Positions 1 to 64,000 of a DNA stretch of 64,000 nucleotides are shown here, one piece after another. Positions within the stretch are counted from its first letter, which is position 1. Every line of letters starts with the position of its first letter. Source of the stretch: Labilibaculum filiforme (lineage in GTDB: Bacteria > Bacteroidota > Bacteroidia > Bacteroidales > Marinifilaceae); the NCBI RefSeq assembly GCF_002843315.1, contig NZ_MVDD01000001.1, positions 186,001-250,000 of the forward strand, read 5' to 3'. The notes beneath the pieces were generated by a model, which was not told the DNA's origin, made no database searches, and worked only from the letters and a program-made list of their open reading frames with translations. A program made the translations under genes and the position numbers.

Positions 1-1005
1 CATGCCTGCAAAATTTTCAATAGCCGCTCTCATACTTGTTGGATTAGCATTATAAGCATCTAAGAATAAAATATTTTTTTCTGTTTGTTTTAATTGAGAT
101 CGATTGTTACTTGGTACGTATTGTTCCAAAGCTTCTTTAATTTCAATCTCATCAATCTTAAAATACCTACCAACAGTAACTGCCGCCAATGCATTTTCGA
201 AATTATAAGCGCCAACCAACTTTGTTTTTATATACAGTTTGCCAACCACCGATCTAATTTCCAAAACCAAATATGGTTCCGCCTGCAAAAACTTTGCCTT
301 CGAAAATGCATCTTCAGAATTTCCATAACTAATAAAATCCTGTCCACTCATCATTTCTGTAAGGTAATGATTATCAGAATGAACAAATACCTTTCCCCCA
401 TTAGTCAAAAGAAAGTCGTACAATTCTTTTTTTGTATTGATCACCCCTTCAAAGGATCCAAACCCCTCTAAATGAGCTTTCCCAACATTTGTAATCATGC
501 CATAGTTTGGTTCTGCAATTTCGCATAATTGTCGAATTTCACCCGGATGATTAGCTCCCATTTCAACAATACCAAATTCGGTCTCTTCATTCATGGAAAG
601 TAGGGTTAAAGGAACGCCAATATGATTATTAAAATTTCCAATCGTAGCAACGGTTTTAAACTTACGGCTCAAAACCTCATGAACCAATTCCTTTGTTGTT
701 GTTTTTCCATTCGTACCAGTAATGGCAAGAATCGGGATATTTAATTGTCTTCGATGCTCTCTCGCCAAATGTTGCAATGTAGTTAAAACATCCGCCACCA
801 AAATAAAACGAGAATCAACAGCATACTCTTTTTCGTCGACAATAGCATATTCACAGCCTTTTTCGATTGCTGCCTTCGCAAATTTATTTCCATTAAAATT
901 TTCGCCTTTCAAAGCAAAAAAAATAGAATTTGAAACAACCTTTCTAGTATCGGTTACGATTATTGGATGCTCCTTAAAATGAAGGTAAATATTGGACAAC
1001 TGCAT
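1..1005 (-). CDS. murF: UDP-N-acetylmuramoyl-tripeptide--D-alanyl-D-alanine ligase (partial, 3' end off window)
   Basis: MurF adds D-Ala-D-Ala to UDP-MurNAc-tripeptide in the cytoplasm, the last step in making the soluble peptidoglycan precursor. Translating the minus strand from the ATG at 1003-1005 gives an open frame of 335 codons that runs off the left edge. It has the Mur-ligase N-terminal substrate-binding part, then the ATP-binding P-loop ITGTNGKTT near residue 100, and later DAYNANPTSMRAA, typical of the central domain. About 100 C-terminal residues (the Mur ligase C domain) are missing because of the window edge, not because the gene is broken. It lies downstream of gldJ on the same strand but a terminator hairpin separates them. 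As I recall, murF next to gldJ/porU/porV is a recurrent Bacteroidota arrangement. Confidence 0.95.
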   Translation of the reverse strand, partial: MQLSNIYLHFKEHPIIVTDTRKVVSNSIFFALKGENFNGNKFAKAAIEKGCEYAIVDEKEYAVDSRFILVADVLTTLQHLAREHRRQLNIPILAITGTNGKTTTKELVHEVLSRKFKTVATIGNFNNHIGVPLTLLSMNEETEFGIVEMGANHPGEIRQLCEIAEPNYGMITNVGKAHLEGFGSFEGVINTKKELYDFLLTNGGKVFVHSDNHYLTEMMSGQDFISYGNSEDAFSKAKFLQAEPYLVLEIRSVVGKLYIKTKLVGAYNFENALAAVTVGRYFKIDEIEIKEALEQYVPSNNRSQLKQTEKNILFLDAYNANPTSMRAAIENFAGM

Positions 1006-1059
1006 TGTATTCTTTTTCAGATTTAATTCAAAAAACGAAATTAATAATTTCCAACAAAA

Positions 1060-1084
1060 AACCCCATCCTTTAGAGATGGGGTT
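1060..1084 (-). terminator. Rho-independent terminator of gldJ
   Basis: A 9-bp perfect stem (AACCCCATC / GATGGGGTT) with a 7-nt loop lies 20 nt past the gldJ stop codon. On the minus strand it is followed by a short run of T residues. It should separate gldJ from murF transcription. Confidence 0.7.
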
Positions 1085-1103
1085 TAAAAATATTTAAGAA
1101 TAT

Positions 1104-2627
1104 CTACTTCGTTTTTTTATTTGCAGGATGTCCAACATGTGTCATTGCACATCGAAATCCTATATCATCACGAGCTTCTTTCTGATTCATAAAGCGACGT
1201 GCACTTGGCGACATCCAGAAAGCACGATCTTTCCAAGAACCACCTTTATAAACCCGAGAATCATCGGTTACCATAGAACTGAAATCGCTTCCTCCTTGGC
1301 CTCTGCCTTGAACGTACATACGACTTGAACCTGCAGCCTGATGTTCTGGATTATTCCATGTATAATCGGAAACAATACTTGACTCCACATCTCCATCACG
1401 GTAATTTCTATTATCAGCAGTTTTGTAGTTCTCACGACCTACTAATTCTTCATCTTTTTGATTTCTATAACGAATTCTTCCCAAACTATCCTTTTCAGCT
1501 ATATTTCCTTCTTCATCCCTCACGGCAGTTTTAAATACATTACCTCTATAAGGATTAAATTCAGCAATATCATCTGAAGACATTGGACGATAAACATCAG
1601 CAACCCATTCGCTAACATTTCCAGCCATACAATACAATCCAAAATCGTTAGGCCAAAATGAATTTACAGGGACAGTAATATCACCAGCATCATTTAAAGC
1701 ACCAGCAGTACCCATGTAATCCCCACGTCCACGAGCAAAGTTGGCCATCATTTGACCGCGAACTTTTTTCTCATCATTTCTTACCCAATGTCCGTTCCAA
1801 GGAAAAATCTTACGATCGGTAATTCTTTCATCCATTGAATTTCCAATTAATGCAGTTGCAGCATACTCCCACTCTGCTTCGGAAGGAAGACGATATTTAG
1901 GAAGTAACATACCATCACTCCAACGAACTGATCTTTCTTCGTTATCTGGATTCAAATCTGTAAGATTCTTATTAACAGCACCTTCGTACTGGCCTGCTAA
2001 ATATGCAGCTGTATTAAAATTATTCTCATCGCGCTGTGTTGGATCGTCTTTTAAAATTCCTCTATCAATAAGGATTCTTTCATTAACACGATCGGTACGC
2101 CACTCGCAAAAATCTACCGCTTGTTCCCAACTTACACCAACCACAGGATACTCTCCGTAAGCTGGATGACGAAGGTAATTATTCACGTATGGTTCGTTAT
2201 ACGCAAGTTCATCGCGCCAAACCAAAGTATCTGGTAATGCTTTTCGGTACACTTCTGGGTAAGAAACGAATACTCTCTTAATCCAATGTAAATATTCCAA
2301 ATAATCAACATTTCGAACTTCAGATTCATCAATATAGAAAGAAGGGACTGTAACTCTTCTTGGAACGTTATTCCAATCATACATTACATCTTGTTGTGTT
2401 CTTCCCATAGTAAATGTACCTCCCTGAACAAATTTCAGACCAGGACCTGTTTCTTGCTGAAAGCCGCTATGATATTCAAAACCTCCATTCTCAGGCTCAT
2501 TATAAGCCCAACCTGTGGTTTTAGATTTTTCTCCTTTTCCAACAAGATTTTTCACTTTCGAACAAGATGGTAAAATCATCAGTGAAATTGCAAAAACAAA
2601 GAGAATAATGCTCGATCTTAATTTCAT
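1104..2627 (-). CDS. gldJ: GldJ, gliding motility/T9SS lipoprotein (SUMF1/FGE-sulfatase fold)
   Basis: The product is a 507-residue outer-membrane-directed lipoprotein. It has an SPII signal (hydrophobic residues 5-20, lipobox LPSC with Cys22) and a formylglycine-generating-enzyme-like domain over most of its length. Typical segments are GGTFTMG, the VVGVSWEQAVDFCEWR motif, LPSEAEWEYAA, and the C-terminal YKGGSWKDRAFWMSPSARR to IGFRCAM. GldJ is needed for gliding and for T9SS function in Flavobacterium and is related to GldK/PorK. I call it GldJ and not GldK because it is divergent from porU-porV and next to murF, which is the usual GldJ context. No catalytic role is implied: the family uses the fold structurally. 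The start gives an intact signal peptide. Confidence 0.9.
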   Translation of the reverse strand: MKLRSSIILFVFAISLMILPSCSKVKNLVGKGEKSKTTGWAYNEPENGGFEYHSGFQQETGPGLKFVQGGTFTMGRTQQDVMYDWNNVPRRVTVPSFYIDESEVRNVDYLEYLHWIKRVFVSYPEVYRKALPDTLVWRDELAYNEPYVNNYLRHPAYGEYPVVGVSWEQAVDFCEWRTDRVNERILIDRGILKDDPTQRDENNFNTAAYLAGQYEGAVNKNLTDLNPDNEERSVRWSDGMLLPKYRLPSEAEWEYAATALIGNSMDERITDRKIFPWNGHWVRNDEKKVRGQMMANFARGRGDYMGTAGALNDAGDITVPVNSFWPNDFGLYCMAGNVSEWVADVYRPMSSDDIAEFNPYRGNVFKTAVRDEEGNIAEKDSLGRIRYRNQKDEELVGRENYKTADNRNYRDGDVESSIVSDYTWNNPEHQAAGSSRMYVQGRGQGGSDFSSMVTDDSRVYKGGSWKDRAFWMSPSARRFMNQKEARDDIGFRCAMTHVGHPANKKTK

Positions 2628-2989
2628 AATAGATTGAATGTAGTTTATCTCAAAAATACTTAACTCAACAAATATAACTAAAAGAGTAGAGAGTTTATTG
2701 TATTTAATTTTACTTTTTTATAAAATTATTTAACATTTTCAGCAAATTATTCCTATCCAAAACAAAGACTAAATGTAGAATAAGCAATTAATAAAACACC
2801 TCTATACTCCTAACTGCCTGATACAAAACAAACTTTAAAATAACAAAAACCTTTATCCCCAACAAAATCATACCTATTATCTTAATCTATTTGCTCGACT
2901 TTGTCTTAACTTTTGCTTATTTTGCACTGTTTGCAATTCTCGGGAATTGGTAATTTATTTAATAAAATCAAAAATTACTGCCATTATAT
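2628..2989. other. Divergent intergenic region gldJ/porU
   Basis: A 362-bp AT-rich spacer between two divergent T9SS genes. Apart from the gldJ promoter candidates on the minus strand I see only imperfect TAnnTTTG-like sequences upstream of porU around 2915-2935. There is no credible ORF, hairpin or long repeat. Confidence 0.6.
2651..2676 (-). promoter_or_regulatory. Candidate gldJ promoter elements (TAnnTTTG type)
   Basis: Two minus-strand matches to the Bacteroidota -7 consensus TAnnTTTG lie upstream of gldJ: TATTTTTG at 2651-2658 and TATATTTG at 2669-2676. No convincing TTTG -33 partner sits at the expected 19-21 nt for either. The nearer one would give a leader of under 20 nt. Confidence 0.4.
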
Positions 2990-5900
2990 ATGCGTTATTT
3001 AATCCTATCCCTATTCTTCATTACTAGTTTCAGCTCTTTTTCACAAACTACCAATTCAATCGAATTGGATTGGTCTGAAAATCTAATTACTTATCCGAAT
3101 GGAGAAAAAATCAATACGCTAACTTTTACCGGAGCCTCTTTGGATGAAAAAAACTCCTGGTTACCAGAATATTCGCACCTACAATTAACAGGTTCAACCA
3201 ATGAATTATTCACCGTTGAGTTATTTGATACGGAATTTAAATTGTTAAGTTCCACTGAAAGGCAAATTTTACGAAATAAAAGCATTCCCAACGACATAAA
3301 ACCTTCCATTAACAGCCGTACTATTCGAAAACAAACCTATCAACAAATAAACTTTATCCCCTTGCGAAAAAATCCACAAAATGGTCAATTGGAAAAATTG
3401 ATTCGATTCTCATTCAAATTACAAAGCAAAAATCAAACAAAAACAAACCTTCAAAATAAAAATTACCTTACTAGTTCTGTTCTTAAATCGGGAAAATGGG
3501 TAAAAATCTCGGTTGACACAACAGCTGTGCATAAAATTACCTATTCTCAGTTAATTGAAATGGGGATTTCAAATCCAGAATCAATTCGAATTTATGGTTC
3601 GGGAGGAGGTATGTTGCCAAAAATGAATGCAGCAACTAGTCTTGATGATCTTCCTAACAATCCCATTTATATGGAAAAAGGAAGTGATAACATCTTTAAT
3701 TCGGGTGATTTCATTCTTTTTTATGCTAGAGGACCACAAAACTGGAAATATGATGAAACCTCCAATGAATTTATTCACGAAAATCATCTTTATTCCGATT
3801 TCTCCTACTATTTTCTTAGTTCCGATATGGGAAGTCCAACACTTATTCAATCGGTAGCCTCTTTGCCCTCTTCCAATATAAACGTTACAGGATTTGATGA
3901 TTACGTTGTAATTGATGAAGACGAAACCAATCTTTTGGAAAGTGGAAGACTTTGGCTTGGAACTACTTTTGATGTAATTACCAATTATACTTTTAGTTTT
4001 TCCTTTCCAAATTTAGTTGCTGGAGAGCCAATAAAAATAAATACCAATCTTGTCGCCCGATCCTCATCAACATCCCAATTCAAGCTTCTTTCCGAAAGCA
4101 ATTTAATTGGAGAAGTAGAGATTCCCTCGGTAAATACAGGAAGTTACACATCCAGCTATGCAAGCATGATCGAAAAAAAATTCGATCAATTCATTCCTAC
4201 ATCAGCCAATATTAATCTAGATTTAGAATATGAAAAAAGTTCTCCTTCCTCGAAAGGATGGTTAAATTATATTCGCATAAACGCCAGAAGAAACTTAATT
4301 TTCACCACTAATCAAATGGCATTTAGAGATTTAAAAAGCATTGGCGCAGGAAACAATGCGTTATTTTTACTTCAAAATTCAAACGACAAAATTCAAATTT
4401 GGGATGTTACTGTTCCATCATCTTTAAAATCAATAGTTACAAATTACAGCAACAGTAGCACCTCCTTTATTGCAGATGCCAATTTATTAAAAGAATATAT
4501 CGCTATTGACCCAAATGGCGATTTTCCAACACCAATTAACCTTGGTTCTATTCAAAATCAAAATTTACATGCTATAGCTCCAACCGATATGCTAATTATT
4601 AGTCCGACAAAGTTTTCATCTTACGCCAGTAAAATAGCAGATTTTCATCGAACTAAAGATAATTTAAAGGTTAGTGTTATTGATCCAGAAGAAATATATA
4701 ATGAATTTTCATCTGGATCTCCCGACGTAAGCGCTATTCGAAATTTTGTAAAAATGTTATACGATCGATCCAGTAGTGAGCTAGATATGCCTAAATACTT
4801 ATTGCTTTTTGGTGATGGCTCCTTCGACAATAAATCGGATCGTGAAAACAATACCAATCAAATTCTTACCTATCAATCCGAAAACTCTTTAATTCCAACC
4901 CAATCTTTTGTTACTGATGATTTTTTTGGCTTGCTAGACGATGAAGAAGGAGAAGCTAGTGGTTTAGTAGATATTGGCATTGGTCGTTTCCCCGTAAACA
5001 CAACCGAAGAAGCACAAATTGTAAGCAATAAAATTTTAAACTACAACAATACAGAGTTTGGAGATTGGCGAAGTTTAATTTGTTTTATTGGCGATGATGA
5101 AGACAATAACACCCACATGAGAGATGCCAATAAATTGGCTGAACAGGTAGAAACAAACTATCCGGAATTTAAAGTTCAACGAATTTTTCTTGACGATTAT
5201 GAACAGATCACTAATTCTGCCGGACAGGAATACCCTGATGTGAATGTAGAAATCGCCAATAGTATTAATAAAGGAAGTCTAATCATGAACTACACAGGGC
5301 ATGGTAACGAAAACGGACTGGGACACGAGCACATTTTAATGCTCGATGATATTTTAAGTTGGAAGAATCCTACAAAACTTCCACTATTCATGACTGCAAC
5401 TTGCGAATTCAGCCGTTTTGACAATTACAAAAAACTATCTTCAGGAGAAATGATTCTTCTTCGTAACGATGGTGGCGGTATTGGTCTTTTTACAACCACC
5501 CGCTTGGTATATTCGTCGCCTAATTTTAGTTTAAACCAGAACTTTTACCACCATGTTTTTGATAAAGATTCCGATGGCAATCACCTCCGCTTGGGCGATA
5601 TTATGCGAAAAACAAAGAATGAAACTGCTTCGGGAATAAATAAAAGAAATTTTACACTACTTGGCGATCCTGCTTTAAGATTAAATTACCCCAAACATAC
5701 CGCCAAAACGATTCAAATCAATAATATCAATATCAGTCAACCCACCGATACCTTAAAAGCATTAAGTAAGGTGACTATTTCGGGCGAAATAATTGCAAAC
5801 ACAGGTGAGAACCTGACTGACTTTACTGGAACCGTTTACCCAACGGTTTACGACAAAGCAAGTATTAAAACAACAAGAGGAAATGATGGTGATCCTTTTG

Positions 5901-6769
5901 AGTATACTGAACAAAACAGCGTTCTGTTTAAAGGAAAAGCTAGTGTTAGCAATAGTAACTTTACTTTTAGTTTTTTCGTCCCTAAAGATATCAACTACAA
6001 TTATGGAAATGGTAAAATTTCTTACTATGCCAATAGCTTAAATTCCGATGCTGCAGGATACACAAACAGCATTGTAATTGGAGGAACCAATCCTGATGCA
6101 AATAACGATAAAATTGGTCCTGAAATTGAACTTTATATGGACGATGAGCAATTTACTCCAGGTGGAATGACAAGCTCATCTCCCCTATTATTAGCAATTG
6201 TCCAAGATTCAAGTGGCATTAATACCCTTGGCAATTCCATTGGTCATGATATTACTGCCATACTCGACCAAAAAACAGATCAGTCAATAATTCTGAATGA
6301 TTCCTACGAATCAGATCTGGATAATTATCAAAAAGGCAAAATTAGCTATCGTCTTTCAGACCTAGAGACAGGTGAACATGAAATTCAAGTTAAAGTTTGG
6401 GATAATGTTAATAATTCATCGGAAAACCAACTTGAATTTATAGTTGCCGATGATGCAGATTTAATTTTAAAACATGTCTTAAATTATCCAAATCCATTTA
6501 CAACTAATACCGGTTTTTATTTTGAGCACAATCAATCTTCCCGAGAATTAGATGTTTTAATTCAGATTCTCACTATATCTGGAAAATTAATTAAAACTAT
6601 AGAGATTAGTGTAAATTCATCGGGAAATCGTGTTGGCCCCATTCCATGGGATGGAAAAGACGATTTTGGCAATTCTATTGGCCGTGGAGTATACTTTTAT
6701 CGCGTAAAAGTAAGGGCCGATGATGGAAAAATGGTGAATAAATTTCAAAAATTAGTAATCCTAAAGTAA
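2990..6769 (+). CDS. porU: PorU, T9SS C-terminal signal peptidase/sortase (gingipain-like C25 family)
   Basis: A 1259-residue secreted protein with signal peptide MRYLILSLFFITSFSSFSQ. PorU removes the C-terminal sorting domain of T9SS cargo at the cell surface and couples cargo to its anchor, working with PorV. The C25 (gingipain) core is in the middle: the catalytic His lies in NYTGHGNE (His771) and the Cys in FMTATCEFSRFDN (Cys805). Around residues 1160-1259 is a FlgD/CTD-like beta-sandwich with NYPNPF and the end GVYFYRVKVRADDG, which in PorU is kept and not removed. Length matches the family (about 1150-1300). It is divergent from gldJ and 58 bp upstream of porV. Both catalytic residues are present, so I expect an active enzyme. 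Confidence 0.93.
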   Translation: MRYLILSLFFITSFSSFSQTTNSIELDWSENLITYPNGEKINTLTFTGASLDEKNSWLPEYSHLQLTGSTNELFTVELFDTEFKLLSSTERQILRNKSIPNDIKPSINSRTIRKQTYQQINFIPLRKNPQNGQLEKLIRFSFKLQSKNQTKTNLQNKNYLTSSVLKSGKWVKISVDTTAVHKITYSQLIEMGISNPESIRIYGSGGGMLPKMNAATSLDDLPNNPIYMEKGSDNIFNSGDFILFYARGPQNWKYDETSNEFIHENHLYSDFSYYFLSSDMGSPTLIQSVASLPSSNINVTGFDDYVVIDEDETNLLESGRLWLGTTFDVITNYTFSFSFPNLVAGEPIKINTNLVARSSSTSQFKLLSESNLIGEVEIPSVNTGSYTSSYASMIEKKFDQFIPTSANINLDLEYEKSSPSSKGWLNYIRINARRNLIFTTNQMAFRDLKSIGAGNNALFLLQNSNDKIQIWDVTVPSSLKSIVTNYSNSSTSFIADANLLKEYIAIDPNGDFPTPINLGSIQNQNLHAIAPTDMLIISPTKFSSYASKIADFHRTKDNLKVSVIDPEEIYNEFSSGSPDVSAIRNFVKMLYDRSSSELDMPKYLLLFGDGSFDNKSDRENNTNQILTYQSENSLIPTQSFVTDDFFGLLDDEEGEASGLVDIGIGRFPVNTTEEAQIVSNKILNYNNTEFGDWRSLICFIGDDEDNNTHMRDANKLAEQVETNYPEFKVQRIFLDDYEQITNSAGQEYPDVNVEIANSINKGSLIMNYTGHGNENGLGHEHILMLDDILSWKNPTKLPLFMTATCEFSRFDNYKKLSSGEMILLRNDGGGIGLFTTTRLVYSSPNFSLNQNFYHHVFDKDSDGNHLRLGDIMRKTKNETASGINKRNFTLLGDPALRLNYPKHTAKTIQINNINISQPTDTLKALSKVTISGEIIANTGENLTDFTGTVYPTVYDKASIKTTRGNDGDPFEYTEQNSVLFKGKASVSNSNFTFSFFVPKDINYNYGNGKISYYANSLNSDAAGYTNSIVIGGTNPDANNDKIGPEIELYMDDEQFTPGGMTSSSPLLLAIVQDSSGINTLGNSIGHDITAILDQKTDQSIILNDSYESDLDNYQKGKISYRLSDLETGEHEIQVKVWDNVNNSSENQLEFIVADDADLILKHVLNYPNPFTTNTGFYFEHNQSSRELDVLIQILTISGKLIKTIEISVNSSGNRVGPIPWDGKDDFGNSIGRGVYFYRVKVRADDGKMVNKFQKLVILK

Positions 6770-6797
6770 TAAAAAGAAAGTTTAACAGTTAATTGAA

Positions 6798-6805
6798 TAT
6801 ATTTG
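6798..6805 (+). promoter_or_regulatory. Candidate porV promoter -7 element TATATTTG
   Basis: An exact TAnnTTTG match lies 22 bp before the porV ATG. A weak -33-like TTTA sits about 13-17 nt further upstream. It could let porV-ispF be transcribed apart from porU. Confidence 0.4.
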
Positions 6806-6827
6806 CAGACCATTATATTAAATTATT

Positions 6828-8006
6828 ATGAATTACAGACTAACTTTAATCACATGCCTTTTATCCACTTTGCTATTTGCAAACATGGAAACAAGTTGGG
6901 CGCAAACCTCAACTTCAGGTGCCAATTACATTTCAACAGCCGTGCCTTTTCTAACAATTACTCCCGACTCCAGAGCAGGAGCAATGGGTGATGTTGGTGT
7001 TGCAACTTCACCAGATGCTAATTCGATGCATTGGAATCCAGCTAAATTTGCCATGATCGATGGCAAGTACGGAGTTGCAGCCTCCTACACTCCTTGGTTA
7101 AGAGACTTGGTTGATGACATGAGCCTTGCCTATTTAACCGGCTACTATCGTTTAGATAAAAATCAGGTTCTTGCCTCATCGCTTCGCTATTTTACTTTAG
7201 GTGAAATAATATTTTTAGAAAGTGAAAACGCAACTCCAATTTCAAGAAATCCGAATGAGTGGGCTTTCGACATTGCCTATTCAAGAAGATTAACCGATAA
7301 TTTATCCGGATCGATTGCTTTTAGATATATTCGCTCTGATCTTACCCAGGCACAGTATGTTGCTGGGGTAGAAACTCAAGCTGGTAACGCTTTTGCAACA
7401 GACATCTCGGTTTACTATCGAAAAGAATTTAAACAAAACCGAAAAGAAATACTTTGGTCTTGGGGATTGAATATTTCCAACCTTGGTTCCAAAATAAGCT
7501 ATACTACCGACGATGAGAAGGAATTTATTCCAACCAATCTTAGATTTGGTTCTGCTCTTAAATTTGAATTAGATAATTTCAATTCCCTTACAATTGCTGC
7601 TGATATTAATAAGTTATTGGTTCCAACACCAGCCAATGGTTCGCTACAAGATGGCGAAGATAATGGTACTGTTATTGTTGGCGGACAAACCTCCAACAAA
7701 TCGGTAATGAGCGGTGTTTTTGGCTCTTTCTCCGACGCTCCAGGTGGAATGAGTGAAGAATTTAAAGAAATGACTTGGTCACTTGGTTTAGAGTATTGGT
7801 ATCAAGAACAATTTGCTTTACGTACAGGCTATTATTACGAGCACGAAGATAAAGGGAACAGAAAATATTTTACTGCTGGATTAGGCGTTAGATTAAATAT
7901 GTTTGATTTGGATTTTTCCTACTTGATTCCTTCCTCGCAAAATAACCCTTTAAAAAACACTTTACGATTCACGCTTACTGCCAATATCGATAAAATTCTA
8001 AAATAA
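6828..8006 (+). CDS. porV: PorV (LptO), T9SS outer-membrane beta-barrel
   Basis: A 392-residue outer-membrane protein of the FadL-like PorV family. It shuttles T9SS cargo from the SprA translocon to the PorU attachment complex. Residues 1-25 are a signal peptide ending ETSWAQ. The mature start carries the family hallmark of an N-terminal plug with GANYISTAVPFLTITPDSRAGAMGDVGVAT and then SMHWNPAKFA. The rest alternates in beta-strands and ends in a strand-like FTLTANIDKILK. It follows porU by 58 bp with its own candidate promoter, and ispF starts 1 nt after its stop, so porV and ispF are probably cotranscribed. Confidence 0.93.
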   Translation: MNYRLTLITCLLSTLLFANMETSWAQTSTSGANYISTAVPFLTITPDSRAGAMGDVGVATSPDANSMHWNPAKFAMIDGKYGVAASYTPWLRDLVDDMSLAYLTGYYRLDKNQVLASSLRYFTLGEIIFLESENATPISRNPNEWAFDIAYSRRLTDNLSGSIAFRYIRSDLTQAQYVAGVETQAGNAFATDISVYYRKEFKQNRKEILWSWGLNISNLGSKISYTTDDEKEFIPTNLRFGSALKFELDNFNSLTIAADINKLLVPTPANGSLQDGEDNGTVIVGGQTSNKSVMSGVFGSFSDAPGGMSEEFKEMTWSLGLEYWYQEQFALRTGYYYEHEDKGNRKYFTAGLGVRLNMFDLDFSYLIPSSQNNPLKNTLRFTLTANIDKILK

Positions 8007-8007
8007 C

Positions 8008-8484
8008 ATGAAAATTAGAGTAGGATTTGGCTATGACGTTCATCAATTAGCCGAAGGAGAGGAATTTTGGCTGGGAGGTATAAAATTAACACATCGGAAA
8101 GGTTGCATTGCCCATTCGGATGGAGATGTATTAATTCATGCCATTTGCGACGCCTTGCTTGGCGCTGCCAACATGCGCGATATAGGATATCATTTTCCCG
8201 ACACCTCCAATGATTTTAAGAATATCGACAGTAAAATCCTACTAAAAGAAACGGTTGGTTTGATCGCTGAAAAAGGATTTACGATTGGAAATATTGACGC
8301 AACCATAGCTTTACAAGAACCAAAAATTAAACCCATAATTCCTGAAATGCAAAAAGTGCTATCGGATGTAATGGGAATAGAATTGGAAGACTTAGCTATA
8401 AAAGCAACAACAACGGAAAAACTTGGTTTTGTTGGTACCGAAGATGGTATTGCAGCATATGCCACTGTTTTAATCCAAAAATAA
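8008..8484 (+). CDS. ispF: 2-C-methyl-D-erythritol 2,4-cyclodiphosphate synthase
   Basis: IspF converts CDP-ME 2-phosphate to ME-cyclodiphosphate with loss of CMP in the MEP isoprenoid pathway (cytoplasm, homotrimer). The 158-residue length is exactly that of the family. Metal-ligand motif GFGYDVHQL (Asp and His of DVH) is at residues 6-14, AHSDGDVLIHA near 35-45, and the C-terminal ATTTEKLGFVGTEDGIAAYA near 131-150. It starts 1 nt after porV and is followed by a strong terminator, so it closes the porU-porV unit. Confidence 0.97.
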   Translation: MKIRVGFGYDVHQLAEGEEFWLGGIKLTHRKGCIAHSDGDVLIHAICDALLGAANMRDIGYHFPDTSNDFKNIDSKILLKETVGLIAEKGFTIGNIDATIALQEPKIKPIIPEMQKVLSDVMGIELEDLAIKATTTEKLGFVGTEDGIAAYATVLIQK

Positions 8485-8510
8485 GAATACTCAGTAGTTT
8501 TAATTTGTTA

Positions 8511-8548
8511 AAAACCTTCCTCGAAGTAATTTCGGGAAGGTTTTTTTT
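8511..8548 (+). terminator. Rho-independent terminator after ispF
   Basis: A stem AAAACCTTCC with GGAAGGTTTT encloses an inner CGAA/TTCG pairing and is followed by eight T residues. It lies 26 nt after the ispF stop and should end the porU-porV-ispF transcript. Confidence 0.85.
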
Positions 8549-8605
8549 GCGAAAAATAAATTAGTATTCTTGTCCATTCTATATCTGATAATTTCTCTAT
8601 TTTGC

Positions 8606-8613
8606 TATATTTG
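8606..8613 (+). promoter_or_regulatory. Candidate promoter element TATATTTG
   Basis: An exact TAnnTTTG match lies 37 bp before the CoA-binding gene and downstream of the ispF terminator. I see no good -33 TTTG at the right spacing. Confidence 0.4.
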
Positions 8614-8650
8614 TTTTATATAGATATATAAATATTTAATTCGCCCCACA

Positions 8651-9010
8651 ATGAGAAAAACAGTTGTTATAGGTGCCAGTTTAAATGAAGAAAGATATTC
8701 AAATCAATGCGTACGCCTATTGCGTGAGCACGATATTGAAACCATTGCTGTTGGCAACAAAGAAGGAAAAATTGCCGATGTAAAAATAAATCTTGGTCAA
8801 CCTTTTGCAAGTAAAGTGGAAACTGTTGCAGTTTACCTTTCACCAAAAAATCAAGAATCGTATTACGATTATATTATTGGTTTAAAACCGGAAAGAATTT
8901 TATTTCCTCCTGGAACAGAAAATCCTGAATTCTATCGCAAAGCAAACGCTTTAGGCATAGAAACAGAAGAGGCTTGTCCGTTGGTAATGCTTCGTACTGG
9001 AGTTTATTAA
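8651..9010 (+). CDS. CoA-binding domain protein (YccU-like)
   Basis: A 119-residue single-domain protein of the CoA_binding_2 family, a Rossmann fold related to the nucleotide-binding domain of succinyl-CoA synthetase. The N-terminal VVIGASLNEERYSNQCVRLL is the dinucleotide-loop region, and ERILFPPGTENPEF and the C-terminal EACPLVMLRTG are typical. The function of this family is not well defined; it is probably a cofactor-binding regulatory protein. It is transcribed alone, between the ispF terminator and a hairpin shared with the convergent thioredoxin-like gene. Confidence 0.85.
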   Translation: MRKTVVIGASLNEERYSNQCVRLLREHDIETIAVGNKEGKIADVKINLGQPFASKVETVAVYLSPKNQESYYDYIIGLKPERILFPPGTENPEFYRKANALGIETEEACPLVMLRTGVY

Positions 9011-9024
9011 GCAATAAGATACAA

Positions 9025-9050
9025 AGAGACGCTATAATAATGGCGTCTCT
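9025..9050. terminator. Hairpin between two convergent genes
   Basis: A perfect 8-bp stem (AGAGACGC / GCGTCTCT) with a 10-nt loop lies between the CoA-binding gene and the convergent thioredoxin-like gene. Its right arm reaches the thioredoxin stop codon at 9049-9051. T-runs are short on both sides, so this is a likely but not ideal terminator. Confidence 0.5.
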
Positions 9051-9372
9051 AATTAAAAAGAAGCTCATAGGTACGTCTTATCTCCTCTTCTACTTGCGAT
9101 ACCCCTATAGACCTACTTCTTCGTAAAACTTCTTTTCCATCCAGATAAACCAATATACCAGGATTGGTATACAAACCCAATTGCGCTGCAAATTCTGGTT
9201 GCAGAGAAGAATCAATGTAAAAAGCTTTTAACTTAGGAAACTGCTCTTGCATCATTCCTCTCAGCTTTGGTGATAAAGCCTCACAAACCCCACAAGAAGG
9301 CGCTGAAAAATAGATATAAAACGATTCTCTTTTCTCTTGCAAACCTTTCAATTCGGACAAAGACAAATTCAT
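9049..9372 (-). CDS. Thioredoxin-like protein (CGVC active site)
   Basis: A 107-residue protein with a thioredoxin fold. FYIYFSAPSCGVCEAL holds the redox motif CGVC around residues 27-30, and the cis-Pro region is at LYTNPGILVYLDGKEV. There is no signal peptide or lipobox, so it should be cytoplasmic. CGVC in place of CGPC and the lack of the WxxWC context argue against a housekeeping TrxA; the substrate is unknown. A terminator lies between the zinc-ribbon gene and this one, so it may be transcribed on its own. Confidence 0.85.
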   Translation of the reverse strand: MNLSLSELKGLQEKRESFYIYFSAPSCGVCEALSPKLRGMMQEQFPKLKAFYIDSSLQPEFAAQLGLYTNPGILVYLDGKEVLRRSRSIGVSQVEEEIRRTYELLFN

Positions 9373-9450
9373 ACTACAAATTTTAATTCTGTTTCTAAAA
9401 TAATAAACTCTTCAGCGAAAAACTCTTCTCCCTAATTTATTTCCTACAAA

Positions 9451-9483
9451 AAAAGCTGCTCCAAAAAAATGGAAACAGCTTTT
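9451..9483 (-). terminator. Rho-independent terminator of the merR-nif3-zinc-ribbon operon
   Basis: An 8-bp stem AAAAGCTG / CAGCTTTT with an inner TTCCA/TGGA pairing lies 24 nt past the zinc-ribbon stop. On the minus strand it is followed by TTTTT. Confidence 0.75.
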
Positions 9484-9506
9484 ATTATATCCTATTAAGA
9501 ATAGTA

Positions 9507-10343
9507 CTATTCTTTTTTACGAGTTCTTCTTTTTGGTTTTTCAGCTAGTTCTGCTTTTTCAGCTTCCTCTAAACTGTTATCGTAATCAACAATAAAACGA
9601 TCTACCAAAATACGTCCGCAATACTCACAAACAATAATTTTTTTACGAGAACGAATATCCATCTGACGTTGAGGTGGAATTTTATTAAAACAACCACCAC
9701 ATGCATCACGCTCAACAGTTACAACAGCAAGACCATTTCTTGCATTTGAACGAATACGAGTATAAGCTGTTAACAATCTTGGCTCTATTTTTTTTCTAAA
9801 CGATGCAGAAGAAGCAACCAATTTTTCTTCTTCGATTTGAGTTTCTGATACAATTGCATCAAGCTCCCCTTTTTTACCTTCTAAATCAGCTTTTCTTTCA
9901 CTAAAAACTTTATCAGAGTTTTCAATTACAGCTTTTTTATTAGCGATTTCGGAAGTAAATTCTCTAATTCTTTTTTCGCACAATTCAATTTCTAAATTTT
10001 GAAATTCAATTTCTTTTGAAATAGAATCAAATTCACGATTGTTACGAACATTCATTTGTTGAGCTTCGTACTTTTTAATAAGTAATCCAGCTTCTTTAAT
10101 TTCTTGTTTTTTCTTCGCAACAGTTTCAACTAAATCTTTTACCTCATTATTAAGGTTGGCAATCCTAGTATCAAGACCTGCGATTTCATCTTCCAAATCC
10201 TGAACTTCTAGTGGAAGCTCTCCTCTTAGCGTTCTAATTTGGTCTACTTCAGAATCAACACACTGCATTTCGTACATTGTGCGCAATTTATCTTCTACTG
10301 AAATATCCTTAAAATCTGAAGCCTTTGGATCTTGTGTAGTCAT
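9507..10343 (-). CDS. Coiled-coil protein with C4-type zinc ribbon
   Basis: A 278-residue protein. Residues about 35-190 form a long charged coiled coil (repeated Glu/Lys/Leu heptads). Near residues 210-250 is a C4 zinc ribbon with two CxxC pairs (ACGGCFNKIPP and VCEYCGRIL), followed by a Lys/Arg-rich tail. This is the widespread zf-RING_7/COG1579 family, suggested to bind nucleic acid but without a firm function. Only 5 nt separate it from nif3, and nif3 with this gene is a common bacterial pair, so they form an operon. No membrane segment is seen. Confidence 0.9.
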   Translation of the reverse strand: MTTQDPKASDFKDISVEDKLRTMYEMQCVDSEVDQIRTLRGELPLEVQDLEDEIAGLDTRIANLNNEVKDLVETVAKKKQEIKEAGLLIKKYEAQQMNVRNNREFDSISKEIEFQNLEIELCEKRIREFTSEIANKKAVIENSDKVFSERKADLEGKKGELDAIVSETQIEEEKLVASSASFRKKIEPRLLTAYTRIRSNARNGLAVVTVERDACGGCFNKIPPQRQMDIRSRKKIIVCEYCGRILVDRFIVDYDNSLEEAEKAELAEKPKRRTRKKE

Positions 10344-10348
10344 ATGTT

Positions 10349-11443
10349 TTACAAATAATTTATTGGATTCGAATTTATCTCTGAAATATAAACCGCAAAG
10401 TTAGGGAATTTTTTTGTAACAATCTCATAAAAAACGTCTCTTGTAAATTGTTCACTTTCATAATGTCCTATATCGGCAATTATTATTCTGCCTTCGGCAT
10501 CAAAAAACTCATGATATTTAAAATCTCCTGACACGTAAATATCTGCTTTTTGGTTAATTGCCTTGCGAAGCAGAAAGCTTCCGCTCCCCCCACATACTGC
10601 AACAGTTTTAATTTCCTTCTTACTTATTTCGGTATGCTTTACACATGCCGATCCAAATATTTCCTTTATCCTTTTTAAGAATAAAAGCGGCTCTTCGGGA
10701 ACTGAAAGTTCACCAATCATTCCTAGGCCTACCTGTTTATTTTCATTTTCGAGTTGATATATATCAAAAGCAATCTCCTCGTAAGGATGATTTTTAAGTA
10801 GTGCCTCACTAATTCTGCCTTTTAAATGTTTCGGAAATATAATTTCCAAACGAACTTCAGGTTCTAAATGTAACTTTCCTTTTTCACCTACAAAAGGATC
10901 TGTATTCTCTCCACCTCTAAAACTTCCGGTTCCTTCAACGGAATAGCTACAAGAATCGTAATTTCCAATGCTTCCAGCTCCTGCCTGGAACAAGGCATCT
11001 CTTACTTTTTGTGCAAACTTATTAGGAACATAGGTCACCAATTTAAAAAGATCTTCGCGAACCGGAGATAATATTCTCCTATTTTTAAGCCCTATTAAAT
11101 CGCAGATACGATCGCTTACACCACCTTTAACCGAATCAAGATTAGTATGAGCTGCATAAATTGCAATATTATTTTGAATGGCAAGAATTACTGTTCTCTC
11201 TACATAATTACTCCCATTAAAGCGTTTCAAACCCTTAAAAATAATAGGATGATGAGCAATAATTAAATTCACTCCTTTTTTAATTGCCTCCTCCACTACA
11301 CTTTCAACAACATCTAAACAAATAAGTACTCCGGAAACATCTGAGTTGTAAGTACCGACCAACAAACCGGAATTGTCATACGATTCCTGATAAGTTAGTG
11401 GAGCCATCTCCTCAATCGATGAAACAACATCTCTTATTTTCAA
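10349..11443 (-). CDS. Nif3-like dinuclear metal centre protein (with PII-like insert)
   Basis: A 364-residue NIF3/YbgI family protein. Metal-ligand motifs are near the N terminus (LIIAHHPIIFKGLKRF around residue 62 and AAHTNLDSVKGG around 97) and near the C terminus (SGDFKYHEFFDAEGRIIIADIGHYESE). The 110-residue middle part (LVTYVPNKFAQKVRDALF to HPYEEIAFDIY) is the inserted PII/CutA-like domain of the long Nif3 form. The family resembles GTP cyclohydrolase I type 2 but no reaction is established. It lies 19 nt after merR and 5 nt before the zinc-ribbon gene. Confidence 0.92.
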   Translation of the reverse strand: MKIRDVVSSIEEMAPLTYQESYDNSGLLVGTYNSDVSGVLICLDVVESVVEEAIKKGVNLIIAHHPIIFKGLKRFNGSNYVERTVILAIQNNIAIYAAHTNLDSVKGGVSDRICDLIGLKNRRILSPVREDLFKLVTYVPNKFAQKVRDALFQAGAGSIGNYDSCSYSVEGTGSFRGGENTDPFVGEKGKLHLEPEVRLEIIFPKHLKGRISEALLKNHPYEEIAFDIYQLENENKQVGLGMIGELSVPEEPLLFLKRIKEIFGSACVKHTEISKKEIKTVAVCGGSGSFLLRKAINQKADIYVSGDFKYHEFFDAEGRIIIADIGHYESEQFTRDVFYEIVTKKFPNFAVYISEINSNPINYL

Positions 11444-11462
11444 TTTTACTAAAATTTAATGA

Positions 11463-11798
11463 TTACAACTCCTCTTTAATCTCAAGAAGCAGCTCTTTGA
11501 TTTCCTGTAAACGAGTAACAACCGCAAAATTATTTTCTGTATCTTCTTTATTTTCTTTTAGTTTTAACTGGGCTCCTTTTAGAGTCATTCCCCTTTCTTT
11601 TACTAAATGAAATATTAGGTGAAAATTTTCAATATCTGCTTGTGTGAAAAATCGATTTCCCTTCTTATTCTTTTTTGGTTTTATGATATCAAATTCCTTT
11701 TCCCAAAATCGAATCAAAGATGTATTTACCTGAAACATATCAGCTACTTCACCAATGGCGTAATATAGTTTTTCGATTTTTTTTTCTCTGTAAGGCAC
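11463..11798 (-). CDS. MerR-family transcriptional regulator
   Basis: A 111-residue regulator with an N-terminal winged helix-turn-helix: YYAIGEVADMFQVNTSLIRFWEKEF around residues 11-35, then GNRFFTQADIENF. The remaining 40 residues form a short dimerisation helix. There is no effector-binding domain and no metal-binding Cys. This compact type is conserved in Bacteroidota upstream of nif3, and the 19-nt spacing suggests the same operon here. Targets cannot be told from the sequence. Confidence 0.88.
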   Translation of the reverse strand: MPYREKKIEKLYYAIGEVADMFQVNTSLIRFWEKEFDIIKPKKNKKGNRFFTQADIENFHLIFHLVKERGMTLKGAQLKLKENKEDTENNFAVVTRLQEIKELLLEIKEEL

Positions 11799-11887
11799 TA
11801 TTGTTACGATTTAAATTTCACAAACCAAATAAATTGTTTAGAAATGAACCGATTAGAACAATTTATCATCTAAAGTAACAAATAAAA

Positions 11888-11914
11888 TGGCACGAAATAA
11901 GATTTTTCGTGCCA
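11888..11914 (-). terminator. Terminator downstream of the M23 peptidase
   Basis: A perfect 10-bp stem TGGCACGAAA / TTTCGTGCCA with a 7-nt loop lies 35 nt past the peptidase stop on the minus strand. It is followed by an ATTTTATTT tail. Confidence 0.7.
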
Positions 11915-11948
11915 CTTTTTTATGTTTTCCGATTTTCCTTCGATAGAA

Positions 11949-12917
11949 CTAATCCATTGTTTGACCAGTGTTAGCAGCGTAAGCAACCATACTGTCATAT
12001 TCGTCGGCTGTTAAATCGTTAAAAAAGTAATTAATCGGGTCTATTGTTCTATTATTTTTCCTCACTTCGTAATGAATATGAGGCCCTGTTGATGAGCCCG
12101 TATTTCCAAGAAATGCAATAACTTCTCCTCGCCTTACACTCTGTCCTGCTTTTACATTATATCCATCGAGATGAGCATAGACAGTTTTGTATCCAAACCC
12201 ATGATCAATCACAACTTTTTTACCGTACCCTCTTTCTAGATTCACATAACTAACTACACCATCGCCAGTTGCGTATATAGGAGTACCAATGGTTCCATTA
12301 AAATCCATTCCGTCGTGAAATTTACGGGTTTTATAAATCGGATGCATTCTCCAACCGTAACCCGATGAAATTCTTCCAAAATCTTTTATTGCAATAGGCA
12401 TTATAGCAGGAATTGACGCAAGCATTTTAAACTTGTTCTTTACCATTTCCTCAACACTATCGTATGATTTGGTTTGAACATACATTGACTTAGCAATACG
12501 GTCAATTTTTTTACTGGTTGAAATAACCAATTCTGAATTTTCCAGATTCTCTAAATTACTATATCGGTTCACACCACCGTAACCAGCTTTTCGAATATTG
12601 GAATGAATTGGTTCCGCCTCAAAAATAACGCGATAAATATTATCGTCGCGTTGTTCGAGATCCGTTAAAACGCTCTGTAACTTCGTTAATTCTGTATTAA
12701 GACGAGTATATTGAGCCACTAACTGCTGATTTTCACGAATGAGAGATCTTTCCTTTGGGGATCCAAAAAAATAGAACAATACTACCACCATAACAATAGC
12801 AAGTACTGAACTTGAAGCCATGTGCTTAAGAACGTTAATTATTTTCGTCTTAAAATTAGCCTCTACTTTTTCGTAACTAATAGACTCTGGGTTAAACCGA
12901 TACTTAGTCTTCGCCAT
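11949..12917 (-). CDS. M23-family peptidoglycan endopeptidase, membrane anchored
   Basis: A 322-residue protein with a short cytoplasmic N terminus, one membrane segment (about residues 34-52, SSSVLAIVMVVVLFYFF), a coiled-coil stretch (about 57-95), and a C-terminal LytM/M23 domain. Zinc ligands are present: HDGMDF (about residues 201-205) and the HxH of GPHIHYEV (about 280). This suggests an active D,D-endopeptidase acting on peptidoglycan cross-links, unlike the inactive EnvC/NlpD activators. It is divergent from alaS and has its own terminator. Confidence 0.93.
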   Translation of the reverse strand: MAKTKYRFNPESISYEKVEANFKTKIINVLKHMASSSVLAIVMVVVLFYFFGSPKERSLIRENQQLVAQYTRLNTELTKLQSVLTDLEQRDDNIYRVIFEAEPIHSNIRKAGYGGVNRYSNLENLENSELVISTSKKIDRIAKSMYVQTKSYDSVEEMVKNKFKMLASIPAIMPIAIKDFGRISSGYGWRMHPIYKTRKFHDGMDFNGTIGTPIYATGDGVVSYVNLERGYGKKVVIDHGFGYKTVYAHLDGYNVKAGQSVRRGEVIAFLGNTGSSTGPHIHYEVRKNNRTIDPINYFFNDLTADEYDSMVAYAANTGQTMD

Positions 12918-12995
12918 GTAATATTTTTAGATTGAATTTACTGAAAAAAGACTAAACTTTTTTCCTCCACAGCTAACAAAATTAAGGAAATAATC

Positions 12996-13003
12996 TAACT
13001 TTG
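12996..13003 (+). promoter_or_regulatory. Candidate alaS promoter element TAACTTTG
   Basis: An exact TAnnTTTG match lies 44 bp before the alaS ATG, in the divergent spacer with the peptidase. No clear -33 TTTG is visible. Confidence 0.4.
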
Positions 13004-13047
13004 CAAGCTAAGCATACAAATCTCAGTGAAACAAAACATAATTACAG

Positions 13048-15681
13048 ATGAATTCTAACGAAATCAGACAGGCATTTTTGGATTTCTTTGCCTCCAAACA
13101 ACATAAAACTGTTTCTTCGGCACCAATGGTTATTAAAGATGATCCAACTTTAATGTTTACCAATGCGGGAATGAATCAATTTAAAGATATTTTTCTTGGG
13201 AACTCACCAATAAAATACAAACGAATTGCCAACTCTCAAAAATGCTTACGTGTTTCGGGAAAACATAACGATTTAGAAGAAGTAGGTCACGACACCTACC
13301 ATCATACTATGTTTGAAATGTTAGGCAACTGGTCTTTTGGTGATTATTTTAAAGAAGATGCAATTAATTGGGCTTGGGAACTTCTTACTGAAGTTTATAA
13401 ACTACCAAAAGAAAGATTATATGCTTCTGTTTTTGAAGGTAGCGATGAAGATAAATTAGGTCGAGATGATAAAGCTGCAGCATTGTGGGAAAAATTTCTT
13501 CCTTTGGAACAAATCATCAATGGAAACAAAAAGGATAATTTCTGGGAAATGGGTGATACCGGTCCATGTGGTCCTTGTTCCGAAATTCATGTTGATTTAC
13601 GTAGCGAAGAAGAACGAAAACTAGTTGCAGGTCGTGATTTAGTAAATAATGACCATCCGCAGGTAATTGAAATTTGGAATTTGGTATTCATGCAATACAA
13701 TCGCAAGGCAGATGGTTCTTTAGAAGCTTTGCCTCATCAGCATGTTGATACAGGAATGGGTTTTGAGCGTTTGTGTATGGCCATGCAAGGCAAAACTTCC
13801 AACTACGATACCGATGTATTCCAACCAATTATTCAGGCTATCGCAAAAATGAGTGCGAAAGAGTATGGGAAAAATGCGGAAGTTGATATTGCTCTTCGAG
13901 TAATTGCCGACCACATTAGAACCATTGCTTTTGCAATTACTGATGGACAATTGCCTTCCAATAATAAAGCAGGATATGTTATTCGCAGAATTTTAAGAAG
14001 AGCTGTTCGCTATGGTTACACTTTTCTGGGATTCAAGGAACCATTTATGTACCGTTTAGTTCAAGTACTTATTGAAGTGATGGGAAATCATTTCCCTGAA
14101 TTGGTAAAACAACAAGAGTTAATCGAGAAAGTGGTTATGGAAGAGGAAAACTCATTCCTTAGAACTCTTGAGAATGGAATTCGCCTTTTGGATCAAATTA
14201 TAGACAAAACAAAGTCGGAAGATTATAAAGTTGTTTCGGGTAAGGTAGCTTTTGAATTGTATGACACTTATGGTTTTCCTTTGGATTTAACGGAATTAAT
14301 TTTGAAAGAAAATAATTTGGTGATTAATCGCAGAGAGTTTAACGAAGAAATGGAAGCTCAAAAGAATCGCTCCCGTTCGGCAACAGCTGTTGAAACAGGC
14401 GATTGGGTAGAAATATTGAAAGATGATGTAGAAGAGTTTATTGGTTACGATTACCTTTCTGCAGATGTAAGAATTACCCGTTACCGCAAAATTTCTTCGA
14501 AAGATAAAGATTTGTTCCAATTGGTTTTCAACATCACTCCTTTTTATGGTGAAAGTGGCGGTCAAATTGGAGATACTGGTTACCTTGAAGCAAACGGAGA
14601 AAAAATCTCTATTGTCGACACCAAAAAAGAAAATGGATTAATCGTGCATTTCACAAAAGAATTGCCAAAAGATCCAACCGTTGTTTTTAAAGCCAAAGTT
14701 AACGAGAGTAAACGTACTTTAATTGCAAATAACCACACAGCAACTCACCTAATGCACCACGCGCTTCGTTCTATTTTAGGCGAGCATGTAGAGCAAAAGG
14801 GATCTCTTGTTACTGCTGATCATTTGCGTTTCGATTTTTCTCATTTTCAGAAACTAAGCGAAGAAGAAATTGCCAAAGTAGAAGAAATCGTGAATCAAAA
14901 AATTCGCGAGAATGCTTCCATCGAAATAAAAAACAATATTCCCATGGCTGAAGCAGTAGATCTTGGTGCTATGGCATTGTTTGGGGAAAAATACGGTGAT
15001 TTGGTACGTGTTATTAAATTTAATGATTCCGTTGAACTATGCGGAGGAACCCATGTTCAGGCAACTGGTCAAATTGGATATTTCAAAATTACATCGGAGA
15101 GTGCAATTGCTGCCGGAGTAAGAAGAATTGAAGCAATTACTGCTGTAAGAGCTGAACAATTTATAACCGATAAGCTAAACACCTTAAAGGATATTGAACG
15201 CATCTTTAAATCGAATCAAAATCTGATTAAAAACATTACTGATTTAATGAATGAAAATTCAGATTTAAAGAAAGATTTGGATGGCTTTATGAAAGATCGC
15301 CTGAAAGTGATTAAGAATAATTTGAAAGGAAATATCTCGATAACGAAAGATATTAACATTATTGCAGAACCTATTTCCACGGCTAGCGCAGGCGATATTA
15401 AAGATATTGCATTCCAACTAAAAGGTGAATTGGAAAACCTGGTATTTATTTCGGGTGCCGATTTAGATGGAAAAGCAAATATTACTATCATGTTCTCCGA
15501 TAATCTGGTTAAAGAATACGATTTGAATGCCGGAGCCATTATTCGTGAAGCTGCCAAAGAGATTCAAGGTGGCGGAGGTGGTCAGCCATTCTTTGCATCG
15601 GCTGGTGGTAAAGATTCCAAAGGATTGGAAAAAGCAATTGAAGTAGCCAAGAAAATGGTTCTTCATAAAATTGAAGGATAA
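13048..15681 (+). CDS. alaS: Alanine--tRNA ligase
   Basis: An 877-residue class II aminoacyl-tRNA synthetase, full length for the family. The catalytic domain opens with [16 protein letters not shown] and contains [34 protein letters not shown] and [11 protein letters not shown]. The editing domain carries the zinc motif [12 protein letters not shown] (HxxxH) and CGGTHV. The C-terminal DHHA1 region ends in [14 protein letters not shown]. The start gives the typical N terminus without extension. It is a single-gene unit with a bidirectional terminator shared with ccsA. Confidence 0.98.
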
Positions 15682-15713
15682 TCTATTAGTTACAAGCTTT
15701 TAGCTACAAGCAT

Positions 15714-15752
15714 AAAAAAACGCCGTTTCGAACTGAAACGGCGTTTTTTTTT
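15714..15752. terminator. Bidirectional terminator alaS / ccsA
   Basis: A GC-rich 9-bp stem CGCCGTTTC / GAAACGGCG with a 5-nt loop is flanked by seven A residues on the left and nine T residues on the right. It therefore works as a rho-independent terminator for both convergent transcripts. Confidence 0.9.
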
Positions 15753-15763
15753 ATCTTATATTT

Positions 15764-16549
15764 TTAAGGTTGCTGACTGTAGGTATGCACACTAAACTGT
15801 GCTGAAGGCAGATAGTTTACTCCAAACCAACAAATTAGTAGAATTACAAAAGCGAGAGCCAATATCCATAAGGATGATTTAAATTTTGCTGGCATATGGA
15901 AACGACGGTGAATGTAGACCAAATAACCCAACCAAGTGATAAATGCCCAAGTTTCTTTTGGATCCCATGTCCAATAATGCCCCCAAGCTTCTTTTGCCCA
16001 CAAAGCTCCAAAAAGTAGGCCTAAGGTTAGAAAAGCAAATCCCAAATACACCAAATTATCGGCCATGAGCATGACTTTAGGCTGCAAGTCGCTTTTATAT
16101 TCCTGATACAAACCACGAACTGCAACCAAAGAGGAGGCCGCTAAGAATGCATAGGCAAAAATATAAACTACTACATGAGGCACAAACCAAGGACTTTGCA
16201 AGGCTGGCATTAAGGTTTTAGAAAAGTTCTCGGGATGTAAATAGTTAATAAACAGAAAGAGTAAAGATAAACCCAGACTGTAATACAACATCCAATTGTA
16301 ACGCCATCGCCAATAGGTTAAAAAACCAATTATTGGCAAAAAAAAGGCATACCACAAACGCGTTTCCCCCAATGTTCGTAATGGCGGACGCTCTAGACTA
16401 AACCATAAATAGGCTATAAAAATGGCAATACTCGCAATTCCTGCAAGCACCAATATATTTCTAATTAATACCCTCTTGGGCAAAAAAACAGCCAGTACCC
16501 AAGTACCTGTGCTGATTCCTGCTGCCAATAAAAAATGGCTCCATATCAT
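15764..16549 (-). CDS. ccsA: Cytochrome c biogenesis protein CcsA/ResC (heme handling)
   Basis: A 261-residue integral membrane protein with about eight hydrophobic segments. It has the heme-binding tryptophan-rich WWD motif WAKEAWGHYWTWDPKETW (about residues 184-201). Together with Ccs1/ResB it forms a system II cytochrome c synthetase that moves heme to the periplasmic face and attaches it to CxxCH motifs. It follows ccs1 by 43 bp and lies downstream of nrfA on the same strand, so it is probably dedicated to maturing the multiheme cytochromes encoded upstream. Confidence 0.92.
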   Translation of the reverse strand: MIWSHFLLAAGISTGTWVLAVFLPKRVLIRNILVLAGIASIAIFIAYLWFSLERPPLRTLGETRLWYAFFLPIIGFLTYWRWRYNWMLYYSLGLSLLFLFINYLHPENFSKTLMPALQSPWFVPHVVVYIFAYAFLAASSLVAVRGLYQEYKSDLQPKVMLMADNLVYLGFAFLTLGLLFGALWAKEAWGHYWTWDPKETWAFITWLGYLVYIHRRFHMPAKFKSSLWILALAFVILLICWFGVNYLPSAQFSVHTYSQQP

Positions 16550-16592
16550 TATTCGAAACTTTAAATGCTACAATTATTACCAACACTAAGCT

Positions 16593-17861
16593 TTAATCTG
16601 AAACAACATTAATTGTTTCTTCATTTTTCACTTTATTTCCTCGCCAAAACATGTAGACAGCACCTATCATCATCATAAACACACCAATATAAACGTATAC
16701 TTGCCATGGATCTTTTACCATCTCTACAATACTCTTGCTAGAGTAAATCCCCATTTTTTCATCGTAACTTAACTGATAGATTTTCCATCCGTTCACAGTA
16801 AACGATTTGTTTACTTCGAGCGTTTGCTCCTGTTTTCGGCCATCGGGAGTAAAAATGCTTACTTCGGATGAAAATCTTTTAGGTTCTGGCACAGTCATCA
16901 GTAAGGAAAATCGATCATCAATTTTTAAAGATTCGTGAGGACGATTAAAACTACCACAGCTAATCCAACCAGTGATTGTATCTTTTGCCGGAGTTACCAG
17001 CTTCACCTTTGCTGCAGGAGCCGCTCCTAAATCGACAATTGGGTAGTACCTGTCTCCTGCCCTACCAGAGGTTACATAAAACTCCTCCAACTCAATTTTC
17101 CAATCGTGAAGCTTACATCTTAAACCATCTTCAATCATAATTAGGGAAGGTTTGCTGGCTTCATAAAGTGTTCCCGTTGTATTATCCACCACAGCCAATT
17201 TTGGACGAAACTCTTCAATTTTAAAATCGTTTAATTTAATTGCTAATGGCAATTCAAAATAATTTCCTTTCGCATCGTAAGCTCTTCCTTCAATTCTATT
17301 CTCAATTAAATCCATGCGAAGGCGTTGCAAATCGCCAGATCCAATACCTGCTGCAAATACAGTAATCCACAAACCTAGGTGGCTACAAATAAATCCCCAA
17401 TTGCTCCATTTTAGCGGAAACAACCTTCGAATAACCACCATTGCCAGAATAAAAAGCAAATAAAAATTGATGAGTAAAAAAGGAATAGAGCTGGTGATTC
17501 TATTTAAGCCAAAGTTGTTAACAAATCCCTTTTCTTGCATAGGTACTTGAGATGTTACTCCCATTATAACAACCAAGACACTTAAGGCAACAATTGCACC
17601 TATAGATGCCGGTATTCCGGAAAGAAACTTAAATGTTGCTGTATTTCGGATAAAAAAATAGACCAGAACGATCTGCAATATGTAAATACCTCCAAAAATT
17701 AAATTATAAGGAAATACAATTGCTCCAAAAGAACTAGTACCACTTGTATACTCAAGGGCAAATCCGATAAAAAGGAAACCAAAGCTTAATAAAAAACTCT
17801 CGGAATATCCCCAAGGCGATTGCCATAAGGCTTTTGTGTTTTTATTCATATCTACTATCAA
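16593..17861 (-). CDS. Cytochrome c biogenesis protein Ccs1/ResB
   Basis: A 422-residue membrane protein with four N-terminal hydrophobic segments (to about residue 180), a periplasmic domain (about 180-380) and a last membrane segment near residue 395 (VYVYIGVFMMMIGAVYMFW). The NGWKIYQLSYDEK segment before the last helix is typical of ResB. It works with the CcsA encoded next to it. A terminator-like hairpin sits between nrfA and this gene, so it may have its own promoter or be reached by read-through. Confidence 0.88.
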   Translation of the reverse strand: MIVDMNKNTKALWQSPWGYSESFLLSFGFLFIGFALEYTSGTSSFGAIVFPYNLIFGGIYILQIVLVYFFIRNTATFKFLSGIPASIGAIVALSVLVVIMGVTSQVPMQEKGFVNNFGLNRITSSIPFLLINFYLLFILAMVVIRRLFPLKWSNWGFICSHLGLWITVFAAGIGSGDLQRLRMDLIENRIEGRAYDAKGNYFELPLAIKLNDFKIEEFRPKLAVVDNTTGTLYEASKPSLIMIEDGLRCKLHDWKIELEEFYVTSGRAGDRYYPIVDLGAAPAAKVKLVTPAKDTITGWISCGSFNRPHESLKIDDRFSLLMTVPEPKRFSSEVSIFTPDGRKQEQTLEVNKSFTVNGWKIYQLSYDEKMGIYSSKSIVEMVKDPWQVYVYIGVFMMMIGAVYMFWRGNKVKNEETINVVSD

Positions 17862-17933
17862 CCAATTAGATAAAAGTTTTAGACGCTTGAAAAAATAACT
17901 TTTATAAAGGCTATTAATCCTCTAAATATAAAA

Positions 17934-17962
17934 AATATGCCACCCTTATGGAGCGGCATATT
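17934..17962 (-). terminator. Terminator downstream of nrfA
   Basis: An 8-bp stem AATATGCC / GGCATATT lies 33 nt past the nrfA stop and is followed on the minus strand by a T-rich tail. It should partly separate nrfHA from ccs1-ccsA. Confidence 0.75.
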
Positions 17963-17994
17963 CATTTAATCATCCATTTAGAATGAAATGTTTA

Positions 17995-19506
17995 CTACAT
18001 TTTCACCTGATAAGTACTTTCGCGTTCTTTCGCTTTTTTCTCCCACTGAGGAACAAGATTTTTCTTAAATTCAGCTTTCTCCTGATTTAATTTATCAATA
18101 TCAAGACCAATAAATTTCTGAGCTTTAGCTTTCGTAGCGATATCCGGATAAGCAACTTCTTCGTTAAAACCATATTTCGCAAAAATTCTTGCTAAAGAAA
18201 TTCTCGCCTCCTGAGCACTAACAATACCCGTAGAAATTACACGACCAATTTCTGTTGGAGCGTGGAAAGATCCACCGTGAGAAGCCGCAGCATAATCCCA
18301 ACGCCATTGTCCGTGACGAATGCCCATTAATACAGATTTCATTTCAGCTTCGGTAGCACCTAATTCCCAAGCTTTTGCAGCTTCAACATGTGCACGAACC
18401 AATAATTCTTCCAATTTATCGCGATTTTCAATAATCTGATCCTGACGAGTATATACGTTTTGAATCAATTTATCGGTCTCCTCACGGTGACAAACCTGAC
18501 AAGAGTTAGATACATTATTCAAAGGAGACTGAATATGGTGATCCGTAAATTTTTGTCCACCTTCCGATTTGTATGGCATATGGCAATCGGCACAAGAAAC
18601 ACCACGATCGGCATGAATTCCTTTCATGTACACTTCATATCCTGGATGTTGAGCTTTCAACATTGGAGCCTTACTCAATTGATGAGTCCAATCACTAAAC
18701 TCAATTTCATCATAGTACTCTTCCATAGCCTCAACACTCATTCCTTTATCCCAAGGTAAAGTAAGGTAATTAGCTCCTTCAACGCGCTTCTTATCAAAGT
18801 AATACTCCACATGACACTGAGCACATACTAATGAACGCATCTCCTGGTGAGTTGCTTTACTAATATCTTTTCCCTGACGCTCGAAAGCTTCAATCAAAGT
18901 AGGACGGGAAATTCTTAAGTTCATGGTTTCGGCATCGTGACAATCGGCACATCCAATAGGATTTACAATTTCGTGTCCTTTTCCTGCCCATTTCCCTTTG
19001 TAAAACTCTGCAACCCCAATTTCATTCATCAAACGAGGTACATCAGGACCTTTACAAGTCCAACAAGTTGCTGGCATTGGGCCATCATTTTCATCTGTTG
19101 GTCCGCCGGTACGTAAAATATTTGTTACATCCTCGATGGCATAGTAGTGACCACGCCCTTGATTGTACTCTTTTGAAAAGTCGTAACCAGCCCAAAGTAC
19201 AACTAATCTTGGATCCACCTCCAACATATCGATCATTGCACTACCATTGTATTTACTACGGAATGAAGTGTCGGATGTCTCGTAATAAGTTTCAAATTCT
19301 CTTGGGAAATTCTCCCCCCAAACTTCGTTACGTGGCTCCCACTGATCGTGCTTAACTTGTGGAGTATATGCAAAAACAGATTCTGCTCTACGTTCCATTA
19401 TTGATGAAGCTAACAATCCAAGTAGGAATACAACCACCAAGGTTATCAGGAAGATAGCCCATCCCAACATTGGTTTTTTGCCTACAGATTCTTGTATTGG
19501 TTTCAT
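17995..19506 (-). CDS. nrfA: Cytochrome c nitrite reductase NrfA (pentaheme, ammonia-forming)
   Basis: NrfA reduces nitrite to ammonium with six electrons in the periplasm. The 503-residue protein has an uncleaved or cleavable N-terminal membrane helix (residues 14-36) and five heme sites: the catalytic CWTCK (148-152, lysine-ligated heme 1), CADCH (186-190), CAQCH (228-232), CADCH (305-309) and CQVCH (336-340). The CxxCK site marks true NrfA and needs a suitable heme lyase. Downstream HGGSFHAP supplies the distal His region. nrfH lies 19 bp upstream, and cytochrome c assembly genes flank the pair on both sides. Confidence 0.97.
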   Translation of the reverse strand: MKPIQESVGKKPMLGWAIFLITLVVVFLLGLLASSIMERRAESVFAYTPQVKHDQWEPRNEVWGENFPREFETYYETSDTSFRSKYNGSAMIDMLEVDPRLVVLWAGYDFSKEYNQGRGHYYAIEDVTNILRTGGPTDENDGPMPATCWTCKGPDVPRLMNEIGVAEFYKGKWAGKGHEIVNPIGCADCHDAETMNLRISRPTLIEAFERQGKDISKATHQEMRSLVCAQCHVEYYFDKKRVEGANYLTLPWDKGMSVEAMEEYYDEIEFSDWTHQLSKAPMLKAQHPGYEVYMKGIHADRGVSCADCHMPYKSEGGQKFTDHHIQSPLNNVSNSCQVCHREETDKLIQNVYTRQDQIIENRDKLEELLVRAHVEAAKAWELGATEAEMKSVLMGIRHGQWRWDYAAASHGGSFHAPTEIGRVISTGIVSAQEARISLARIFAKYGFNEEVAYPDIATKAKAQKFIGLDIDKLNQEKAEFKKNLVPQWEKKAKERESTYQVKM

Positions 19507-19525
19507 ATGCTTTTGTATTTAGGTT

Positions 19526-20131
19526 TTATTGGTTTTCTGATTTTGATTCTTTCATATATTCCTGCAACCAATCTGGTATTGGACTTTCAGGTAGTGGAAC
19601 TCTAGCATTTGGAACACTCGACAGACTATTTACCCGTCCGTGAGGAACCTCCCGGTGACATTCCCAACATACACGATCTTGCGTATTGTGAGCATGATTT
19701 GGCACCTGAGATGCTAATTTTGGATCAGTAAGCGTTTGACTGTGGCAACGAATGCAATTGTTATGAACCACCTTCTTGCCTTCCTCCAAAATAAAGATAA
19801 CTTCCGGTTCCATTCGCAAGGCAAACATACTTGCATGTCGCAAGCCATCTTTAGCCTTAAAATAGTACTTGTTAATTACATTGTTATGCGGAACATGACA
19901 ATCGTTACAAGTAGCTACTTCGCGATGAGAACTATGCTGATAAGTGGCAAATTGCGGTGCCATAACATGGCAGTTCACGCAAGTCTCGGGATTGTCGGAC
20001 AAATACGATGCTGCCTTTGAAAGGTAAAGCACATAAAAGCCAAGTCCAACAAAAATTCCCAAAGACACCAAAACCGGCAGTTTCCATTGTGGTGGAGGTG
20101 TTAGAAATTTGAATAGTTTTCTCATTAGCAA
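19526..20131 (-). CDS. nrfH: NrfH, tetraheme quinol dehydrogenase subunit of nitrite reductase
   Basis: A 201-residue NapC/NirT-family cytochrome that takes electrons from menaquinol and passes them to NrfA. One N-terminal membrane anchor (about residues 17-38) is followed by four heme motifs: CVNCH (51-55), CNDCH (75-79), CIRCH (126-130) and CWECH (155-159). It lies between the porin-like gene and nrfA with short spacing (30 and 19 bp), so the three form an operon. Confidence 0.96.
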   Translation of the reverse strand: MLMRKLFKFLTPPPQWKLPVLVSLGIFVGLGFYVLYLSKAASYLSDNPETCVNCHVMAPQFATYQHSSHREVATCNDCHVPHNNVINKYYFKAKDGLRHASMFALRMEPEVIFILEEGKKVVHNNCIRCHSQTLTDPKLASQVPNHAHNTQDRVCWECHREVPHGRVNSLSSVPNARVPLPESPIPDWLQEYMKESKSENQ

Positions 20132-20161
20132 AAGTTTTGAGTATAGGATTTGCCTGTGGCA

Positions 20162-21424
20162 TTATTTTTTTAAGAAATCAGGGGTAAAAACAAGCATTAC
20201 CCATCCCCAGTTCTGAGTTTCGTCTTTGTCACCACCTTTTAATGCTTGCATAGAATCGGAAGCAAACATCTGAGAATAACCTGCTTGAAACGTTACATTG
20301 CCAGAATATTTGTAAGCTACAGAAAGATCGATTTCAGTTCCTAAATACTTATCCTGCTTCTCTGTTCCGCTGTATAAATCGGCCTGTGATGAAAATGCAT
20401 GTACTGCTGTTGCAAAAGAAAATTTATCCTTCGCATAGTTTAATCCACCATAAATATCCTGAAGACCTACTGTACCAACATGGTTGCCAACATAAAAATA
20501 ATCCATGTGACCATTAAATTTGTGGTTGGTACCAAATAAGGGAGTAAATGAATTATAATCGTCAGCTTCGTTCGAATCTGTACCCGAAAGCACTTCAATA
20601 CCCAAATTCCCTTTCCAGTTAGCAGCTACAGGAAAATTCATTCCTACATTAAACATGTGAGCACTAATATCTTTCCCCGAGGCATGTTCTCCTGTTTGAG
20701 CATAAAGCGAACCTGTTAATGAAATCTTACCCGGACGATAGTTCATAATCGTACCAAAAGTTTGATTGTATTTTGAAGTTAAATCCTCAGGATCTCCAAC
20801 TATTGCTTCATCCACCTGAATTCCTACATTCATAAACAACAAGCTAAAGTCGAATTGCCCGGATTTTCGGTTGTACCATGCAAACTGCATGTTTTTGTAG
20901 CTTGTGTTATATAATGTTCTTTTTAGATCTTCACTATCATTATTAACCGCCAAACCAATATGAAATTGACCATTTTCGTCGGTATTCCACTTTAACAATG
21001 CTAAATCGTGACTTCTGGCTTGTTGCGCCCAACCCACATTACCTAAAATTCTTGAATCGTCGTAAACCAATTCCTGACGACCAACTTTTAAAGATAAATC
21101 TTCGTTAAAAAGTATCTCACCCCATGCTTCATGCAACATTAACTGATTTTCATCGGACATGTTTAGTTGGGCAACATCTCCCCATACTCTAACATCCTGC
21201 ACAGACAAGCCTACCCGGAATTTGGAGTCGTTGTAATTCAAATTAAGACGAGTGCGCTGAGAGGTAAAAAAAGCAGCATCATCGGTGGCATTAAATAAGG
21301 ATTTTAAACCATGGCGATACTCCGTACGCGGACGAAGTTCCCCATTAAAAGATAACTGTGCCATACTTATTAGTGGCACTAATCCTAAAAATAGGACAAA
21401 AAACAGACGTAGTAGATTCTTCAT
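20162..21424 (-). CDS. Outer-membrane porin-like beta-barrel of the nrf operon
   Basis: A 420-residue protein with signal peptide (to about residue 22, PLISMAQ) and then alternating beta-strands to a C-terminal aromatic strand (WGWVMLVFTPDFLKK). The N-terminal segment with ELRPRTEYRHG and SQRTRLNLNYNDSKFRVGLSVQDVRVWG resembles the alginate-export/phosphate-selective porin type. As first gene of the porin-nrfH-nrfA unit it may carry nitrite or ammonium across the outer membrane; that role is inferred only from context. A palindrome lies 30 bp upstream of its start. Confidence 0.75.
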   Translation of the reverse strand: MKNLLRLFFVLFLGLVPLISMAQLSFNGELRPRTEYRHGLKSLFNATDDAAFFTSQRTRLNLNYNDSKFRVGLSVQDVRVWGDVAQLNMSDENQLMLHEAWGEILFNEDLSLKVGRQELVYDDSRILGNVGWAQQARSHDLALLKWNTDENGQFHIGLAVNNDSEDLKRTLYNTSYKNMQFAWYNRKSGQFDFSLLFMNVGIQVDEAIVGDPEDLTSKYNQTFGTIMNYRPGKISLTGSLYAQTGEHASGKDISAHMFNVGMNFPVAANWKGNLGIEVLSGTDSNEADDYNSFTPLFGTNHKFNGHMDYFYVGNHVGTVGLQDIYGGLNYAKDKFSFATAVHAFSSQADLYSGTEKQDKYLGTEIDLSVAYKYSGNVTFQAGYSQMFASDSMQALKGGDKDETQNWGWVMLVFTPDFLKK

Positions 21425-21949
21425 AGTTTATTAGGATAGGTTTCCATTAAAAAACTGTGTATTAACACAGTAATGCTATAGATTATAATGCAATACTAAA
21501 TAGATTAATGATGTATTTCAACATTAGAAGATTATTTAAATTTATTATATTTAAATTTTAATACCTTTTTATCCTTTACTATTCTTGATATTCAAGCTTT
21601 TCGTACCAATGATTATACAAACAGGACCAACTTAATTTGTTTTTAATCTTAATAAACACAGCCTTTATCGTATTTAATACTTACTATTTTTCCTAGGCAC
21701 AACAGATATTTATCTTCGATAATAAAGACAAATGTCATACTTTAGAAAAGAGATCATCTTACTCACAACAAGTTACACGAATTCGATGAAAAAACCATAT
21801 TATAATGTTCACCTGAGGTACTATTGGGCCTGTTTTTATATTATAAAGAAAAGCGTATCTTGAACTCCCATATTCGGCAACATACGGGACATAAGGCTTT
21901 ATTCCGAATAGCTATAAAATTTGACACACGAAATAAAATTTTATTAAAT
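21425..21949. other. Divergent intergenic region porin-nrfHA / ccsBA
   Basis: A 525-bp AT-rich spacer between the nrf operon and the fused heme-lyase gene. It holds the palindrome at 21454-21471 and a small dyad around 21708-21723. An open frame continues 42 codons upstream of the ccsBA ATG from a TTG at 21824, but it has no membrane or signal features and I treat it as non-coding. Confidence 0.55.
21454..21471. promoter_or_regulatory. 18-bp palindrome upstream of porin-nrfHA
   Basis: ACTGTGT-ATTA-ACACAGT is a perfect 7-bp inverted repeat with a 4-nt centre, ending 30 bp before the operon start codon. The half-site spacing and form resemble CRP/FNR-family operators, which often control nrf genes. 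It could instead be a small RNA hairpin in the leader. Confidence 0.5.
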
Positions 21950-24900
21950 ATGAATAAGTTTCTGAATTTCCTATTCTCTATGCAAATGATGGGAGTGCTC
22001 ATCATTTTATTTGCGTTCTCGATTGGAACTGCAACCTTTATCGAAAATGATTTCGGAACTCCTGCGGCTCGTGCATTGGTTTACGATGCCTGGTGGTTTG
22101 AGCTCCTACTACTTTTATTAGCAATTAACCTAGTAGTGAATATTTTCCGTTACAAACTCTACAAAAAAGAGAAATGGTCTATATTCCTTTTTCATGCGGC
22201 ATTCATTGTTATTTTTATTGGATCAGGTGTTACCCGATATATTGGCTACGAAGGCAACATGCATATCCGAGAAGGACAAACTACGAATCAAATTACTACT
22301 ATGAGTTCCTTTATTGACGTTCAGTTACAAGCGAATGGACAAATTAATAGAGAGAGCGAAAAAGTTACTGTTTCATCGGTTAAGACTACCGAATACCATA
22401 ATCGTTTAGATATCGATAATAAGGAGGTTGAGATTTCGCTAAGAACCCTAATTCTTAATGCTCAATCGACTATTGCACAAAGCATGAACGGCAAGCCGAT
22501 TATGGAAATGGTAGCAGTTGGTAACGAAGGAATGTCGGGAATGCAAAGTTTTACTCTTGAATACATGGATCAGAAAAACATTAGTGGCAATCTATTAAGT
22601 TTTGGAGGTCCTGCGAATTCAAATTCTGTTGTTTTTGATTACACCGATAGCCTTCGAATGAACAGTCCTTTTGACTTTTCGGAAGTTAGTATGATGGGAG
22701 GAGATCCGATTGCTATGGATGCCAACAAGTGGCACGTAATTTCGCCTAAAAAACTATACGATTTAAAGGGTAGTAAAATCGTTATTAAAAACTTTTTCCC
22801 TGCCGCGATTTACAAATACATTCAAGGGGAGGATAAAAATGCTCCTAGCGTATTGGTTTTTGATGTGAAAAGTGGAAACGAACACAAAGAATTGATCGTG
22901 AAAGGCGCTGGAAATTATGTGAGTGCTCCAAGCAATTTATCAATTAATGGTATTGATGTTGCGATTGCTTATGGGCCAAAAAATATTGAAATTCCATTCT
23001 CGCTGCAATTAAATAAATTTATTTTAGACAGATATCCAGGTTCCAACAGTCCATCGTCATTTGCCAGCGAAGTAACTCTTCACGACAAAAAAAATGGCAT
23101 TGAACAAAACCATCGCATTTTCATGAATAACATCCTAAAATACGAAGGATATAGATTTTTTCAGGCCTCCTACGATACCGATGAAAAAGGAACTGTTCTT
23201 TCCGTAAATCACGACCATTGGGGAATGATGATTACCTACTTTGGTTATTTTATTCTGATGTTGGGTATGGCTTGGTCGCTGATTAATCCGTTTACCCGTT
23301 TTAAAACTTTGGGCGCAAAATCGAAAAGCGCAAAAACAATTGCAGTTTTAGCTTTCCTTGTTGCTGGTAGTGTTTTGCCTGCATCTGCTCAAAATGAAGT
23401 TTTACCAATCGTTCCATTAAAACAATCGCAAGATTTTGGAAAACTATTGGTGCAAGATAATGGTGGTAGATTCGAGCCAATTAATACTATGGCCAGTGAG
23501 ATTGTTCGTAAAATCACTAAAAAGAATAAATTTCAAGGATATCCTGCCGAACAGGTATTTTTAAGTATGATTGTAAATCCACAGCAGTGGCAAACCGTTG
23601 CCATGATTAAGGTTGGAAATGCAGATTTAGCAAAAGAACTTGGTATTTCGGGTAAATATGGATCGTTCCAACACTTTTTAAATGTGCAAGGGCAATATAA
23701 ACTTTCACAACAAGTACAGAACGCCTATTCGCTAAAACCATCGCAACGCTCGGCTTACGATAAGGAAATTATTTCGGTGGATGAAAGAATTAATATTACT
23801 TACATGGTGTTTACCGGCGAATTTTTAAAGCTATTCCCCGACCCGAATGACGACATGCATGCTTGGTACAATCCTACCGAACCAATCCATCTTTCGGGCG
23901 ATGATTCTCTGTTTGTAAAAAAATCGGTGTTAATGTTGGGACAAGCCTTAAATAACGGTGATTATACAAACGCCGATAATTACATTGCAGGAATAAAAAC
24001 CTATCAAAACCGATTTGCGCAGAACGTTATTCCTTCCCCAATCAAACAAAAAATTGAAATTCTATACAATAATGTCAACATCTTTAAAAGGTTATTCCCT
24101 TACTACTTGCTAATTGGCTTCTTTTTGATCGTATTTCTAGTGATTCAGATCATCCATCCGAAATTTCCGATGAAATGGATCATGCGAAGCGCTATGCTGA
24201 TATTAGGAATCGGATTTATTTTACATACAACGGGTTTGGCTGCCAGATGGTACATTTCCGGTCATGCGCCCTGGAGTAATGGTTTTGAGTCGATGACCTA
24301 CGTTGCTTGGGCTTGTTTGCTTTCCGGATTTATTTTTGTGAAAAAATCAGATTTTGCTTTAGCCGCAACATCTGTGCTTGCCGGATTAACACTTTTTGTC
24401 GCTCATTTAAGTTGGATGAGTCCAGAGGTTACCAACTTGGTTCCGGTACTTAAATCGTATTGGCTAACCATTCATGTGGCAATTATTACTGCTAGCTACG
24501 GATTTCTTGCTTTAGCAGCTATTTTAGGCATGATCAACCTTTTTCTATTCAATTTGCAGAGTAAGAAAAATTTGGAGCGCATTAAAGGAACCGTAACCGA
24601 CCTTTCTCGCATTAGCGAAATGACCATGACTATTGGTTTGTACTTTCTTACTATTGGAACTTTTCTGGGTGGAATTTGGGCCAACGAATCGTGGGGACGA
24701 TACTGGGGCTGGGATCCAAAAGAGACTTGGGCACTGGTAAGTATTTTGGTGTATAGCTTTGTGTTACACATGCGCTTTATTCCAGGTTTAAAATCGGTTT
24801 ACTCCTTTAATATTGCTTCGGTTTGGGGCTATAGTTCAATTTTAATGACCTATTTTGGTGTGAACTACTATTTGGCAGGGATGCATTCTTACGCAAAAGG

Positions 24901-25021
24901 AGATCCTGTACCAGTTCCAACTTGGGTGTACTACTCGATTGCAATTCTTTTGATATTAAGCTTAACTGCTTACTTCAACTATAAAAAACACAATTCAATC
25001 CCCGAAGAAATAGAAGCATAA
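21950..25021 (+). CDS. CcsBA fusion, system II cytochrome c synthetase (NrfI/CcsBA-like)
   Basis: A 1023-residue fusion of a ResB-like half and a CcsA-like half. From the ATG at 21950, the N-terminal MNKFLNFLFSMQMMGVLIILFAFS starts the first membrane helix, while the upstream in-frame TTG adds only hydrophilic sequence. The ResB part runs to about residue 460 and is followed by a long periplasmic linker (about 470-700). The CcsA part has about eight helices and the WWD motif WANESWGRYWGWDPKETW near 910. It attaches heme to apocytochromes at the periplasmic side. It is divergent from porin-nrfHA and is the second heme-attachment system in this locus; in Wolinella, a CcsBA homologue (NrfI) is specific for the NrfA CxxCK site. 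Confidence 0.92.
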   Translation: MNKFLNFLFSMQMMGVLIILFAFSIGTATFIENDFGTPAARALVYDAWWFELLLLLLAINLVVNIFRYKLYKKEKWSIFLFHAAFIVIFIGSGVTRYIGYEGNMHIREGQTTNQITTMSSFIDVQLQANGQINRESEKVTVSSVKTTEYHNRLDIDNKEVEISLRTLILNAQSTIAQSMNGKPIMEMVAVGNEGMSGMQSFTLEYMDQKNISGNLLSFGGPANSNSVVFDYTDSLRMNSPFDFSEVSMMGGDPIAMDANKWHVISPKKLYDLKGSKIVIKNFFPAAIYKYIQGEDKNAPSVLVFDVKSGNEHKELIVKGAGNYVSAPSNLSINGIDVAIAYGPKNIEIPFSLQLNKFILDRYPGSNSPSSFASEVTLHDKKNGIEQNHRIFMNNILKYEGYRFFQASYDTDEKGTVLSVNHDHWGMMITYFGYFILMLGMAWSLINPFTRFKTLGAKSKSAKTIAVLAFLVAGSVLPASAQNEVLPIVPLKQSQDFGKLLVQDNGGRFEPINTMASEIVRKITKKNKFQGYPAEQVFLSMIVNPQQWQTVAMIKVGNADLAKELGISGKYGSFQHFLNVQGQYKLSQQVQNAYSLKPSQRSAYDKEIISVDERINITYMVFTGEFLKLFPDPNDDMHAWYNPTEPIHLSGDDSLFVKKSVLMLGQALNNGDYTNADNYIAGIKTYQNRFAQNVIPSPIKQKIEILYNNVNIFKRLFPYYLLIGFFLIVFLVIQIIHPKFPMKWIMRSAMLILGIGFILHTTGLAARWYISGHAPWSNGFESMTYVAWACLLSGFIFVKKSDFALAATSVLAGLTLFVAHLSWMSPEVTNLVPVLKSYWLTIHVAIITASYGFLALAAILGMINLFLFNLQSKKNLERIKGTVTDLSRISEMTMTIGLYFLTIGTFLGGIWANESWGRYWGWDPKETWALVSILVYSFVLHMRFIPGLKSVYSFNIASVWGYSSILMTYFGVNYYLAGMHSYAKGDPVPVPTWVYYSIAILLILSLTAYFNYKKHNSIPEEIEA

Positions 25022-25037
25022 AAATACATTACAATAG

Positions 25038-25067
25038 AGAGCTTCACACTTGCGTGAGGCTCTTTTT
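25038..25067 (+). terminator. Terminator of ccsBA
   Basis: A 10-bp stem AGAGCTTCAC / GTGAGGCTCT (one T-G pair) with a 6-nt loop is followed by TTTTT, 16 nt past the stop codon. Confidence 0.85.
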
Positions 25068-25270
25068 AAATTCTCTTGATCATTCTTAAAAGTTTGGGAA
25101 GAGTTGCAAATAGAACATTGTTATTTCTTAAGCACAGAACTCCAAAATGAATTCTCCAATTTTTAATTAAAAAAAAACAGATCATTGCTATTTTTGGGAG
25201 ATAAAAACTTTGTGTTCTTCGTGCCGTTCTTCGTGGTTAAATCGTATTTGTAATTTATTTTATTGCTATT

Positions 25271-25319
25271 CCGACGCAAAAAAGTCATGCTTTCCAAATG
25301 ACAATTTTACTTGCGTCGG
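25271..25319. repeat. Nested inverted repeat (two-tier stem)
   Basis: Outer arms CCGACGCAA (25271-25279) and TTGCGTCGG (25311-25319) are a perfect 9-bp inverted repeat. Inside, GTCAT (25284-25288) pairs with ATGAC (25298-25302). The two-tier stem could form in DNA or RNA and looks like a REP-type element. Copies elsewhere in the genome cannot be checked here. Confidence 0.55.
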
Positions 25320-25340
25320 TATGTACTGCTACCTCTAGTG

Positions 25341-25403
25341 CCCAGGGTGACATTCGCTGTGCTCATTTACCCTGGGTTATTGGGGTTTGAGCCCTTCAGG
25401 CTC
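25341..25403. repeat. Double hairpin, REP-like element
   Basis: Two adjacent hairpins: CCCAGGGT (25341-25348) with ACCCTGGG (25369-25376), and GAGCC (25389-25393) with GGCTC (25399-25403). From memory, very similar CCCAGGGT...ACCCTGGG sequences followed by a GAGCC-CTTCA-GGCTC hairpin are scattered between genes in many Bacteroidota. I therefore call it a copy or remnant of an interspersed element. Confidence 0.55.
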
Positions 25404-25522
25404 GAGGATTTTTAGACGAAAACTCCAAAATAAATTCTTAATTCCTAATTTATAATTCGTAATTAGCTACTGTCTTTGCCACAGTGTCAGGCTTGCTTGT
25501 TCAATGTTGAGAGAAGCAAAAA

Positions 25523-25548
25523 AAAAGGAAGCATCTCTGCTTCCTTTT
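25523..25548 (-). terminator. Terminator of the cupin gene
   Basis: A perfect 10-bp stem AAAAGGAAGC / GCTTCCTTTT with a 6-nt loop, followed on the minus strand by more T residues, lies 21 nt past the cupin stop. Confidence 0.85.
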
Positions 25549-25569
25549 CCTATATTTTATAGCTTTTAG

Positions 25570-26016
25570 CTATGCTTTATTCGTAGTAATCACAAAAATA
25601 ATGAGTGGTTCGTCGGTGGTGTTTTGTACCGAATGAAAACCTGTTCCACTTACCGCCGTAATGTTCCCCTTAGTAATTTTGTGACTTCTTACTTGACCAT
25701 CTACACCAGCTTTATCGGAATACTCTCCTTCGCCGTGCATTACCACGTAAATTTCTTCTTCGCCACGAGGACCATGATCGTGAAATCCGGCTTGATCGTG
25801 CTTGTTTAAAAAAACCATAAAACAACCAATCCGATTGTTGATTAACTCCTCGGCATCGAACATTTGCAAAAGATAAACAATGCCATTACCACCATACATT
25901 GGCTTTCGAGTATCAACACGAACAACAGACCGCTTGTTTTGCCCAAATGGAATAACACTTAGGTCGATATATTGAGAAATTCTTTCGATTACCTGATGGG
26001 CTTCAAGTGCTTTCAT
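25570..26016 (-). CDS. Cupin-domain protein
   Basis: A 148-residue protein with one cupin beta-barrel. Motif 1 is the segment HDQAGFHDHGPRGEEEIYVVMHGEGEY (about residues 71-97) with the metal-binding His, His and Glu; motif 2 is near GTGFHSVQNTTDEPLIIF. No signal peptide is present, so it is cytoplasmic. Cupins of this size are often small-molecule binding or isomerase-like; no specific substrate can be named. It is the last gene before a strong terminator and follows the short FKBP gene on the same strand. Confidence 0.8.
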   Translation of the reverse strand: MKALEAHQVIERISQYIDLSVIPFGQNKRSVVRVDTRKPMYGGNGIVYLLQMFDAEELINNRIGCFMVFLNKHDQAGFHDHGPRGEEEIYVVMHGEGEYSDKAGVDGQVRSHKITKGNITAVSGTGFHSVQNTTDEPLIIFVITTNKA

Positions 26017-26047
26017 ACTTTTTCTATTTTTATTTTGTAAAAAATAA

Positions 26048-26500
26048 TTACTCTTTTACAGCGATTAAATGAATATCGAAAAGTAAAACAGAACCGCCTG
26101 GAATGCCATTTGTATCGTAATTTCCATATCCTAAATGAGCTGGAACTAAAAGTGTTCCTTTTCCACCTTCTTTATAATAAGTGATTCCTTCGGTCCAGCC
26201 TTTTATTACTCTTTTTAATGGAAATGAAATACCTCTATCGCTACTTTCATCGAAAACTTCGCCATTTAAATAATATCCTTTATAAGCAACCTGAACCGTT
26301 GAAGCACTAGTAGGTTTTTCTCCTTCGCCAGCCTCATCAACCACATAATACAAACCAGATTCACTCCTTATGGCTTCCAACTTATTTGTCTTTATGTATT
26401 CAGAAATCTGCTTCTCGCTGATTACTGAATAATCTTTCTCAGAGCCACTTGAGCAAGAAACTAAAAAGGCAAACACAATGGCTAATAAACTATACTTCAT
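26048..26500 (-). CDS. FKBP-type peptidyl-prolyl isomerase lipoprotein (single domain)
   Basis: A 150-residue lipoprotein: signal MKYSLLAIVFAFLVSC with lipobox LVSC (Cys16), a short linker, then an FKBP domain (about residues 65-148) with VQVAYKGYYLNGEVFDES, VIKGWTEGITYYKEGGKGTLLVPAHLGYG and IPGGSVLLFDIHL. It should speed up cis-trans proline isomerisation in the periplasm. It is a close paralogue of the neighbouring two-domain gene and most like that gene's second domain; the signal-peptide DNA of the two is almost the same. Spacing to the upstream gene is 40 bp. Confidence 0.92.
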   Translation of the reverse strand: MKYSLLAIVFAFLVSCSSGSEKDYSVISEKQISEYIKTNKLEAIRSESGLYYVVDEAGEGEKPTSASTVQVAYKGYYLNGEVFDESSDRGISFPLKRVIKGWTEGITYYKEGGKGTLLVPAHLGYGNYDTNGIPGGSVLLFDIHLIAVKE

Positions 26501-26540
26501 TTTTATTCTTTTTATCGCTTGAAGAAATACGCAAATTCAA

Positions 26541-27374
26541 TTAGTTCACCGAAATTAATTTTACATCGAAAATAAGCACCGAACCACCAGGAATAGTAGA
26601 ATAATTGTAGTTACCATAAGCTAATGCTGCAGGAATAAATAATTTTCCATTCCCTCCTTCTTTATAATAAGTTATCCCTTCGGCCCAACCCTTAATTACC
26701 TGATTCAAACCAAAAGAAACTCCATTACTACCACTTTCATCGAAAACCTCTCCATCCAAATAGTAACCTTTATAAGCGACTGTTACATTCGAAGTAGCTG
26801 TAGGTTGAACTCCTGTCCCTTCCTCTTCAATAGTATAATATAAACCAGTATCGCTTCTTGTTGCATTGATATCATTTGCATCCAAATAAGCTACAATATC
26901 AGCTTCATTCTTCTCTGCAATCATCTCAGGACTGTATACTATTATTTCGAAAATAAGTACTGAACCACCAGGAATTTCCTTATAATCTTTACTTCCATAA
27001 CCTAAATGTGCAGGAATCAACAAAATTCCTTTTCCACCTTCATTAAAATAGCTAAGTCCCTCAGTAAAACCAGTAATTACATTTTGCAAACTAAACGAGA
27101 CCAATTCGCCTTTACTATCATCGAAAGCAGTACCCGAGGTATAAGAACCTTTGTAAGTAACTGTTACACTTGAAGAACTAGTTAACTGTGCACCAGTTCC
27201 CTGCTCTTCTATTACGTAGTACAAACCCGAAGCCGTTTTTTGTGCCACTAAATTATTGGCAAGAATATAAGCTGCAATCTCGTCATCATTTTCCAACCTG
27301 TAATCTTTTTCATCATCGGAACTCGAACAGGAAACTAAAAAGGCAAAACACAAGGCTAATAAGCTATACTTCAT
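26541..27374 (-). CDS. Tandem FKBP-type peptidyl-prolyl isomerase lipoprotein (two domains)
   Basis: A 277-residue lipoprotein with signal MKYSLLALCFAFLVSC (lipobox Cys16). It carries two FKBP domains at about residues 65-150 and 190-276. Domain 1 has VTVTYKGSYTSGTAFDDS and IPGGSVLIFEI; domain 2 has VTVAYKGYYLDGEVFDES and IPGGSVLIFDVKL. Each is preceded by a small helical region (EIAAYILANN, DIVAYLDAND) with the form of the FKBP N-terminal dimerisation segment. The gene probably arose by internal duplication and is followed by a third, single-domain copy. Confidence 0.92.
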   Translation of the reverse strand: MKYSLLALCFAFLVSCSSSDDEKDYRLENDDEIAAYILANNLVAQKTASGLYYVIEEQGTGAQLTSSSSVTVTYKGSYTSGTAFDDSKGELVSFSLQNVITGFTEGLSYFNEGGKGILLIPAHLGYGSKDYKEIPGGSVLIFEIIVYSPEMIAEKNEADIVAYLDANDINATRSDTGLYYTIEEEGTGVQPTATSNVTVAYKGYYLDGEVFDESGSNGVSFGLNQVIKGWAEGITYYKEGGNGKLFIPAALAYGNYNYSTIPGGSVLIFDVKLISVN

Positions 27375-27683
27375 ATCTATCTATTTTATTAAGAAAAACA
27401 AATATAGTAAAAACTGGGAATGTTGGCGGTTACTGTCGTATTCGCTCCTAAAAATTTGAAATTTATGGACAAGCAACTTAGCACCTTCAATCCGATTTGC
27501 CTCAAAATAATTTGGAATTTTAAAACGCGAAACCTCAGTTTACAAATCTGAAGAAACTGTATTTTAGTTCGATTCACACACAAACCAGACAAGTCTACTT
27601 ACATGATGTAAATAGACCTGTCTGGTTTTGTAAGAGATTTATTTTCAATGCCCCATCTGAAGCAGGGGCAATATAGAATTGAA
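27375..27683. other. Intergenic spacer FKBP / symporter
   Basis: A 309-bp gap. Its notable content is the 23-bp-stem hairpin at 27582-27628. Left of it I see a weak CAGTTT/AAACTG dyad (27536-27560) and no convincing ORF. Confidence 0.5.
27582..27628 (-). terminator. Very long hairpin at the 3' end of the symporter gene
   Basis: Two 23-nt arms (27582-27604 and 27606-27628) pair at 21 of 23 positions. Both exceptions are A-C or C-A on the plus strand but G-U wobbles on the minus strand, so the structure fits an RNA made from the minus strand. It starts 55 nt past the symporter stop. It lacks a good U-run (tail GGTTTGTG), so it may be an mRNA 3'-end stabiliser as much as a terminator. Confidence 0.6.
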
Positions 27684-29120
27684 TTATTTCCTACGAATCG
27701 CCCACAAACCTAAAAACATCAAAGCACCATTAATCATCAACAATTCAAATCCGATGGCTACTCCAAACCAATGCATCGAATTATCTTTTAGGATATAACA
27801 AACAATTGGAGCTAGAATTGCTATAAAAGGCACTAGCTTATCTTTCACCTGCAGTTTCGTAAACAAGCCAAAAGCGTATAATCCCAGCAACGGACCGTAA
27901 GTATATCCAGCAATGGTAAAAATAGCAGCTATTACAGAATCGTCGTTAATAGCCCTAAAAATCAATATCACAACAAGTAGTAAGAGCGAAAACAAAAGGT
28001 GCGAGCGGAATCTTAATTTCTTGGTCTGAACCTCATCATTTTCATCTGCACCTAAAATATCTACCGTAAAAGATGTAGTTAAAGATGTTAAAGCAGAATC
28101 GGCGCTTGAATAAGCGGCAGCCATCAGCCCAACCAAAAAAAACAAACCAACTACTGGCCCCAAATGTTGTGTTGCCAAAAGTGGAAATAGATCATCTCCC
28201 CTTTCCGGGATTGGAATGCCTTCGTGTTGAGCAAAAATAAGCAACAAAGCACCTAAAACCAGAAATAATAAATTCGCCGGAATAAAAGCAAAGCCATACC
28301 AATACATGTTCTTTTTGGCTTCGCCCAGATTTTTACAACTTAGGTTTTTCTGCATCATGTCCTGATCCAAACCAGTCATTACAATAGTTATAAAAGCACC
28401 TGTAAAAAATTGCTTAAAGAAATTTTGCTTGCTTTTCCAATCGCCAAACTCAAACACTTTTGAATAATCGCTTTCGCTGATGGTATTAGCTAAACCAGAA
28501 ATATCCAAATTCAACCGATCCATAATCAGATAAATACTAACACCAACCGCAAGTAGCATAAATAAAGTCTGAAGTGTATCTGTCCAAACAATGGTTTTTA
28601 TTCCTCCTTTAAACGTGTACAGCCAAATCAGTAATATGGTGAGTAAAACAGTAACAAAAAAAGGAATATTCCAGGCTTCAAAAACAGTAATTTGCAACAC
28701 GTTTGCCATTAAAAACAATCGAAACGAGGCTCCAATTGTTCTGGATAACAAAAAGAAAGATGCTCCGGTTTTATAGGCAGTTTTCCCAAACCTTCCATCC
28801 AAATAGGAATAAATAGAGGTCAGATTTAGTTTATAGTACAATGGTAACAGAATATTTGCAACCACAATATATCCTAACATGTAACCAAAAACCATTTGCA
28901 TGTAAGTAAAATCGATAGATCCTACCCAACCCGGAACAGAAATAAAAGTAACCCCCGAAAGCGAAGCCCCAACCATTCCAAATGCCACTACATACCATGG
29001 CGATTGTTTGTTACCAACAAAAAAAGCCTTATTATCGGCCTTACGACCCGTAAAATAGGAAATAATTAATAGAAGGGAAAAATACCCAACAACAACAAGA
29101 AGTATGCTAAGTGGCGACAC
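27684..29120 (-). CDS. Sodium:solute symporter (SSS family)
   Basis: A 478-residue membrane protein with about 13 hydrophobic segments. It starts with [59 protein letters not shown], the N-terminal pattern of Na+/solute symporters, where GASLSG sits in helix 2. The central [23 protein letters not shown] around residues 335-360 is the second Na+-site helix. Substrate unknown; this subgroup is often annotated as a sugar, proline or sialate carrier. The start codon is GTG (29118-29120), supported by an 18-nt leader from a candidate promoter and by the intact first helix. Divergent from recR. Confidence 0.9.
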
Positions 29121-29143
29121 AGGCTTTATTTTTGAATGAAGAC

Positions 29144-29151
29144 CAAAAATA
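29144..29151 (-). promoter_or_regulatory. Candidate symporter promoter element TATTTTTG
   Basis: On the minus strand this is an exact TAnnTTTG match 23 bp before the symporter GTG start. It supports the GTG start because transcription would begin just upstream of it. Confidence 0.45.
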
Positions 29152-29207
29152 CATAAACCAAAGAGCTTTTCGAAAACCTGTCCGGTTTAATTTCAATTCT
29201 ATTTTGC

Positions 29208-29215
29208 TACTTTTG
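29208..29215 (+). promoter_or_regulatory. Candidate recR promoter element TACTTTTG
   Basis: An exact TAnnTTTG match lies 27 bp before the recR ATG, with a TTTA -33-like sequence 18 nt upstream (29186-29189). Position fits a leader of about 20 nt and argues against the longer open frame that begins at 29111. Confidence 0.5.
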
Positions 29216-29242
29216 AAGTTGACTAAAGATTCAATCGTAAAA

Positions 29243-29863
29243 ATGAGTTATACCAATTTTCCTTCTAAGCTTCTCGAAAATGCCGTTGCCGAGTTTTCAA
29301 AACTTCCAGGCATAGGCAGAAAAACAGCTTTGCGCCTAGTTTTACATCTACTAAATCAACCCAAAGAAGATGTCCATCTTTTTGGTGCTTCGATTACCCA
29401 ATTGCGCGATGAAATTAAGCATTGTAATTCTTGCTACAATATTTCGGACACTAGTTTGTGTGATATTTGTGCCAACCCAAAACGCGATCATGAAACCATT
29501 TGTGTTGTTGAGAGTATTCGCGATGTAATGTCGATTGAAAGGACACAGCAATTTAACGGTATTTACCATGTTTTGGGCGGAATTATTTCGCCAATGGATG
29601 GAATTGGTCCTAGCGATTTAAAAATTGAGCCGCTAATTCAGAAAGTAAGCGAAGGAAAAGCAAAAGAAATTATTTTGGCCTTAAGTACCACCATGGAAGG
29701 CGATACTACCAACTTTTATCTTTTTAAAAAAATGAGCAAATTCAATGTGCCCATAACAACCATTGCCCGAGGAGTTTCCATTGGCGATGAATTGGAATAT
29801 ACCGATGAAATAACTTTGGGAAGATCTATCTTACACCGAACTCCATTCAATCAAAATTTATAG
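29243..29863 (+). CDS. recR: Recombination protein RecR
   Basis: A 206-residue protein of the RecFOR pathway, which loads RecA on gapped DNA. It has the N-terminal helix-hairpin-helix ([21 protein letters not shown] type), the C4 zinc finger [16 protein letters not shown] (about residues 58-73), and a Toprim domain with [13 protein letters not shown] and [12 protein letters not shown]. The open frame extends 44 codons upstream, but the promoter lies inside that part and the family starts at [15 protein letters not shown], so I use the ATG at 29243. Confidence 0.97.
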
Positions 29864-30134
29864 CTTAGAGTTAGGAGATCCGTACTAAAAGGGAAAAGCT
29901 TCTTAATGCATATTTATTGTTATTTTTTGCACTTGACACATAGTAGTTCCGCCACTTTTGCACATTTGTTTGGTATTGCTTATAGTCAGGATACGACGGA
30001 GTACAAACTAACTTCTTGCAACTTAATCTTGGATTTTGAACATTTTCGGATGCATTTGTCCTTTTCTGTAATTTTATTAATTTCGTGTAGTATTTAGACT
30101 AAATAAAAACAATCAAAAAAAACACAACATTAAC

Positions 30135-31451
30135 ATGGCTAAAATAGAAATCCTGATTCCTGCAATGGGCGAAGGAATTACAGAGGCAACCATTACTCAA
30201 TTTCTTAAAAAAGTTGGCGATTTTGTTGAGGAAGAAGATTCCATTATGGAAATTGCAACCGATAAAGTTGATTCGGAAATTCCAGCTCCTCAAGCAGGTA
30301 AAATCGTAAAATTCCTATTTAATGAAGGAGATACTCCTCAAGTGGGAGATGTAGTTGCAATTCTTGCAACCGAAGGAGAAGATACTGCCTCCGAAGAAAT
30401 TAAAGAAAATCCAAAACAGGAAATACAAAAGCCGACACCTGAAGATTTTGCTCCCGTTCTTTTAGAATCAATAGCTCCTCAAATCAGTAATAAAACTGAC
30501 GATGGGAATTTTATTTCTCCACTAGTTAGAAACATTGCTCAAACAGAAAATATTGATGCCAACGAATTGAAGCAAATTTCTGGTTCGGGCGAAGCTGGTA
30601 GAATCACAAAAAAAGACATACTAAGCTATCTGAATGATAAAAAATCACAAGGCGTAAAACTTGCTTCCTCAACACCAACTATAAGTCCAATCAATTCAGG
30701 AGCTACTACACCTGCCAGCGAGCACAAAAGTTACGAAGGCGAAAATGTAGAAATCATAGAAATGGATCGAATGCGTAAATTAATTGCGCAATACATGCTC
30801 AAATCAAAACAAGTATCTCCTCACGTTACCTCCTTTATTGATGTAGATGTAACCGGTTTGGTAAATTGGAGAAACAAAGTAAAAGATGAATTCCTGAAAA
30901 AAGAAAATCAAAAACTAACCTTCACTCCTATTTTTGTGGAAGCAGTTACCAGTGCCTTAAAAGATTATCCGATGGTTAACGTTTCTGTTGATGGAGATCG
31001 AATTATTCGCAAAAAATATATCAATATTGGTATGGCTACGGCACTTCCAAGTGGAAATTTAATAGTTCCAGTAATTAAGGCTGCCGATGAATTAAACCTT
31101 GTCGGGATAACCACAAAAGTGAATGACTTGGCGGATCGAGCAAGAATTAACAAACTTCAACCCGACGAAATAAAAGGAAGCACTTTTACCATTACCAACT
31201 TAGGAGCATTCGGAAGTACAACCGGAACCCCAATTATTAATCAACCCGAAGTAGCAATTTTGGCCGTTGGAGCAATTAAAAAGAAACCTGCCGTAATCGA
31301 AACTCCACATGGAGACACCATCGGTATTCGACAAATTATGGTTTTATCACTATCCTACGATCACCGGGTTGTTGATGGTGCGCTTGGAGGCATGTTTTTA
31401 AAACGAATTGCTGAAAACTTAGAAAATTTTGATATAAAACGAACAATTTAA
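30135..31451 (+). CDS. 2-oxoacid dehydrogenase E2 (dihydrolipoyl acyltransferase)
   Basis: A 438-residue E2 component. The lipoyl domain (1-78) has the modified lysine in EIATDKVDSEIPAP. A peripheral E1/E3-binding domain lies at about 130-170 (ISPLVRNIAQTENIDANEL then GRITKKDILSYL), followed by the catalytic core with SYDHRVVDGALGG near residue 411. It passes acyl groups from E1 to CoA via lipoate. The fused E1 at 47-49.5 kb is a plausible partner (branched-chain type), but no E3 is in the window and the genes are not linked. A strong terminator follows. Confidence 0.92.
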   Translation: MAKIEILIPAMGEGITEATITQFLKKVGDFVEEEDSIMEIATDKVDSEIPAPQAGKIVKFLFNEGDTPQVGDVVAILATEGEDTASEEIKENPKQEIQKPTPEDFAPVLLESIAPQISNKTDDGNFISPLVRNIAQTENIDANELKQISGSGEAGRITKKDILSYLNDKKSQGVKLASSTPTISPINSGATTPASEHKSYEGENVEIIEMDRMRKLIAQYMLKSKQVSPHVTSFIDVDVTGLVNWRNKVKDEFLKKENQKLTFTPIFVEAVTSALKDYPMVNVSVDGDRIIRKKYINIGMATALPSGNLIVPVIKAADELNLVGITTKVNDLADRARINKLQPDEIKGSTFTITNLGAFGSTTGTPIINQPEVAILAVGAIKKKPAVIETPHGDTIGIRQIMVLSLSYDHRVVDGALGGMFLKRIAENLENFDIKRTI

Positions 31452-31473
31452 ACCCTCCTTTTAAATAAATCTA

Positions 31474-31505
31474 AAACCATTGAATCTTCTTCAATGGTTT
31501 TTTTA
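31474..31505 (+). terminator. Terminator after the E2 gene
   Basis: An 11-bp perfect stem AAACCATTGAA / TTCAATGGTTT with a 5-nt loop is followed by T residues, 22 nt past the stop. Confidence 0.9.
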
Positions 31506-31649
31506 TACCTATTCCTTGCCTATTCCTCAAAACATCAAACAAAATTATATATTTTGTACAGTATAAATGCACAACATTGACTACTTTAGCAACAATAATA
31601 AAATGGCAGAGAAAGTTGTAAGTTTTTATTAACAATTCTACTTTTTTAT

Positions 31650-31657
31650 TATATTTG
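31650..31657 (+). promoter_or_regulatory. Candidate promoter element TATATTTG
   Basis: An exact TAnnTTTG match upstream of the PorE-like gene. A start of transcription near 31663 would allow either the TTG at 31695 or the ATG at 31779 as initiator. Confidence 0.4.
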
Positions 31658-31694
31658 TTATTGGAGTTTGACCCTTATCTACTATATTTAGTTA

Positions 31695-34600
31695 TTGTTA
31701 ATTAATTTAAACCATATAAACTGTTCAACAGCCCATAAACTGAACGAAAAAACACCTTTTGCCCTAAAGGTTTTTTTTATGGTTCTTATCTCTATTTTTA
31801 TAGGGATAAATAGTTCTCACTCCCTTTTTGCTTCTCCTAAACAACAAAAAGTAAGCTCAAAAAGACAATATCAAATTGCCGAGAAATTTCTTGACAACCG
31901 GAATTTTGTAAAAGCAGCGGTTATTTACAAAGACTTACTCGAAGAGTCCTCTAGAAATGCGGATCTGAATTTTAAATTGGGATTGTGTTATTTGAACATT
32001 GTATCCGAAAAAGAAAAATCAGTCGAGCTAATCGAAAAGGCTATTCAATACACCAGCTCCAAGAACAATGTTTCAATGGATGTTTACTTTAATTTGGCCA
32101 AGGCTTACCATGCTAATTACCAATTTAACGAAGCACTTAAAGTTTACAAAGATTTACTACAGCTTATTTCCCCTCAGAATACGGTCTTTCGAAATGATAT
32201 TCAGCGTAATATTGAAATGTGTAAAAATGGGATTGACTTAATGAAAAACCCAGTTAACATTTCAATTATCAATCTGGGAAATAAAATCAACTCCGAATTT
32301 TCGGAGCATAGTCCGGGAGTTACAGCAGATGAAAGCACCATGGTTTTCACATCCCGAAGAAACGGTACCGGATCTAAAATTGATGCGGATGGTCAATATT
32401 TCGAAGATATTTATATCTCCTATAACACAAATGGAATTTGGTCGGATCCTAAAGGAATCGTAAAATTAAACACTATCGATCACGATGCTTCCATCTCTAT
32501 TTCGGCTGATGGGCAGGAACTTTATATATACAAAGCCGGCTTTGTAAACAGCCGGGAATCCGAAGGAGGAGATATTTATACAAGCCATTTAAATGGTACC
32601 GAATGGAGTGAACCTGAAAAACTTGCACCTGTTATCAATTCTCCAAGTAAAGAAAGTCATATTTCGATTTCTGCAGATAGCAGAACCATCTTCTTTTCCA
32701 GCAATCGCCCCGGCGGATATGGTGGCATGGATATATACACCGTAACCAAACTACCTAACGGAAAATGGGGGCGTGCAAAAAACCTTGGCCCAGCTATCAA
32801 TACAGAATACGACGATGATTCTCCATTTATTCATCCCGATGGAAAAACCTTATATTTTAGTTCCGCCGGACATAAAACAATGGGCGGATTGGATATTTTC
32901 AAAAGTGTAAACAGCAAAGGTCGTTGGACTACTCCAGTCAATGTTGGCTACCCAATTAATTCAACGGATGATGATATTTACTACACTCCTACTCCTGATG
33001 GTAAAAGAGCGTACTTTGCTTCCTACCGAAATGGAAGCCTAGGAAGAACAGATATTTTTCTTATTAAAACTCCTAATGAAGAGGACGCTGGCTTATTTGT
33101 ACTAAAAGGTAAAGTGATTAATTCGAGCGGTAAAGTTGTTTTAAATTCTAAAATTACCGTTAGTAAAGATGGTAATGTAATTGGAATCTATACTCCCAAT
33201 GAAGCAACTGGTAAATTCTTATTTATTGTTGATGCAGGTAAGAAATACGATATTGAAATTGTAGCCGAAGGGTACAGAACCCTTCGTACCGTTTTAAATA
33301 TTCCACCTGAATTTGCTAATAAAGAAAATCATAGCGTAATTACCCTTCTTCCATTAACATTACGAACTAAGGATGAACCAGACTATCCAAACACTCTGGA
33401 ATTAATTGATTTGGATGAAAGTAAGCTAAGCGATATTGGCTCCCTTCCCCCTTCAAAAGATTCTATCCCCGACAATAAAGAATTTATTAGTCCGGAAGTA
33501 ATCAATGACACAATAAGTGCAGTTGAAGAGGTGAAAATAGATTCTTTTATACCTGCACCAGTTATAAAAGAGGTGTTAAGCCCTAAAAAGGAGGAAGAAA
33601 AAGAAGCAACTACAGTAATTCCAGATCTTCCTGCAAAAACAGTAAGTACAACAACTACTCCTAAAATAGTACCGGAAGTTAAAAAGGACGAAGCAATAAA
33701 AGAACAAAAAACTGTTTCTCTCGAGGAAACAAATAAATTAATTAAAAAATCGACTGCCAGTTCGCAAGATTCAAAACTGGAAGTTATAGATTCTGGCGAC
33801 TTAGCATTCACCTTAGATTTAGGAAACTTTAATTCTCCGAAACCAGAACTTTTCGAAAATCTGGCCGGAGTAAAGGAAACCATTGGCTCTGATAAAAAAT
33901 ATCATTACACCTATGGTAAGTTTAAAGATTACAAGAAAGCAGCAAAAGCTAGAAAAGAAATTGCTGCGAAAGGATATTCGGCTTCAAAAATTAAAATTTT
34001 ATCGAACGATAATTTAGTTAAAGAACAAACTGGCGGTGAAACCTATTACACCATACAGATTATGGCGCTTAAACTCTATATTGAAGCAGACTTTTTTGAC
34101 AATTTAGACAATGTAAAAGCCTTTCACGGAGGTGATGGATATACCAGATATACCTATAAAAAATTCAAGTCGTATCAAGATGCCGTTACTGAAATGAACC
34201 GATTAATTCGAATGGGATATTGGGATGCATTTATTCGTACAGTAATCAACGATCAATTGCTATATTCTGGAATGAAATACTCCGAAAAAGACACCTACAC
34301 CATTCAAGTTATGGCGCTTCGGAATCCTAAGCCGTTATCCTTTTTTGCTGATTTAGAAAATGTAAAAGTTTTCTCCGATTTAAATGGTTTGTATCGCTAT
34401 ACCTATCGGGTATATAAAAACAAAGGAGACGCTATTAATGATTTAGGACATGTACTTAAAAGAGGTTATTGGGATGCTTTTGTAAGAAAATCTCTATCGG
34501 GCGAACAGGTATTAAACTTCAATACCGATGAAACAGATAACTTTTATACCATCCAGGTAATGGCACTTAGAAATGCCAAAGGTCTATCCTTTTTTAATAA

Positions 34601-34769
34601 TCTTGGAACCGATAGTCTTCGAATTTATAAAGGGAATGATGGTTTATCCAGATATGCATTTCAGAAATACTCTTCTTTAGAAAAAGCAAAAAGCAGACTT
34701 AACTCTGTGACTAAAAAAGGCTATTTAGATGCCTTCACCCGAGAAATTAAATGGTACAATGAACACTAA
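31695..34769 (+). CDS. PorE-like TPR/PD40 protein with C-terminal SPOR-like repeats
   Basis: A cell-envelope protein of about 1000 residues. Order of parts: signal peptide (hydrophobic KVFFMVLISIFIGI), TPR helices (about 55-190), PD40/WD40-like propeller (about 210-470, repeats with SISADGQELY, SISADSRTIFFSSNRPGGYGGMDIY, HPDGKTLYFSSAG), carboxypeptidase-regulatory-like domain (about 480-550), a Pro/Glu/Lys/Thr-rich linker (580-700), then four SPOR-like repeats (about 720-1020) with TYYTIQIMAL, TYTIQVMAL and FYTIQVMAL starts. PorE of the T9SS has TPR, PD40, CRD and OmpA; here OmpA is replaced by SPOR-like units, another peptidoglycan-binding module. Start is uncertain: TTG 31695 keeps the positively charged n-region, ATG 31779 is the first ATG. 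Confidence 0.85.
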   Translation: MLINLNHINCSTAHKLNEKTPFALKVFFMVLISIFIGINSSHSLFASPKQQKVSSKRQYQIAEKFLDNRNFVKAAVIYKDLLEESSRNADLNFKLGLCYLNIVSEKEKSVELIEKAIQYTSSKNNVSMDVYFNLAKAYHANYQFNEALKVYKDLLQLISPQNTVFRNDIQRNIEMCKNGIDLMKNPVNISIINLGNKINSEFSEHSPGVTADESTMVFTSRRNGTGSKIDADGQYFEDIYISYNTNGIWSDPKGIVKLNTIDHDASISISADGQELYIYKAGFVNSRESEGGDIYTSHLNGTEWSEPEKLAPVINSPSKESHISISADSRTIFFSSNRPGGYGGMDIYTVTKLPNGKWGRAKNLGPAINTEYDDDSPFIHPDGKTLYFSSAGHKTMGGLDIFKSVNSKGRWTTPVNVGYPINSTDDDIYYTPTPDGKRAYFASYRNGSLGRTDIFLIKTPNEEDAGLFVLKGKVINSSGKVVLNSKITVSKDGNVIGIYTPNEATGKFLFIVDAGKKYDIEIVAEGYRTLRTVLNIPPEFANKENHSVITLLPLTLRTKDEPDYPNTLELIDLDESKLSDIGSLPPSKDSIPDNKEFISPEVINDTISAVEEVKIDSFIPAPVIKEVLSPKKEEEKEATTVIPDLPAKTVSTTTTPKIVPEVKKDEAIKEQKTVSLEETNKLIKKSTASSQDSKLEVIDSGDLAFTLDLGNFNSPKPELFENLAGVKETIGSDKKYHYTYGKFKDYKKAAKARKEIAAKGYSASKIKILSNDNLVKEQTGGETYYTIQIMALKLYIEADFFDNLDNVKAFHGGDGYTRYTYKKFKSYQDAVTEMNRLIRMGYWDAFIRTVINDQLLYSGMKYSEKDTYTIQVMALRNPKPLSFFADLENVKVFSDLNGLYRYTYRVYKNKGDAINDLGHVLKRGYWDAFVRKSLSGEQVLNFNTDETDNFYTIQVMALRNAKGLSFFNNLGTDSLRIYKGNDGLSRYAFQKYSSLEKAKSRLNSVTKKGYLDAFTREIKWYNEH

Positions 34770-34770
34770 A

Positions 34771-35307
34771 ATGCAAATTCTCGAAGGTAAAAACATAAGA
34801 CTACGGGCACTTGAACCAACTGATTTAAAACTACTTTATAAATGGGAAAACGACTCCACCATTTGGGAAGTCAGTCATACCACCAAACCATTTTCGATTT
34901 TTATCTTAAAACAATATTTAGAATCCTCTTATCTAGATATTTTTGAGACGAAACAAGTTCGATTGGTTATCGAATTAATTGATTCAAACACTCCCATTGG
35001 CTTAATAGACCTTTTTGAGTTTGATGTCTTTCATCAAAGAGCAGGTGTTGGAATCTTAATTAATAACGCCGAAAATAAGAACAAAGGTTTCGCCTCGGAA
35101 GCTTTAGAGATATTGTGTAATTATGCATTCAATACCTTGCTGGTTCATCAGTTATATTGCAATATTACTAGTGCCAATGAAATTAGTCTTCGCTTATTTA
35201 CAAAACAAGGATTTGAAATTGTCGGGACTAAAAAAGACTGGATTCGATCAAAAGATGGCTGGTTAGATGAACACAACCTGCAAAAACTCAATCCTGCAAA
35301 TTCTTAA
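34771..35307 (+). CDS. GNAT-family N-acetyltransferase
   Basis: A 178-residue acetyltransferase: MQILEGKNIRLRALEPTDL start, then the acetyl-CoA loop region near AGVGILINNAENKNKGFASEAL (about residues 90-112) and the C-terminal SLRLFTKQGFEIVGTKKDWI. It resembles the RimJ/SpeG type that acetylates protein N termini or polyamines, but the substrate is unknown. An in-frame ATG at 34759 overlaps the previous stop by 11 nt; I prefer 34771 because the family begins there. Its 3' end overlaps the convergent HsdR_N gene by 20 nt. Confidence 0.88.
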   Translation: MQILEGKNIRLRALEPTDLKLLYKWENDSTIWEVSHTTKPFSIFILKQYLESSYLDIFETKQVRLVIELIDSNTPIGLIDLFEFDVFHQRAGVGILINNAENKNKGFASEALEILCNYAFNTLLVHQLYCNITSANEISLRLFTKQGFEIVGTKKDWIRSKDGWLDEHNLQKLNPANS

Positions 35308-35752
35308 TATCCTCATAAAGTGGTATCTCCGGAATAAACTTAAAACTCCTTTTTTCATAATCCATTTGACAGCAGTAATGTTGTAAACCATTGGTGACAA
35401 CCAAAAATGGAACACGTAGCTTCATGTTATATCGAGCTATTTGGTTGAAAACATCCTGAGTAATTTTCACCTTTATTGATTTACACTCTACAATAATAAT
35501 TGGTTTTGCATTGCTATTATACAAAACGATATCGCTTCGTTGCGGAAGAAGATTCACATCCACTTTTTTTTCTACTGCAATTAAAGACGCTGGATATCGC
35601 TTTTCGGATACTAAATACTGAATGAAATTTTGCCTGACCCACTCTTCAGGAGTCAATACCACATACTTCTTTCGAATACTGTCAAAAATTAGTTTTCTTT
35701 GCAGTTCAGATTTTATTTTAAACGAATAAGTTGGTAAATTTAAGTTTTCCAT
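35288..35752 (-). CDS. HsdR N-terminal-like nuclease domain protein
   Basis: A 154-residue stand-alone PD-(D/E)xK-type domain of the type I restriction HsdR_N family: RSDIVLYNSNAKPIIIVECKSIKVKI (about residues 72-97) carries the D and ExK catalytic residues. It has no helicase or specificity partner and no methylase nearby. In Bacteroidota this small protein commonly sits beside holA, so it is likely a DNA-repair or maintenance factor and not part of a restriction system (inference). Minus strand, divergent from amn and overlapping the GNAT gene. Confidence 0.85.
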   Translation of the reverse strand: MENLNLPTYSFKIKSELQRKLIFDSIRKKYVVLTPEEWVRQNFIQYLVSEKRYPASLIAVEKKVDVNLLPQRSDIVLYNSNAKPIIIVECKSIKVKITQDVFNQIARYNMKLRVPFLVVTNGLQHYCCQMDYEKRSFKFIPEIPLYEDIKNLQD

Positions 35753-35815
35753 AAAATTGCTATAATAGCTTATAAAGGTAGAAGATTATTCCTGATATTT
35801 AATTCCCCAACCTAC

Positions 35816-36586
35816 ATGAAAACAAAAGAGGAAATTGTTAAAAATTGGTTAACAAGATATACTGGTAGAGAACTTGCGGATTTTAGTCCCTATATACTCC
35901 TTACCAATTTTAATCATTACGTTGAACTTTTTGCAGAATGGCATCAGGTTGAAATCTTAGGCGAAGACAAAGCAATGCCTAATGCCTCTGCCGAAAATAT
36001 TACCATTATTAATTTTGGTATGGGAAGCCCAAATGCGGCAACTATTTTAGATTTACTTAGCGCTATTAAACCAAAAGGAGTTCTTTTTTTGGGGAAATGC
36101 GGTGGTCTAAAGCGTAAAAACAAATTAGGAGACCTTATACTACCTATCGCAGCAATTCGAAGCGAAGGAACCTCTAACGATTACCTTCCACCAGAAGTAC
36201 CTTCCCTACCAGCATTTAGTCTTCAACGAGCTGTATCACAGGTAATATCGGACCGAAACAGAGATTATTACACCGGAACCGTTTTTACCACCAACAAACG
36301 GGTTTGGGAATTCGATGAACGATTTAAAAAATACCTGTCGAAAACCAGAGCGATGGCCATTGATATGGAAACGGCAACCATCTTTACCGTTGGCTTCTAC
36401 AATGGAATACCATCGGGAGCTTTGCTTTTAGTTTCGGATCAACCAATGATTTCTGATGGAATAAAAACGGATGAAAGTGATGCTAACGTTACCCTCAATT
36501 TTGTTGAAGAACATATCCGAATAGGAATTGAATCCCTAAAAGAAATCATGCACAATAAAAAATCAGTAAAACACTTACGCTTCTAA
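35816..36586 (+). CDS. amn: AMP nucleosidase
   Basis: A 256-residue phosphorylase-fold enzyme that cuts AMP to adenine and ribose 5-phosphate. It is the short Bacteroidota form lacking the N-terminal regulatory domain of the E. coli enzyme (about 480 residues). Purine-nucleosidase motifs are seen: NFGMGSPNAATILDLL, GVLFLGKCGGL and AMAIDMETATIFTVGF, where the Met-Glu pair binds ribose. holA begins 11 nt later, so they are cotranscribed. Confidence 0.9.
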   Translation: MKTKEEIVKNWLTRYTGRELADFSPYILLTNFNHYVELFAEWHQVEILGEDKAMPNASAENITIINFGMGSPNAATILDLLSAIKPKGVLFLGKCGGLKRKNKLGDLILPIAAIRSEGTSNDYLPPEVPSLPAFSLQRAVSQVISDRNRDYYTGTVFTTNKRVWEFDERFKKYLSKTRAMAIDMETATIFTVGFYNGIPSGALLLVSDQPMISDGIKTDESDANVTLNFVEEHIRIGIESLKEIMHNKKSVKHLRF

Positions 36587-36597
36587 CACGAAAACAT

Positions 36598-37599
36598 ATG
36601 ACATTTGAGGATATCCTTAAAAGCTTAAAAAAGAAAGAATACGCTCCGGTTTATTTTTTGATGGGAGAAGAGAGTTTTTTTATTGACCAAATTACAGATT
36701 ACATTATTGAAAATGCATTGAATGAATCGGATAAAGATTTTAACCAAACCATTTTGTATGGAAAAGATACCGATATTGGAACCATAGTTACAACTGCTCG
36801 AAGATTTCCAATGATGTCTGAAAAACAATTGGTAGTAGTTCGCGAAGCTCAAAACATAAAAAACATCGATCAACTTCTATCCTATGTACAAAATCCGCTT
36901 CACTCCACTATACTCGTAATTAATTACAAGTATAAATCCTTAGACAAGCGAAAAAGCTTCACCAAAGAGGTTGCCAAAAATGGAATTTTATTTGAATCAA
37001 AAAAAATATATGAAAATCAAATTCCCGATTGGATAAAAAATTACACCAGTAAACAAGGCTATCAAATTGATTCTAAAGCCTGTTTTTTACTTGCTGAATT
37101 TTTAGGGAACGATTTAGGTAAAATTACCAATGCTATTAGTAAATTAACCATAAATATTAGCGAATCGAAGACAATCACTCCTAGTGACATTGAAAAAAAT
37201 ATTGGAATATCTAAAGATTTTAACAACTTTGAATTACAAAATGCATTGGGCAAAAAAGATGTTTTTAAAGCCAATCAAATCATAAACTATTTCGCTACGA
37301 ATGAAAAAAATAATCCGATGGTTGTAACCATTGCCTTATTACACTCGTATTTCTCAAAAGTTTTGAAGTATTATTTTATCAAAAATAAAACCAATGATAA
37401 AATGGTAGCTACAAGCTTACAGATTAATCCTTATTTTGTAAAAGATTATAAGCTGGCAGCAAAAAATTACAACCCTAAGAAACTAGTTGCTATAGTTGCA
37501 CTGCTCCGGGAATATGATCTTAAATCAAAAGGATTTGGTGATGTAAGTACCAAACATGGAGATCTACTAAAAGAATTAATATTTAAAATTCTTCATTAG
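36598..37599 (+). CDS. holA: DNA polymerase III delta subunit
   Basis: A 333-residue clamp-loader subunit. N-terminal PVYFLMGEESFFIDQITDYI is the family start, PMMSEKQLVVVREAQ follows at about 64, and a C-terminal helical domain ends in STKHGDLLKELIFKIL. Delta opens the beta sliding clamp for loading on DNA. Length is normal. It follows amn by 11 nt and precedes the T9SS-cargo gene by 49 nt. Confidence 0.93.
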   Translation: MTFEDILKSLKKKEYAPVYFLMGEESFFIDQITDYIIENALNESDKDFNQTILYGKDTDIGTIVTTARRFPMMSEKQLVVVREAQNIKNIDQLLSYVQNPLHSTILVINYKYKSLDKRKSFTKEVAKNGILFESKKIYENQIPDWIKNYTSKQGYQIDSKACFLLAEFLGNDLGKITNAISKLTINISESKTITPSDIEKNIGISKDFNNFELQNALGKKDVFKANQIINYFATNEKNNPMVVTIALLHSYFSKVLKYYFIKNKTNDKMVATSLQINPYFVKDYKLAAKNYNPKKLVAIVALLREYDLKSKGFGDVSTKHGDLLKELIFKILH

Positions 37600-37648
37600 A
37601 TTTTTGATTGAAACAAGAACATAAATAAGTTGTACATAAATCCCAACT

Positions 37649-38323
37649 ATGAGATTTTATTTACCCTTTTGCCTATATACAATACTATTTTGTCTAAACT
37701 CATCAGTAAGTTTTGGACAAACTACTCCTGTTGCACTGAACGATACGGTTTCTATTACCAATAAAAGTCTTTCAACCGAAGTAGTATATATTGAAGTCGA
37801 TTTTTTACAAAATGACAAGTTTTCCGATGTAGACAAACTGGAGATTTCGATCTTGAGTCAGTCCGATCAGTACGGAAAAATGCATTTAATAGAGAATAAC
37901 ACATTAATGATTTACTATCCATATGAAAACTCATTTGGTACTGATACAATTCGTTATCAAATTTGTAACGAAAATAAAAAATGTGCCAAAGCATTAGTAA
38001 TCGTAAATGTTTTAGATCCAAATCAGGTTGAACTTCTAATTCCAAGTTCTTTCACTCCCAACAACGATGGAACCAACGAGAAATTTTACATTAAAGGAAT
38101 CGAAAACTATCCCGAAAATGAATTTATCGTATTTTCCAGATGGGGAACTAAGGTGTTTGAACAAAGAAACTATTCGAATGACGATGCGTGGGATGGTGGC
38201 TACAATAAAGCCGGTGTAAAATTAGGCCCAGGTGATAAACTTCCCAAAGGTACCTATTTCTTTAAATTAATTATTAAAGACAAAGAGTATGTGAAGAGTG
38301 GGTATATTGTTATTAAGTACTAA
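37649..38323 (+). CDS. Secreted protein with T9SS type B sorting domain
   Basis: A 224-residue protein: signal peptide (to about residue 23, SVSFGQ), a cadherin-like/Ig-like segment (about 28-125) and a gliding motility-associated C-terminal domain (about 130-224), with IPSSFTPNNDGTNEKFYIKGIENYPENEF, WDGGYN and GTYFFKLIIKDKEYVKSGYIVI. This type B CTD directs export by the T9SS and typically pairs with a PorP/SprF protein, which is exactly the next gene. It is a very short cargo; it may act as an adaptor or small adhesin. Confidence 0.88.
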   Translation: MRFYLPFCLYTILFCLNSSVSFGQTTPVALNDTVSITNKSLSTEVVYIEVDFLQNDKFSDVDKLEISILSQSDQYGKMHLIENNTLMIYYPYENSFGTDTIRYQICNENKKCAKALVIVNVLDPNQVELLIPSSFTPNNDGTNEKFYIKGIENYPENEFIVFSRWGTKVFEQRNYSNDDAWDGGYNKAGVKLGPGDKLPKGTYFFKLIIKDKEYVKSGYIVIKY

Positions 38324-38337
38324 TAATAAATTGCATA

Positions 38338-39279
38338 TTGAAGTATTCTTTTTTGTTCATATTCTTTCTTTTTTGTTCTGTAAACATACAGGCACAGGAA
38401 GAAATCCGTTTTTCAAATCATAAATACAACCGTCTTTTTTATAACCCAGCTTATGCGGGTAATACGGGATTTATGGAGGCTGTTCTTGCCTACCGAAACC
38501 AATGGGTAGGAGTTGATGGATCGCCGGAAACAGCATTAGTTTCCTTTCAGGCTCCTATAAATTACACTAACTCTGGTGTAGGGCTTGTTGCGTATCAAAA
38601 CAAATTTGGAATTCAATCGGACATTGCAATATTCCTTAACTACGCCTATCAAATTCAGATTAGTCACGAAGGAAAACTATCAATGGGACTGCAGGCCGGA
38701 TTCATTAATAAACAAGTGAATTGGACGGAACTGACTTTTTATGATCCAAACCCAAGTAGTGCTAACGATGCATTAATTCCCGATAATAACATATCGACTT
38801 GGGTTCCTAATTTTGGTTTAGGCTTTTACTATTACACCCCCGATTACTATTTCAGCTTGTCTATTCCAAGACTACTTTCGAACGATCAACCCTCCACCGA
38901 AGGGATATCAAATAATATGAATTTCGATTCAAAATCGCTTTTCTACTACCTTGGTGCTGGTATTAACCTGCCAATTAACTCGGAAATTGATTTCGCTCCA
39001 TCGGTTTTGTTTGTAGGTTCTCATAAAACCTCTAATCTTATTAATATTAACCTCGATTTTATACACAATAGTGGCGTATCTGTTGGAGCAGGTTACCGAA
39101 GTGATGGAACCTGGGCAGGTTTGCTCGGTTATCAACTAACTCAAAAACTAAGATTTTCTTACTCTTATGAAAAATCTTACGGAAATTATCCCACAAAAGG
39201 CTATACAAATCATGAAATAATATTAAATTACAACTTATCATTACGTAAAAGCCAAATTACATCACCAAGATATTTCTAG
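38338..39279 (+). CDS. PorP/SprF-family type IX secretion outer-membrane protein
   Basis: A 313-residue outer-membrane beta-barrel: signal peptide MKYSFLFIFFLFCSVNIQAQ, then the family start EEIRFSNHKYNRLFYNPAYAGNTGFMEAVLAYRNQWVGVDGSPETALVSF and alternating strands to LNYNLSLRKS. SprF-like proteins help anchor or export type B CTD cargo. The start codon is TTG (38338-38340): no ATG is available that keeps the signal peptide. It lies 14 nt after the type B CTD cargo and 4 nt before the PorE-like gene. Confidence 0.9.
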   Translation: MKYSFLFIFFLFCSVNIQAQEEIRFSNHKYNRLFYNPAYAGNTGFMEAVLAYRNQWVGVDGSPETALVSFQAPINYTNSGVGLVAYQNKFGIQSDIAIFLNYAYQIQISHEGKLSMGLQAGFINKQVNWTELTFYDPNPSSANDALIPDNNISTWVPNFGLGFYYYTPDYYFSLSIPRLLSNDQPSTEGISNNMNFDSKSLFYYLGAGINLPINSEIDFAPSVLFVGSHKTSNLININLDFIHNSGVSVGAGYRSDGTWAGLLGYQLTQKLRFSYSYEKSYGNYPTKGYTNHEIILNYNLSLRKSQITSPRYF

Positions 39280-39283
39280 TAAT

Positions 39284-41368
39284 ATGAATAGAAGTCGAAC
39301 CTTACATTTTCTTTTAATAATCGGATTTGTTCTTACAGGTCTTTCTTCCTCCTTGGCTCAAAATCAACTTGTACAGAAGGGCGATCGCTTATACGATAAT
39401 AAAGAATTTGCCGCCGCAACTAACTACTACGAAAAGCATCTCGAAAACTCAGAAGATATTGCTACAAAAAGAAAACTAGCCAATTGTTATCTTCAAATGC
39501 AAAAAGATACTGAGGCCAACTACCTATTGGAAAGTATTGTATCGAGCAGTGAAGTAAATGCGAAAGATTATTTGCAATATGCTACCCTTCTAAAGAGAGT
39601 TCGTAATTATGAAAAAGCAAAAATTTATTTTGAAAAATACGCCGAATTAGTACCTGAAGACAAAAACATTAGCAAACTGATTCTTTCCTGTGATTTAATT
39701 AATGAATTACAAGATGATCAATTGTATTCTATAAAATCGATATCTCTTAACACTCCACAATCGGATTTTGCGTCTGGTTTTTACAAAAACGGACTTGTGT
39801 TTGTTTCGGGACGCAAAAACAATACATCGAACCAAGTTGATGGCAGAACTGGGGAGTATTTTTTAGACATGTACTTTTCGGAAAAATCAGGAGATAATTT
39901 CTTAAACCCAGAATCCTTTTCGAATGATTTTAATACCAAATATCACGAAGGACCAGCCTGCTTTAGTGCCAATGAAAAATTTATTTTTTTTACTCGAAAT
40001 AAAGGCACTCTGAATTTAGAAGGAAAATCGGAATTAAATATCTACACCTCGAGACACAATGGTCGGGACTGGGATAAAGAAGAGATATTTCAATTCTCAG
40101 GTCAATCATACTCTATGGGACATCCTAGTATTTCTGCCGACGGAAGGCACCTTTACTTTATTTCGAATATGGAAGGCGGTTACGGAGGTACAGATATTTA
40201 TGTTTGTAGAAAATATGGTTTTAGCTGGAGTCACCCCATTAATTGTGGCCCTACTATTAATACCGATGGCAATGAAATGTTTCCATTTATAGCTGAAGAT
40301 GGTTATCTCTATTTTGCTTCTGATGGTCATATCGGATTTGGTGGACTAGATATTTTTAAATCTATTTTTGAGCAAAACGAATGGACATATCCCGTAAATT
40401 TGGGACCTCCTTTTAATTCCTCAAAAGATGATTTTGGATATCTGATCCAAAAAAACAAAGAAATTGGTTACTTCTCTTCCAACAGAAATGGTAGTGATGA
40501 TATATTTGAATTCATACAGAATCCTGAAAAAATTCAAAGCTTAAATGGGCTACTAATTGCCAGCGATAATAAACAAGCTTTAAAGGATGTTGAAGTAACT
40601 CTAATGGATAACTTATCGCGAGAGAAATCAACAAAAACAGACGGGAACGGACTTTTTTCTTTTGATATTTTTAAAGGAAAAAATTACAGTTTTATTGTTA
40701 GTAAACCTGGTTACAAAATAAAACGAATTCTTTATTTTGCTTCCTCAGATTCAACAGAGCTTAAGCAATTAAATATTTCTATGGATACAACCCATTGGGT
40801 ACCATTCAAAGGAAATATTATCGATCAATTTTCTGCCCGTGCCGTAAAAGATGCCTCTATTCAAATAATTAATCAAACGTATAAGAGTAATTCATTCTGT
40901 ATTACCGATGATTATGGCGATTTTGAACAAGAAATTGACCCTTCGAAAACTTACGATATCATTATCCAAAAAGAGGGCTATTTCACGAAAGTAATTAATA
41001 GCTACCAATACCAATCCGCCAAATTTGAGCAAATCGAACTTCAAAAATTTTCTACCAACCAAAATATGGAATTATATGGGGTAGAATATGATGCCGATTC
41101 GTGGAAATTAAAAGAAAACACAATTGCCGAACTGAACAATTTAGCAGGTTTATTAAAAGTAAACCCTCACATCTCTATTGAAATTAGTGGATTTACTAAG
41201 CAGGATAAAGGACGAAAAGAAAATAATCTACTTTGCGAACAAAGAGCAAAAGTTGCCTCCGAATATATTATTTCTAAAGGCATAACTCCGAATCGTATTC
41301 AGTATAAATCGGCAGGATATAATTCCGGAAGATCCGCTTTAGTTGTCAAACTAACCGAAGCATTTTAA
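39284..41368 (+). CDS. PorE-like TPR/PD40/OmpA-family protein
   Basis: A 694-residue envelope protein: signal peptide to about residue 25 (SSLAQ), TPR-like helices (about 27-145), PD40 propeller (about 155-410 with SISADGRHLYFISNMEGGYGGTDIYV and IAEDGYLYFASDGHIGFGGLDIFKS), two carboxypeptidase-regulatory-like domains (about 420-495 and 505-585), and a C-terminal OmpA-like domain (about 600-694). PorE of the T9SS has the same order and binds peptidoglycan. In the OmpA domain the Arg of LCEQRAKVA is kept, but the usual Asp of the HTD motif is replaced (SGFTKQDKG), so peptidoglycan binding may be weakened. It is translated right after porP. Confidence 0.9.
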   Translation: MNRSRTLHFLLIIGFVLTGLSSSLAQNQLVQKGDRLYDNKEFAAATNYYEKHLENSEDIATKRKLANCYLQMQKDTEANYLLESIVSSSEVNAKDYLQYATLLKRVRNYEKAKIYFEKYAELVPEDKNISKLILSCDLINELQDDQLYSIKSISLNTPQSDFASGFYKNGLVFVSGRKNNTSNQVDGRTGEYFLDMYFSEKSGDNFLNPESFSNDFNTKYHEGPACFSANEKFIFFTRNKGTLNLEGKSELNIYTSRHNGRDWDKEEIFQFSGQSYSMGHPSISADGRHLYFISNMEGGYGGTDIYVCRKYGFSWSHPINCGPTINTDGNEMFPFIAEDGYLYFASDGHIGFGGLDIFKSIFEQNEWTYPVNLGPPFNSSKDDFGYLIQKNKEIGYFSSNRNGSDDIFEFIQNPEKIQSLNGLLIASDNKQALKDVEVTLMDNLSREKSTKTDGNGLFSFDIFKGKNYSFIVSKPGYKIKRILYFASSDSTELKQLNISMDTTHWVPFKGNIIDQFSARAVKDASIQIINQTYKSNSFCITDDYGDFEQEIDPSKTYDIIIQKEGYFTKVINSYQYQSAKFEQIELQKFSTNQNMELYGVEYDADSWKLKENTIAELNNLAGLLKVNPHISIEISGFTKQDKGRKENNLLCEQRAKVASEYIISKGITPNRIQYKSAGYNSGRSALVVKLTEAF

Positions 41369-41379
41369 ACTAAAAACCA

Positions 41380-41985
41380 ATGACCATTATTATAATTGCC
41401 ATTACTGTATTAATATCATACGCTGCCTTTAATAAGGTAGAGCTATTGTACAAATACCAGTTTAACGCTTACCAAATTCTTAAGCGAAATGAATGGTATC
41501 GAATATTTACCTATGGTTTTCTTCATGCTAACTGGGATCATCTATTGGTAAATATGGTAGTACTTTTTTTCTTTGGAAGAGTACTGGAGACTTATTTTAA
41601 CTACTATTTTGGAGCAATGGCAGTTGTCTATTTTCTTCTTTTGTATGTTGGTGCAATTGTGTTTTCAACCCTTTACGATTTAAGGAAACATCGCGAACAT
41701 TATCATTATAATGCAGTTGGTGCTTCGGGCGCTACCTCGGCGGTCGTTTTTGCAGCGATCTTCTTTGCTCCCCTAGAAAATATTTATTTTATGTTTTTTA
41801 TTCCGATTCCAGGAATAATTTTCGCTTTAGGTTATTTGTACTACTCCTACTATATGAGTAAAAAAAACATAGACAATATTGGTCATAGTGCACATTTATA
41901 CGGAGCACTTTTCGGATTTCTATTTCCTATCCTTATTAAACCCCAATTATTCTCCTTATTTTTGCAGCAGATTCTTAATTTTTAG
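41380..41985 (+). CDS. Rhomboid-family intramembrane serine protease
   Basis: A 201-residue membrane protein with six hydrophobic segments. Rhomboid landmarks are present: HANWDHLLVNMVVLFFFG (membrane helix 2 region), the catalytic serine in GASGATSAV (about residue 116) and the catalytic His in IGHSAHLYGALFGF (about residue 172). The Ser-His dyad suggests an active protease that cuts transmembrane substrates; substrates are unknown. It follows the PorE-like gene by 11 nt and precedes the phosphatase gene by 3 nt, in one operon. Confidence 0.9.
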   Translation: MTIIIIAITVLISYAAFNKVELLYKYQFNAYQILKRNEWYRIFTYGFLHANWDHLLVNMVVLFFFGRVLETYFNYYFGAMAVVYFLLLYVGAIVFSTLYDLRKHREHYHYNAVGASGATSAVVFAAIFFAPLENIYFMFFIPIPGIIFALGYLYYSYYMSKKNIDNIGHSAHLYGALFGFLFPILIKPQLFSLFLQQILNF

Positions 41986-41988
41986 AAG

Positions 41989-42486
41989 ATGCAAAAAGCC
42001 CTTTTCCTTGATCGTGATGGTGTAATAAACTCTGACGAAGGACATTACTATATTTACAAAGTAGCCGATTTTAAAATTAACGAAGGGATAATTCCTTCCT
42101 TACAAAAAATTTCGAAAGCTGGATACATCCTATTTATCGTAACCAATCAAGGTGGAGTTGCTAAAGGAATTTATTCCGAAGCAGATGTGGAAAAAGTTCA
42201 TAACCATCTACTTGCTATTTTCAAAGAAAATAAAATATCCATAAAAAAGATTTACTTCTGCCCTCATCACGAAAGTGTAGCAAAATGTGAATGTCGGAAA
42301 CCAAGTCCTTATTTTATAAAAAAAGCCATTGCCGATTTTAATATTGATGCTTCGAAATCGTATCTAATTGGTGACAGTAAAAGAGATATTCAAGCCGCCG
42401 AAGCTGCAGGAATAAAAGGAATCAAAGTTGATTCTAACGAAAATATTAGTGTTTATTGCGATCAGATTGTGAAAGGAAAAATATAA
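41989..42486 (+). CDS. gmhB: HAD-IIIA phosphatase, D-glycero-D-manno-heptose 1,7-bisphosphatase type
   Basis: A 165-residue HAD phosphatase of the GmhB/HisB-N type. Motif I is FLDRDGVIN (residues 6-14), motif II IVTNQGGVAKG, the zinc-binding segment CPHHESVAKCECRKPSP near 88-104, and motif III/IV LIGDSKRDIQAAEAAG. GmhB takes the 7-phosphate off heptose bisphosphate in LPS heptose synthesis. The zinc-binding Cys pattern argues for GmhB over HisB. No other heptose gene is near, so the in vivo substrate is not certain. Confidence 0.85.
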   Translation: MQKALFLDRDGVINSDEGHYYIYKVADFKINEGIIPSLQKISKAGYILFIVTNQGGVAKGIYSEADVEKVHNHLLAIFKENKISIKKIYFCPHHESVAKCECRKPSPYFIKKAIADFNIDASKSYLIGDSKRDIQAAEAAGIKGIKVDSNENISVYCDQIVKGKI

Positions 42487-42488
42487 AA

Positions 42489-43349
42489 ATGAATACTGTA
42501 GAAAAAATTTGTTTAGATGGTAAAGTATACCCAAAAGATGAATTGCTTTTTGGAGTAGGAAACAGAGCTTTGCGTTATGGCGATTCTCTTTTTGAAACCA
42601 TTCACGCAAACGGAACCGAAATTCAGTTTCTTTCCGAACACCTTAATCGACTAACTAAAGGCATGGAATGCTTGGGGATGATTATCCCGTTTGGTTTTTA
42701 TGAAAGAATTAAAACGGATATTACTTTTTTAATTAATAAAAATAAAGCCTTTGCAGGTACTAGAATTCGACTTAGTGTTTTCCGTAAAGATGGTGGTTTA
42801 TACACACCAACAGACAATTCGATTTCTTATTTAATTGAGACTTCTCCCTTGGAGAACGATCACTACCTACTAAATCGGAAAGGCTTAAAGATTGGGATTT
42901 ACGAAGAAATGAGAAAGTCGTACAACCTTATTTCGAGATTTAAAACAGGGAACTCGCTTCCTTTTATTCTTGCCGCTAACTTCCGCAACAAAATGAATTG
43001 GGACGATTGTTTGCTACTAAACGATAAAGGAAACATTGTGGAAAGTTGTAGCTCTAACCTGTTTTTGGTAAAAGATGGAATTTTAATGACTCCTTCGATT
43101 GAAAGTGGAGCCGTTTCGGGAATAATGAGGGAACAAGTTATTGAAACTGCAGTAAATTTAAACATTACCGTTTTTGATGATTGCGTTTTAAATTCAGAAC
43201 ACCTTTTAGGTGCTGATGAAATTTTTCTGACGAATGCAATTCACGGTATTCAATGGGTGGTTGCTTATCAGGAAAGAAGGTATTTTAACAAAACTGCGAA
43301 ACTTTTAATAGAAGAATTAAACCAGACAACATTTCAATATAACTTGTAA
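42489..43349 (+). CDS. Class IV PLP-dependent aminotransferase (IlvE/PabC-like)
   Basis: A 286-residue fold-type IV PLP enzyme. The start is the ATG at 42489, which gives MNTVEKICLDGKVYPKDELLFGVGNRALRYGDSLFETIHAN, the family N terminus. Other motifs are RFKTGNSLPFILAANF, with a lysine at about residue 155 that probably holds PLP, and LLLNDKGNIVESCSSNLFLVKDG (substrate/PLP phosphate region) and EIFLTNAIHGIQWV. It could be aminodeoxychorismate lyase (PabC), a branched-chain or D-amino acid aminotransferase; the sequence alone does not decide. It starts 2 nt after gmhB. Confidence 0.85.
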   Translation: MNTVEKICLDGKVYPKDELLFGVGNRALRYGDSLFETIHANGTEIQFLSEHLNRLTKGMECLGMIIPFGFYERIKTDITFLINKNKAFAGTRIRLSVFRKDGGLYTPTDNSISYLIETSPLENDHYLLNRKGLKIGIYEEMRKSYNLISRFKTGNSLPFILAANFRNKMNWDDCLLLNDKGNIVESCSSNLFLVKDGILMTPSIESGAVSGIMREQVIETAVNLNITVFDDCVLNSEHLLGADEIFLTNAIHGIQWVVAYQERRYFNKTAKLLIEELNQTTFQYNL

Positions 43350-43365
43350 CCAATAAAATGGTAAG

Positions 43366-43956
43366 CTAATTCATTCCTGGATTCTCGGGAAAGTTAGACC
43401 ACATTTTATATTTTCCACCCATACGTCTTAATGATTTTTCCCAAAGTTTCTCATTATTACAATTCATAATTTCTTCCACATTAAGTTGACTCACCATCCA
43501 TGAGTTTTCATTAATTTCATCGTCGAGTTGTCCGACACTCCAACCCGAATAACCAGCAAAAAAACGAACCTGATCGGGTTGAACTAACTTCTGTTCAATT
43601 AATTCTTTTAGGACACTAAAATCACCTCCCCAATGTAAATTATCGAAAACTGGCAGACTATGTGGCAGTAAGTCGGGTATGGTGTGCAGAAAATAAATTC
43701 GATTTGTATCTACCGGACCTCCAATAAAAACATCCCCATCAAAATGGGCAATATTAATCAGCACTTCATCGATACTTAGATTAATTGGCTTATTCAAAAC
43801 AAACCCAACCGCACCATCCGAATTACATTCTACTAGTAAAACAATAGAGCGCTTAAAATATCGTCCCTCTAAAAAAGGTTCAGCAATTAGCACCTTTCCC
43901 TTCTCTGGTTGAATATTATTCTTTTCTATTCTAAAAAAATCTGAATTGCTATCCAC
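43366..43956 (-). CDS. YqgE/AlgH family protein
   Basis: A 196-residue protein of the YqgE/AlgH family (DUF179): GKVLIAEPFLEGRYFKRSIVLLVECNSDGAVGFVLNKP (residues 20-57), FIGGPVDTNRIYFLH, WGGDFSVLKELI, and FFAGYSGWSVGQLDDEI near 130-146. No enzyme activity is established; it was linked to alginate gene control in Pseudomonas. It is convergent with the aminotransferase gene (16-bp gap) and divergent from nhaC. Confidence 0.92.
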   Translation of the reverse strand: MDSNSDFFRIEKNNIQPEKGKVLIAEPFLEGRYFKRSIVLLVECNSDGAVGFVLNKPINLSIDEVLINIAHFDGDVFIGGPVDTNRIYFLHTIPDLLPHSLPVFDNLHWGGDFSVLKELIEQKLVQPDQVRFFAGYSGWSVGQLDDEINENSWMVSQLNVEEIMNCNNEKLWEKSLRRMGGKYKMWSNFPENPGMN

Positions 43957-44106
43957 AGTATTTCTCCTTTATTTACAAATCCAAAATAACCAATTTTACC
44001 GAGTAAAAAAAGGTTTTTACAAATAAGAAATAGCCTGATATCAGTTTATACAATTAGCATAAAGAATACAAAATTATTATATTAGGGCTCCCCTAAAAAT
44101 AACTAT

Positions 44107-46053
44107 ATGTGTAAACAAATCTATTCAGTTTTACTGCTATTATTTATCCATTTAATTTCCTTTTCAGCATATTCTTCAGACAAGATAAGTACGGAAGGTT
44201 CACCGCAACTGTCCATTAAATTTCCTAAAATAATTATTGCCGATATTGCAACAAAAATTTCAATTGTAACAGATGATATTAACCACAATTCTATTAAAGA
44301 TGATAGTGTTTGGATCGAAGTGAATAAGCAACCAATTTTGGCAAAATTAGATGAAGGAAAAATTATTTTTCATCATATTTTTCAAGGAAAAGAGAAAATT
44401 CAAATCTCTTTCCAAAGCAAATCTTTCACAAGTACAATTCACCCAATTCCTTTATGGCTTTCCATAATTCCACCATTAATAGCCATTCTTATGGCACTTT
44501 TGTTTAAGGAAGTTTTTTCGGCATTATTTGTAGGTCTATTTTCCGGAACCATACTCATCTATTCGTATCAGGAAGCTTCTATTTTTAGCGCCTTTTTTAA
44601 AGCCATATTTGCCATTTCAGATACCTATATTCTTCAATCGTTAGCTGACACTGGTCATATATCTATCATTCTATTTTCGATGCTAATAGGAGCAATGGTA
44701 AATTTAATTACTAAAAATGGAGGCATGCAGGGAATTGTCAATAAGCTATCCAAATTCGCCAATAGTCCGAGATCCGGTCAATTTGTAACATGGTTTTTAG
44801 GAGTTCTTATATTCTTTGATGATTACGCCAATACTTTAATTGTAGGAAATACGATGCGCCCGGTAACCGACAAATTAAAAATATCAAGAGAAAAATTAGC
44901 ATATATTGTCGATTCAACAGCGGCTCCAGTGGCATCAATTGCGATGATTACCACTTGGATTGGAATCGAGTTAAGCTACATTCAGTCTGCTACGGTTCAA
45001 ATTAATATCGATGAAAGTCCTTATAGTGTTTTTCTTCATTCCTTACCCACACGTTTCTATCCATTTTTCACCCTATTTTTTATTCTGATGCTAGTGCTTT
45101 TAAAAAAGGATTTTGGCCCAATGCTAAAGGCCGAAAAGAAATGCAGGCAAGCTTTAAACACTGAAAATTTATCGGAAAATGAGATCGTAGCATCAGAATT
45201 AAAAGAAGTTGAAATTGATAAAGGTACTCCTACCCGATGGTATAATGCAGGTATTCCTGTTCTGATTGTAATTTTTGGAACCTTTGCTGGCTTAGTTTAT
45301 ACTGGATGGGATGCAAATGTTTGGAACGACGAAAATCTAGCTTTTGGAAAAAAGCTATCTCATATTATTGGTGCTTCGGACTCCTACCTTGCTCTTTTGT
45401 GGTCGTCTCTGTCGGCCGTTTTAGCAGCCTTAGCCCTTACGCTTAGTCAAAGAATACTAGGCCTTAGTAAAGCAGTAGAAGCCTTGGTATCTGGCTTTAA
45501 AACGATGTTAACAGCCATTCTTATTTTAGTTCTTGCATGGGCTTTAGCGGATATCACAAAAGATATGCACACAGCCGATTTTATTTCTAATTCACTAATT
45601 GCAAGTAATGTATCGCCCTATCTCTTACCATCTTTTACTTTTATTCTTTCTGCTTTAATTGCATTCTCGACTGGCTCTTCTTGGGGAACTATGGCCATCC
45701 TTTATCCACTAATATTACCAGCATCGTGGGCATTGTGCCATGCTACTGGAATGAGTGATTTAGATAGTATGAATATTTTCTACATTACCGTTTCTGCAAT
45801 ATTAGCAGGCTCTGTTTTAGGGGATCATTGCTCCCCAATTTCCGACACCACTATTCTTAGTTCATTAGCAAGTTCCTGTAACCATATTGAACATGTACGC
45901 ACGCAACTACCTTATGCCTTAACTGTTGGAGGCGTTTCTGTTTTTGCTGGTTTAATTCCCGCAGCTTACGGAGTTTCTTCCTGGATTATAATTCCTGTTG
46001 GATTTATATTTCTTTTTTTAATTGTAAAATATATTGGAAAAACAGCAGAATAA
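44107..46053 (+). CDS. nhaC: NhaC-type Na+/H+ antiporter with N-terminal extracytoplasmic domain
   Basis: A 648-residue protein. The last 530 residues are an NhaC-family antiporter with about 12 membrane helices (PPLIAILMALLFKEVFSALFVGLFSGT, ITKNGGMQGIV, FFDDYANTLIVGNTMRPV, SAILAGSVLGDHCSPISDTTILSS). Unusually, it starts with a signal peptide (1-23) and about 90 residues of beta-rich sequence (SPQLSIKFPKIIIADIATKISI to ISFQSKSFTSTIHP), which would lie outside the membrane. The acidic pair DD in FFDDYANT fits cation binding. A hairpin (44082-44096) precedes the start codon. A second nhaC begins at 63.7 kb. Confidence 0.9.
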   Translation: MCKQIYSVLLLLFIHLISFSAYSSDKISTEGSPQLSIKFPKIIIADIATKISIVTDDINHNSIKDDSVWIEVNKQPILAKLDEGKIIFHHIFQGKEKIQISFQSKSFTSTIHPIPLWLSIIPPLIAILMALLFKEVFSALFVGLFSGTILIYSYQEASIFSAFFKAIFAISDTYILQSLADTGHISIILFSMLIGAMVNLITKNGGMQGIVNKLSKFANSPRSGQFVTWFLGVLIFFDDYANTLIVGNTMRPVTDKLKISREKLAYIVDSTAAPVASIAMITTWIGIELSYIQSATVQINIDESPYSVFLHSLPTRFYPFFTLFFILMLVLLKKDFGPMLKAEKKCRQALNTENLSENEIVASELKEVEIDKGTPTRWYNAGIPVLIVIFGTFAGLVYTGWDANVWNDENLAFGKKLSHIIGASDSYLALLWSSLSAVLAALALTLSQRILGLSKAVEALVSGFKTMLTAILILVLAWALADITKDMHTADFISNSLIASNVSPYLLPSFTFILSALIAFSTGSSWGTMAILYPLILPASWALCHATGMSDLDSMNIFYITVSAILAGSVLGDHCSPISDTTILSSLASSCNHIEHVRTQLPYALTVGGVSVFAGLIPAAYGVSSWIIIPVGFIFLFLIVKYIGKTAE

Positions 46054-46245
46054 AAACCCGACACATAATAGCAAATACTATTATATGTCGGGACCAAGAA
46101 TTTTGTCGATTTGCAACTATCACGTTTGACAATTATACCACTAACCACAATGTATCAAACCAACACTAACTAAAAATTATTTATCTAGAATAATACTTTC
46201 GATTAAAAGAATCTTGTGATAAACTCATTCTTTTACTACGAATAA
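46052..46245 (-). ncRNA. Putative structured RNA, unit D of a four-copy tandem family
   Basis: The most diverged copy. On the minus strand it has a 5' stem-loop (46205-46212 with 46227-46234, 8 bp), the 15-mer shared exactly with unit C (46164-46178), a conserved TGTGGT word, and a 3' hairpin of 15-bp arms (46057-46071 with 46078-46092) followed by five U residues. The one hairpin mismatch (C-A on the plus strand) is a G-U wobble on the minus strand, so transcription from the minus strand fits. The U-run overlaps the nhaC stop codon. 5' end uncertain. Confidence 0.45.
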
Positions 46246-46269
46246 ATATCTAATCATTATCAGAAAAAT

Positions 46270-46456
46270 TTAAAGTGAAGCCATCTCTTTCGAGATGGCT
46301 GTTACCCCATATATTTTGGAGCCCTTTTAGAATTGATTTGTTGTTTAGAATTACCACATTGCACCCAACAATCACTAACTAAAAATTCCGAGACTTTCCC
46401 CTATAGATTATCTCGTACAATTGTAAGACAACTAAAAAGTCAAAAAGGGTGACTGA
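46270..46456 (-). ncRNA. Putative structured RNA, unit C of the tandem family
   Basis: About 180 nt. Order on the minus strand: GTCACCC near 46447-46453, a 5' stem-loop (46389-46393 with 46411-46415, 5 bp, CGAGA/TCTCG, loop containing AGGGGA), the AATTTTTAGTTAGTG word (46373-46387), a 42-nt block identical to unit A (46319-46360), a second stem CTCCA/TGGGG (46317-46321 with 46305-46309; one U-G pair on the minus strand, C-A on the plus), and a perfect 9-bp 3' hairpin (46279-46300). Its U-run is weak. No ORF runs through it. Confidence 0.55.
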
Positions 46457-46555
46457 TTTTATAAAAAAAAACAATTAGCAAGCAATAATTTTATTGGTGT
46501 AATAATTTCAATGACTATTTTATTTTGAAATAGTTGTACTTCTGTTTTATCACAT

Positions 46556-46720
46556 AAAAAAACAGCCATTTCTATCGAAATGGCTGCTACTCCCATCTAT
46601 ATTGGAGTCTTTTAAAATTAATCATTAATTGAACTACCACACACAATTAATAATTACTTTCACAAATTCTGGCAAACCCATAATTCTGCCAGAAAAATTT
46701 TTCGAATATTTCGTTGGTTC
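46556..46720 (-). ncRNA. Putative structured RNA, unit B of the tandem family
   Basis: Minus strand: 5' stem-loop with 8-bp arms TTCTGGCA/TGCCAGAA (46687-46694 with 46667-46674), loop with ATGGGT, a GTGTGGTAGTTC word matching the family core, a second stem ACTCC/GGAGT (46604-46608 with 46589-46593), and a perfect 10-bp hairpin (46563-46572 with 46577-46586) followed directly by seven U residues: a classic intrinsic terminator. Stem sequences differ from units A and C but pair at the same places. 5' end uncertain. Confidence 0.5.
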
Positions 46721-46779
46721 TAATAAATTACTGACTACAATATTTAAAAAGGTTGCGTAAATGGAGCGACTTTCAGCTA

Positions 46780-46966
46780 AAAAGAAGCCATCTTTTTTAA
46801 GATGGCTATAACTCCAAATATTTTAGAGCCCTTTTAGAATTGATTTGTTGTTTAGAATTACCACATTTTATCCAACTTATCACTAACTAAAAAATATTCA
46901 AGAATCTCCCCTACAGATCCTCTTGAACACTACTATAACAGTTATCTATCAAAAATGGGTGACATC
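46780..46966 (-). ncRNA. Putative structured RNA, unit A of the tandem family
   Basis: About 187 nt. A -7-like element (TATTCTTG on the minus strand, 46972-46979, one mismatch to TAnnTTTG) would start transcription at the conserved GTCACCC (46958-46964). Then come a 5' stem-loop of TTCAAGA/TCTTGAA (46922-46928 with 46898-46904) and ATCT/AGAT inside, loop GTAGGGG; a TTTTTAGTTAGTG word; the 42-nt block shared with unit C (46827-46868); a second stem CTCTA/TGGAG (46825-46829 with 46813-46817); and a 9-bp hairpin (46787-46808) followed by a U-rich tail. No conserved ORF. Confidence 0.55.
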
Positions 46967-47007
46967 CTAGCAAGAATATTCTGATAATTAATAGATTTTA
47001 GCAAAAA

Positions 47008-47039
47008 AAAGACCGAATTGCTAACAATTCAGTCTTTTC
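47008..47039 (-). terminator. Terminator of the fused E1 gene
   Basis: Stem AAAAGAC-GAATTG with CAATTC-GTCTTTT, a 4-nt loop, one pair that is C-A on the plus strand but G-U on the minus strand, and a following run of U residues. It lies 20 nt after the E1 stop and just upstream of RNA unit A, so those RNAs would need their own promoter or read-through. Confidence 0.85.
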
Positions 47040-47059
47040 TATTCCAAAAATAAAATGTC

Positions 47060-49504
47060 TTAATTCGTATAAATAGATGGGAATTGTTGCGGATTGGATT
47101 CTCTCATAATATCATAAATGATTTCAAAAACATCTTCGGCATTGGGATTTGAAAAATAATCTCCATCGGTACCATATGCAGGTCGATGATCCTTGGCCGT
47201 AATTGTTTTTGGTTCCGAATCTAAATAGTAATAAGCATTCTGTTCTTCTAATACTTTCTGCATCATAAAAGCAGTTGCTCCACCAGGAACATCCTCATCG
47301 AAAAATACAACTCGATTGGTTTTCTTTATCGATTCTAAAATTCGATTGTTAATATCGAATGGCAATAAAGTCTGAACATCAATTAGTTCCACAGAGATAT
47401 TAAAATCTCTTAATTGTTTCACCGCATCTTCGGCAATTCGAACACAAGAACCATAGGTTACCAAAGTAATATCCGAACCTTCCTCTAACACTTCAGGAAT
47501 TCCTAATGGAGTATTAAATTCGCCTAAATTATCCGGCATTTTTTCCTTCAATCGGTATCCATTTAAAGGTTCAATAACTAGTGCAGGTTCATCCGATTTT
47601 AAAAGTGTATTATAGAAACCTGCTGCTTTTGTCATATCCCTTGGCACACATACATGAATACCGCGAATAGAGTTAATCACCATACTTAAAGGCGAGCCCG
47701 AATGCCAGATACCCTCCAATCGATGCCCACGGGTACGAATAATTACCGGCGCTTTTTGTCCTCCTTTGGTTCTGTACTGTAAGGTTGCCAAATCATCACT
47801 CATGGTTTGTAATGCATACAATAAATAATCGAAATATTGAATTTCTGCTATTGGTCGAAGTCCTCTTAGTGCCAAACCTATTCCTTGTCCTAAAATAGTA
47901 GCCTCTCTAATTCCTGTATCTGTAACCCGAAGCTCTCCATACTTCTGTTGCATTCCTTCTAAACTTTGGTTCACACCACCAATAAAGCCAGTATCTTCAC
48001 CAAAAGTTAAAAGCAAGGGATATTTACTAAACAGTTTATCGAAATTATCACGAAGCACCTCACGTCCGTTTACAATTTTCGATTCTTCGGAATAAATAGG
48101 GGCAATCGTTTTGATGTTTTGCACACTTAAATCGGTCTCGCTGTACAAATGACTACTGTAACGCTCATGATTCTCGTTCAGAGAATTTTTAAGCCATAGC
48201 TGCAACTGCGACTTTAATGGTTTAAAACTTTCGCACGAGCTACAAATAAAACGTAATATTTTCTTTGCCGCGGTAAAGTTATCCTTTCGAACCGGGTGAA
48301 TAATCTTTTTTAGATCGCTTACTATTTTATCGATTCGATCGGTTTTCTTGCAATCGCAACCTGAATTTTTCACCAATTCGATCAAAGCGTCTCTTTCTTT
48401 TAATATTGGCTCGGAAAACGACTTCCAAGCCGCTTTTCTGGAATCTTTTACTTCTTGAAGTGCTGCTTTTTCAATCTCATCTAAGTATTCTTCTGTTGTT
48501 AACTCCATCGAAAGAATCCACTCTCTCATTTTTCGGATCGGATCGTATTCATCTTCCCAATCGAGGCGCTCCTTTGTTTTGTACCGTTCATGAGAACCCG
48601 AAGTAGAGTGTCCCAGTGGCTGTGTCATCTCGCTAACATGAAAAAGTACAGGAACATGATTCTTTCTGCAAAGTTCGACTCCTTCCATATACATTTTACA
48701 AAGCGTAGGATAATCCCAGCCCTTTGCCTTATAAATTAGGTAACCTTCGCCATTTTCATCTTTTTCGAAGCCCTTCAGAACCTCTGATATATTCGACTTC
48801 GTGGTTTGAAATTTATTCGGAACAGAAATTCCCCAACCATCATCCCAAACGCTCATTGCCATAGGAACTTGCAAAACTCCTGCAGCATTAATTGTTTCCC
48901 AAAAATGCCCTTCGGAAGTACTAGAATCCCCAATGGTACCAAAAGCTACCTCGTTTCCTTTATCGGAAAATTCTGAATAGGAATGCAATTCATTATTTTG
49001 TCTGAAAATTTTCGACGCATAAGCTAACCCAAGTAATCTAGGCATTTGACCTGCCGTAGGAGAAATATCTGCGGAAGAATTTTTTTGGTTTAGTAAATTT
49101 TTCCAGCTTCCATCCTCATTTAAACTTCGGGATGCGTAATGGTTATTCATTAATCGCCCGCCGTTACCCGGATTTTTATCTAGTCGGGTTTCCCCAAACA
49201 ATTGAGCAAAAAATTCCTCGCTCGATAACATGCCTGAGGCCAGCATAAAAGTCTGATCACGATAATATCCCGAACGCCAATCCCCATTTTTATAAGCTTT
49301 CGCCATAGCAATCTGCGCAACTTCTTTTCCATCACCAAATATTCCAAACTTCGCCTTCCCTGTTAATACTTCTTTTCGCCCCCAGATACTCAGTTGGCGA
49401 CTAAGATTGGCAATACGATAATCTTCAAGTACTTCTGATGTAAAATCGTTGAATGACAAATTCTCTTTTTTTGCCTCCATATCTTCTTTTACTATTTCTG
49501 ACAT
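47060..49504 (-). CDS. 2-oxoacid dehydrogenase E1, alpha-beta fusion (branched-chain type)
   Basis: An 814-residue fusion of the alpha (about 30-450) and beta (about 480-800) subunits of a thiamine-diphosphate E1. Alpha part: TPP/Mg motif GDSSTSEGHFWETIN, followed by SVWDDGWGISVPN. Beta part: TFGEDTGFIGGVNQSLEGM, GIREATILGQGIGLALRG, and ITLVTYGSCVRIAEDAV. E1 decarboxylates branched-chain or related 2-oxoacids and loads E2 lipoyl groups; the E2 at 30-31.5 kb is a candidate partner. The fused form is usual in Bacteroidota. The exact substrate is inferred. Confidence 0.9.
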   Translation of the reverse strand: MSEIVKEDMEAKKENLSFNDFTSEVLEDYRIANLSRQLSIWGRKEVLTGKAKFGIFGDGKEVAQIAMAKAYKNGDWRSGYYRDQTFMLASGMLSSEEFFAQLFGETRLDKNPGNGGRLMNNHYASRSLNEDGSWKNLLNQKNSSADISPTAGQMPRLLGLAYASKIFRQNNELHSYSEFSDKGNEVAFGTIGDSSTSEGHFWETINAAGVLQVPMAMSVWDDGWGISVPNKFQTTKSNISEVLKGFEKDENGEGYLIYKAKGWDYPTLCKMYMEGVELCRKNHVPVLFHVSEMTQPLGHSTSGSHERYKTKERLDWEDEYDPIRKMREWILSMELTTEEYLDEIEKAALQEVKDSRKAAWKSFSEPILKERDALIELVKNSGCDCKKTDRIDKIVSDLKKIIHPVRKDNFTAAKKILRFICSSCESFKPLKSQLQLWLKNSLNENHERYSSHLYSETDLSVQNIKTIAPIYSEESKIVNGREVLRDNFDKLFSKYPLLLTFGEDTGFIGGVNQSLEGMQQKYGELRVTDTGIREATILGQGIGLALRGLRPIAEIQYFDYLLYALQTMSDDLATLQYRTKGGQKAPVIIRTRGHRLEGIWHSGSPLSMVINSIRGIHVCVPRDMTKAAGFYNTLLKSDEPALVIEPLNGYRLKEKMPDNLGEFNTPLGIPEVLEEGSDITLVTYGSCVRIAEDAVKQLRDFNISVELIDVQTLLPFDINNRILESIKKTNRVVFFDEDVPGGATAFMMQKVLEEQNAYYYLDSEPKTITAKDHRPAYGTDGDYFSNPNAEDVFEIIYDIMRESNPQQFPSIYTN

Positions 49505-49866
49505 ATAATTTTTGCGTTATTAGTTTACAAAGCTTTTCCCCCTAGCTATTGTAAACAAGGATGTGTTAGTGTGTTTATTTAACAGAATATCCTTCAGTTA
49601 AAATCCTATCAAATTTAGCAAGAATTATTCTAAATAAGAAGATTTTTACCAAGTATTTACAGACCTTTAAATCTGTTTTAGTTTGGAAGAACGATACCGA
49701 AATGATATCTTTGCATCCAAATTATTTATCCTGATAATTAAATGGTTCGTATCACTAATATAGTACACTTGTGCATGCTAACAAATTATAAATCGGTAGG
49801 ATACCAAAATAGTTTTAAGCTTTTATTTTGCAAAATTTTTATAAAAACAGAATAAGAAATATACAA
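49505..49866. other. Intergenic region upstream of the small membrane-protein genes
   Basis: A 362-bp AT-rich spacer divergent between E1 and the small genes. It holds the best-spaced promoter of the window (49682-49713). A 37-codon frame at 49742-49855 overlaps the next gene's upstream region and has no recognisable features; I do not call it. Confidence 0.55.
49682..49713 (+). promoter_or_regulatory. Promoter matching both Bacteroidota elements
   Basis: TTTG at 49682-49685, a 20-nt spacer, then TATCTTTG at 49706-49713, matching the known TTTG-N19-21-TAnnTTTG pattern. The leader to the ATG at 49867 would be about 145 nt. It should drive the two small membrane-protein genes. Confidence 0.65.
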
Positions 49867-50109
49867 ATGATTACAGTTCTACTTATTACAATTGTTCTTT
49901 TAGCAATCGGATTTACTGGCTTTGCTATAACTATACTGATTAAAAAGAATGGTAAATTTCCTGAACTTCATATTGGTAAAAATGAAGATTTAAAAAAACG
50001 AGGAATTGGATGTGCTACCTCTCAGGACAAAACGGAGCAGTCTAAAGCTAAAAAGTCTCTTCAATTCAAACAACTCACTCTGTTAGAGAAGGAATTAAAA
50101 TCGCTTTAA
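49867..50109 (+). CDS. Small single-pass membrane protein
   Basis: An 80-residue protein from the ATG at 49867: MITVLLITIVLLAIGFTGFAI is one membrane helix, then a polar tail with IKKNGKFPELHIGKNEDLKKRGIGCATSQDK and a C-terminal helix. A longer frame begins with a TTG at 49828, but that adds a hydrophilic N terminus and I do not favour it. I recall similar small proteins annotated only as membrane or secreted protein beside apbE/nqr in Bacteroidota. No function is known. It is followed 93 nt later by another tiny membrane protein. Confidence 0.65.
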   Translation: MITVLLITIVLLAIGFTGFAITILIKKNGKFPELHIGKNEDLKKRGIGCATSQDKTEQSKAKKSLQFKQLTLLEKELKSL

Positions 50110-50202
50110 GTCAAAAATATATTTACAATTTTAACATTAGATTCCTAACCATCTAATCTTATTACCGTACTACTATTAATGGCTTATTAAATCTAAATTA
50201 AA

Positions 50203-50367
50203 ATGGTATTCGTTAAAATATTATTCCTGTCGCTTTTCTTATTACTACTTGCATTTTTAGGTATTGGCATTAAGCTACTTTTCGATAAAAACGCTAAAAT
50301 ATCTGGTAGTAGCTGTAGTTCTTGTGCTTGCACCGATCCGGATCAAGAAAATTGCGCTACAAAATAA
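50203..50367 (+). CDS. Tiny Cys-rich membrane protein, NqrM-like candidate
   Basis: A 54-residue protein: one membrane helix (about residues 4-26, LFLSLFLLLLAFLGIGIKLLF) and a short Cys-rich tail SGSSCSSCACTDPDQENCATK with four cysteines. NqrM, the small protein that matures Na+-NQR (iron insertion), also has a single helix followed by a four-Cys tail and is linked to nqr/apbE; here the gene is convergent with apbE and next to the nqr operon. Similarity in layout is clear, sequence homology is not, so this is a hypothesis. Stop at 50365-50367. Confidence 0.6.
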   Translation: MVFVKILFLSLFLLLLAFLGIGIKLLFDKNAKISGSSCSSCACTDPDQENCATK

Positions 50368-50372
50368 AATTT

Positions 50373-50460
50373 AATTATCGGTTTTTTGTTTTCTGTTGTT
50401 TGCATTATTTCTTAACAACTACTTATTTTCCAAGCTTCAGAAATCTGAAAACCGATAATT
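50373..50460. repeat. Inverted repeat between convergent small gene and apbE
   Basis: AATTATCGGTTTT (50373-50385) and AAAACCGATAATT (50448-50460) are perfect 13-bp inverted copies 62 nt apart; inside the right side, TTCAG/CTGAA (50436-50449 region) forms a small hairpin. The left arm lies 5 nt past the small-gene stop and the right arm 29 nt past the apbE stop. It could end transcription from both sides. Confidence 0.5.
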
Positions 50461-50489
50461 TTGCATTCGCTTTTTATTCAATGTCCAAT

Positions 50490-51497
50490 TTATTTTACGA
50501 TAGCTTCCTTAATCTTATCGCTAACATAGGATTTATAATTACCCAACGAATCGGTATAAATAAAATAAGCATCCAATAAGGAGTCCTTTTCTACTATTTC
50601 GATGCTTTTCTCCAATCCCAATACCATAAAACTTGTTGCGTAGGCATCGGCCGACATACAGTCGGGAGCAAAAACCGAGGCCGAAAGTAAACTATGTTGC
50701 ACCGGATATCCTAAACGAGGATCAATCGTGTGAGCATATTTTTTTCCATCCTTAATGTAGTACTGTCGGTAGTTTCCTGAGGTTGCCAGTGCTCCATTTT
50801 CTAGTTGAATTACCTCTTGAATTTCTCTCGACATCGTTGATGGGTCATCAATTGGCTTATCGATACCTACCCGCCATATTCTGCCTTTATCATTTTTTCC
50901 TTTTGCGCGAATTTCGCCACCTATTTCCACCATATAATTAGTTACTCCTTGTTGCTCCAAAAAATCGGCAACCACATCCACACCATATCCTTTTGCAATT
51001 GCACTGGCATCGAACATGATTCTTGGATCCTCTTTTACTACTCGTCCGGCAATTAAACGCACTTTTTGATATCCTACGACCTCTAACAAACTATCAACCG
51101 GTATTTGTTCTGGATCCAACTTATTTTTGAAACCAAATCCCCAGGCGTTCACCAAAGGAGCAACCGTCATATCAAAAGCCCCATTCGTAATTTTCGAAAT
51201 CTCTTCCCCTCTTTTTAGTGTCGTTAAGAAATAGGTATCCAGTACCACAGTGGTATCGTTACTATTTACTCTCGAAATAATGGATTGAGGCTTATAGGTG
51301 GACAAAGAAAGGTCAAAATCGTTCAACTTAAGCATTACCTCCTCGTGAAGACTTTTATCGCTGGAATGCTCGTAAACGATATGATAGAAGGTTCCAAAAA
51401 TCTGTCCTTCGTCGAAATAATACTTGTTACTATTAGTTTGGCAAGAAGATAGGATCAGAACACCTAGAAGTAGGTATAAATAAAATATTTTTTTCAT
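50490..51497 (-). CDS. apbE: ApbE, FAD:protein FMN transferase (lipoprotein)
   Basis: ApbE moves FMN from FAD onto a threonine of NqrB and NqrC. The 335-residue protein uses the ATG at 51497, giving the lipoprotein signal MKKIFYLYLLLGVLILSSC (lipobox LSSC, Cys19); the open frame upstream of this ATG lacks such a signal. ApbE motifs are VNSND..., MFDASAIAKGYGVDVVADFL (about 165-184), GGEIRAKGKN, and the C-terminal HTIDPRLGYP with DCMSADAYATSFMVLG that binds Mg/FAD. It lies downstream of nqrF with a terminator in between. Confidence 0.95.
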   Translation of the reverse strand: MKKIFYLYLLLGVLILSSCQTNSNKYYFDEGQIFGTFYHIVYEHSSDKSLHEEVMLKLNDFDLSLSTYKPQSIISRVNSNDTTVVLDTYFLTTLKRGEEISKITNGAFDMTVAPLVNAWGFGFKNKLDPEQIPVDSLLEVVGYQKVRLIAGRVVKEDPRIMFDASAIAKGYGVDVVADFLEQQGVTNYMVEIGGEIRAKGKNDKGRIWRVGIDKPIDDPSTMSREIQEVIQLENGALATSGNYRQYYIKDGKKYAHTIDPRLGYPVQHSLLSASVFAPDCMSADAYATSFMVLGLEKSIEIVEKDSLLDAYFIYTDSLGNYKSYVSDKIKEAIVK

Positions 51498-51560
51498 GAC
51501 TTTAGTCTGGTATGTATAAAAGCTATTTGCTGCAACAAAAGTAATCAAGCTAGCAAAAAC

Positions 51561-51597
51561 AAACAAGCCTCGAAAAATTTCGAGGCTTGTTTTTTAT
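51561..51597 (-). terminator. Terminator between nqrF and apbE
   Basis: A perfect 15-bp stem, AAACAAGCCTCGAAA with its complement, 2-nt loop spacing in the sequence, lies 16 nt past nqrF with T-rich sequence on either side. It should limit nqr read-through into apbE. Confidence 0.85.
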
Positions 51598-51607
51598 CTT
51601 GTTAGAG

Positions 51608-52867
51608 TTACGATCCAAAATCATCGAATTCAACCATTTCGTCTGGAACTCCTAATTCATAAAGCATACTTGTAACAGCAGAATTCATCATTGGAGGTCC
51701 ACAAAGGTAGTATTCAACATCTTCCGGCTCTTCGTGTTTAACTAGGTAGTTGTCGTAAATTACCTGGTGAATAAAACCAGTTGGGCCTTCCCAATTATCT
51801 TCAGGCTGAGGCTCCGATAAAGCCAAATGCCATTCGAAATTAGGGAAATCTGCCGCAATTGCATCAAACTGTTCTGCGTAAAACACCTCTTTTAAAGAAC
51901 GTGCTCCATACCAGAAAGTCGCTTTTCGACCAGTTTTCACTGTATGAAACATGTGGAAGATGTGAGAACGCATTGGAGCCATACCAGCACCACCACCAAT
52001 AAACATCATCTCGTTATTAGTTTCTTTAATAAAGAACTCACCGTAAGGTCCTGAGATGGTAACCTTATCGCCTGGTTTGCGAGAAAATATAAACGAAGAA
52101 CAAATTCCTGGATTCACTTTCATCCAACCACCGTTTACACGATCGAAAGGAGGAGTAGCGATACGAATATTCAACATTACAATATTTCCTTCGGCAGGGT
52201 GATTTGCCATTGAGTAAGCACGATAAGTAGGCTCGGGATTTTTCATACTAAGATCAAATAGTTTGAAATGTTCCCATTCGCTTTTGTATTTGTCCTCAAT
52301 CAACATATCCTTAAAGTCGACATCGATTTTTGGAACATCAATTTGAATGTAACCTCCCGATTTGAATTCAAGAATTTCGCCTTCAGGTAATTTTACAACA
52401 AACTCTTTGATAAAGGTAGCTACGTTCTTATTCGAAACCACTTCACATTCCCATTTCTTGATTCCCATAATTTCTTGAGGAATTTCCATGGACATGTCTT
52501 CTTTTACTTTTACCTGACAAGCTAAACGCCAATCATTTTGAGCCTCTTTACGAGTAAAAAAACCTGTTTCGGTAGGTAAAATAGTACCTGCTCCAGCGTG
52601 AACCTGACACCTACACATTCCGCAAGTTCCACCACCACCACAAGCGGATGGCAAAAAGATTTTTTCGGCACCTAAAGCTCCTAAAAGGGTATTTCCAGGC
52701 TCCACAACTAATTTTACTTTTCCTTCATTAATATCAATAGTCACCTCTCCCGATGGAGTAAGCTTCTTTTTTGCATACAAAAGGATAGAAACCAGTACCA
52801 GGATCACAAGTAGGAAGATCACAATACTTGTGGCAATAACTGTTCCCTGTGTTGTTAATAATATCAT
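51608..52867 (-). CDS. nqrF: Na+-translocating NADH:quinone reductase subunit F
   Basis: A 419-residue NADH dehydrogenase subunit. One N-terminal helix (about 10-32) is followed by a 2Fe-2S ferredoxin domain with Cys76, Cys82, Cys85 (SACGGGGTCGMC) and Cys117 (LACQV). The FAD domain has YRAYSMANHP (about 233) and the NAD domain the segment MMFIGGGAGMAPMRSHI and CGPPMMNSAV. It takes electrons from NADH into the complex. It is the last gene of nqrABCDEF, 154 bp after nqrE, an unusually long spacer rich in AATTA-type words. Confidence 0.97.
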   Translation of the reverse strand: MILLTTQGTVIATSIVIFLLVILVLVSILLYAKKKLTPSGEVTIDINEGKVKLVVEPGNTLLGALGAEKIFLPSACGGGGTCGMCRCQVHAGAGTILPTETGFFTRKEAQNDWRLACQVKVKEDMSMEIPQEIMGIKKWECEVVSNKNVATFIKEFVVKLPEGEILEFKSGGYIQIDVPKIDVDFKDMLIEDKYKSEWEHFKLFDLSMKNPEPTYRAYSMANHPAEGNIVMLNIRIATPPFDRVNGGWMKVNPGICSSFIFSRKPGDKVTISGPYGEFFIKETNNEMMFIGGGAGMAPMRSHIFHMFHTVKTGRKATFWYGARSLKEVFYAEQFDAIAADFPNFEWHLALSEPQPEDNWEGPTGFIHQVIYDNYLVKHEEPEDVEYYLCGPPMMNSAVTSMLYELGVPDEMVEFDDFGS

Positions 52868-53021
52868 CTCTATTCCAATTTTTAAAATTATGAATGATTA
52901 ATTATTAATTAAGAATTAAGATTTGTAAGTATCAGATGATATTGATATTTGAAACAAAAAACCTGCATTCTATAATTCACAATTTCAACTCATAAATTAT
53001 AATTCATAATTAGTTAAAAGC

Positions 53022-53639
53022 TTAGAGTTTGATCCCCATAAAGCTCATGAAAGCAATTCCCATTAATCCGGTTACAATAAATGTGATTCCTAAACCACGC
53101 AGTGGCGCTGGGATATTAGAGTAACGAATTTTTTCGCGAATTGCAGCAATACCAATGATAGCAAGAAACCAACCAAGACCTGACCCGAGACCAAATGAGG
53201 TTGCTTCTGCTAAAGTACCATAGTCTCTTTCCTGCATGAAAAGAGATCCTCCTAAAATTGCACAGTTAACTGCAATTAGGGGAAGAAAGATACCTAAGGA
53301 AGAATAAAGAGCTGGAGCAAATTTTTCAACAATCATTTCAACCAACTGTACCAAAGAAGCAATTACTGCTATAAACATGATGAAACTTAAAAAGCTTAAA
53401 TCAACATCTGCAAATGAAGGATCTAACCAAGTAAGAGCTCCACTAACTAAGATGTATTTGTTTAGCAGGTAATTTAAAGGAACGGTTATTCCCAAAACAA
53501 ATATTACAGCGATACCTAGACCAACTGATGTTTTTACCGTTTTGGAAACAGCCAGATACGAACACATTCCTAAGAAGAATGCGAACACCATGTTGTCGAT
53601 AAAAATCGACTTGATAAATATATTAATCAGATTTTCCAT
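53022..53639 (-). CDS. nqrE: Na+-NQR subunit E
   Basis: A 205-residue integral membrane subunit with six helices, starting [26 protein letters not shown], with [11 protein letters not shown] (about 124-134) carrying the conserved Cys that, with NqrD, binds the intramembrane Fe-S/iron cofactor. Same family as RnfA. It lies 20 bp after nqrD. Confidence 0.97.
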
Positions 53640-53659
53640 GTTTCGATTTTTCTTTACAA

Positions 53660-54304
53660 TTAATTCGACTCAATTAAAGATTTATTTCGAGATCTCTGAA
53701 CCCAAATAATAATTCCTACTGTAATCAATGCCATTGGAGGAAGTATCATTAAACCATTGTTTTGGTATCCCATATCGTAAAATGCCTGAGGAATCACTTT
53801 AAAACCATACAAGGTTCCTGATCCTAACAATTCACGAAAGAAAGCAATAACAATTAGAATCCATCCATAACCTGCGGCGTTACCAATACCATCTAAGAAA
53901 GCTGGCCAAGGTTTATTGCCAAGTGCAAAAGCCTCCAAACGTCCCATAATAATACAGTTGGTAATAATTAAACCAACAAATACAGATAATTGTTTACTTA
54001 CCTCGTAAGCAAAAGCTTTTAATATTTGATCCACTACAATTACCAAGGCAGCAACAATTACAAGTTGAACAATGATACGGATACGAGAAGGGATCGTATT
54101 TCGAATTAATGAAATAATAACATTTGCAAGTGCCAATACGGCCATAACCGAAAGGCTCATCACCACTGCTGGCTCTAATTTTGCTGTAACCGCTAAAGCT
54201 GAACAAATTCCTAGTACCTGAACGGTAATCGGGTTGTCGCTTCCCAATGGGTTTTTCAGCAGTTTCCGATTTTTAGCGGAGAATAAAGGTTCTTTATCGC
54301 TCAT
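53660..54304 (-). CDS. nqrD: Na+-NQR subunit D
   Basis: A 214-residue membrane subunit with six helices: [22 protein letters not shown] near the start and [19 protein letters not shown] (about 113-131) with the conserved Cys. Pairs with NqrE around the shared metal centre. It starts 7 nt after nqrC. Confidence 0.97.
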
Positions 54305-54311
54305 ATCGTGC

Positions 54312-55022
54312 TTATTTAGAAGATTTTAAAAACTTTTCATAACTACTTAGGTTATCTTGAAGCATAGCTTCTAAACCTTTTGAGGTAACTGTACCACCAG
54401 ATACAGCATCAAATTCATGTGGACGACCGCCTGCTGCTCCTCCTTTAACCATAGCTAAAGAGGTAAACTTTCCTGCCTCATCAAAAATTTGCTTTCCTGT
54501 AAATGGTTCCTGAAATTCCGATTTTGAAATTTCAGCACCTAAACCTGGAGTTTCTCCTTTGTTTCCAAAAGTTGCACCATAGATCGTTTTTCCATCTGAC
54601 TCTAAGGAAACAAAGCCCCAAATAGGACCCCACATTCCTTTACCTAGAACTGGAATAATCATTTTCTCGCCTATTCCTTCTTTACTGAATACGAAAATAG
54701 GTAGGTTTCTATCTGCCACATTTTTCTTACTATTCTCAATTTTCAAGTCAACCGCAAAAGTTTTATCCTTATCTTCTGAAGTAACAGTTCCTTCTGAGTT
54801 TACAATTATAGCTTTCACAATGTACTGCGTGTAAAGCTCCTCAGCATTTTCTGGAGTAGAAGCAACATTTACTGCTTTTAAAATGTCTTGCTTTTTCTCT
54901 ATTTCAATATTTCTAGTTTGGCGGGGCTTAAGTTGCAAAGCAGCAAAAGAAAGAACCGCAGCAACTAACACCACCATAATAGCGGCATAAAGAAATGTAT
55001 ATGTATTGCTTTGAGTATTCAT
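54312..55022 (-). CDS. nqrC: Na+-NQR subunit C (covalent FMN)
   Basis: A 236-residue subunit with one N-terminal helix (about 10-30) and a periplasmic domain. The flavinylation site is DAVSGGTVTSKG, with the target threonine at about residue 211 (SGGT in place of the more usual SGAT). ApbE is the expected donor enzyme. It starts 19 nt after nqrB and ends 7 nt before nqrD. Confidence 0.97.
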   Translation of the reverse strand: MNTQSNTYTFLYAAIMVVLVAAVLSFAALQLKPRQTRNIEIEKKQDILKAVNVASTPENAEELYTQYIVKAIIVNSEGTVTSEDKDKTFAVDLKIENSKKNVADRNLPIFVFSKEGIGEKMIIPVLGKGMWGPIWGFVSLESDGKTIYGATFGNKGETPGLGAEISKSEFQEPFTGKQIFDEAGKFTSLAMVKGGAAGGRPHEFDAVSGGTVTSKGLEAMLQDNLSSYEKFLKSSK

Positions 55023-55041
55023 TTTCTAGTTGATTATTTGA

Positions 55042-56226
55042 TTAAGCACTCACCTTAACTCGTTTCAATCTTCTCTTAATGTTACTTTGAACCACATAAT
55101 GATCGATAAGTGGAGCGAAAGTATTCATAAATAGAATTGACAACATCATTGCTTCTGGGAAACCTGCATTCATTACACGAATTAATACAGCAAGGAAACC
55201 AATAAGGAATCCGTAAATGATTTTTCCGCGGGCTGTTTGGGCTCCAGATACTGGATCGGTTGCCATAAACACGGCTCCAAATGCAAAACCTCCCATAATT
55301 AAATGTTGCCATGCAGGAATTAGTTCCATGTAAGCATTTCCACCAATTAGGTTAAAAAGTAAACCCATTACGTATCCACCAGCAAATACCGAAACAATAA
55401 TTTTCCAGCTACCTATTCCTGTAACAATTAAAATAACTGCTCCAATTAAAATGGCAATAGTAGATGTTTCTCCGATTGATCCTGGAATTAAACCAACAAA
55501 CATATCCCAAGCGTTAGCCAGATGTTGTTGATAAAAACTAAGAGCAGCTTCTCCTTTCACATCCACCAAATTAGCTGCATGTGCTAATGGAGTTGCTCCT
55601 GAAAAACTATCTGCTTTTTCTGCAATCCATACAGTATCACCAGACATTTTTGAAGGATAAGCGAAGAAGAAGAATGCACGGGCAATTAAGGCCGGATTCC
55701 AAATATTCATTCCGGTTCCACCAAATACCTCTTTTCCAATTACTACAGCAAATGCAGTAGATACAGCAACCATCCAAAGAGGTGCGCCTACTGGCATAAT
55801 TAGTGGAATTAGCATTCCGGAAACAAGGAAACCCTCGTTTACTTGATGACCTCGCATTTGCGCAAAGGCAAATTCGATACCCAAACCAACTACGTAGGAA
55901 ACTACAATAATTGGAAGGATTTTAATTAATCCATAAATACAAATATCTAAAAAATCAGTATTTGCCAGTTCGCCAATAGACAGAAAATGTTGATATCCTG
56001 TATTGTAAATTCCAAATAGTAATGCAGGAATTAAAGCCATAACAACGATCGACATTGTACGCTTTAAATCTATAGCATCCTTAATATGGGTTCCATTATG
56101 GGATGTAATATCGGGAACGAATAGAAAAGTTTCAAAAGCCTCGAAAGACGACTGCAACTTTGCAAACTTCCCGCCCTTTTGAAACAAGGGCTTCTTTTTA
56201 TCAAGAAATTTTCTTAGTGCTTTCAT
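55042..56226 (-). CDS. nqrB: Na+-NQR subunit B (covalent FMN, sodium channel)
   Basis: A 394-residue membrane subunit with about ten helices. It carries the FMN-attachment motif SFSGATPLA (Thr about 212). NqrB holds riboflavin and FMN and forms the Na+ route. The C-terminal part AGFPEAMMLSILFMNTFAPLIDHYVV is typical. It follows nqrA by 23 bp. Confidence 0.97.
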   Translation of the reverse strand: MKALRKFLDKKKPLFQKGGKFAKLQSSFEAFETFLFVPDITSHNGTHIKDAIDLKRTMSIVVMALIPALLFGIYNTGYQHFLSIGELANTDFLDICIYGLIKILPIIVVSYVVGLGIEFAFAQMRGHQVNEGFLVSGMLIPLIMPVGAPLWMVAVSTAFAVVIGKEVFGGTGMNIWNPALIARAFFFFAYPSKMSGDTVWIAEKADSFSGATPLAHAANLVDVKGEAALSFYQQHLANAWDMFVGLIPGSIGETSTIAILIGAVILIVTGIGSWKIIVSVFAGGYVMGLLFNLIGGNAYMELIPAWQHLIMGGFAFGAVFMATDPVSGAQTARGKIIYGFLIGFLAVLIRVMNAGFPEAMMLSILFMNTFAPLIDHYVVQSNIKRRLKRVKVSA

Positions 56227-56249
56227 TATATAATATTATCCGTTTTTTC

Positions 56250-57605
56250 TTAGCTCATTTCTTTAATCATCAAATCGATTCCTTTACGAACCAAATCTTG
56301 TACATTAATTTTCGATGTACAAACAAATTCGCATAAAGCAAGATCTTCTGGAGCTACCTCATATATTCCCAATTGTTCCATTTGATCGATATCTTCAATC
56401 ATAATAGACTTAATCAATTGTTGTGGAAGCACATCCATCGGCAATACCTTATCGTACTCACCTGTCATTACGAAAGCACGATGCTCTCCATGAAGATTCG
56501 CATCTAAACGGTATTCTTTATTAGGAGTTAACCAAGAAAAGAAAGTTTTCGACATGGAGAATTTCTGTAAACCAGGCATCGCCCAACCTAAAAATTCGAA
56601 TTTATCTCCTTCAGGAATAACGGTAATTTGTGAATCGTAAAAATTAAGAAATCCATCTTCGGTGATTTGTTCTCCGGTTAAAACATTCCCTGAAATAACA
56701 CGAATCTTCTCATCATCTTTCAACTTGCCTTTTAAAATATTTCGAACCGAAGCACCTAAAATAGTTTCAAAATAACATGGAGTTTTTACTTCGGATCCGC
56801 AAAGTGCGATTTTACGACTTACATCGTAAATGCCTTTTGTGAATAATCTTCCGATGAAAACAACTTCCTGCGGACGAATTACCCAAGCAATTTCCCCTTT
56901 ATTCATCGGACTAATGTGGCTAATTTGAACACCAACATTTCCTGCAGGATGAACACCTGTAAATTGGCGTACTTCTACATTTTTTGCTTCCGAAAAAATC
57001 TTCGTTTGATTGATATTAGGATTGGTATTTAGGTATAGCTTCCCATCAGTCAATTTTGCTAAAGCATCAAGACCAGCCTGAAATGCTTCTGCTTCATTTT
57101 CCAAAAGGAAATCAATGTCTGCAGCCAATGGCGCAGTATCGAAAGCCGAAACAAAAATTGCTTTTGGAGTATCTTTTGGTTTGGCAATTACATCGTAAGG
57201 ACGCTGACGAACAAATGCCCAAAGGCCACTCTTCAACAACTCTTCCTTAATCTCCTCTCGAGAAAGTCCCTTTGGGTCAGCTTTCTTAAACTCCTGGTAT
57301 TGAATCTCAGCATCTGCTTGAATCACTACCTCTAGAATCCTTCTTCGTTCTCCACGATTTACGGCAATAACCTTACCACTTACCGGAGAAGCAAAATTAA
57401 TTTCAGGGCAATACTTATCGAAAAACAGAGAATCTCCTGCTTTTACTTCAGCATCTACCTTAACTTTTAATTTAGGTGTTAATCCGGGGAAGTTGGATGG
57501 TTTAATGGCGTATGTCTCAGAACGATCAGCTTTTTCAAGTACCTTTTCAGCCTTTCCTGCCAGCTTAATATCTAAGCCTTTTTTGATCTTTTTAACTTCA
57601 GACAT
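56250..57605 (-). CDS. nqrA: Na+-NQR subunit A
   Basis: A 451-residue peripheral subunit that begins KKIKKGLDIKLAGKAEKVL, with KPSNFPGLTPKLKVKVDAEVKAGD, a biotinyl/lipoyl-like beta domain (up to about 100), and the family motifs FTGVHPAGNVGVQISHISPMNKGEIAWVIRPQ and the C-terminal CEFVCTSKINVQDLVRKGIDLM. It opens the operon nqrABCDEF, all on the minus strand with mostly short spacings. A candidate promoter lies at 57741-57748. Confidence 0.97.
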   Translation of the reverse strand: MSEVKKIKKGLDIKLAGKAEKVLEKADRSETYAIKPSNFPGLTPKLKVKVDAEVKAGDSLFFDKYCPEINFASPVSGKVIAVNRGERRRILEVVIQADAEIQYQEFKKADPKGLSREEIKEELLKSGLWAFVRQRPYDVIAKPKDTPKAIFVSAFDTAPLAADIDFLLENEAEAFQAGLDALAKLTDGKLYLNTNPNINQTKIFSEAKNVEVRQFTGVHPAGNVGVQISHISPMNKGEIAWVIRPQEVVFIGRLFTKGIYDVSRKIALCGSEVKTPCYFETILGASVRNILKGKLKDDEKIRVISGNVLTGEQITEDGFLNFYDSQITVIPEGDKFEFLGWAMPGLQKFSMSKTFFSWLTPNKEYRLDANLHGEHRAFVMTGEYDKVLPMDVLPQQLIKSIMIEDIDQMEQLGIYEVAPEDLALCEFVCTSKINVQDLVRKGIDLMIKEMS

Positions 57606-57740
57606 GTTAAACTATTTGAATTTATTAATTTTCGTCAAAAATAACTATTTTAATCTCTAATTCACAATCTTTGCTCGGATACGATACATATTTCTTAAGC
57701 TTATAACAATCATTTCCAGAGCATGTAAAAAATTCGAACA

Positions 57741-57769
57741 CAAATATATAAAGCAATTTTGTATTTTTG
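57741..57769. promoter_or_regulatory. Two divergent promoter elements for nqrA and plug
   Basis: Minus strand: TATATTTG (57741-57748), 136 bp upstream of nqrA. Plus strand: TATTTTTG (57762-57769), 44 bp upstream of the plug gene. Both match TAnnTTTG exactly; neither has a clear -33 TTTG. Confidence 0.4.
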
Positions 57770-57812
57770 AAGCGCTTTGGTCTATTTTTAACCAGTACAT
57801 ATACCTATTCAC

Positions 57813-59102
57813 ATGCCTAAAAATTTCATTATTTTCATAAGTCTTGTATTCCTTAGCATTCCAAGGATATCACTCGCATACAATGCAGTACCCGAATCGG
57901 TATATTTTAACGAAATAAAGAAAGAAAGCATTCATACTGTTCAGATGTATCCCATAAACTGGGAATTAACCGAAGCAATTATCGAACTGAATGGCGATAA
58001 TCAGCTTCTTTTTTCTTTCGATGAAATTGGAGAAGATATTCAAGATTACTCCTACAAAATTATTCATTGCAGCTCGAATTGGCAGAATTCTGGTTTAAGC
58101 GAATTCGATTTTATAGATGGTTTTGCCGAAAATCAGATTCAAGATTACGAACATTCTTTCAATACAAATGTTGATTTTATTCATTATTCCTTAAAAATTC
58201 CAAACAACGACATACAATTAAAATTATCGGGTAACTATATTTTAGAGGTTTATGAAGATTTCGATCCTGAAAAAGTAATTATTCGACAACGCTTTATGCT
58301 TTTAGATTCGAGAGTAGAAATAGCAGGAGAAGTAAAGCATCCTATTGCAATAGATTTACGAGAAACGCATCAGGAAGTAGACTTTAGCATTCTGCATCCA
58401 AGTTTTACGATTGATAATCCTCATGCGGATTTGAAAGTTGTACTTACCCAAAATGGAAGATTAGATGGAAGTGAGAAAAATTTGAAACCTATTTTTATCC
58501 GTAAAAATGAATTGGTTTTTGATTACGAAATAGAAAATATTTTTCCGGGAGGTAACGAATTTCGTAATTTTGATTTGAAAAGCATGAGGTATCAAACTCG
58601 TTATATCAAAGAAATTTGGAAAGAAAATGAAAACACGAATGTTCTTTTAACCAATGAAGACAATCGCCATTTTAAGCAATACATTTACGAGCAGGATTTA
58701 AATGGCCATTATTTAATAGCTGTTCAGGAAAGAGACGAAGCCGCTACCGAGGCTGACTACTGCTATATTACCTTTTGCCTGCCCTTCGACAATGAAATTA
58801 AGCATGGAGACCTATATGTTTATGGCGGTTTTTGTAATTGGACCTGCTCCGATAAAAACAAAATGGAATACGATTTTAGTACTGGCACTTACCGAAAAAC
58901 TATTTTCCTGAAACAGGGATATTACAACTACCAATACGCTTTGTTGGAAAATGGAAAAGATACTCCAGACCTTACTTACATTGAAGGAACTCATTGGGAA
59001 ACAGAAAATAACTATTTAATTTACGTTTACTACCACGATATTGCTTTAAATTACGATAGGCTAATTGGATACCAAACAATTAACTCAACTGCTAAATTTT
59101 AA
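57813..59102 (+). CDS. T9SS Plug protein (DUF5103)
   Basis: A 429-residue secreted protein: signal peptide to about residue 23 (SLA), then the DUF5103/T9SS plug first domain, with LNGDNQLLFSFDEIGEDIQDYSYKIIHCSSNWQNSGLSEFDFIDGF and IQLKLSGNYILEVYEDFDPEK. The C-terminal half (about 200-429) has GGFCNWTCSDKNKMEYDF and KTIFLKQGYYNYQYALLENG, an Ig-like segment. In Flavobacterium the Plug protein sits in the SprA translocon on the periplasmic side in place of PorV, closing the pore. It is a single gene divergent from nqrA. No terminator with a strong T-run is seen after it. Confidence 0.9.
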   Translation: MPKNFIIFISLVFLSIPRISLAYNAVPESVYFNEIKKESIHTVQMYPINWELTEAIIELNGDNQLLFSFDEIGEDIQDYSYKIIHCSSNWQNSGLSEFDFIDGFAENQIQDYEHSFNTNVDFIHYSLKIPNNDIQLKLSGNYILEVYEDFDPEKVIIRQRFMLLDSRVEIAGEVKHPIAIDLRETHQEVDFSILHPSFTIDNPHADLKVVLTQNGRLDGSEKNLKPIFIRKNELVFDYEIENIFPGGNEFRNFDLKSMRYQTRYIKEIWKENENTNVLLTNEDNRHFKQYIYEQDLNGHYLIAVQERDEAATEADYCYITFCLPFDNEIKHGDLYVYGGFCNWTCSDKNKMEYDFSTGTYRKTIFLKQGYYNYQYALLENGKDTPDLTYIEGTHWETENNYLIYVYYHDIALNYDRLIGYQTINSTAKF

Positions 59103-59277
59103 AGCCCGATACGATATTATTTTTTAGGTTTGGGTTAGTACTCCCCTGTTAACTATTCTTCCCCTAGTAAGTTTTTGCTAATAAATATGGCAAAGCATAG
59201 AATATTGCATGTATTGATTCGAACCAATTATAATCTGCACAAATCGTAAATAGCTACCACTGCAAGCAACATGTTCT

Positions 59278-59313
59278 AAAAGTATTTCTATCTTAAAAAA
59301 AAAGAATACTTTT
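59278..59313 (+). promoter_or_regulatory. Promoter with overlapping 9-bp dyad upstream of the bioB operon
   Basis: AAAAGTATT (59278-59286) and AATACTTTT (59305-59313) are perfect inverted 9-bp arms 18 nt apart. The right arm overlaps the -7 element TACTTTTG (59307-59314). A two-arm site across the core promoter is how biotin repressor BirA works in other bacteria; the arm sequence is not that of E. coli BirA. Confidence 0.5.
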
Positions 59314-59365
59314 GACTCCGAAATAGAGAGAATAACTATCTTGCTTTCTCTTAATTAAAATTTAT

Positions 59366-59749
59366 ATGAATATGAACCCTGTTTTTAACAAAGGTCGATA
59401 CAAATCGGACTTGCAGGTATTCAGTCGATGGAGCCGAAAAGGCTATGCTGCTTTTGCCAGCATGAACCGGGAAATTAAAATTTCCTGTATCAATACCAGT
59501 TATAATTTGCTGGTTCCATCAACCGAATGCGGCTTTTCCGGATTTTGCTATGTACCATTAAACAGCAGGGATAAGAATGAGACGGATGAATTGGAAGCAC
59601 TGCGCTTCGAACTCATGCAGGTACTTGCTTTGCAAAATCAGAGCACTTGCAAAACCAGTCAGATTGAACCTCATCAACAAACAAATAAGGTTCTTTCTAA
59701 TTATTCCTATTCCCGCAATTTTAGAAACAAAAAAGAACCTAAGTTATGA
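59366..59749 (+). CDS. Small protein of the bioB operon, function unknown
   Basis: A 127-residue basic protein without signal peptide or membrane segment. Residues 18-45 contain FSRWSRKGYAAFASMNREIKISCINTS; I recall comparable RWSRKxYAxFxS segments in small Bacteroidota proteins encoded in front of TonB-dependent receptors, a possible relation. The second half is polar and low in conserved features. Its stop overlaps the bioB ATG by 4 nt (59746-59749), so it is translationally coupled to bioB. Confidence 0.65.
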   Translation: MNMNPVFNKGRYKSDLQVFSRWSRKGYAAFASMNREIKISCINTSYNLLVPSTECGFSGFCYVPLNSRDKNETDELEALRFELMQVLALQNQSTCKTSQIEPHQQTNKVLSNYSYSRNFRNKKEPKL

Positions 59750-60720
59750 GTGATATCAGAAACAATTGGACCTACGAAGAGGCCAGAGAAATTTACGACC
59801 TTCCATTACTGGATTTGGTGAACAAAGCTGCCAATATCCACCGCAAATACCACGATTCTACAAAAATGAACATGAACACTTTAATTTCGGCTCGTACTGG
59901 AGCGTGTTCTCAAGATTGTAAATATTGTGCTCAATCGGCCCGCTACAACACCCATGTAAAACCAAAAAAATTAAGTTTAGAGGAAGTTTTAGCCGAAGCT
60001 AAAATTGCAAAAGAAAATGGCGTGAAACGTGTTTGCTTAAGCTCGTCGGGAAGAGATGGCAACCGCGATGATCGTTTCGACGAAATGGCCGAAATGATTA
60101 CGGAAGTAAAAAAATTAGGCCTTGAGGTTTGTTGTACCATGGGAATGATCAACAAAGAAAAAGCACAAAAATTAGCAGGTTTGGGAATTACAGCCGTAAA
60201 TCACAACCTCGATACTTCGGAACGCTACTACCCCAGCATTACTACAACTAGAACTTATGCCGAACGTTTAGAAACATTAGCTAACCTGCAGGAAGCCGGA
60301 ATCTCCTACTGTTCTGGTGGTATTTTAGGAATGGGCGAAACCGACGAAGATCGTATTGAAATGCTTCGTACCCTATCGAATCAGGAAAAACATCCCTACA
60401 ATGTTCCTTTGAACTCTTTAGTTCCTGTTGAAGGAACTCCATTCTTTGGAAAAGAAACCATCGGTATTTTTGAGATGGTTCGTGCCGTGGCAACGGCCCG
60501 TATTCTAATGCCAAAAGCCGTAATCGCTTTTGCTGCCGGTCGCACACATTACAGTCAGGAAGGACAAGCACTTTGTTTCCTTGCCGGAGCAAACTCCATT
60601 TTCTTTGGCGACAAATTGCTTACCGTAAAAAACATGACCGTTAACGAAGATCAGCATTTACTAGATACGATTGGAATGGTGCCAACCCGTTACCACGAGT
60701 TAACTACTTTGGAGGAATAA
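59746..60720 (+). CDS. bioB: Biotin synthase
   Basis: A 324-residue radical SAM enzyme that inserts sulfur into dethiobiotin. The 4Fe-4S motif CSQDCKYCAQS (CxxxCxxC, about residues 46-56) is followed by VCLSSSGRDG, CCTMGMINKEKAQKLAGLGITAVNHNLDTSERYY and the C-terminal FAAGRTHYSQEGQALCFLAGANSIFFGDKLLT. No other bio genes are adjacent. It starts within the stop of the small upstream gene and is followed by a terminator. Confidence 0.97.
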   Translation: MSDIRNNWTYEEAREIYDLPLLDLVNKAANIHRKYHDSTKMNMNTLISARTGACSQDCKYCAQSARYNTHVKPKKLSLEEVLAEAKIAKENGVKRVCLSSSGRDGNRDDRFDEMAEMITEVKKLGLEVCCTMGMINKEKAQKLAGLGITAVNHNLDTSERYYPSITTTRTYAERLETLANLQEAGISYCSGGILGMGETDEDRIEMLRTLSNQEKHPYNVPLNSLVPVEGTPFFGKETIGIFEMVRAVATARILMPKAVIAFAAGRTHYSQEGQALCFLAGANSIFFGDKLLTVKNMTVNEDQHLLDTIGMVPTRYHELTTLEE

Positions 60721-60745
60721 AAAAGATGAACTCACTATAATTTTT

Positions 60746-60777
60746 AGGGATATGCTTATTGTATATCCCTTTTTTTA
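60746..60777 (+). terminator. Terminator after bioB
   Basis: A stem AGGGATAT / ATATCCCT (9-nt loop) is followed by seven T residues, 25 nt past the bioB stop. Confidence 0.9.
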
Positions 60778-60878
60778 TCCGAAAAAGTAGGGCTGGAAGC
60801 ACTTTCACTATCGTTTTTAGTCGTAACCTGACCTATACAGCTTGCTTATAATCAGGATGCGAGGGTAAAAATTAGAAT

Positions 60879-61595
60879 TTAGCTCGATTTATCGAGCAAA
60901 TCGATTAATTCTTTCCGGTACGAACTAGCAACAGGAATTATCTGATTGCCAATACAAACCTGATTCCCTTCAAAATATTCTACTTTATTTAAATTGATAA
61001 TAAAGGATCGATGAATTCGTAAAAAACTTTTCTCTGGTAATTTTGTCTGAAAACTCTTTAAAGTTTCATGAATTACAAGACAATCCTCGTCTCGGTGTAA
61101 TTTTAAATAATCTCCTTCGGATTCGATATATTTCAAATCGGTAGTTTTTAATAGATAGGTTTTTTTGTTCGACTTTACCGAAATATTAGCATTTAAAAAC
61201 AAAGCACTTTTTTCTAAATTCTTCTGCAAGCTCATAAATTTGTTTACCGCTTTAAAAAAACGATCCAACGAAAATGGTTTCAATAAATAATCCAAAGCAT
61301 TCAATTCAAAACCATCTACTGCATATTCTGGATACGCAGTGGTGAAAATGATTTCTGGAACTTCACGCAAGCTTTTAACCCACTCGATACCATTCATTTT
61401 AGGCATGTTGATATCTAAAAATACAAGTTCTATTTTTTCTTCCATCAGAATGCTGTTGGCCATTATGGCATCGCTGCAAATCCCTTTTAAGAGCAATTGC
61501 GGACTATCATTAATGTACGATTCCAAGATCTCTTGCGATAAGGGTTCATCTTCAACAATTAAACAAGTGAATGTATTTTCGTTGGATTTATTCAT
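60879..61595 (-). CDS. LytTR-family response regulator
   Basis: A 238-residue regulator: CheY-like receiver (about 8-120, acidic ED near 16-17, phosphoacceptor Asp in VFLDINMPKMNG, Lys in LLKPFS) and a LytTR DNA-binding domain (about 138-235, LKYIESEGDYLKLH, RIHRSFIINLNKVEYFEG). It overlaps the kinase gene by 4 nt (kinase stop at 61592, regulator start at 61595), so the pair is translated together. LytTR regulators bind tandem repeats upstream of targets, which cannot be picked here. Confidence 0.93.
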   Translation of the reverse strand: MNKSNENTFTCLIVEDEPLSQEILESYINDSPQLLLKGICSDAIMANSILMEEKIELVFLDINMPKMNGIEWVKSLREVPEIIFTTAYPEYAVDGFELNALDYLLKPFSLDRFFKAVNKFMSLQKNLEKSALFLNANISVKSNKKTYLLKTTDLKYIESEGDYLKLHRDEDCLVIHETLKSFQTKLPEKSFLRIHRSFIINLNKVEYFEGNQVCIGNQIIPVASSYRKELIDLLDKSS

Positions 61596-62647
61596 TTGAG
61601 TTTGATTTTGAGTTCTACAATAAATTCTTCCTCCTTTTGAAACAAGTGCAAAGTATATTTATCCTTATAAAATAACTCGAGTCTACTTTTTACATTGTCA
61701 ATTCCAAAACCTCCAATTTGATCAATAGTAATCGCCACATTTAGGGGAATCGAGTTGGTTAAGCGCATCTCTAAATTCTCTTCCTTTATATTCACTTTTA
61801 AATCAACAATGTTTTTATGCGATTGATTTATTCCTCCATGCTTGAAGCTATTTTCGATAAAAGGAATTAAAAGAAATGGCACAATTTGATGTAAATAAGA
61901 TTCCCCACTTATTTTGTACTGAATCTTCGTCTCTTTATCGCACCTTAACTTTTGCAATTCGAGATAATTAACAATGTAGTCGAGCTCCTTATTTAATCCT
62001 ACCAGCCTATCTTTGGTCTCGTAAATCATATACCGCATTAATTCCGACAATTTCAGAATATATTCTGGTGTATTCTCCGATTTTTTTCTTGCCAATCCGT
62101 AAAGTGAAGTTAAATTATTAAACAAAAAATGAGGGTTGATATTCGATTTTAAGGCTTGCAATTCAGTCTCTGCTTGTTCCCGCTTTAGCGATTCCAATTG
62201 TTTCGCTGTCTCCAGAACTTGAAACCACGATTTCGATAATTTTAAAAGAGTACTTAAAGCAATATATACAAAACTGAATTTTAGTAAATCCTGAAAACTA
62301 TATGATGAGATGAATAAATAGTCGGGTGCTATTCTATCGCTCAGTTTTTCGAAGGTAAATTGATTGAGGAAGGCAACAAAATACCAAAGAGAAAGTAATC
62401 CTATAAAATACAAAACGTATTTTTCTCTCCTCAAAAAAATCCGAATCAGTAATTCGGTATTTAAATAAACGCCTATCCACAAACTAATGTGGAAAAGCAA
62501 AGTGTAAACAATGTCGATATCAGAAATTTCCTCTTCTAGGGCAAAGAATTGTACTAATACATAAAAAGAAGCCATCCAAAACAGAAGGTGTTGAAGTATC
62601 CTGCTTTGAATGAACTTACTGAAACTATTTTTTATTTGGTTGATCAT
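61592..62647 (-). CDS. LytS/YehU-like sensor histidine kinase
   Basis: A 351-residue membrane kinase: four hydrophobic segments (about 20-145), a short coiled coil (about 140-170) and a His_kinase domain with NPHFLFNNLTSLYGLARKK (about 172-190, phosphoacceptor His), then a HATPase-like part with PFLLIPFIENSFKHGG (N box) and FGIDNVKSRLELFY. It should phosphorylate the LytTR regulator encoded next to it. The signal is unknown. Single operon with the regulator. Confidence 0.92.
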   Translation of the reverse strand: MINQIKNSFSKFIQSRILQHLLFWMASFYVLVQFFALEEEISDIDIVYTLLFHISLWIGVYLNTELLIRIFLRREKYVLYFIGLLSLWYFVAFLNQFTFEKLSDRIAPDYLFISSYSFQDLLKFSFVYIALSTLLKLSKSWFQVLETAKQLESLKREQAETELQALKSNINPHFLFNNLTSLYGLARKKSENTPEYILKLSELMRYMIYETKDRLVGLNKELDYIVNYLELQKLRCDKETKIQYKISGESYLHQIVPFLLIPFIENSFKHGGINQSHKNIVDLKVNIKEENLEMRLTNSIPLNVAITIDQIGGFGIDNVKSRLELFYKDKYTLHLFQKEEEFIVELKIKLK

Positions 62648-62687
62648 TTCCTTCTTTTTATTGAGAATCCGACTTTAAGTCGGAGCC

Positions 62688-63482
62688 TCAATTCTTTACT
62701 CGTTTCAATACTATTGCTTCCTTAGGGTCGTTAAACATTTTTGCATCGGAAAACTTGACTAAGAATTTCTGAATATCTTCAGTTTTGGATGTAAGAATAA
62801 TTCTGTTTCCTCTTTTTATGTACTCAATTCTTATCTTCTTTTCTTTAATCAGTTTCTCAAAAACATCATTTTCGATGCCATTAACCACCAATTGATGGTC
62901 CTTAATTTTTAACTTAAAAAAAGCATGCATCGGCACCACCAGACCAATCAGATTAAAATTATTTAATTTTTTTTCCAAAAAGTCATCATTTGGAATCACG
63001 TCTAAAAAATAATGCTCATCTAATTTAAAAAGTCTGCCCTCAAACAAACAAGCTTCCTCTTTTCCTGATATAATTTTTATTTGATAATGCTTTCTTAAGA
63101 CTGGGTTAAAAAAGAAATTCTCAATTTTCTCCCTATTCGCAACATTACTATCTTCTTTCTTTTCTTTTCCTGCAAAAAAATCCTCTTCTTTTTTAGAATT
63201 CGATTCCTTATTTGTTTTACCAAAGAAAAAAGCATCTTCTTTCGACATACCTTCCTGATAGTTCTTATTTTTCATTGCTTTAAGACCTGTTGAATCTATA
63301 ATCGTTTTGATCTCGAATCTGTCTTTCTCTTCGCTTACCCACACCCCATCTAATTCATCCAAATGTACCCTATCCTTACTTGTATAAAGTGGATGCAAAG
63401 AACTCACCATACAAGATTGAGCAGTAAGCAGAACGAAAAGAAACAAACCGCTTAGTTTAAAATATTTAGTTTTCATGACCAT
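62688..63482 (-). CDS. Lipoprotein of unknown function
   Basis: A 264-residue protein with a lipoprotein-type signal (hydrophobic LFLFVLLTAQSC, Cys24 if the first ATG is used; ATGs at 63482 and 63476 are both possible). Following SLHPLYT is a beta-rich domain of unknown type, interrupted by an odd Lys/Glu-rich stretch (about residues 75-125) with recurring phenylalanine motifs (DAFFFGK, EDFFAGKEKKE, ENFFF). I do not recognise a family. It lies 40 bp upstream of the two-component genes on the same strand and could belong to their operon. Confidence 0.65.
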   Translation of the reverse strand: MVMKTKYFKLSGLFLFVLLTAQSCMVSSLHPLYTSKDRVHLDELDGVWVSEEKDRFEIKTIIDSTGLKAMKNKNYQEGMSKEDAFFFGKTNKESNSKKEEDFFAGKEKKEDSNVANREKIENFFFNPVLRKHYQIKIISGKEEACLFEGRLFKLDEHYFLDVIPNDDFLEKKLNNFNLIGLVVPMHAFFKLKIKDHQLVVNGIENDVFEKLIKEKKIRIEYIKRGNRIILTSKTEDIQKFLVKFSDAKMFNDPKEAIVLKRVKN

Positions 63483-63759
63483 TTATTTTTTAGTTTAACC
63501 TATTGGCTATCCGCGGAGATTACCATTATCTGTAAGTAAAATAAGATAATGTATTTATTATTGTGAAATTGTTTCGATAGAAAGCTGCTAACTTTCGGTA
63601 AATTACTCCTACGCTTCGGTTTCGTTCCTCCCTTAAAAATTGCAAATATCAAGCTAGCATAAAACTTAACATTAATATGTTATTAATTAAAATCAGTGAT
63701 TTCTTTTCCCAAGCTTTTTATGTATTTTCACGAGCCTATTCACCCAAATTAACCACAAC

Positions 63760-64000
63760 ATGAACCTACAAAAGAAATCTATCTCCCTCGCGGAAGCTCT
63801 TATTCCTATTGTTTTCTTAATTATTTTACTGAGTGTAAATGCCATTGTTTTTGGCGACGGAGCTATTGAAGGAGCCAATCAGTTTTCTCTTTTAATTGCT
63901 GCCTCTATTGGAGGAATCATCGCAATGCGACATGGCAAAACATGGGATGATATTCAAAACGGATTCGTTGCAAGTATTGGCACAGCAATGCCATCGATGT
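63760..64000 (+). CDS. nhaC: NhaC-type Na+/H+ antiporter (partial, 5' part only)
   Basis: The first 80 codons of a second NhaC antiporter: MNLQKKSISLAEALIPIVFLIILLSVNAIVFGDGAIEGANQFSLLIAASIGGIIAM, two membrane helices, then HGKTWDDIQNGFVASIGTAMPS. It lacks the extra N-terminal domain of the copy at 44-46 kb and runs off the window. The start ATG gives the family N terminus. Confidence 0.9.
   Translation, partial: MNLQKKSISLAEALIPIVFLIILLSVNAIVFGDGAIEGANQFSLLIAASIGGIIAMRHGKTWDDIQNGFVASIGTAMPSM

Follow-up and report, generated by a model that had tools for sequence, protein, structure and literature searches.

A clustered family of structured RNAs in Labilibaculum filiforme and its candidate link to a FecI/FecR-type sigma circuit

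Introduction

In Labilibaculum filiforme, a member of a genus that PMC12325347 reports as reclassified as Marinifilum, the gap between an antiporter gene and a gene for a fused 2-oxoacid dehydrogenase E1 raises the question of what the structured elements encoded there are, which factor reads them and on what they act. The locus belongs to a stretch of 64,000 nucleotides, called the window in the following. An earlier note made from the letters of the window had recognised in this gap four copies of a structured RNA, regarded either as a multicopy small-RNA family or as a tandem regulatory element.

ECF sigma factors are mostly viewed as local switches of their own operon, and the reach of such a switch would extend to the post-transcriptional level if an array of small RNAs (sRNAs) carried its promoter as well. 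In E. coli, MicA, RybB and MicL are sRNAs dependent on sigma-E, an ECF sigma factor held by an envelope anti-sigma. Fifty ECF sigma factors are reported in B. thetaiotaomicron, nearly half of them inside polysaccharide-utilisation loci, and a TGTT box near -10 is tied to factors of this kind (PMC12596196); in a flavobacterium, ECF promoters are described as recognisable by a CGT box at -10 (PMC9723704). Non-canonical promoters of Bacteroidota sRNAs are already known, as promoter motif 2 (PM2) is reported before 13% of the intergenic sRNA candidates of B. thetaiotaomicron (PMC7366714).

The array and its flanking genes

Four related structured RNA units (A, B, C and D) occupy positions 46052-46966 of the window on the minus strand (Table 1), the place and orientation given in the earlier note, and their kinship is confirmed by the DNA identity of A and C (87% over 99 nt; 82% over about 150 nt, E 4.5e-36) and by the covariance models R1 and R3 described below; D matches A as DNA at E 0.008. 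The 42-nt block said to be identical in A and C is present when the sequence is inspected by eye. The units are tandem genes, as had been proposed, but they do not form a regular repeat, the spacing being 507 from A to C and 209 from C to D. Each ends in a terminator-like hairpin, in agreement with the 3' hairpin that had been noticed, and in the window no gene follows any unit on the same strand before the convergent antiporter gene. The antiporter scores below the cut-off of the NhaC equivalog, and among the E1 matches listed, those of a Marinifilaceae MAG and of Labilibaculum sp. K2S are the closest, at 93% each.

Table 1. Positions in the window of the RNA units, their predicted promoters and the flanking genes.
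Feature	Position	Strand	Remarks
Flanking gene, PF03553 Na+/H+ antiporter family	44107..46053	+	convergent with the units
Unit D RNA	46052..46175	-	conserved core 46098-46175; terminator hairpin 46057-46092 and T-run
Unit C RNA	46266..46417	-	model match 46297-46417; terminator-like hairpin 46279-46300, poor T-run
Predicted ECF-type promoter of unit C	46424..46453	-	GTCACCC...TTGTCTTA
Unit B RNA	46555..46694	-	model match 46582-46694, whose edge gives 46694; terminator hairpin about 46563-46586 with T-run
Unit A RNA	46778..46927	-	P1 hairpin from 46927, P2, P3, terminator hairpin 46786-46807 and T-run; 5' end deduced from the promoter, 3' end from the hairpin
Unit A covariance-model match	46804-46927	-	
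Predicted ECF-type promoter of unit A	46934..46964	-	TGTCACCC...CTGTTATA
Flanking gene, fused 2-oxoacid dehydrogenase E1 (alpha and beta parts)	47060..49504	-	upstream of unit A, same strand

Structure, strand and covariation

The architecture of the A and C type was drawn by hand on an alignment of 12 A/C units of the genus (A4) and consists, in order, of a P1 hairpin around the words UCUAUAGGGGA, a UUUUUAG-UUAG linker, a long stem P2 with the loop words AUGUGGUAAUU, P3 (GCUCC/GGGGU) and the terminator hairpin; in the Labilibaculum units the word UAGGGG sits in the P1 loop. In A4 pairing is kept in 96.9% of 293 cells, and two-sided changes occur in 4 of 27 pairs. A wider alignment (A6) of 32 homologous units, 31 of them distinct, was fitted by a model and leans towards its own structure, so that shuffled and slid controls are quoted with it: two-sided compensatory cells number 72, whereas shuffles give 17.3 (sd 3.1) and slid controls 8 to 18. 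In this alignment 14 of 27 pairs, including all 7 of P1, change on both sides. The covariation read from the window is upheld across these homologues, while the four paralogues alone are too few to prove it. A MAFFT alignment of 21 units was discarded, with the B units and the dispersed X copies mis-aligned and a weak RNAalifold consensus.

Among the 742 cells of A6 there are 611 Watson-Crick, 74 G-U and 12 C-A cells, and this excess of G-U over C-A identifies the minus strand as the RNA, the polarity that had been argued from a few stems of the window. In five stretches the folding z-scores range from -4.0 to -7.4 on the minus strand and from -3.5 to -7.0 on the plus strand, which is nearly as stable, so that folding energy alone leaves the strand undecided; the minus-strand energy is the lower one in every pair, and for 46300-46426 the z-scores are -2.6 (minus) and -0.9 (plus). 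The strand is settled by the G-U and C-A cells together with the promoters.

Unit D is devoid of P1 and P3 and retains the linker together with P2 and the UGUGGU loop, followed by a terminator of its own. Pairing in its outer stem is kept in 99.2% of 121 cells but there is hardly any covariation, the signal for D being weak (one two-sided pair, with 54 of 500 shuffles as good). The 5' stem-loop ascribed to every unit does not extend to D, which has no homologue of the 5' stem: its AAAAGAAT stem is not conserved and occupies the site where most relatives carry the D promoter. The first description was right in substance and wrong for the 5' stem of D, and computation establishes a conserved family with its structure, strand and terminators.

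Distribution and comparison with known families

Model R1, built from A/C-type units with B and X units left out, finds unit B of the window at E 5.4e-7 and the X copies at 3e-18 to 1e-17. Model R3, built from D units only, gives 39 matches in 23 loci at E <= 0.05, namely 16 D units and 23 others, all of which are A, C, X, first Marinifilum-type or G327 units (22 distinct ones, as locus L261 repeats L094); in the window it matches C (E 0.035) and neither A nor B.

The search for homologues by covariance models, suggested earlier, returned with R1 relatives of the A/B/C type in 18 of 56 genomes of the family, belonging to 6 of its 17 genera. R2 finds 19 genomes, the extra one at E 0.024, and R3 finds 18, with one doubtful at E 0.015 and G327 not among them. 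By DNA, 8 of 9 genomes of the genus match; the one without a match is 63% complete. In draws from the order, made with stricter filters than the family search and including few members of the family, only the own genome matches (1/295 with R1, 1/393 with R2). E1 neighbourhoods were searched in genome contigs for 31 of the 80 listed loci and 13 others: units are present at 12 of the 16 E1 loci of Marinifilaceae, Labilibaculum, Marinifilum and Ancylomarina (L089-L103, L106; E <= 0.0014), and none was detected at L099-L102 or at the other 15 loci. Three units share this gap in Marinifilum loci, for example L097 and L103, and in L106 and L261 the first unit is several kb from the others. Dispersed X copies occur in G002, G003, G008, G340 and G341, and dispersed copies with a non-homologous terminator are found in relatives at L031, L036, L038 and L086; behind the L038 copy no close gene on the same strand is visible by eye. 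Unit C in L022 and the second unit in L255 lie directly upstream of a GNAT acetyltransferase gene on the same strand.

The recommended comparison with Rfam 15 (4227 models) gave no match at the gathering score over the whole window, 22 matches up to E 10 in 45500-47500, all below the gathering score, and no match up to E 0.01 in the loci of 11 relatives. In 45500-47500, GibS reaches 24 bits versus 115 needed (E 1.5), and no further name of the GibS/FopS type appears among the Rfam matches listed. Two other known classes were considered: no 6S family is present among the matches up to E 10 in the same interval, and CRISPR-DR53 falls on terminator hairpins with 25.9 and 20.7 bits versus 45 needed. 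In openly licensed PubMed Central literature no description of these RNAs, or of Labilibaculum or Marinifilum sRNAs, was found in the titles and abstract starts of the matches listed. The alignments obtained here represent an RNA family absent from Rfam.

ECF-type promoters and the sigmaX operon

Neither promoters nor a sigma factor had been considered in the earlier note. Upstream of A and C stands GTCACC, with TGT 23 nt after its first base and the start of P1 13 nt later. A promoter of this type, at a fixed distance and shared with a sigma operon, is expected of an ECF-sigma dependent sRNA and was found for A and C; in the window it was looked for upstream of B and not found, and D is a clear miss, the promoter carried by the D units of relatives not being recognisable there. 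The motif lies at -36/-37 in A, C and the Marinifilum units and at -40 to -42 in D units. It was counted within 70 nt of 56 units in 23 loci, leaving out the duplicate L261 573-691 and the cross-hits of R3, and is present in 38 of these units, which are related by descent and so are not independent events, versus 130 of 11200 random stretches, a control that may itself contain real promoter sites, and 7 of 11200 shuffles. By type, it precedes A in 8/8, C in 5/6, D in 11/16, second units in 7/7 and first Marinifilum units in 7/8, and is absent from B (0/6), X (0/3), the G327 unit (0/1) and the first unit of g193 (0/1); near misses are ACCACC in four Labilibaculum D units and TTCATC in one C.

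In the own genome, TGTCACC-N13-20-TGTYWTA has three matches, all of one length, versus two in the control. The pattern GTMACC-N16/17-YGTYWTA is not enriched there (five matches versus 8 and 8 in reversed controls), and only the places of its matches are telling: A, C, the gap between a sigma factor gene and fecR, a 71-aa ORF and one other site devoid of a T-tract. Over the family a stricter pattern has 67 matches in 33 of 56 genomes, versus 20 in the reversed control. Among 15 further loci with it, the motif is followed in eight by a gene encoding a FecR or ECF-sigma domain and belongs in one to an sRNA unit; in L228 no ATG frame was found, and five show no FecR/ECF-sigma gene. The occurrence of the motif ahead of various FecR/ECF-sigma genes points to an ECF promoter class common to more than one sigma factor.

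The sigma factor gene of that gap (G000:C7:187070-187621, TIGR02985) encodes a protein of 184 aa, here called sigmaX. Behind it come fecR, susC, susD and then the genes of a TIGR04549 lipoprotein and a DUF4302 protein, and nearly the same promoter as that of A and C lies between sigmaX and fecR in 20 of 20 loci. This likeness of the predicted unit promoters to the predicted fecR promoter is a result of computation on the sequences. In systems of this type the STN domain of SusC contacts FecR; in the SusC of the sigmaX operon it remains below the cut-off, with 25.5 of 28.4 bits. Orthologues of sigmaX with at least 68% identity are encoded in 16 of 56 family genomes, each of which also has the RNA, a co-occurrence confounded by common descent. 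In four g185 genomes sigmaX is at 59-62% and the RNA was not detected, and G004 and G327 contain the RNA with no close sigmaX orthologue. That the unit of G327 has no ECF-type promoter speaks for the sigmaX link. Two of four further sigma matches in the own genome were inspected, one sigma-fecR gap holding related sequence and the other none; this related sequence and the motif ahead of other FecR/sigma genes mean that a sibling sigma could read the promoters.

Discussion

The reading favoured here, with a probability of roughly 0.6, is that the locus is a tandem array of paralogous, separately terminated genes of trans-acting sRNAs forming the RNA arm of a FecI/FecR-type sigma circuit. The first of the two possibilities raised at the outset, a multicopy small-RNA family, is supported by covariation, terminator-like hairpins, the promoters of A and C, the dispersed copies and the absence of a gene behind the array. 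We infer transcription itself, sigmaX rather than a related sigma as the reader, the action in trans and the kind of target. SigmaX would transcribe A and C, as well as most D units of relatives and the second unit of Marinifilum, and would drive its own fecR-susC-susD operon too; a signal from SusC through FecR to sigmaX would then produce the import operon and several sibling RNAs simultaneously. These would present the same exposed signals, namely UAGGGG, the UUAGUUAG linker and the UGUGGUAA loop, and would adjust the mRNAs of other genes, probably competing ones for the envelope or for uptake. When all four units were scanned against 66 start regions by duplex energy, computed with no accessibility term, no trusted outlier emerged. 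Exact seed complements were sought in the window and the sigmaX operon; the relatives examined lack the one found at the start region of the antiporter gene, and conservation over 20 loci is lacking for CCCTA close to the start of sigmaX. Duplex scan, seed complements and conservation across relatives yielded no conserved target.

In its logic this reading resembles the sigma-E circuit: here too sRNAs would be made, alongside a protein regulon, by an ECF sigma under the control of an envelope anti-sigma. The sigma-E dependent sRNAs differ in being unrelated RNAs, whereas here a FecI/FecR system of the class with SusC is combined with tandem paralogues. Tentatively, the sigmaX circuit might be the Bacteroidota counterpart of sigma-E/MicA/RybB, with the SusCD operon, a tiny membrane ORF and the sRNA array as its recognisable targets and the UAGGGG and UGUGGUAA loops as the active parts; a nutrient-sensing transporter might in this way silence other genes while activating itself, through an RNA architecture that may not have been described before.

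FopS/GibS of B. thetaiotaomicron is likewise a multicopy sRNA family of Bacteroidota, reported to repress susC mRNAs and to be bound by RbpB; in that account FopS is 65-70 nt long, with a single-stranded 5' part and one terminator hairpin, and is made from dispersed genes with primary-sigma promoters (PMC11697453), in contrast to about 150 nt, at least three stems and clustered genes with ECF-type promoters here. PM2, to which PMC7366714 is not known to assign a sigma factor, is comparable to the array promoters as a non-canonical promoter type of sRNAs. Several related sRNA genes side by side are also known as sibling sRNA sets, in other phyla and compared here by arrangement alone (PMC4211561).

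A less probable explanation is that the single-stranded UAGGGG and UUAGUUAG motifs bind an RNA-binding protein and the array acts as a sponge, which may still be driven by sigmaX. The loop words are conserved while the stems change, and in the second unit of g193 and Marinifilum UAGGGG occurs twice, in the P1 and terminator loops; RRM proteins of the hnRNP A1 kind prefer UAGGG. One candidate for the titrated protein would be an RRM protein similar to the RbpB of Bacteroidota, and RbpB is reported to bind multicopy sRNAs in B. thetaiotaomicron (PMC11697453). Against titration, the first Marinifilum units carry UUAGUGGG or similar words instead of UAGGGG.

It is unlikely that the primary sigma factor transcribes the units and that the GTCACC/TGT boxes resemble an ECF promoter by chance or ancestry: this would suit B and X, which have no ECF boxes, and the G327 unit, which shows by eye a TAGATTTG box upstream that fits the primary-sigma consensus TAnnTTTG given in PMC7366714, but the fixed spacing and position of the motif in 38 of 56 units and its near identity with the sigmaX-fecR promoter favour the sigmaX circuit.

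It is quite unlikely that the units are cis-acting leaders or attenuators of a following gene, and the tandem regulatory element that had been the second possibility is disfavoured; a leader or riboswitch was set aside for the window, where the array has no gene behind it on the same strand, A and B precede other units and every unit ends in a terminator-like hairpin, and the L038 copy agrees with this. Only for C, with the GNAT gene directly behind it in some relatives such as L022, and for the second unit in L255 does the arrangement resemble that of a leader.

A repeat or mobile element whose structure serves no RNA function is hardly credible, since tandem and dispersed copies and a unit of G008 (L027) that looks like a B/C chimera have to be weighed against the covariation, the polarity, the conservation of the loops, the promoters, the shared position next to E1 in Labilibaculum and Marinifilum and the lack of matches in plasmids and phages (searched with unit C) or viral contigs (searched with one pattern). 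The chimera-like unit of L027 suggests that copies of the family recombine.

Predicted RNA and Protein Genes Behind the ECF-Type Promoter

The ECF-type promoter found before units A and C of the RNA family (GTCACC followed 23 nt on by TGT) also precedes a structured RNA of ~95 nt in three relatives, which ends in a strong terminator (z of -5.5 and -3.2 for two of the three) and is not matched by the covariance models of the RNA family; this RNA would be a second kind of sRNA within the regulon of the promoter. The same promoter type is found before a small membrane-protein-like ORF, 71 aa long in the genome of the window, and this pairing is present in two genera.

Positions of features at the loci of the window and its relatives
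Feature	Locus	Genome	Position
~95-nt RNA	L257	G329	near 1650
~95-nt RNA	L258	G330	near 1650
~95-nt RNA	L259	G333	near 1650
Promoter before the small ORF	L251	G000 (own genome), C7	248085-248115
Promoter before the small ORF	L260	G340, C27	243442
B/C hybrid unit	L027	G008	1500-1650
GNAT gene before D	L022		979-1464
GNAT gene before D	L255		1944-2426
Region before D, GNAT gene absent	window	G000	46180-46262

Upstream Regions and the Sigma-fecR Gap

The dispersed X copies at L031, L036, L038, and L086 are devoid of the GTCACC box, and the place of the promoter is occupied by the inverted repeat TGTTAGACAAT ... ATTGTCTAACA or a close variant, perhaps the site of another sigma factor. Immediately 5' of the A promoter, L022 and L024-L028 carry the palindrome TGAGATTATTCTCA or a close form, a possible operator, whose counterpart in the window is degenerate. 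In the sigma-fecR gap of L191-L197, L201, L203-L205, L207, L209, and L210, a hairpin with a T-run behind it has, by eye, the fecR -35 box as its 3' arm, so that the terminator of the sigma gene appears to overlap the promoter of fecR.

Variation Among Units

Upstream of B in L022, L024, L025, and L027, inspection by eye only indicates an apparent extra 5' hairpin with arms that vary in sequence while pairing is kept. One unit of L027 appears to join a B-type 5' half to a C-type 3' half, a sign of recombination among copies. Unit D is preceded in some relatives by a GNAT acetyltransferase gene, which the window lacks.
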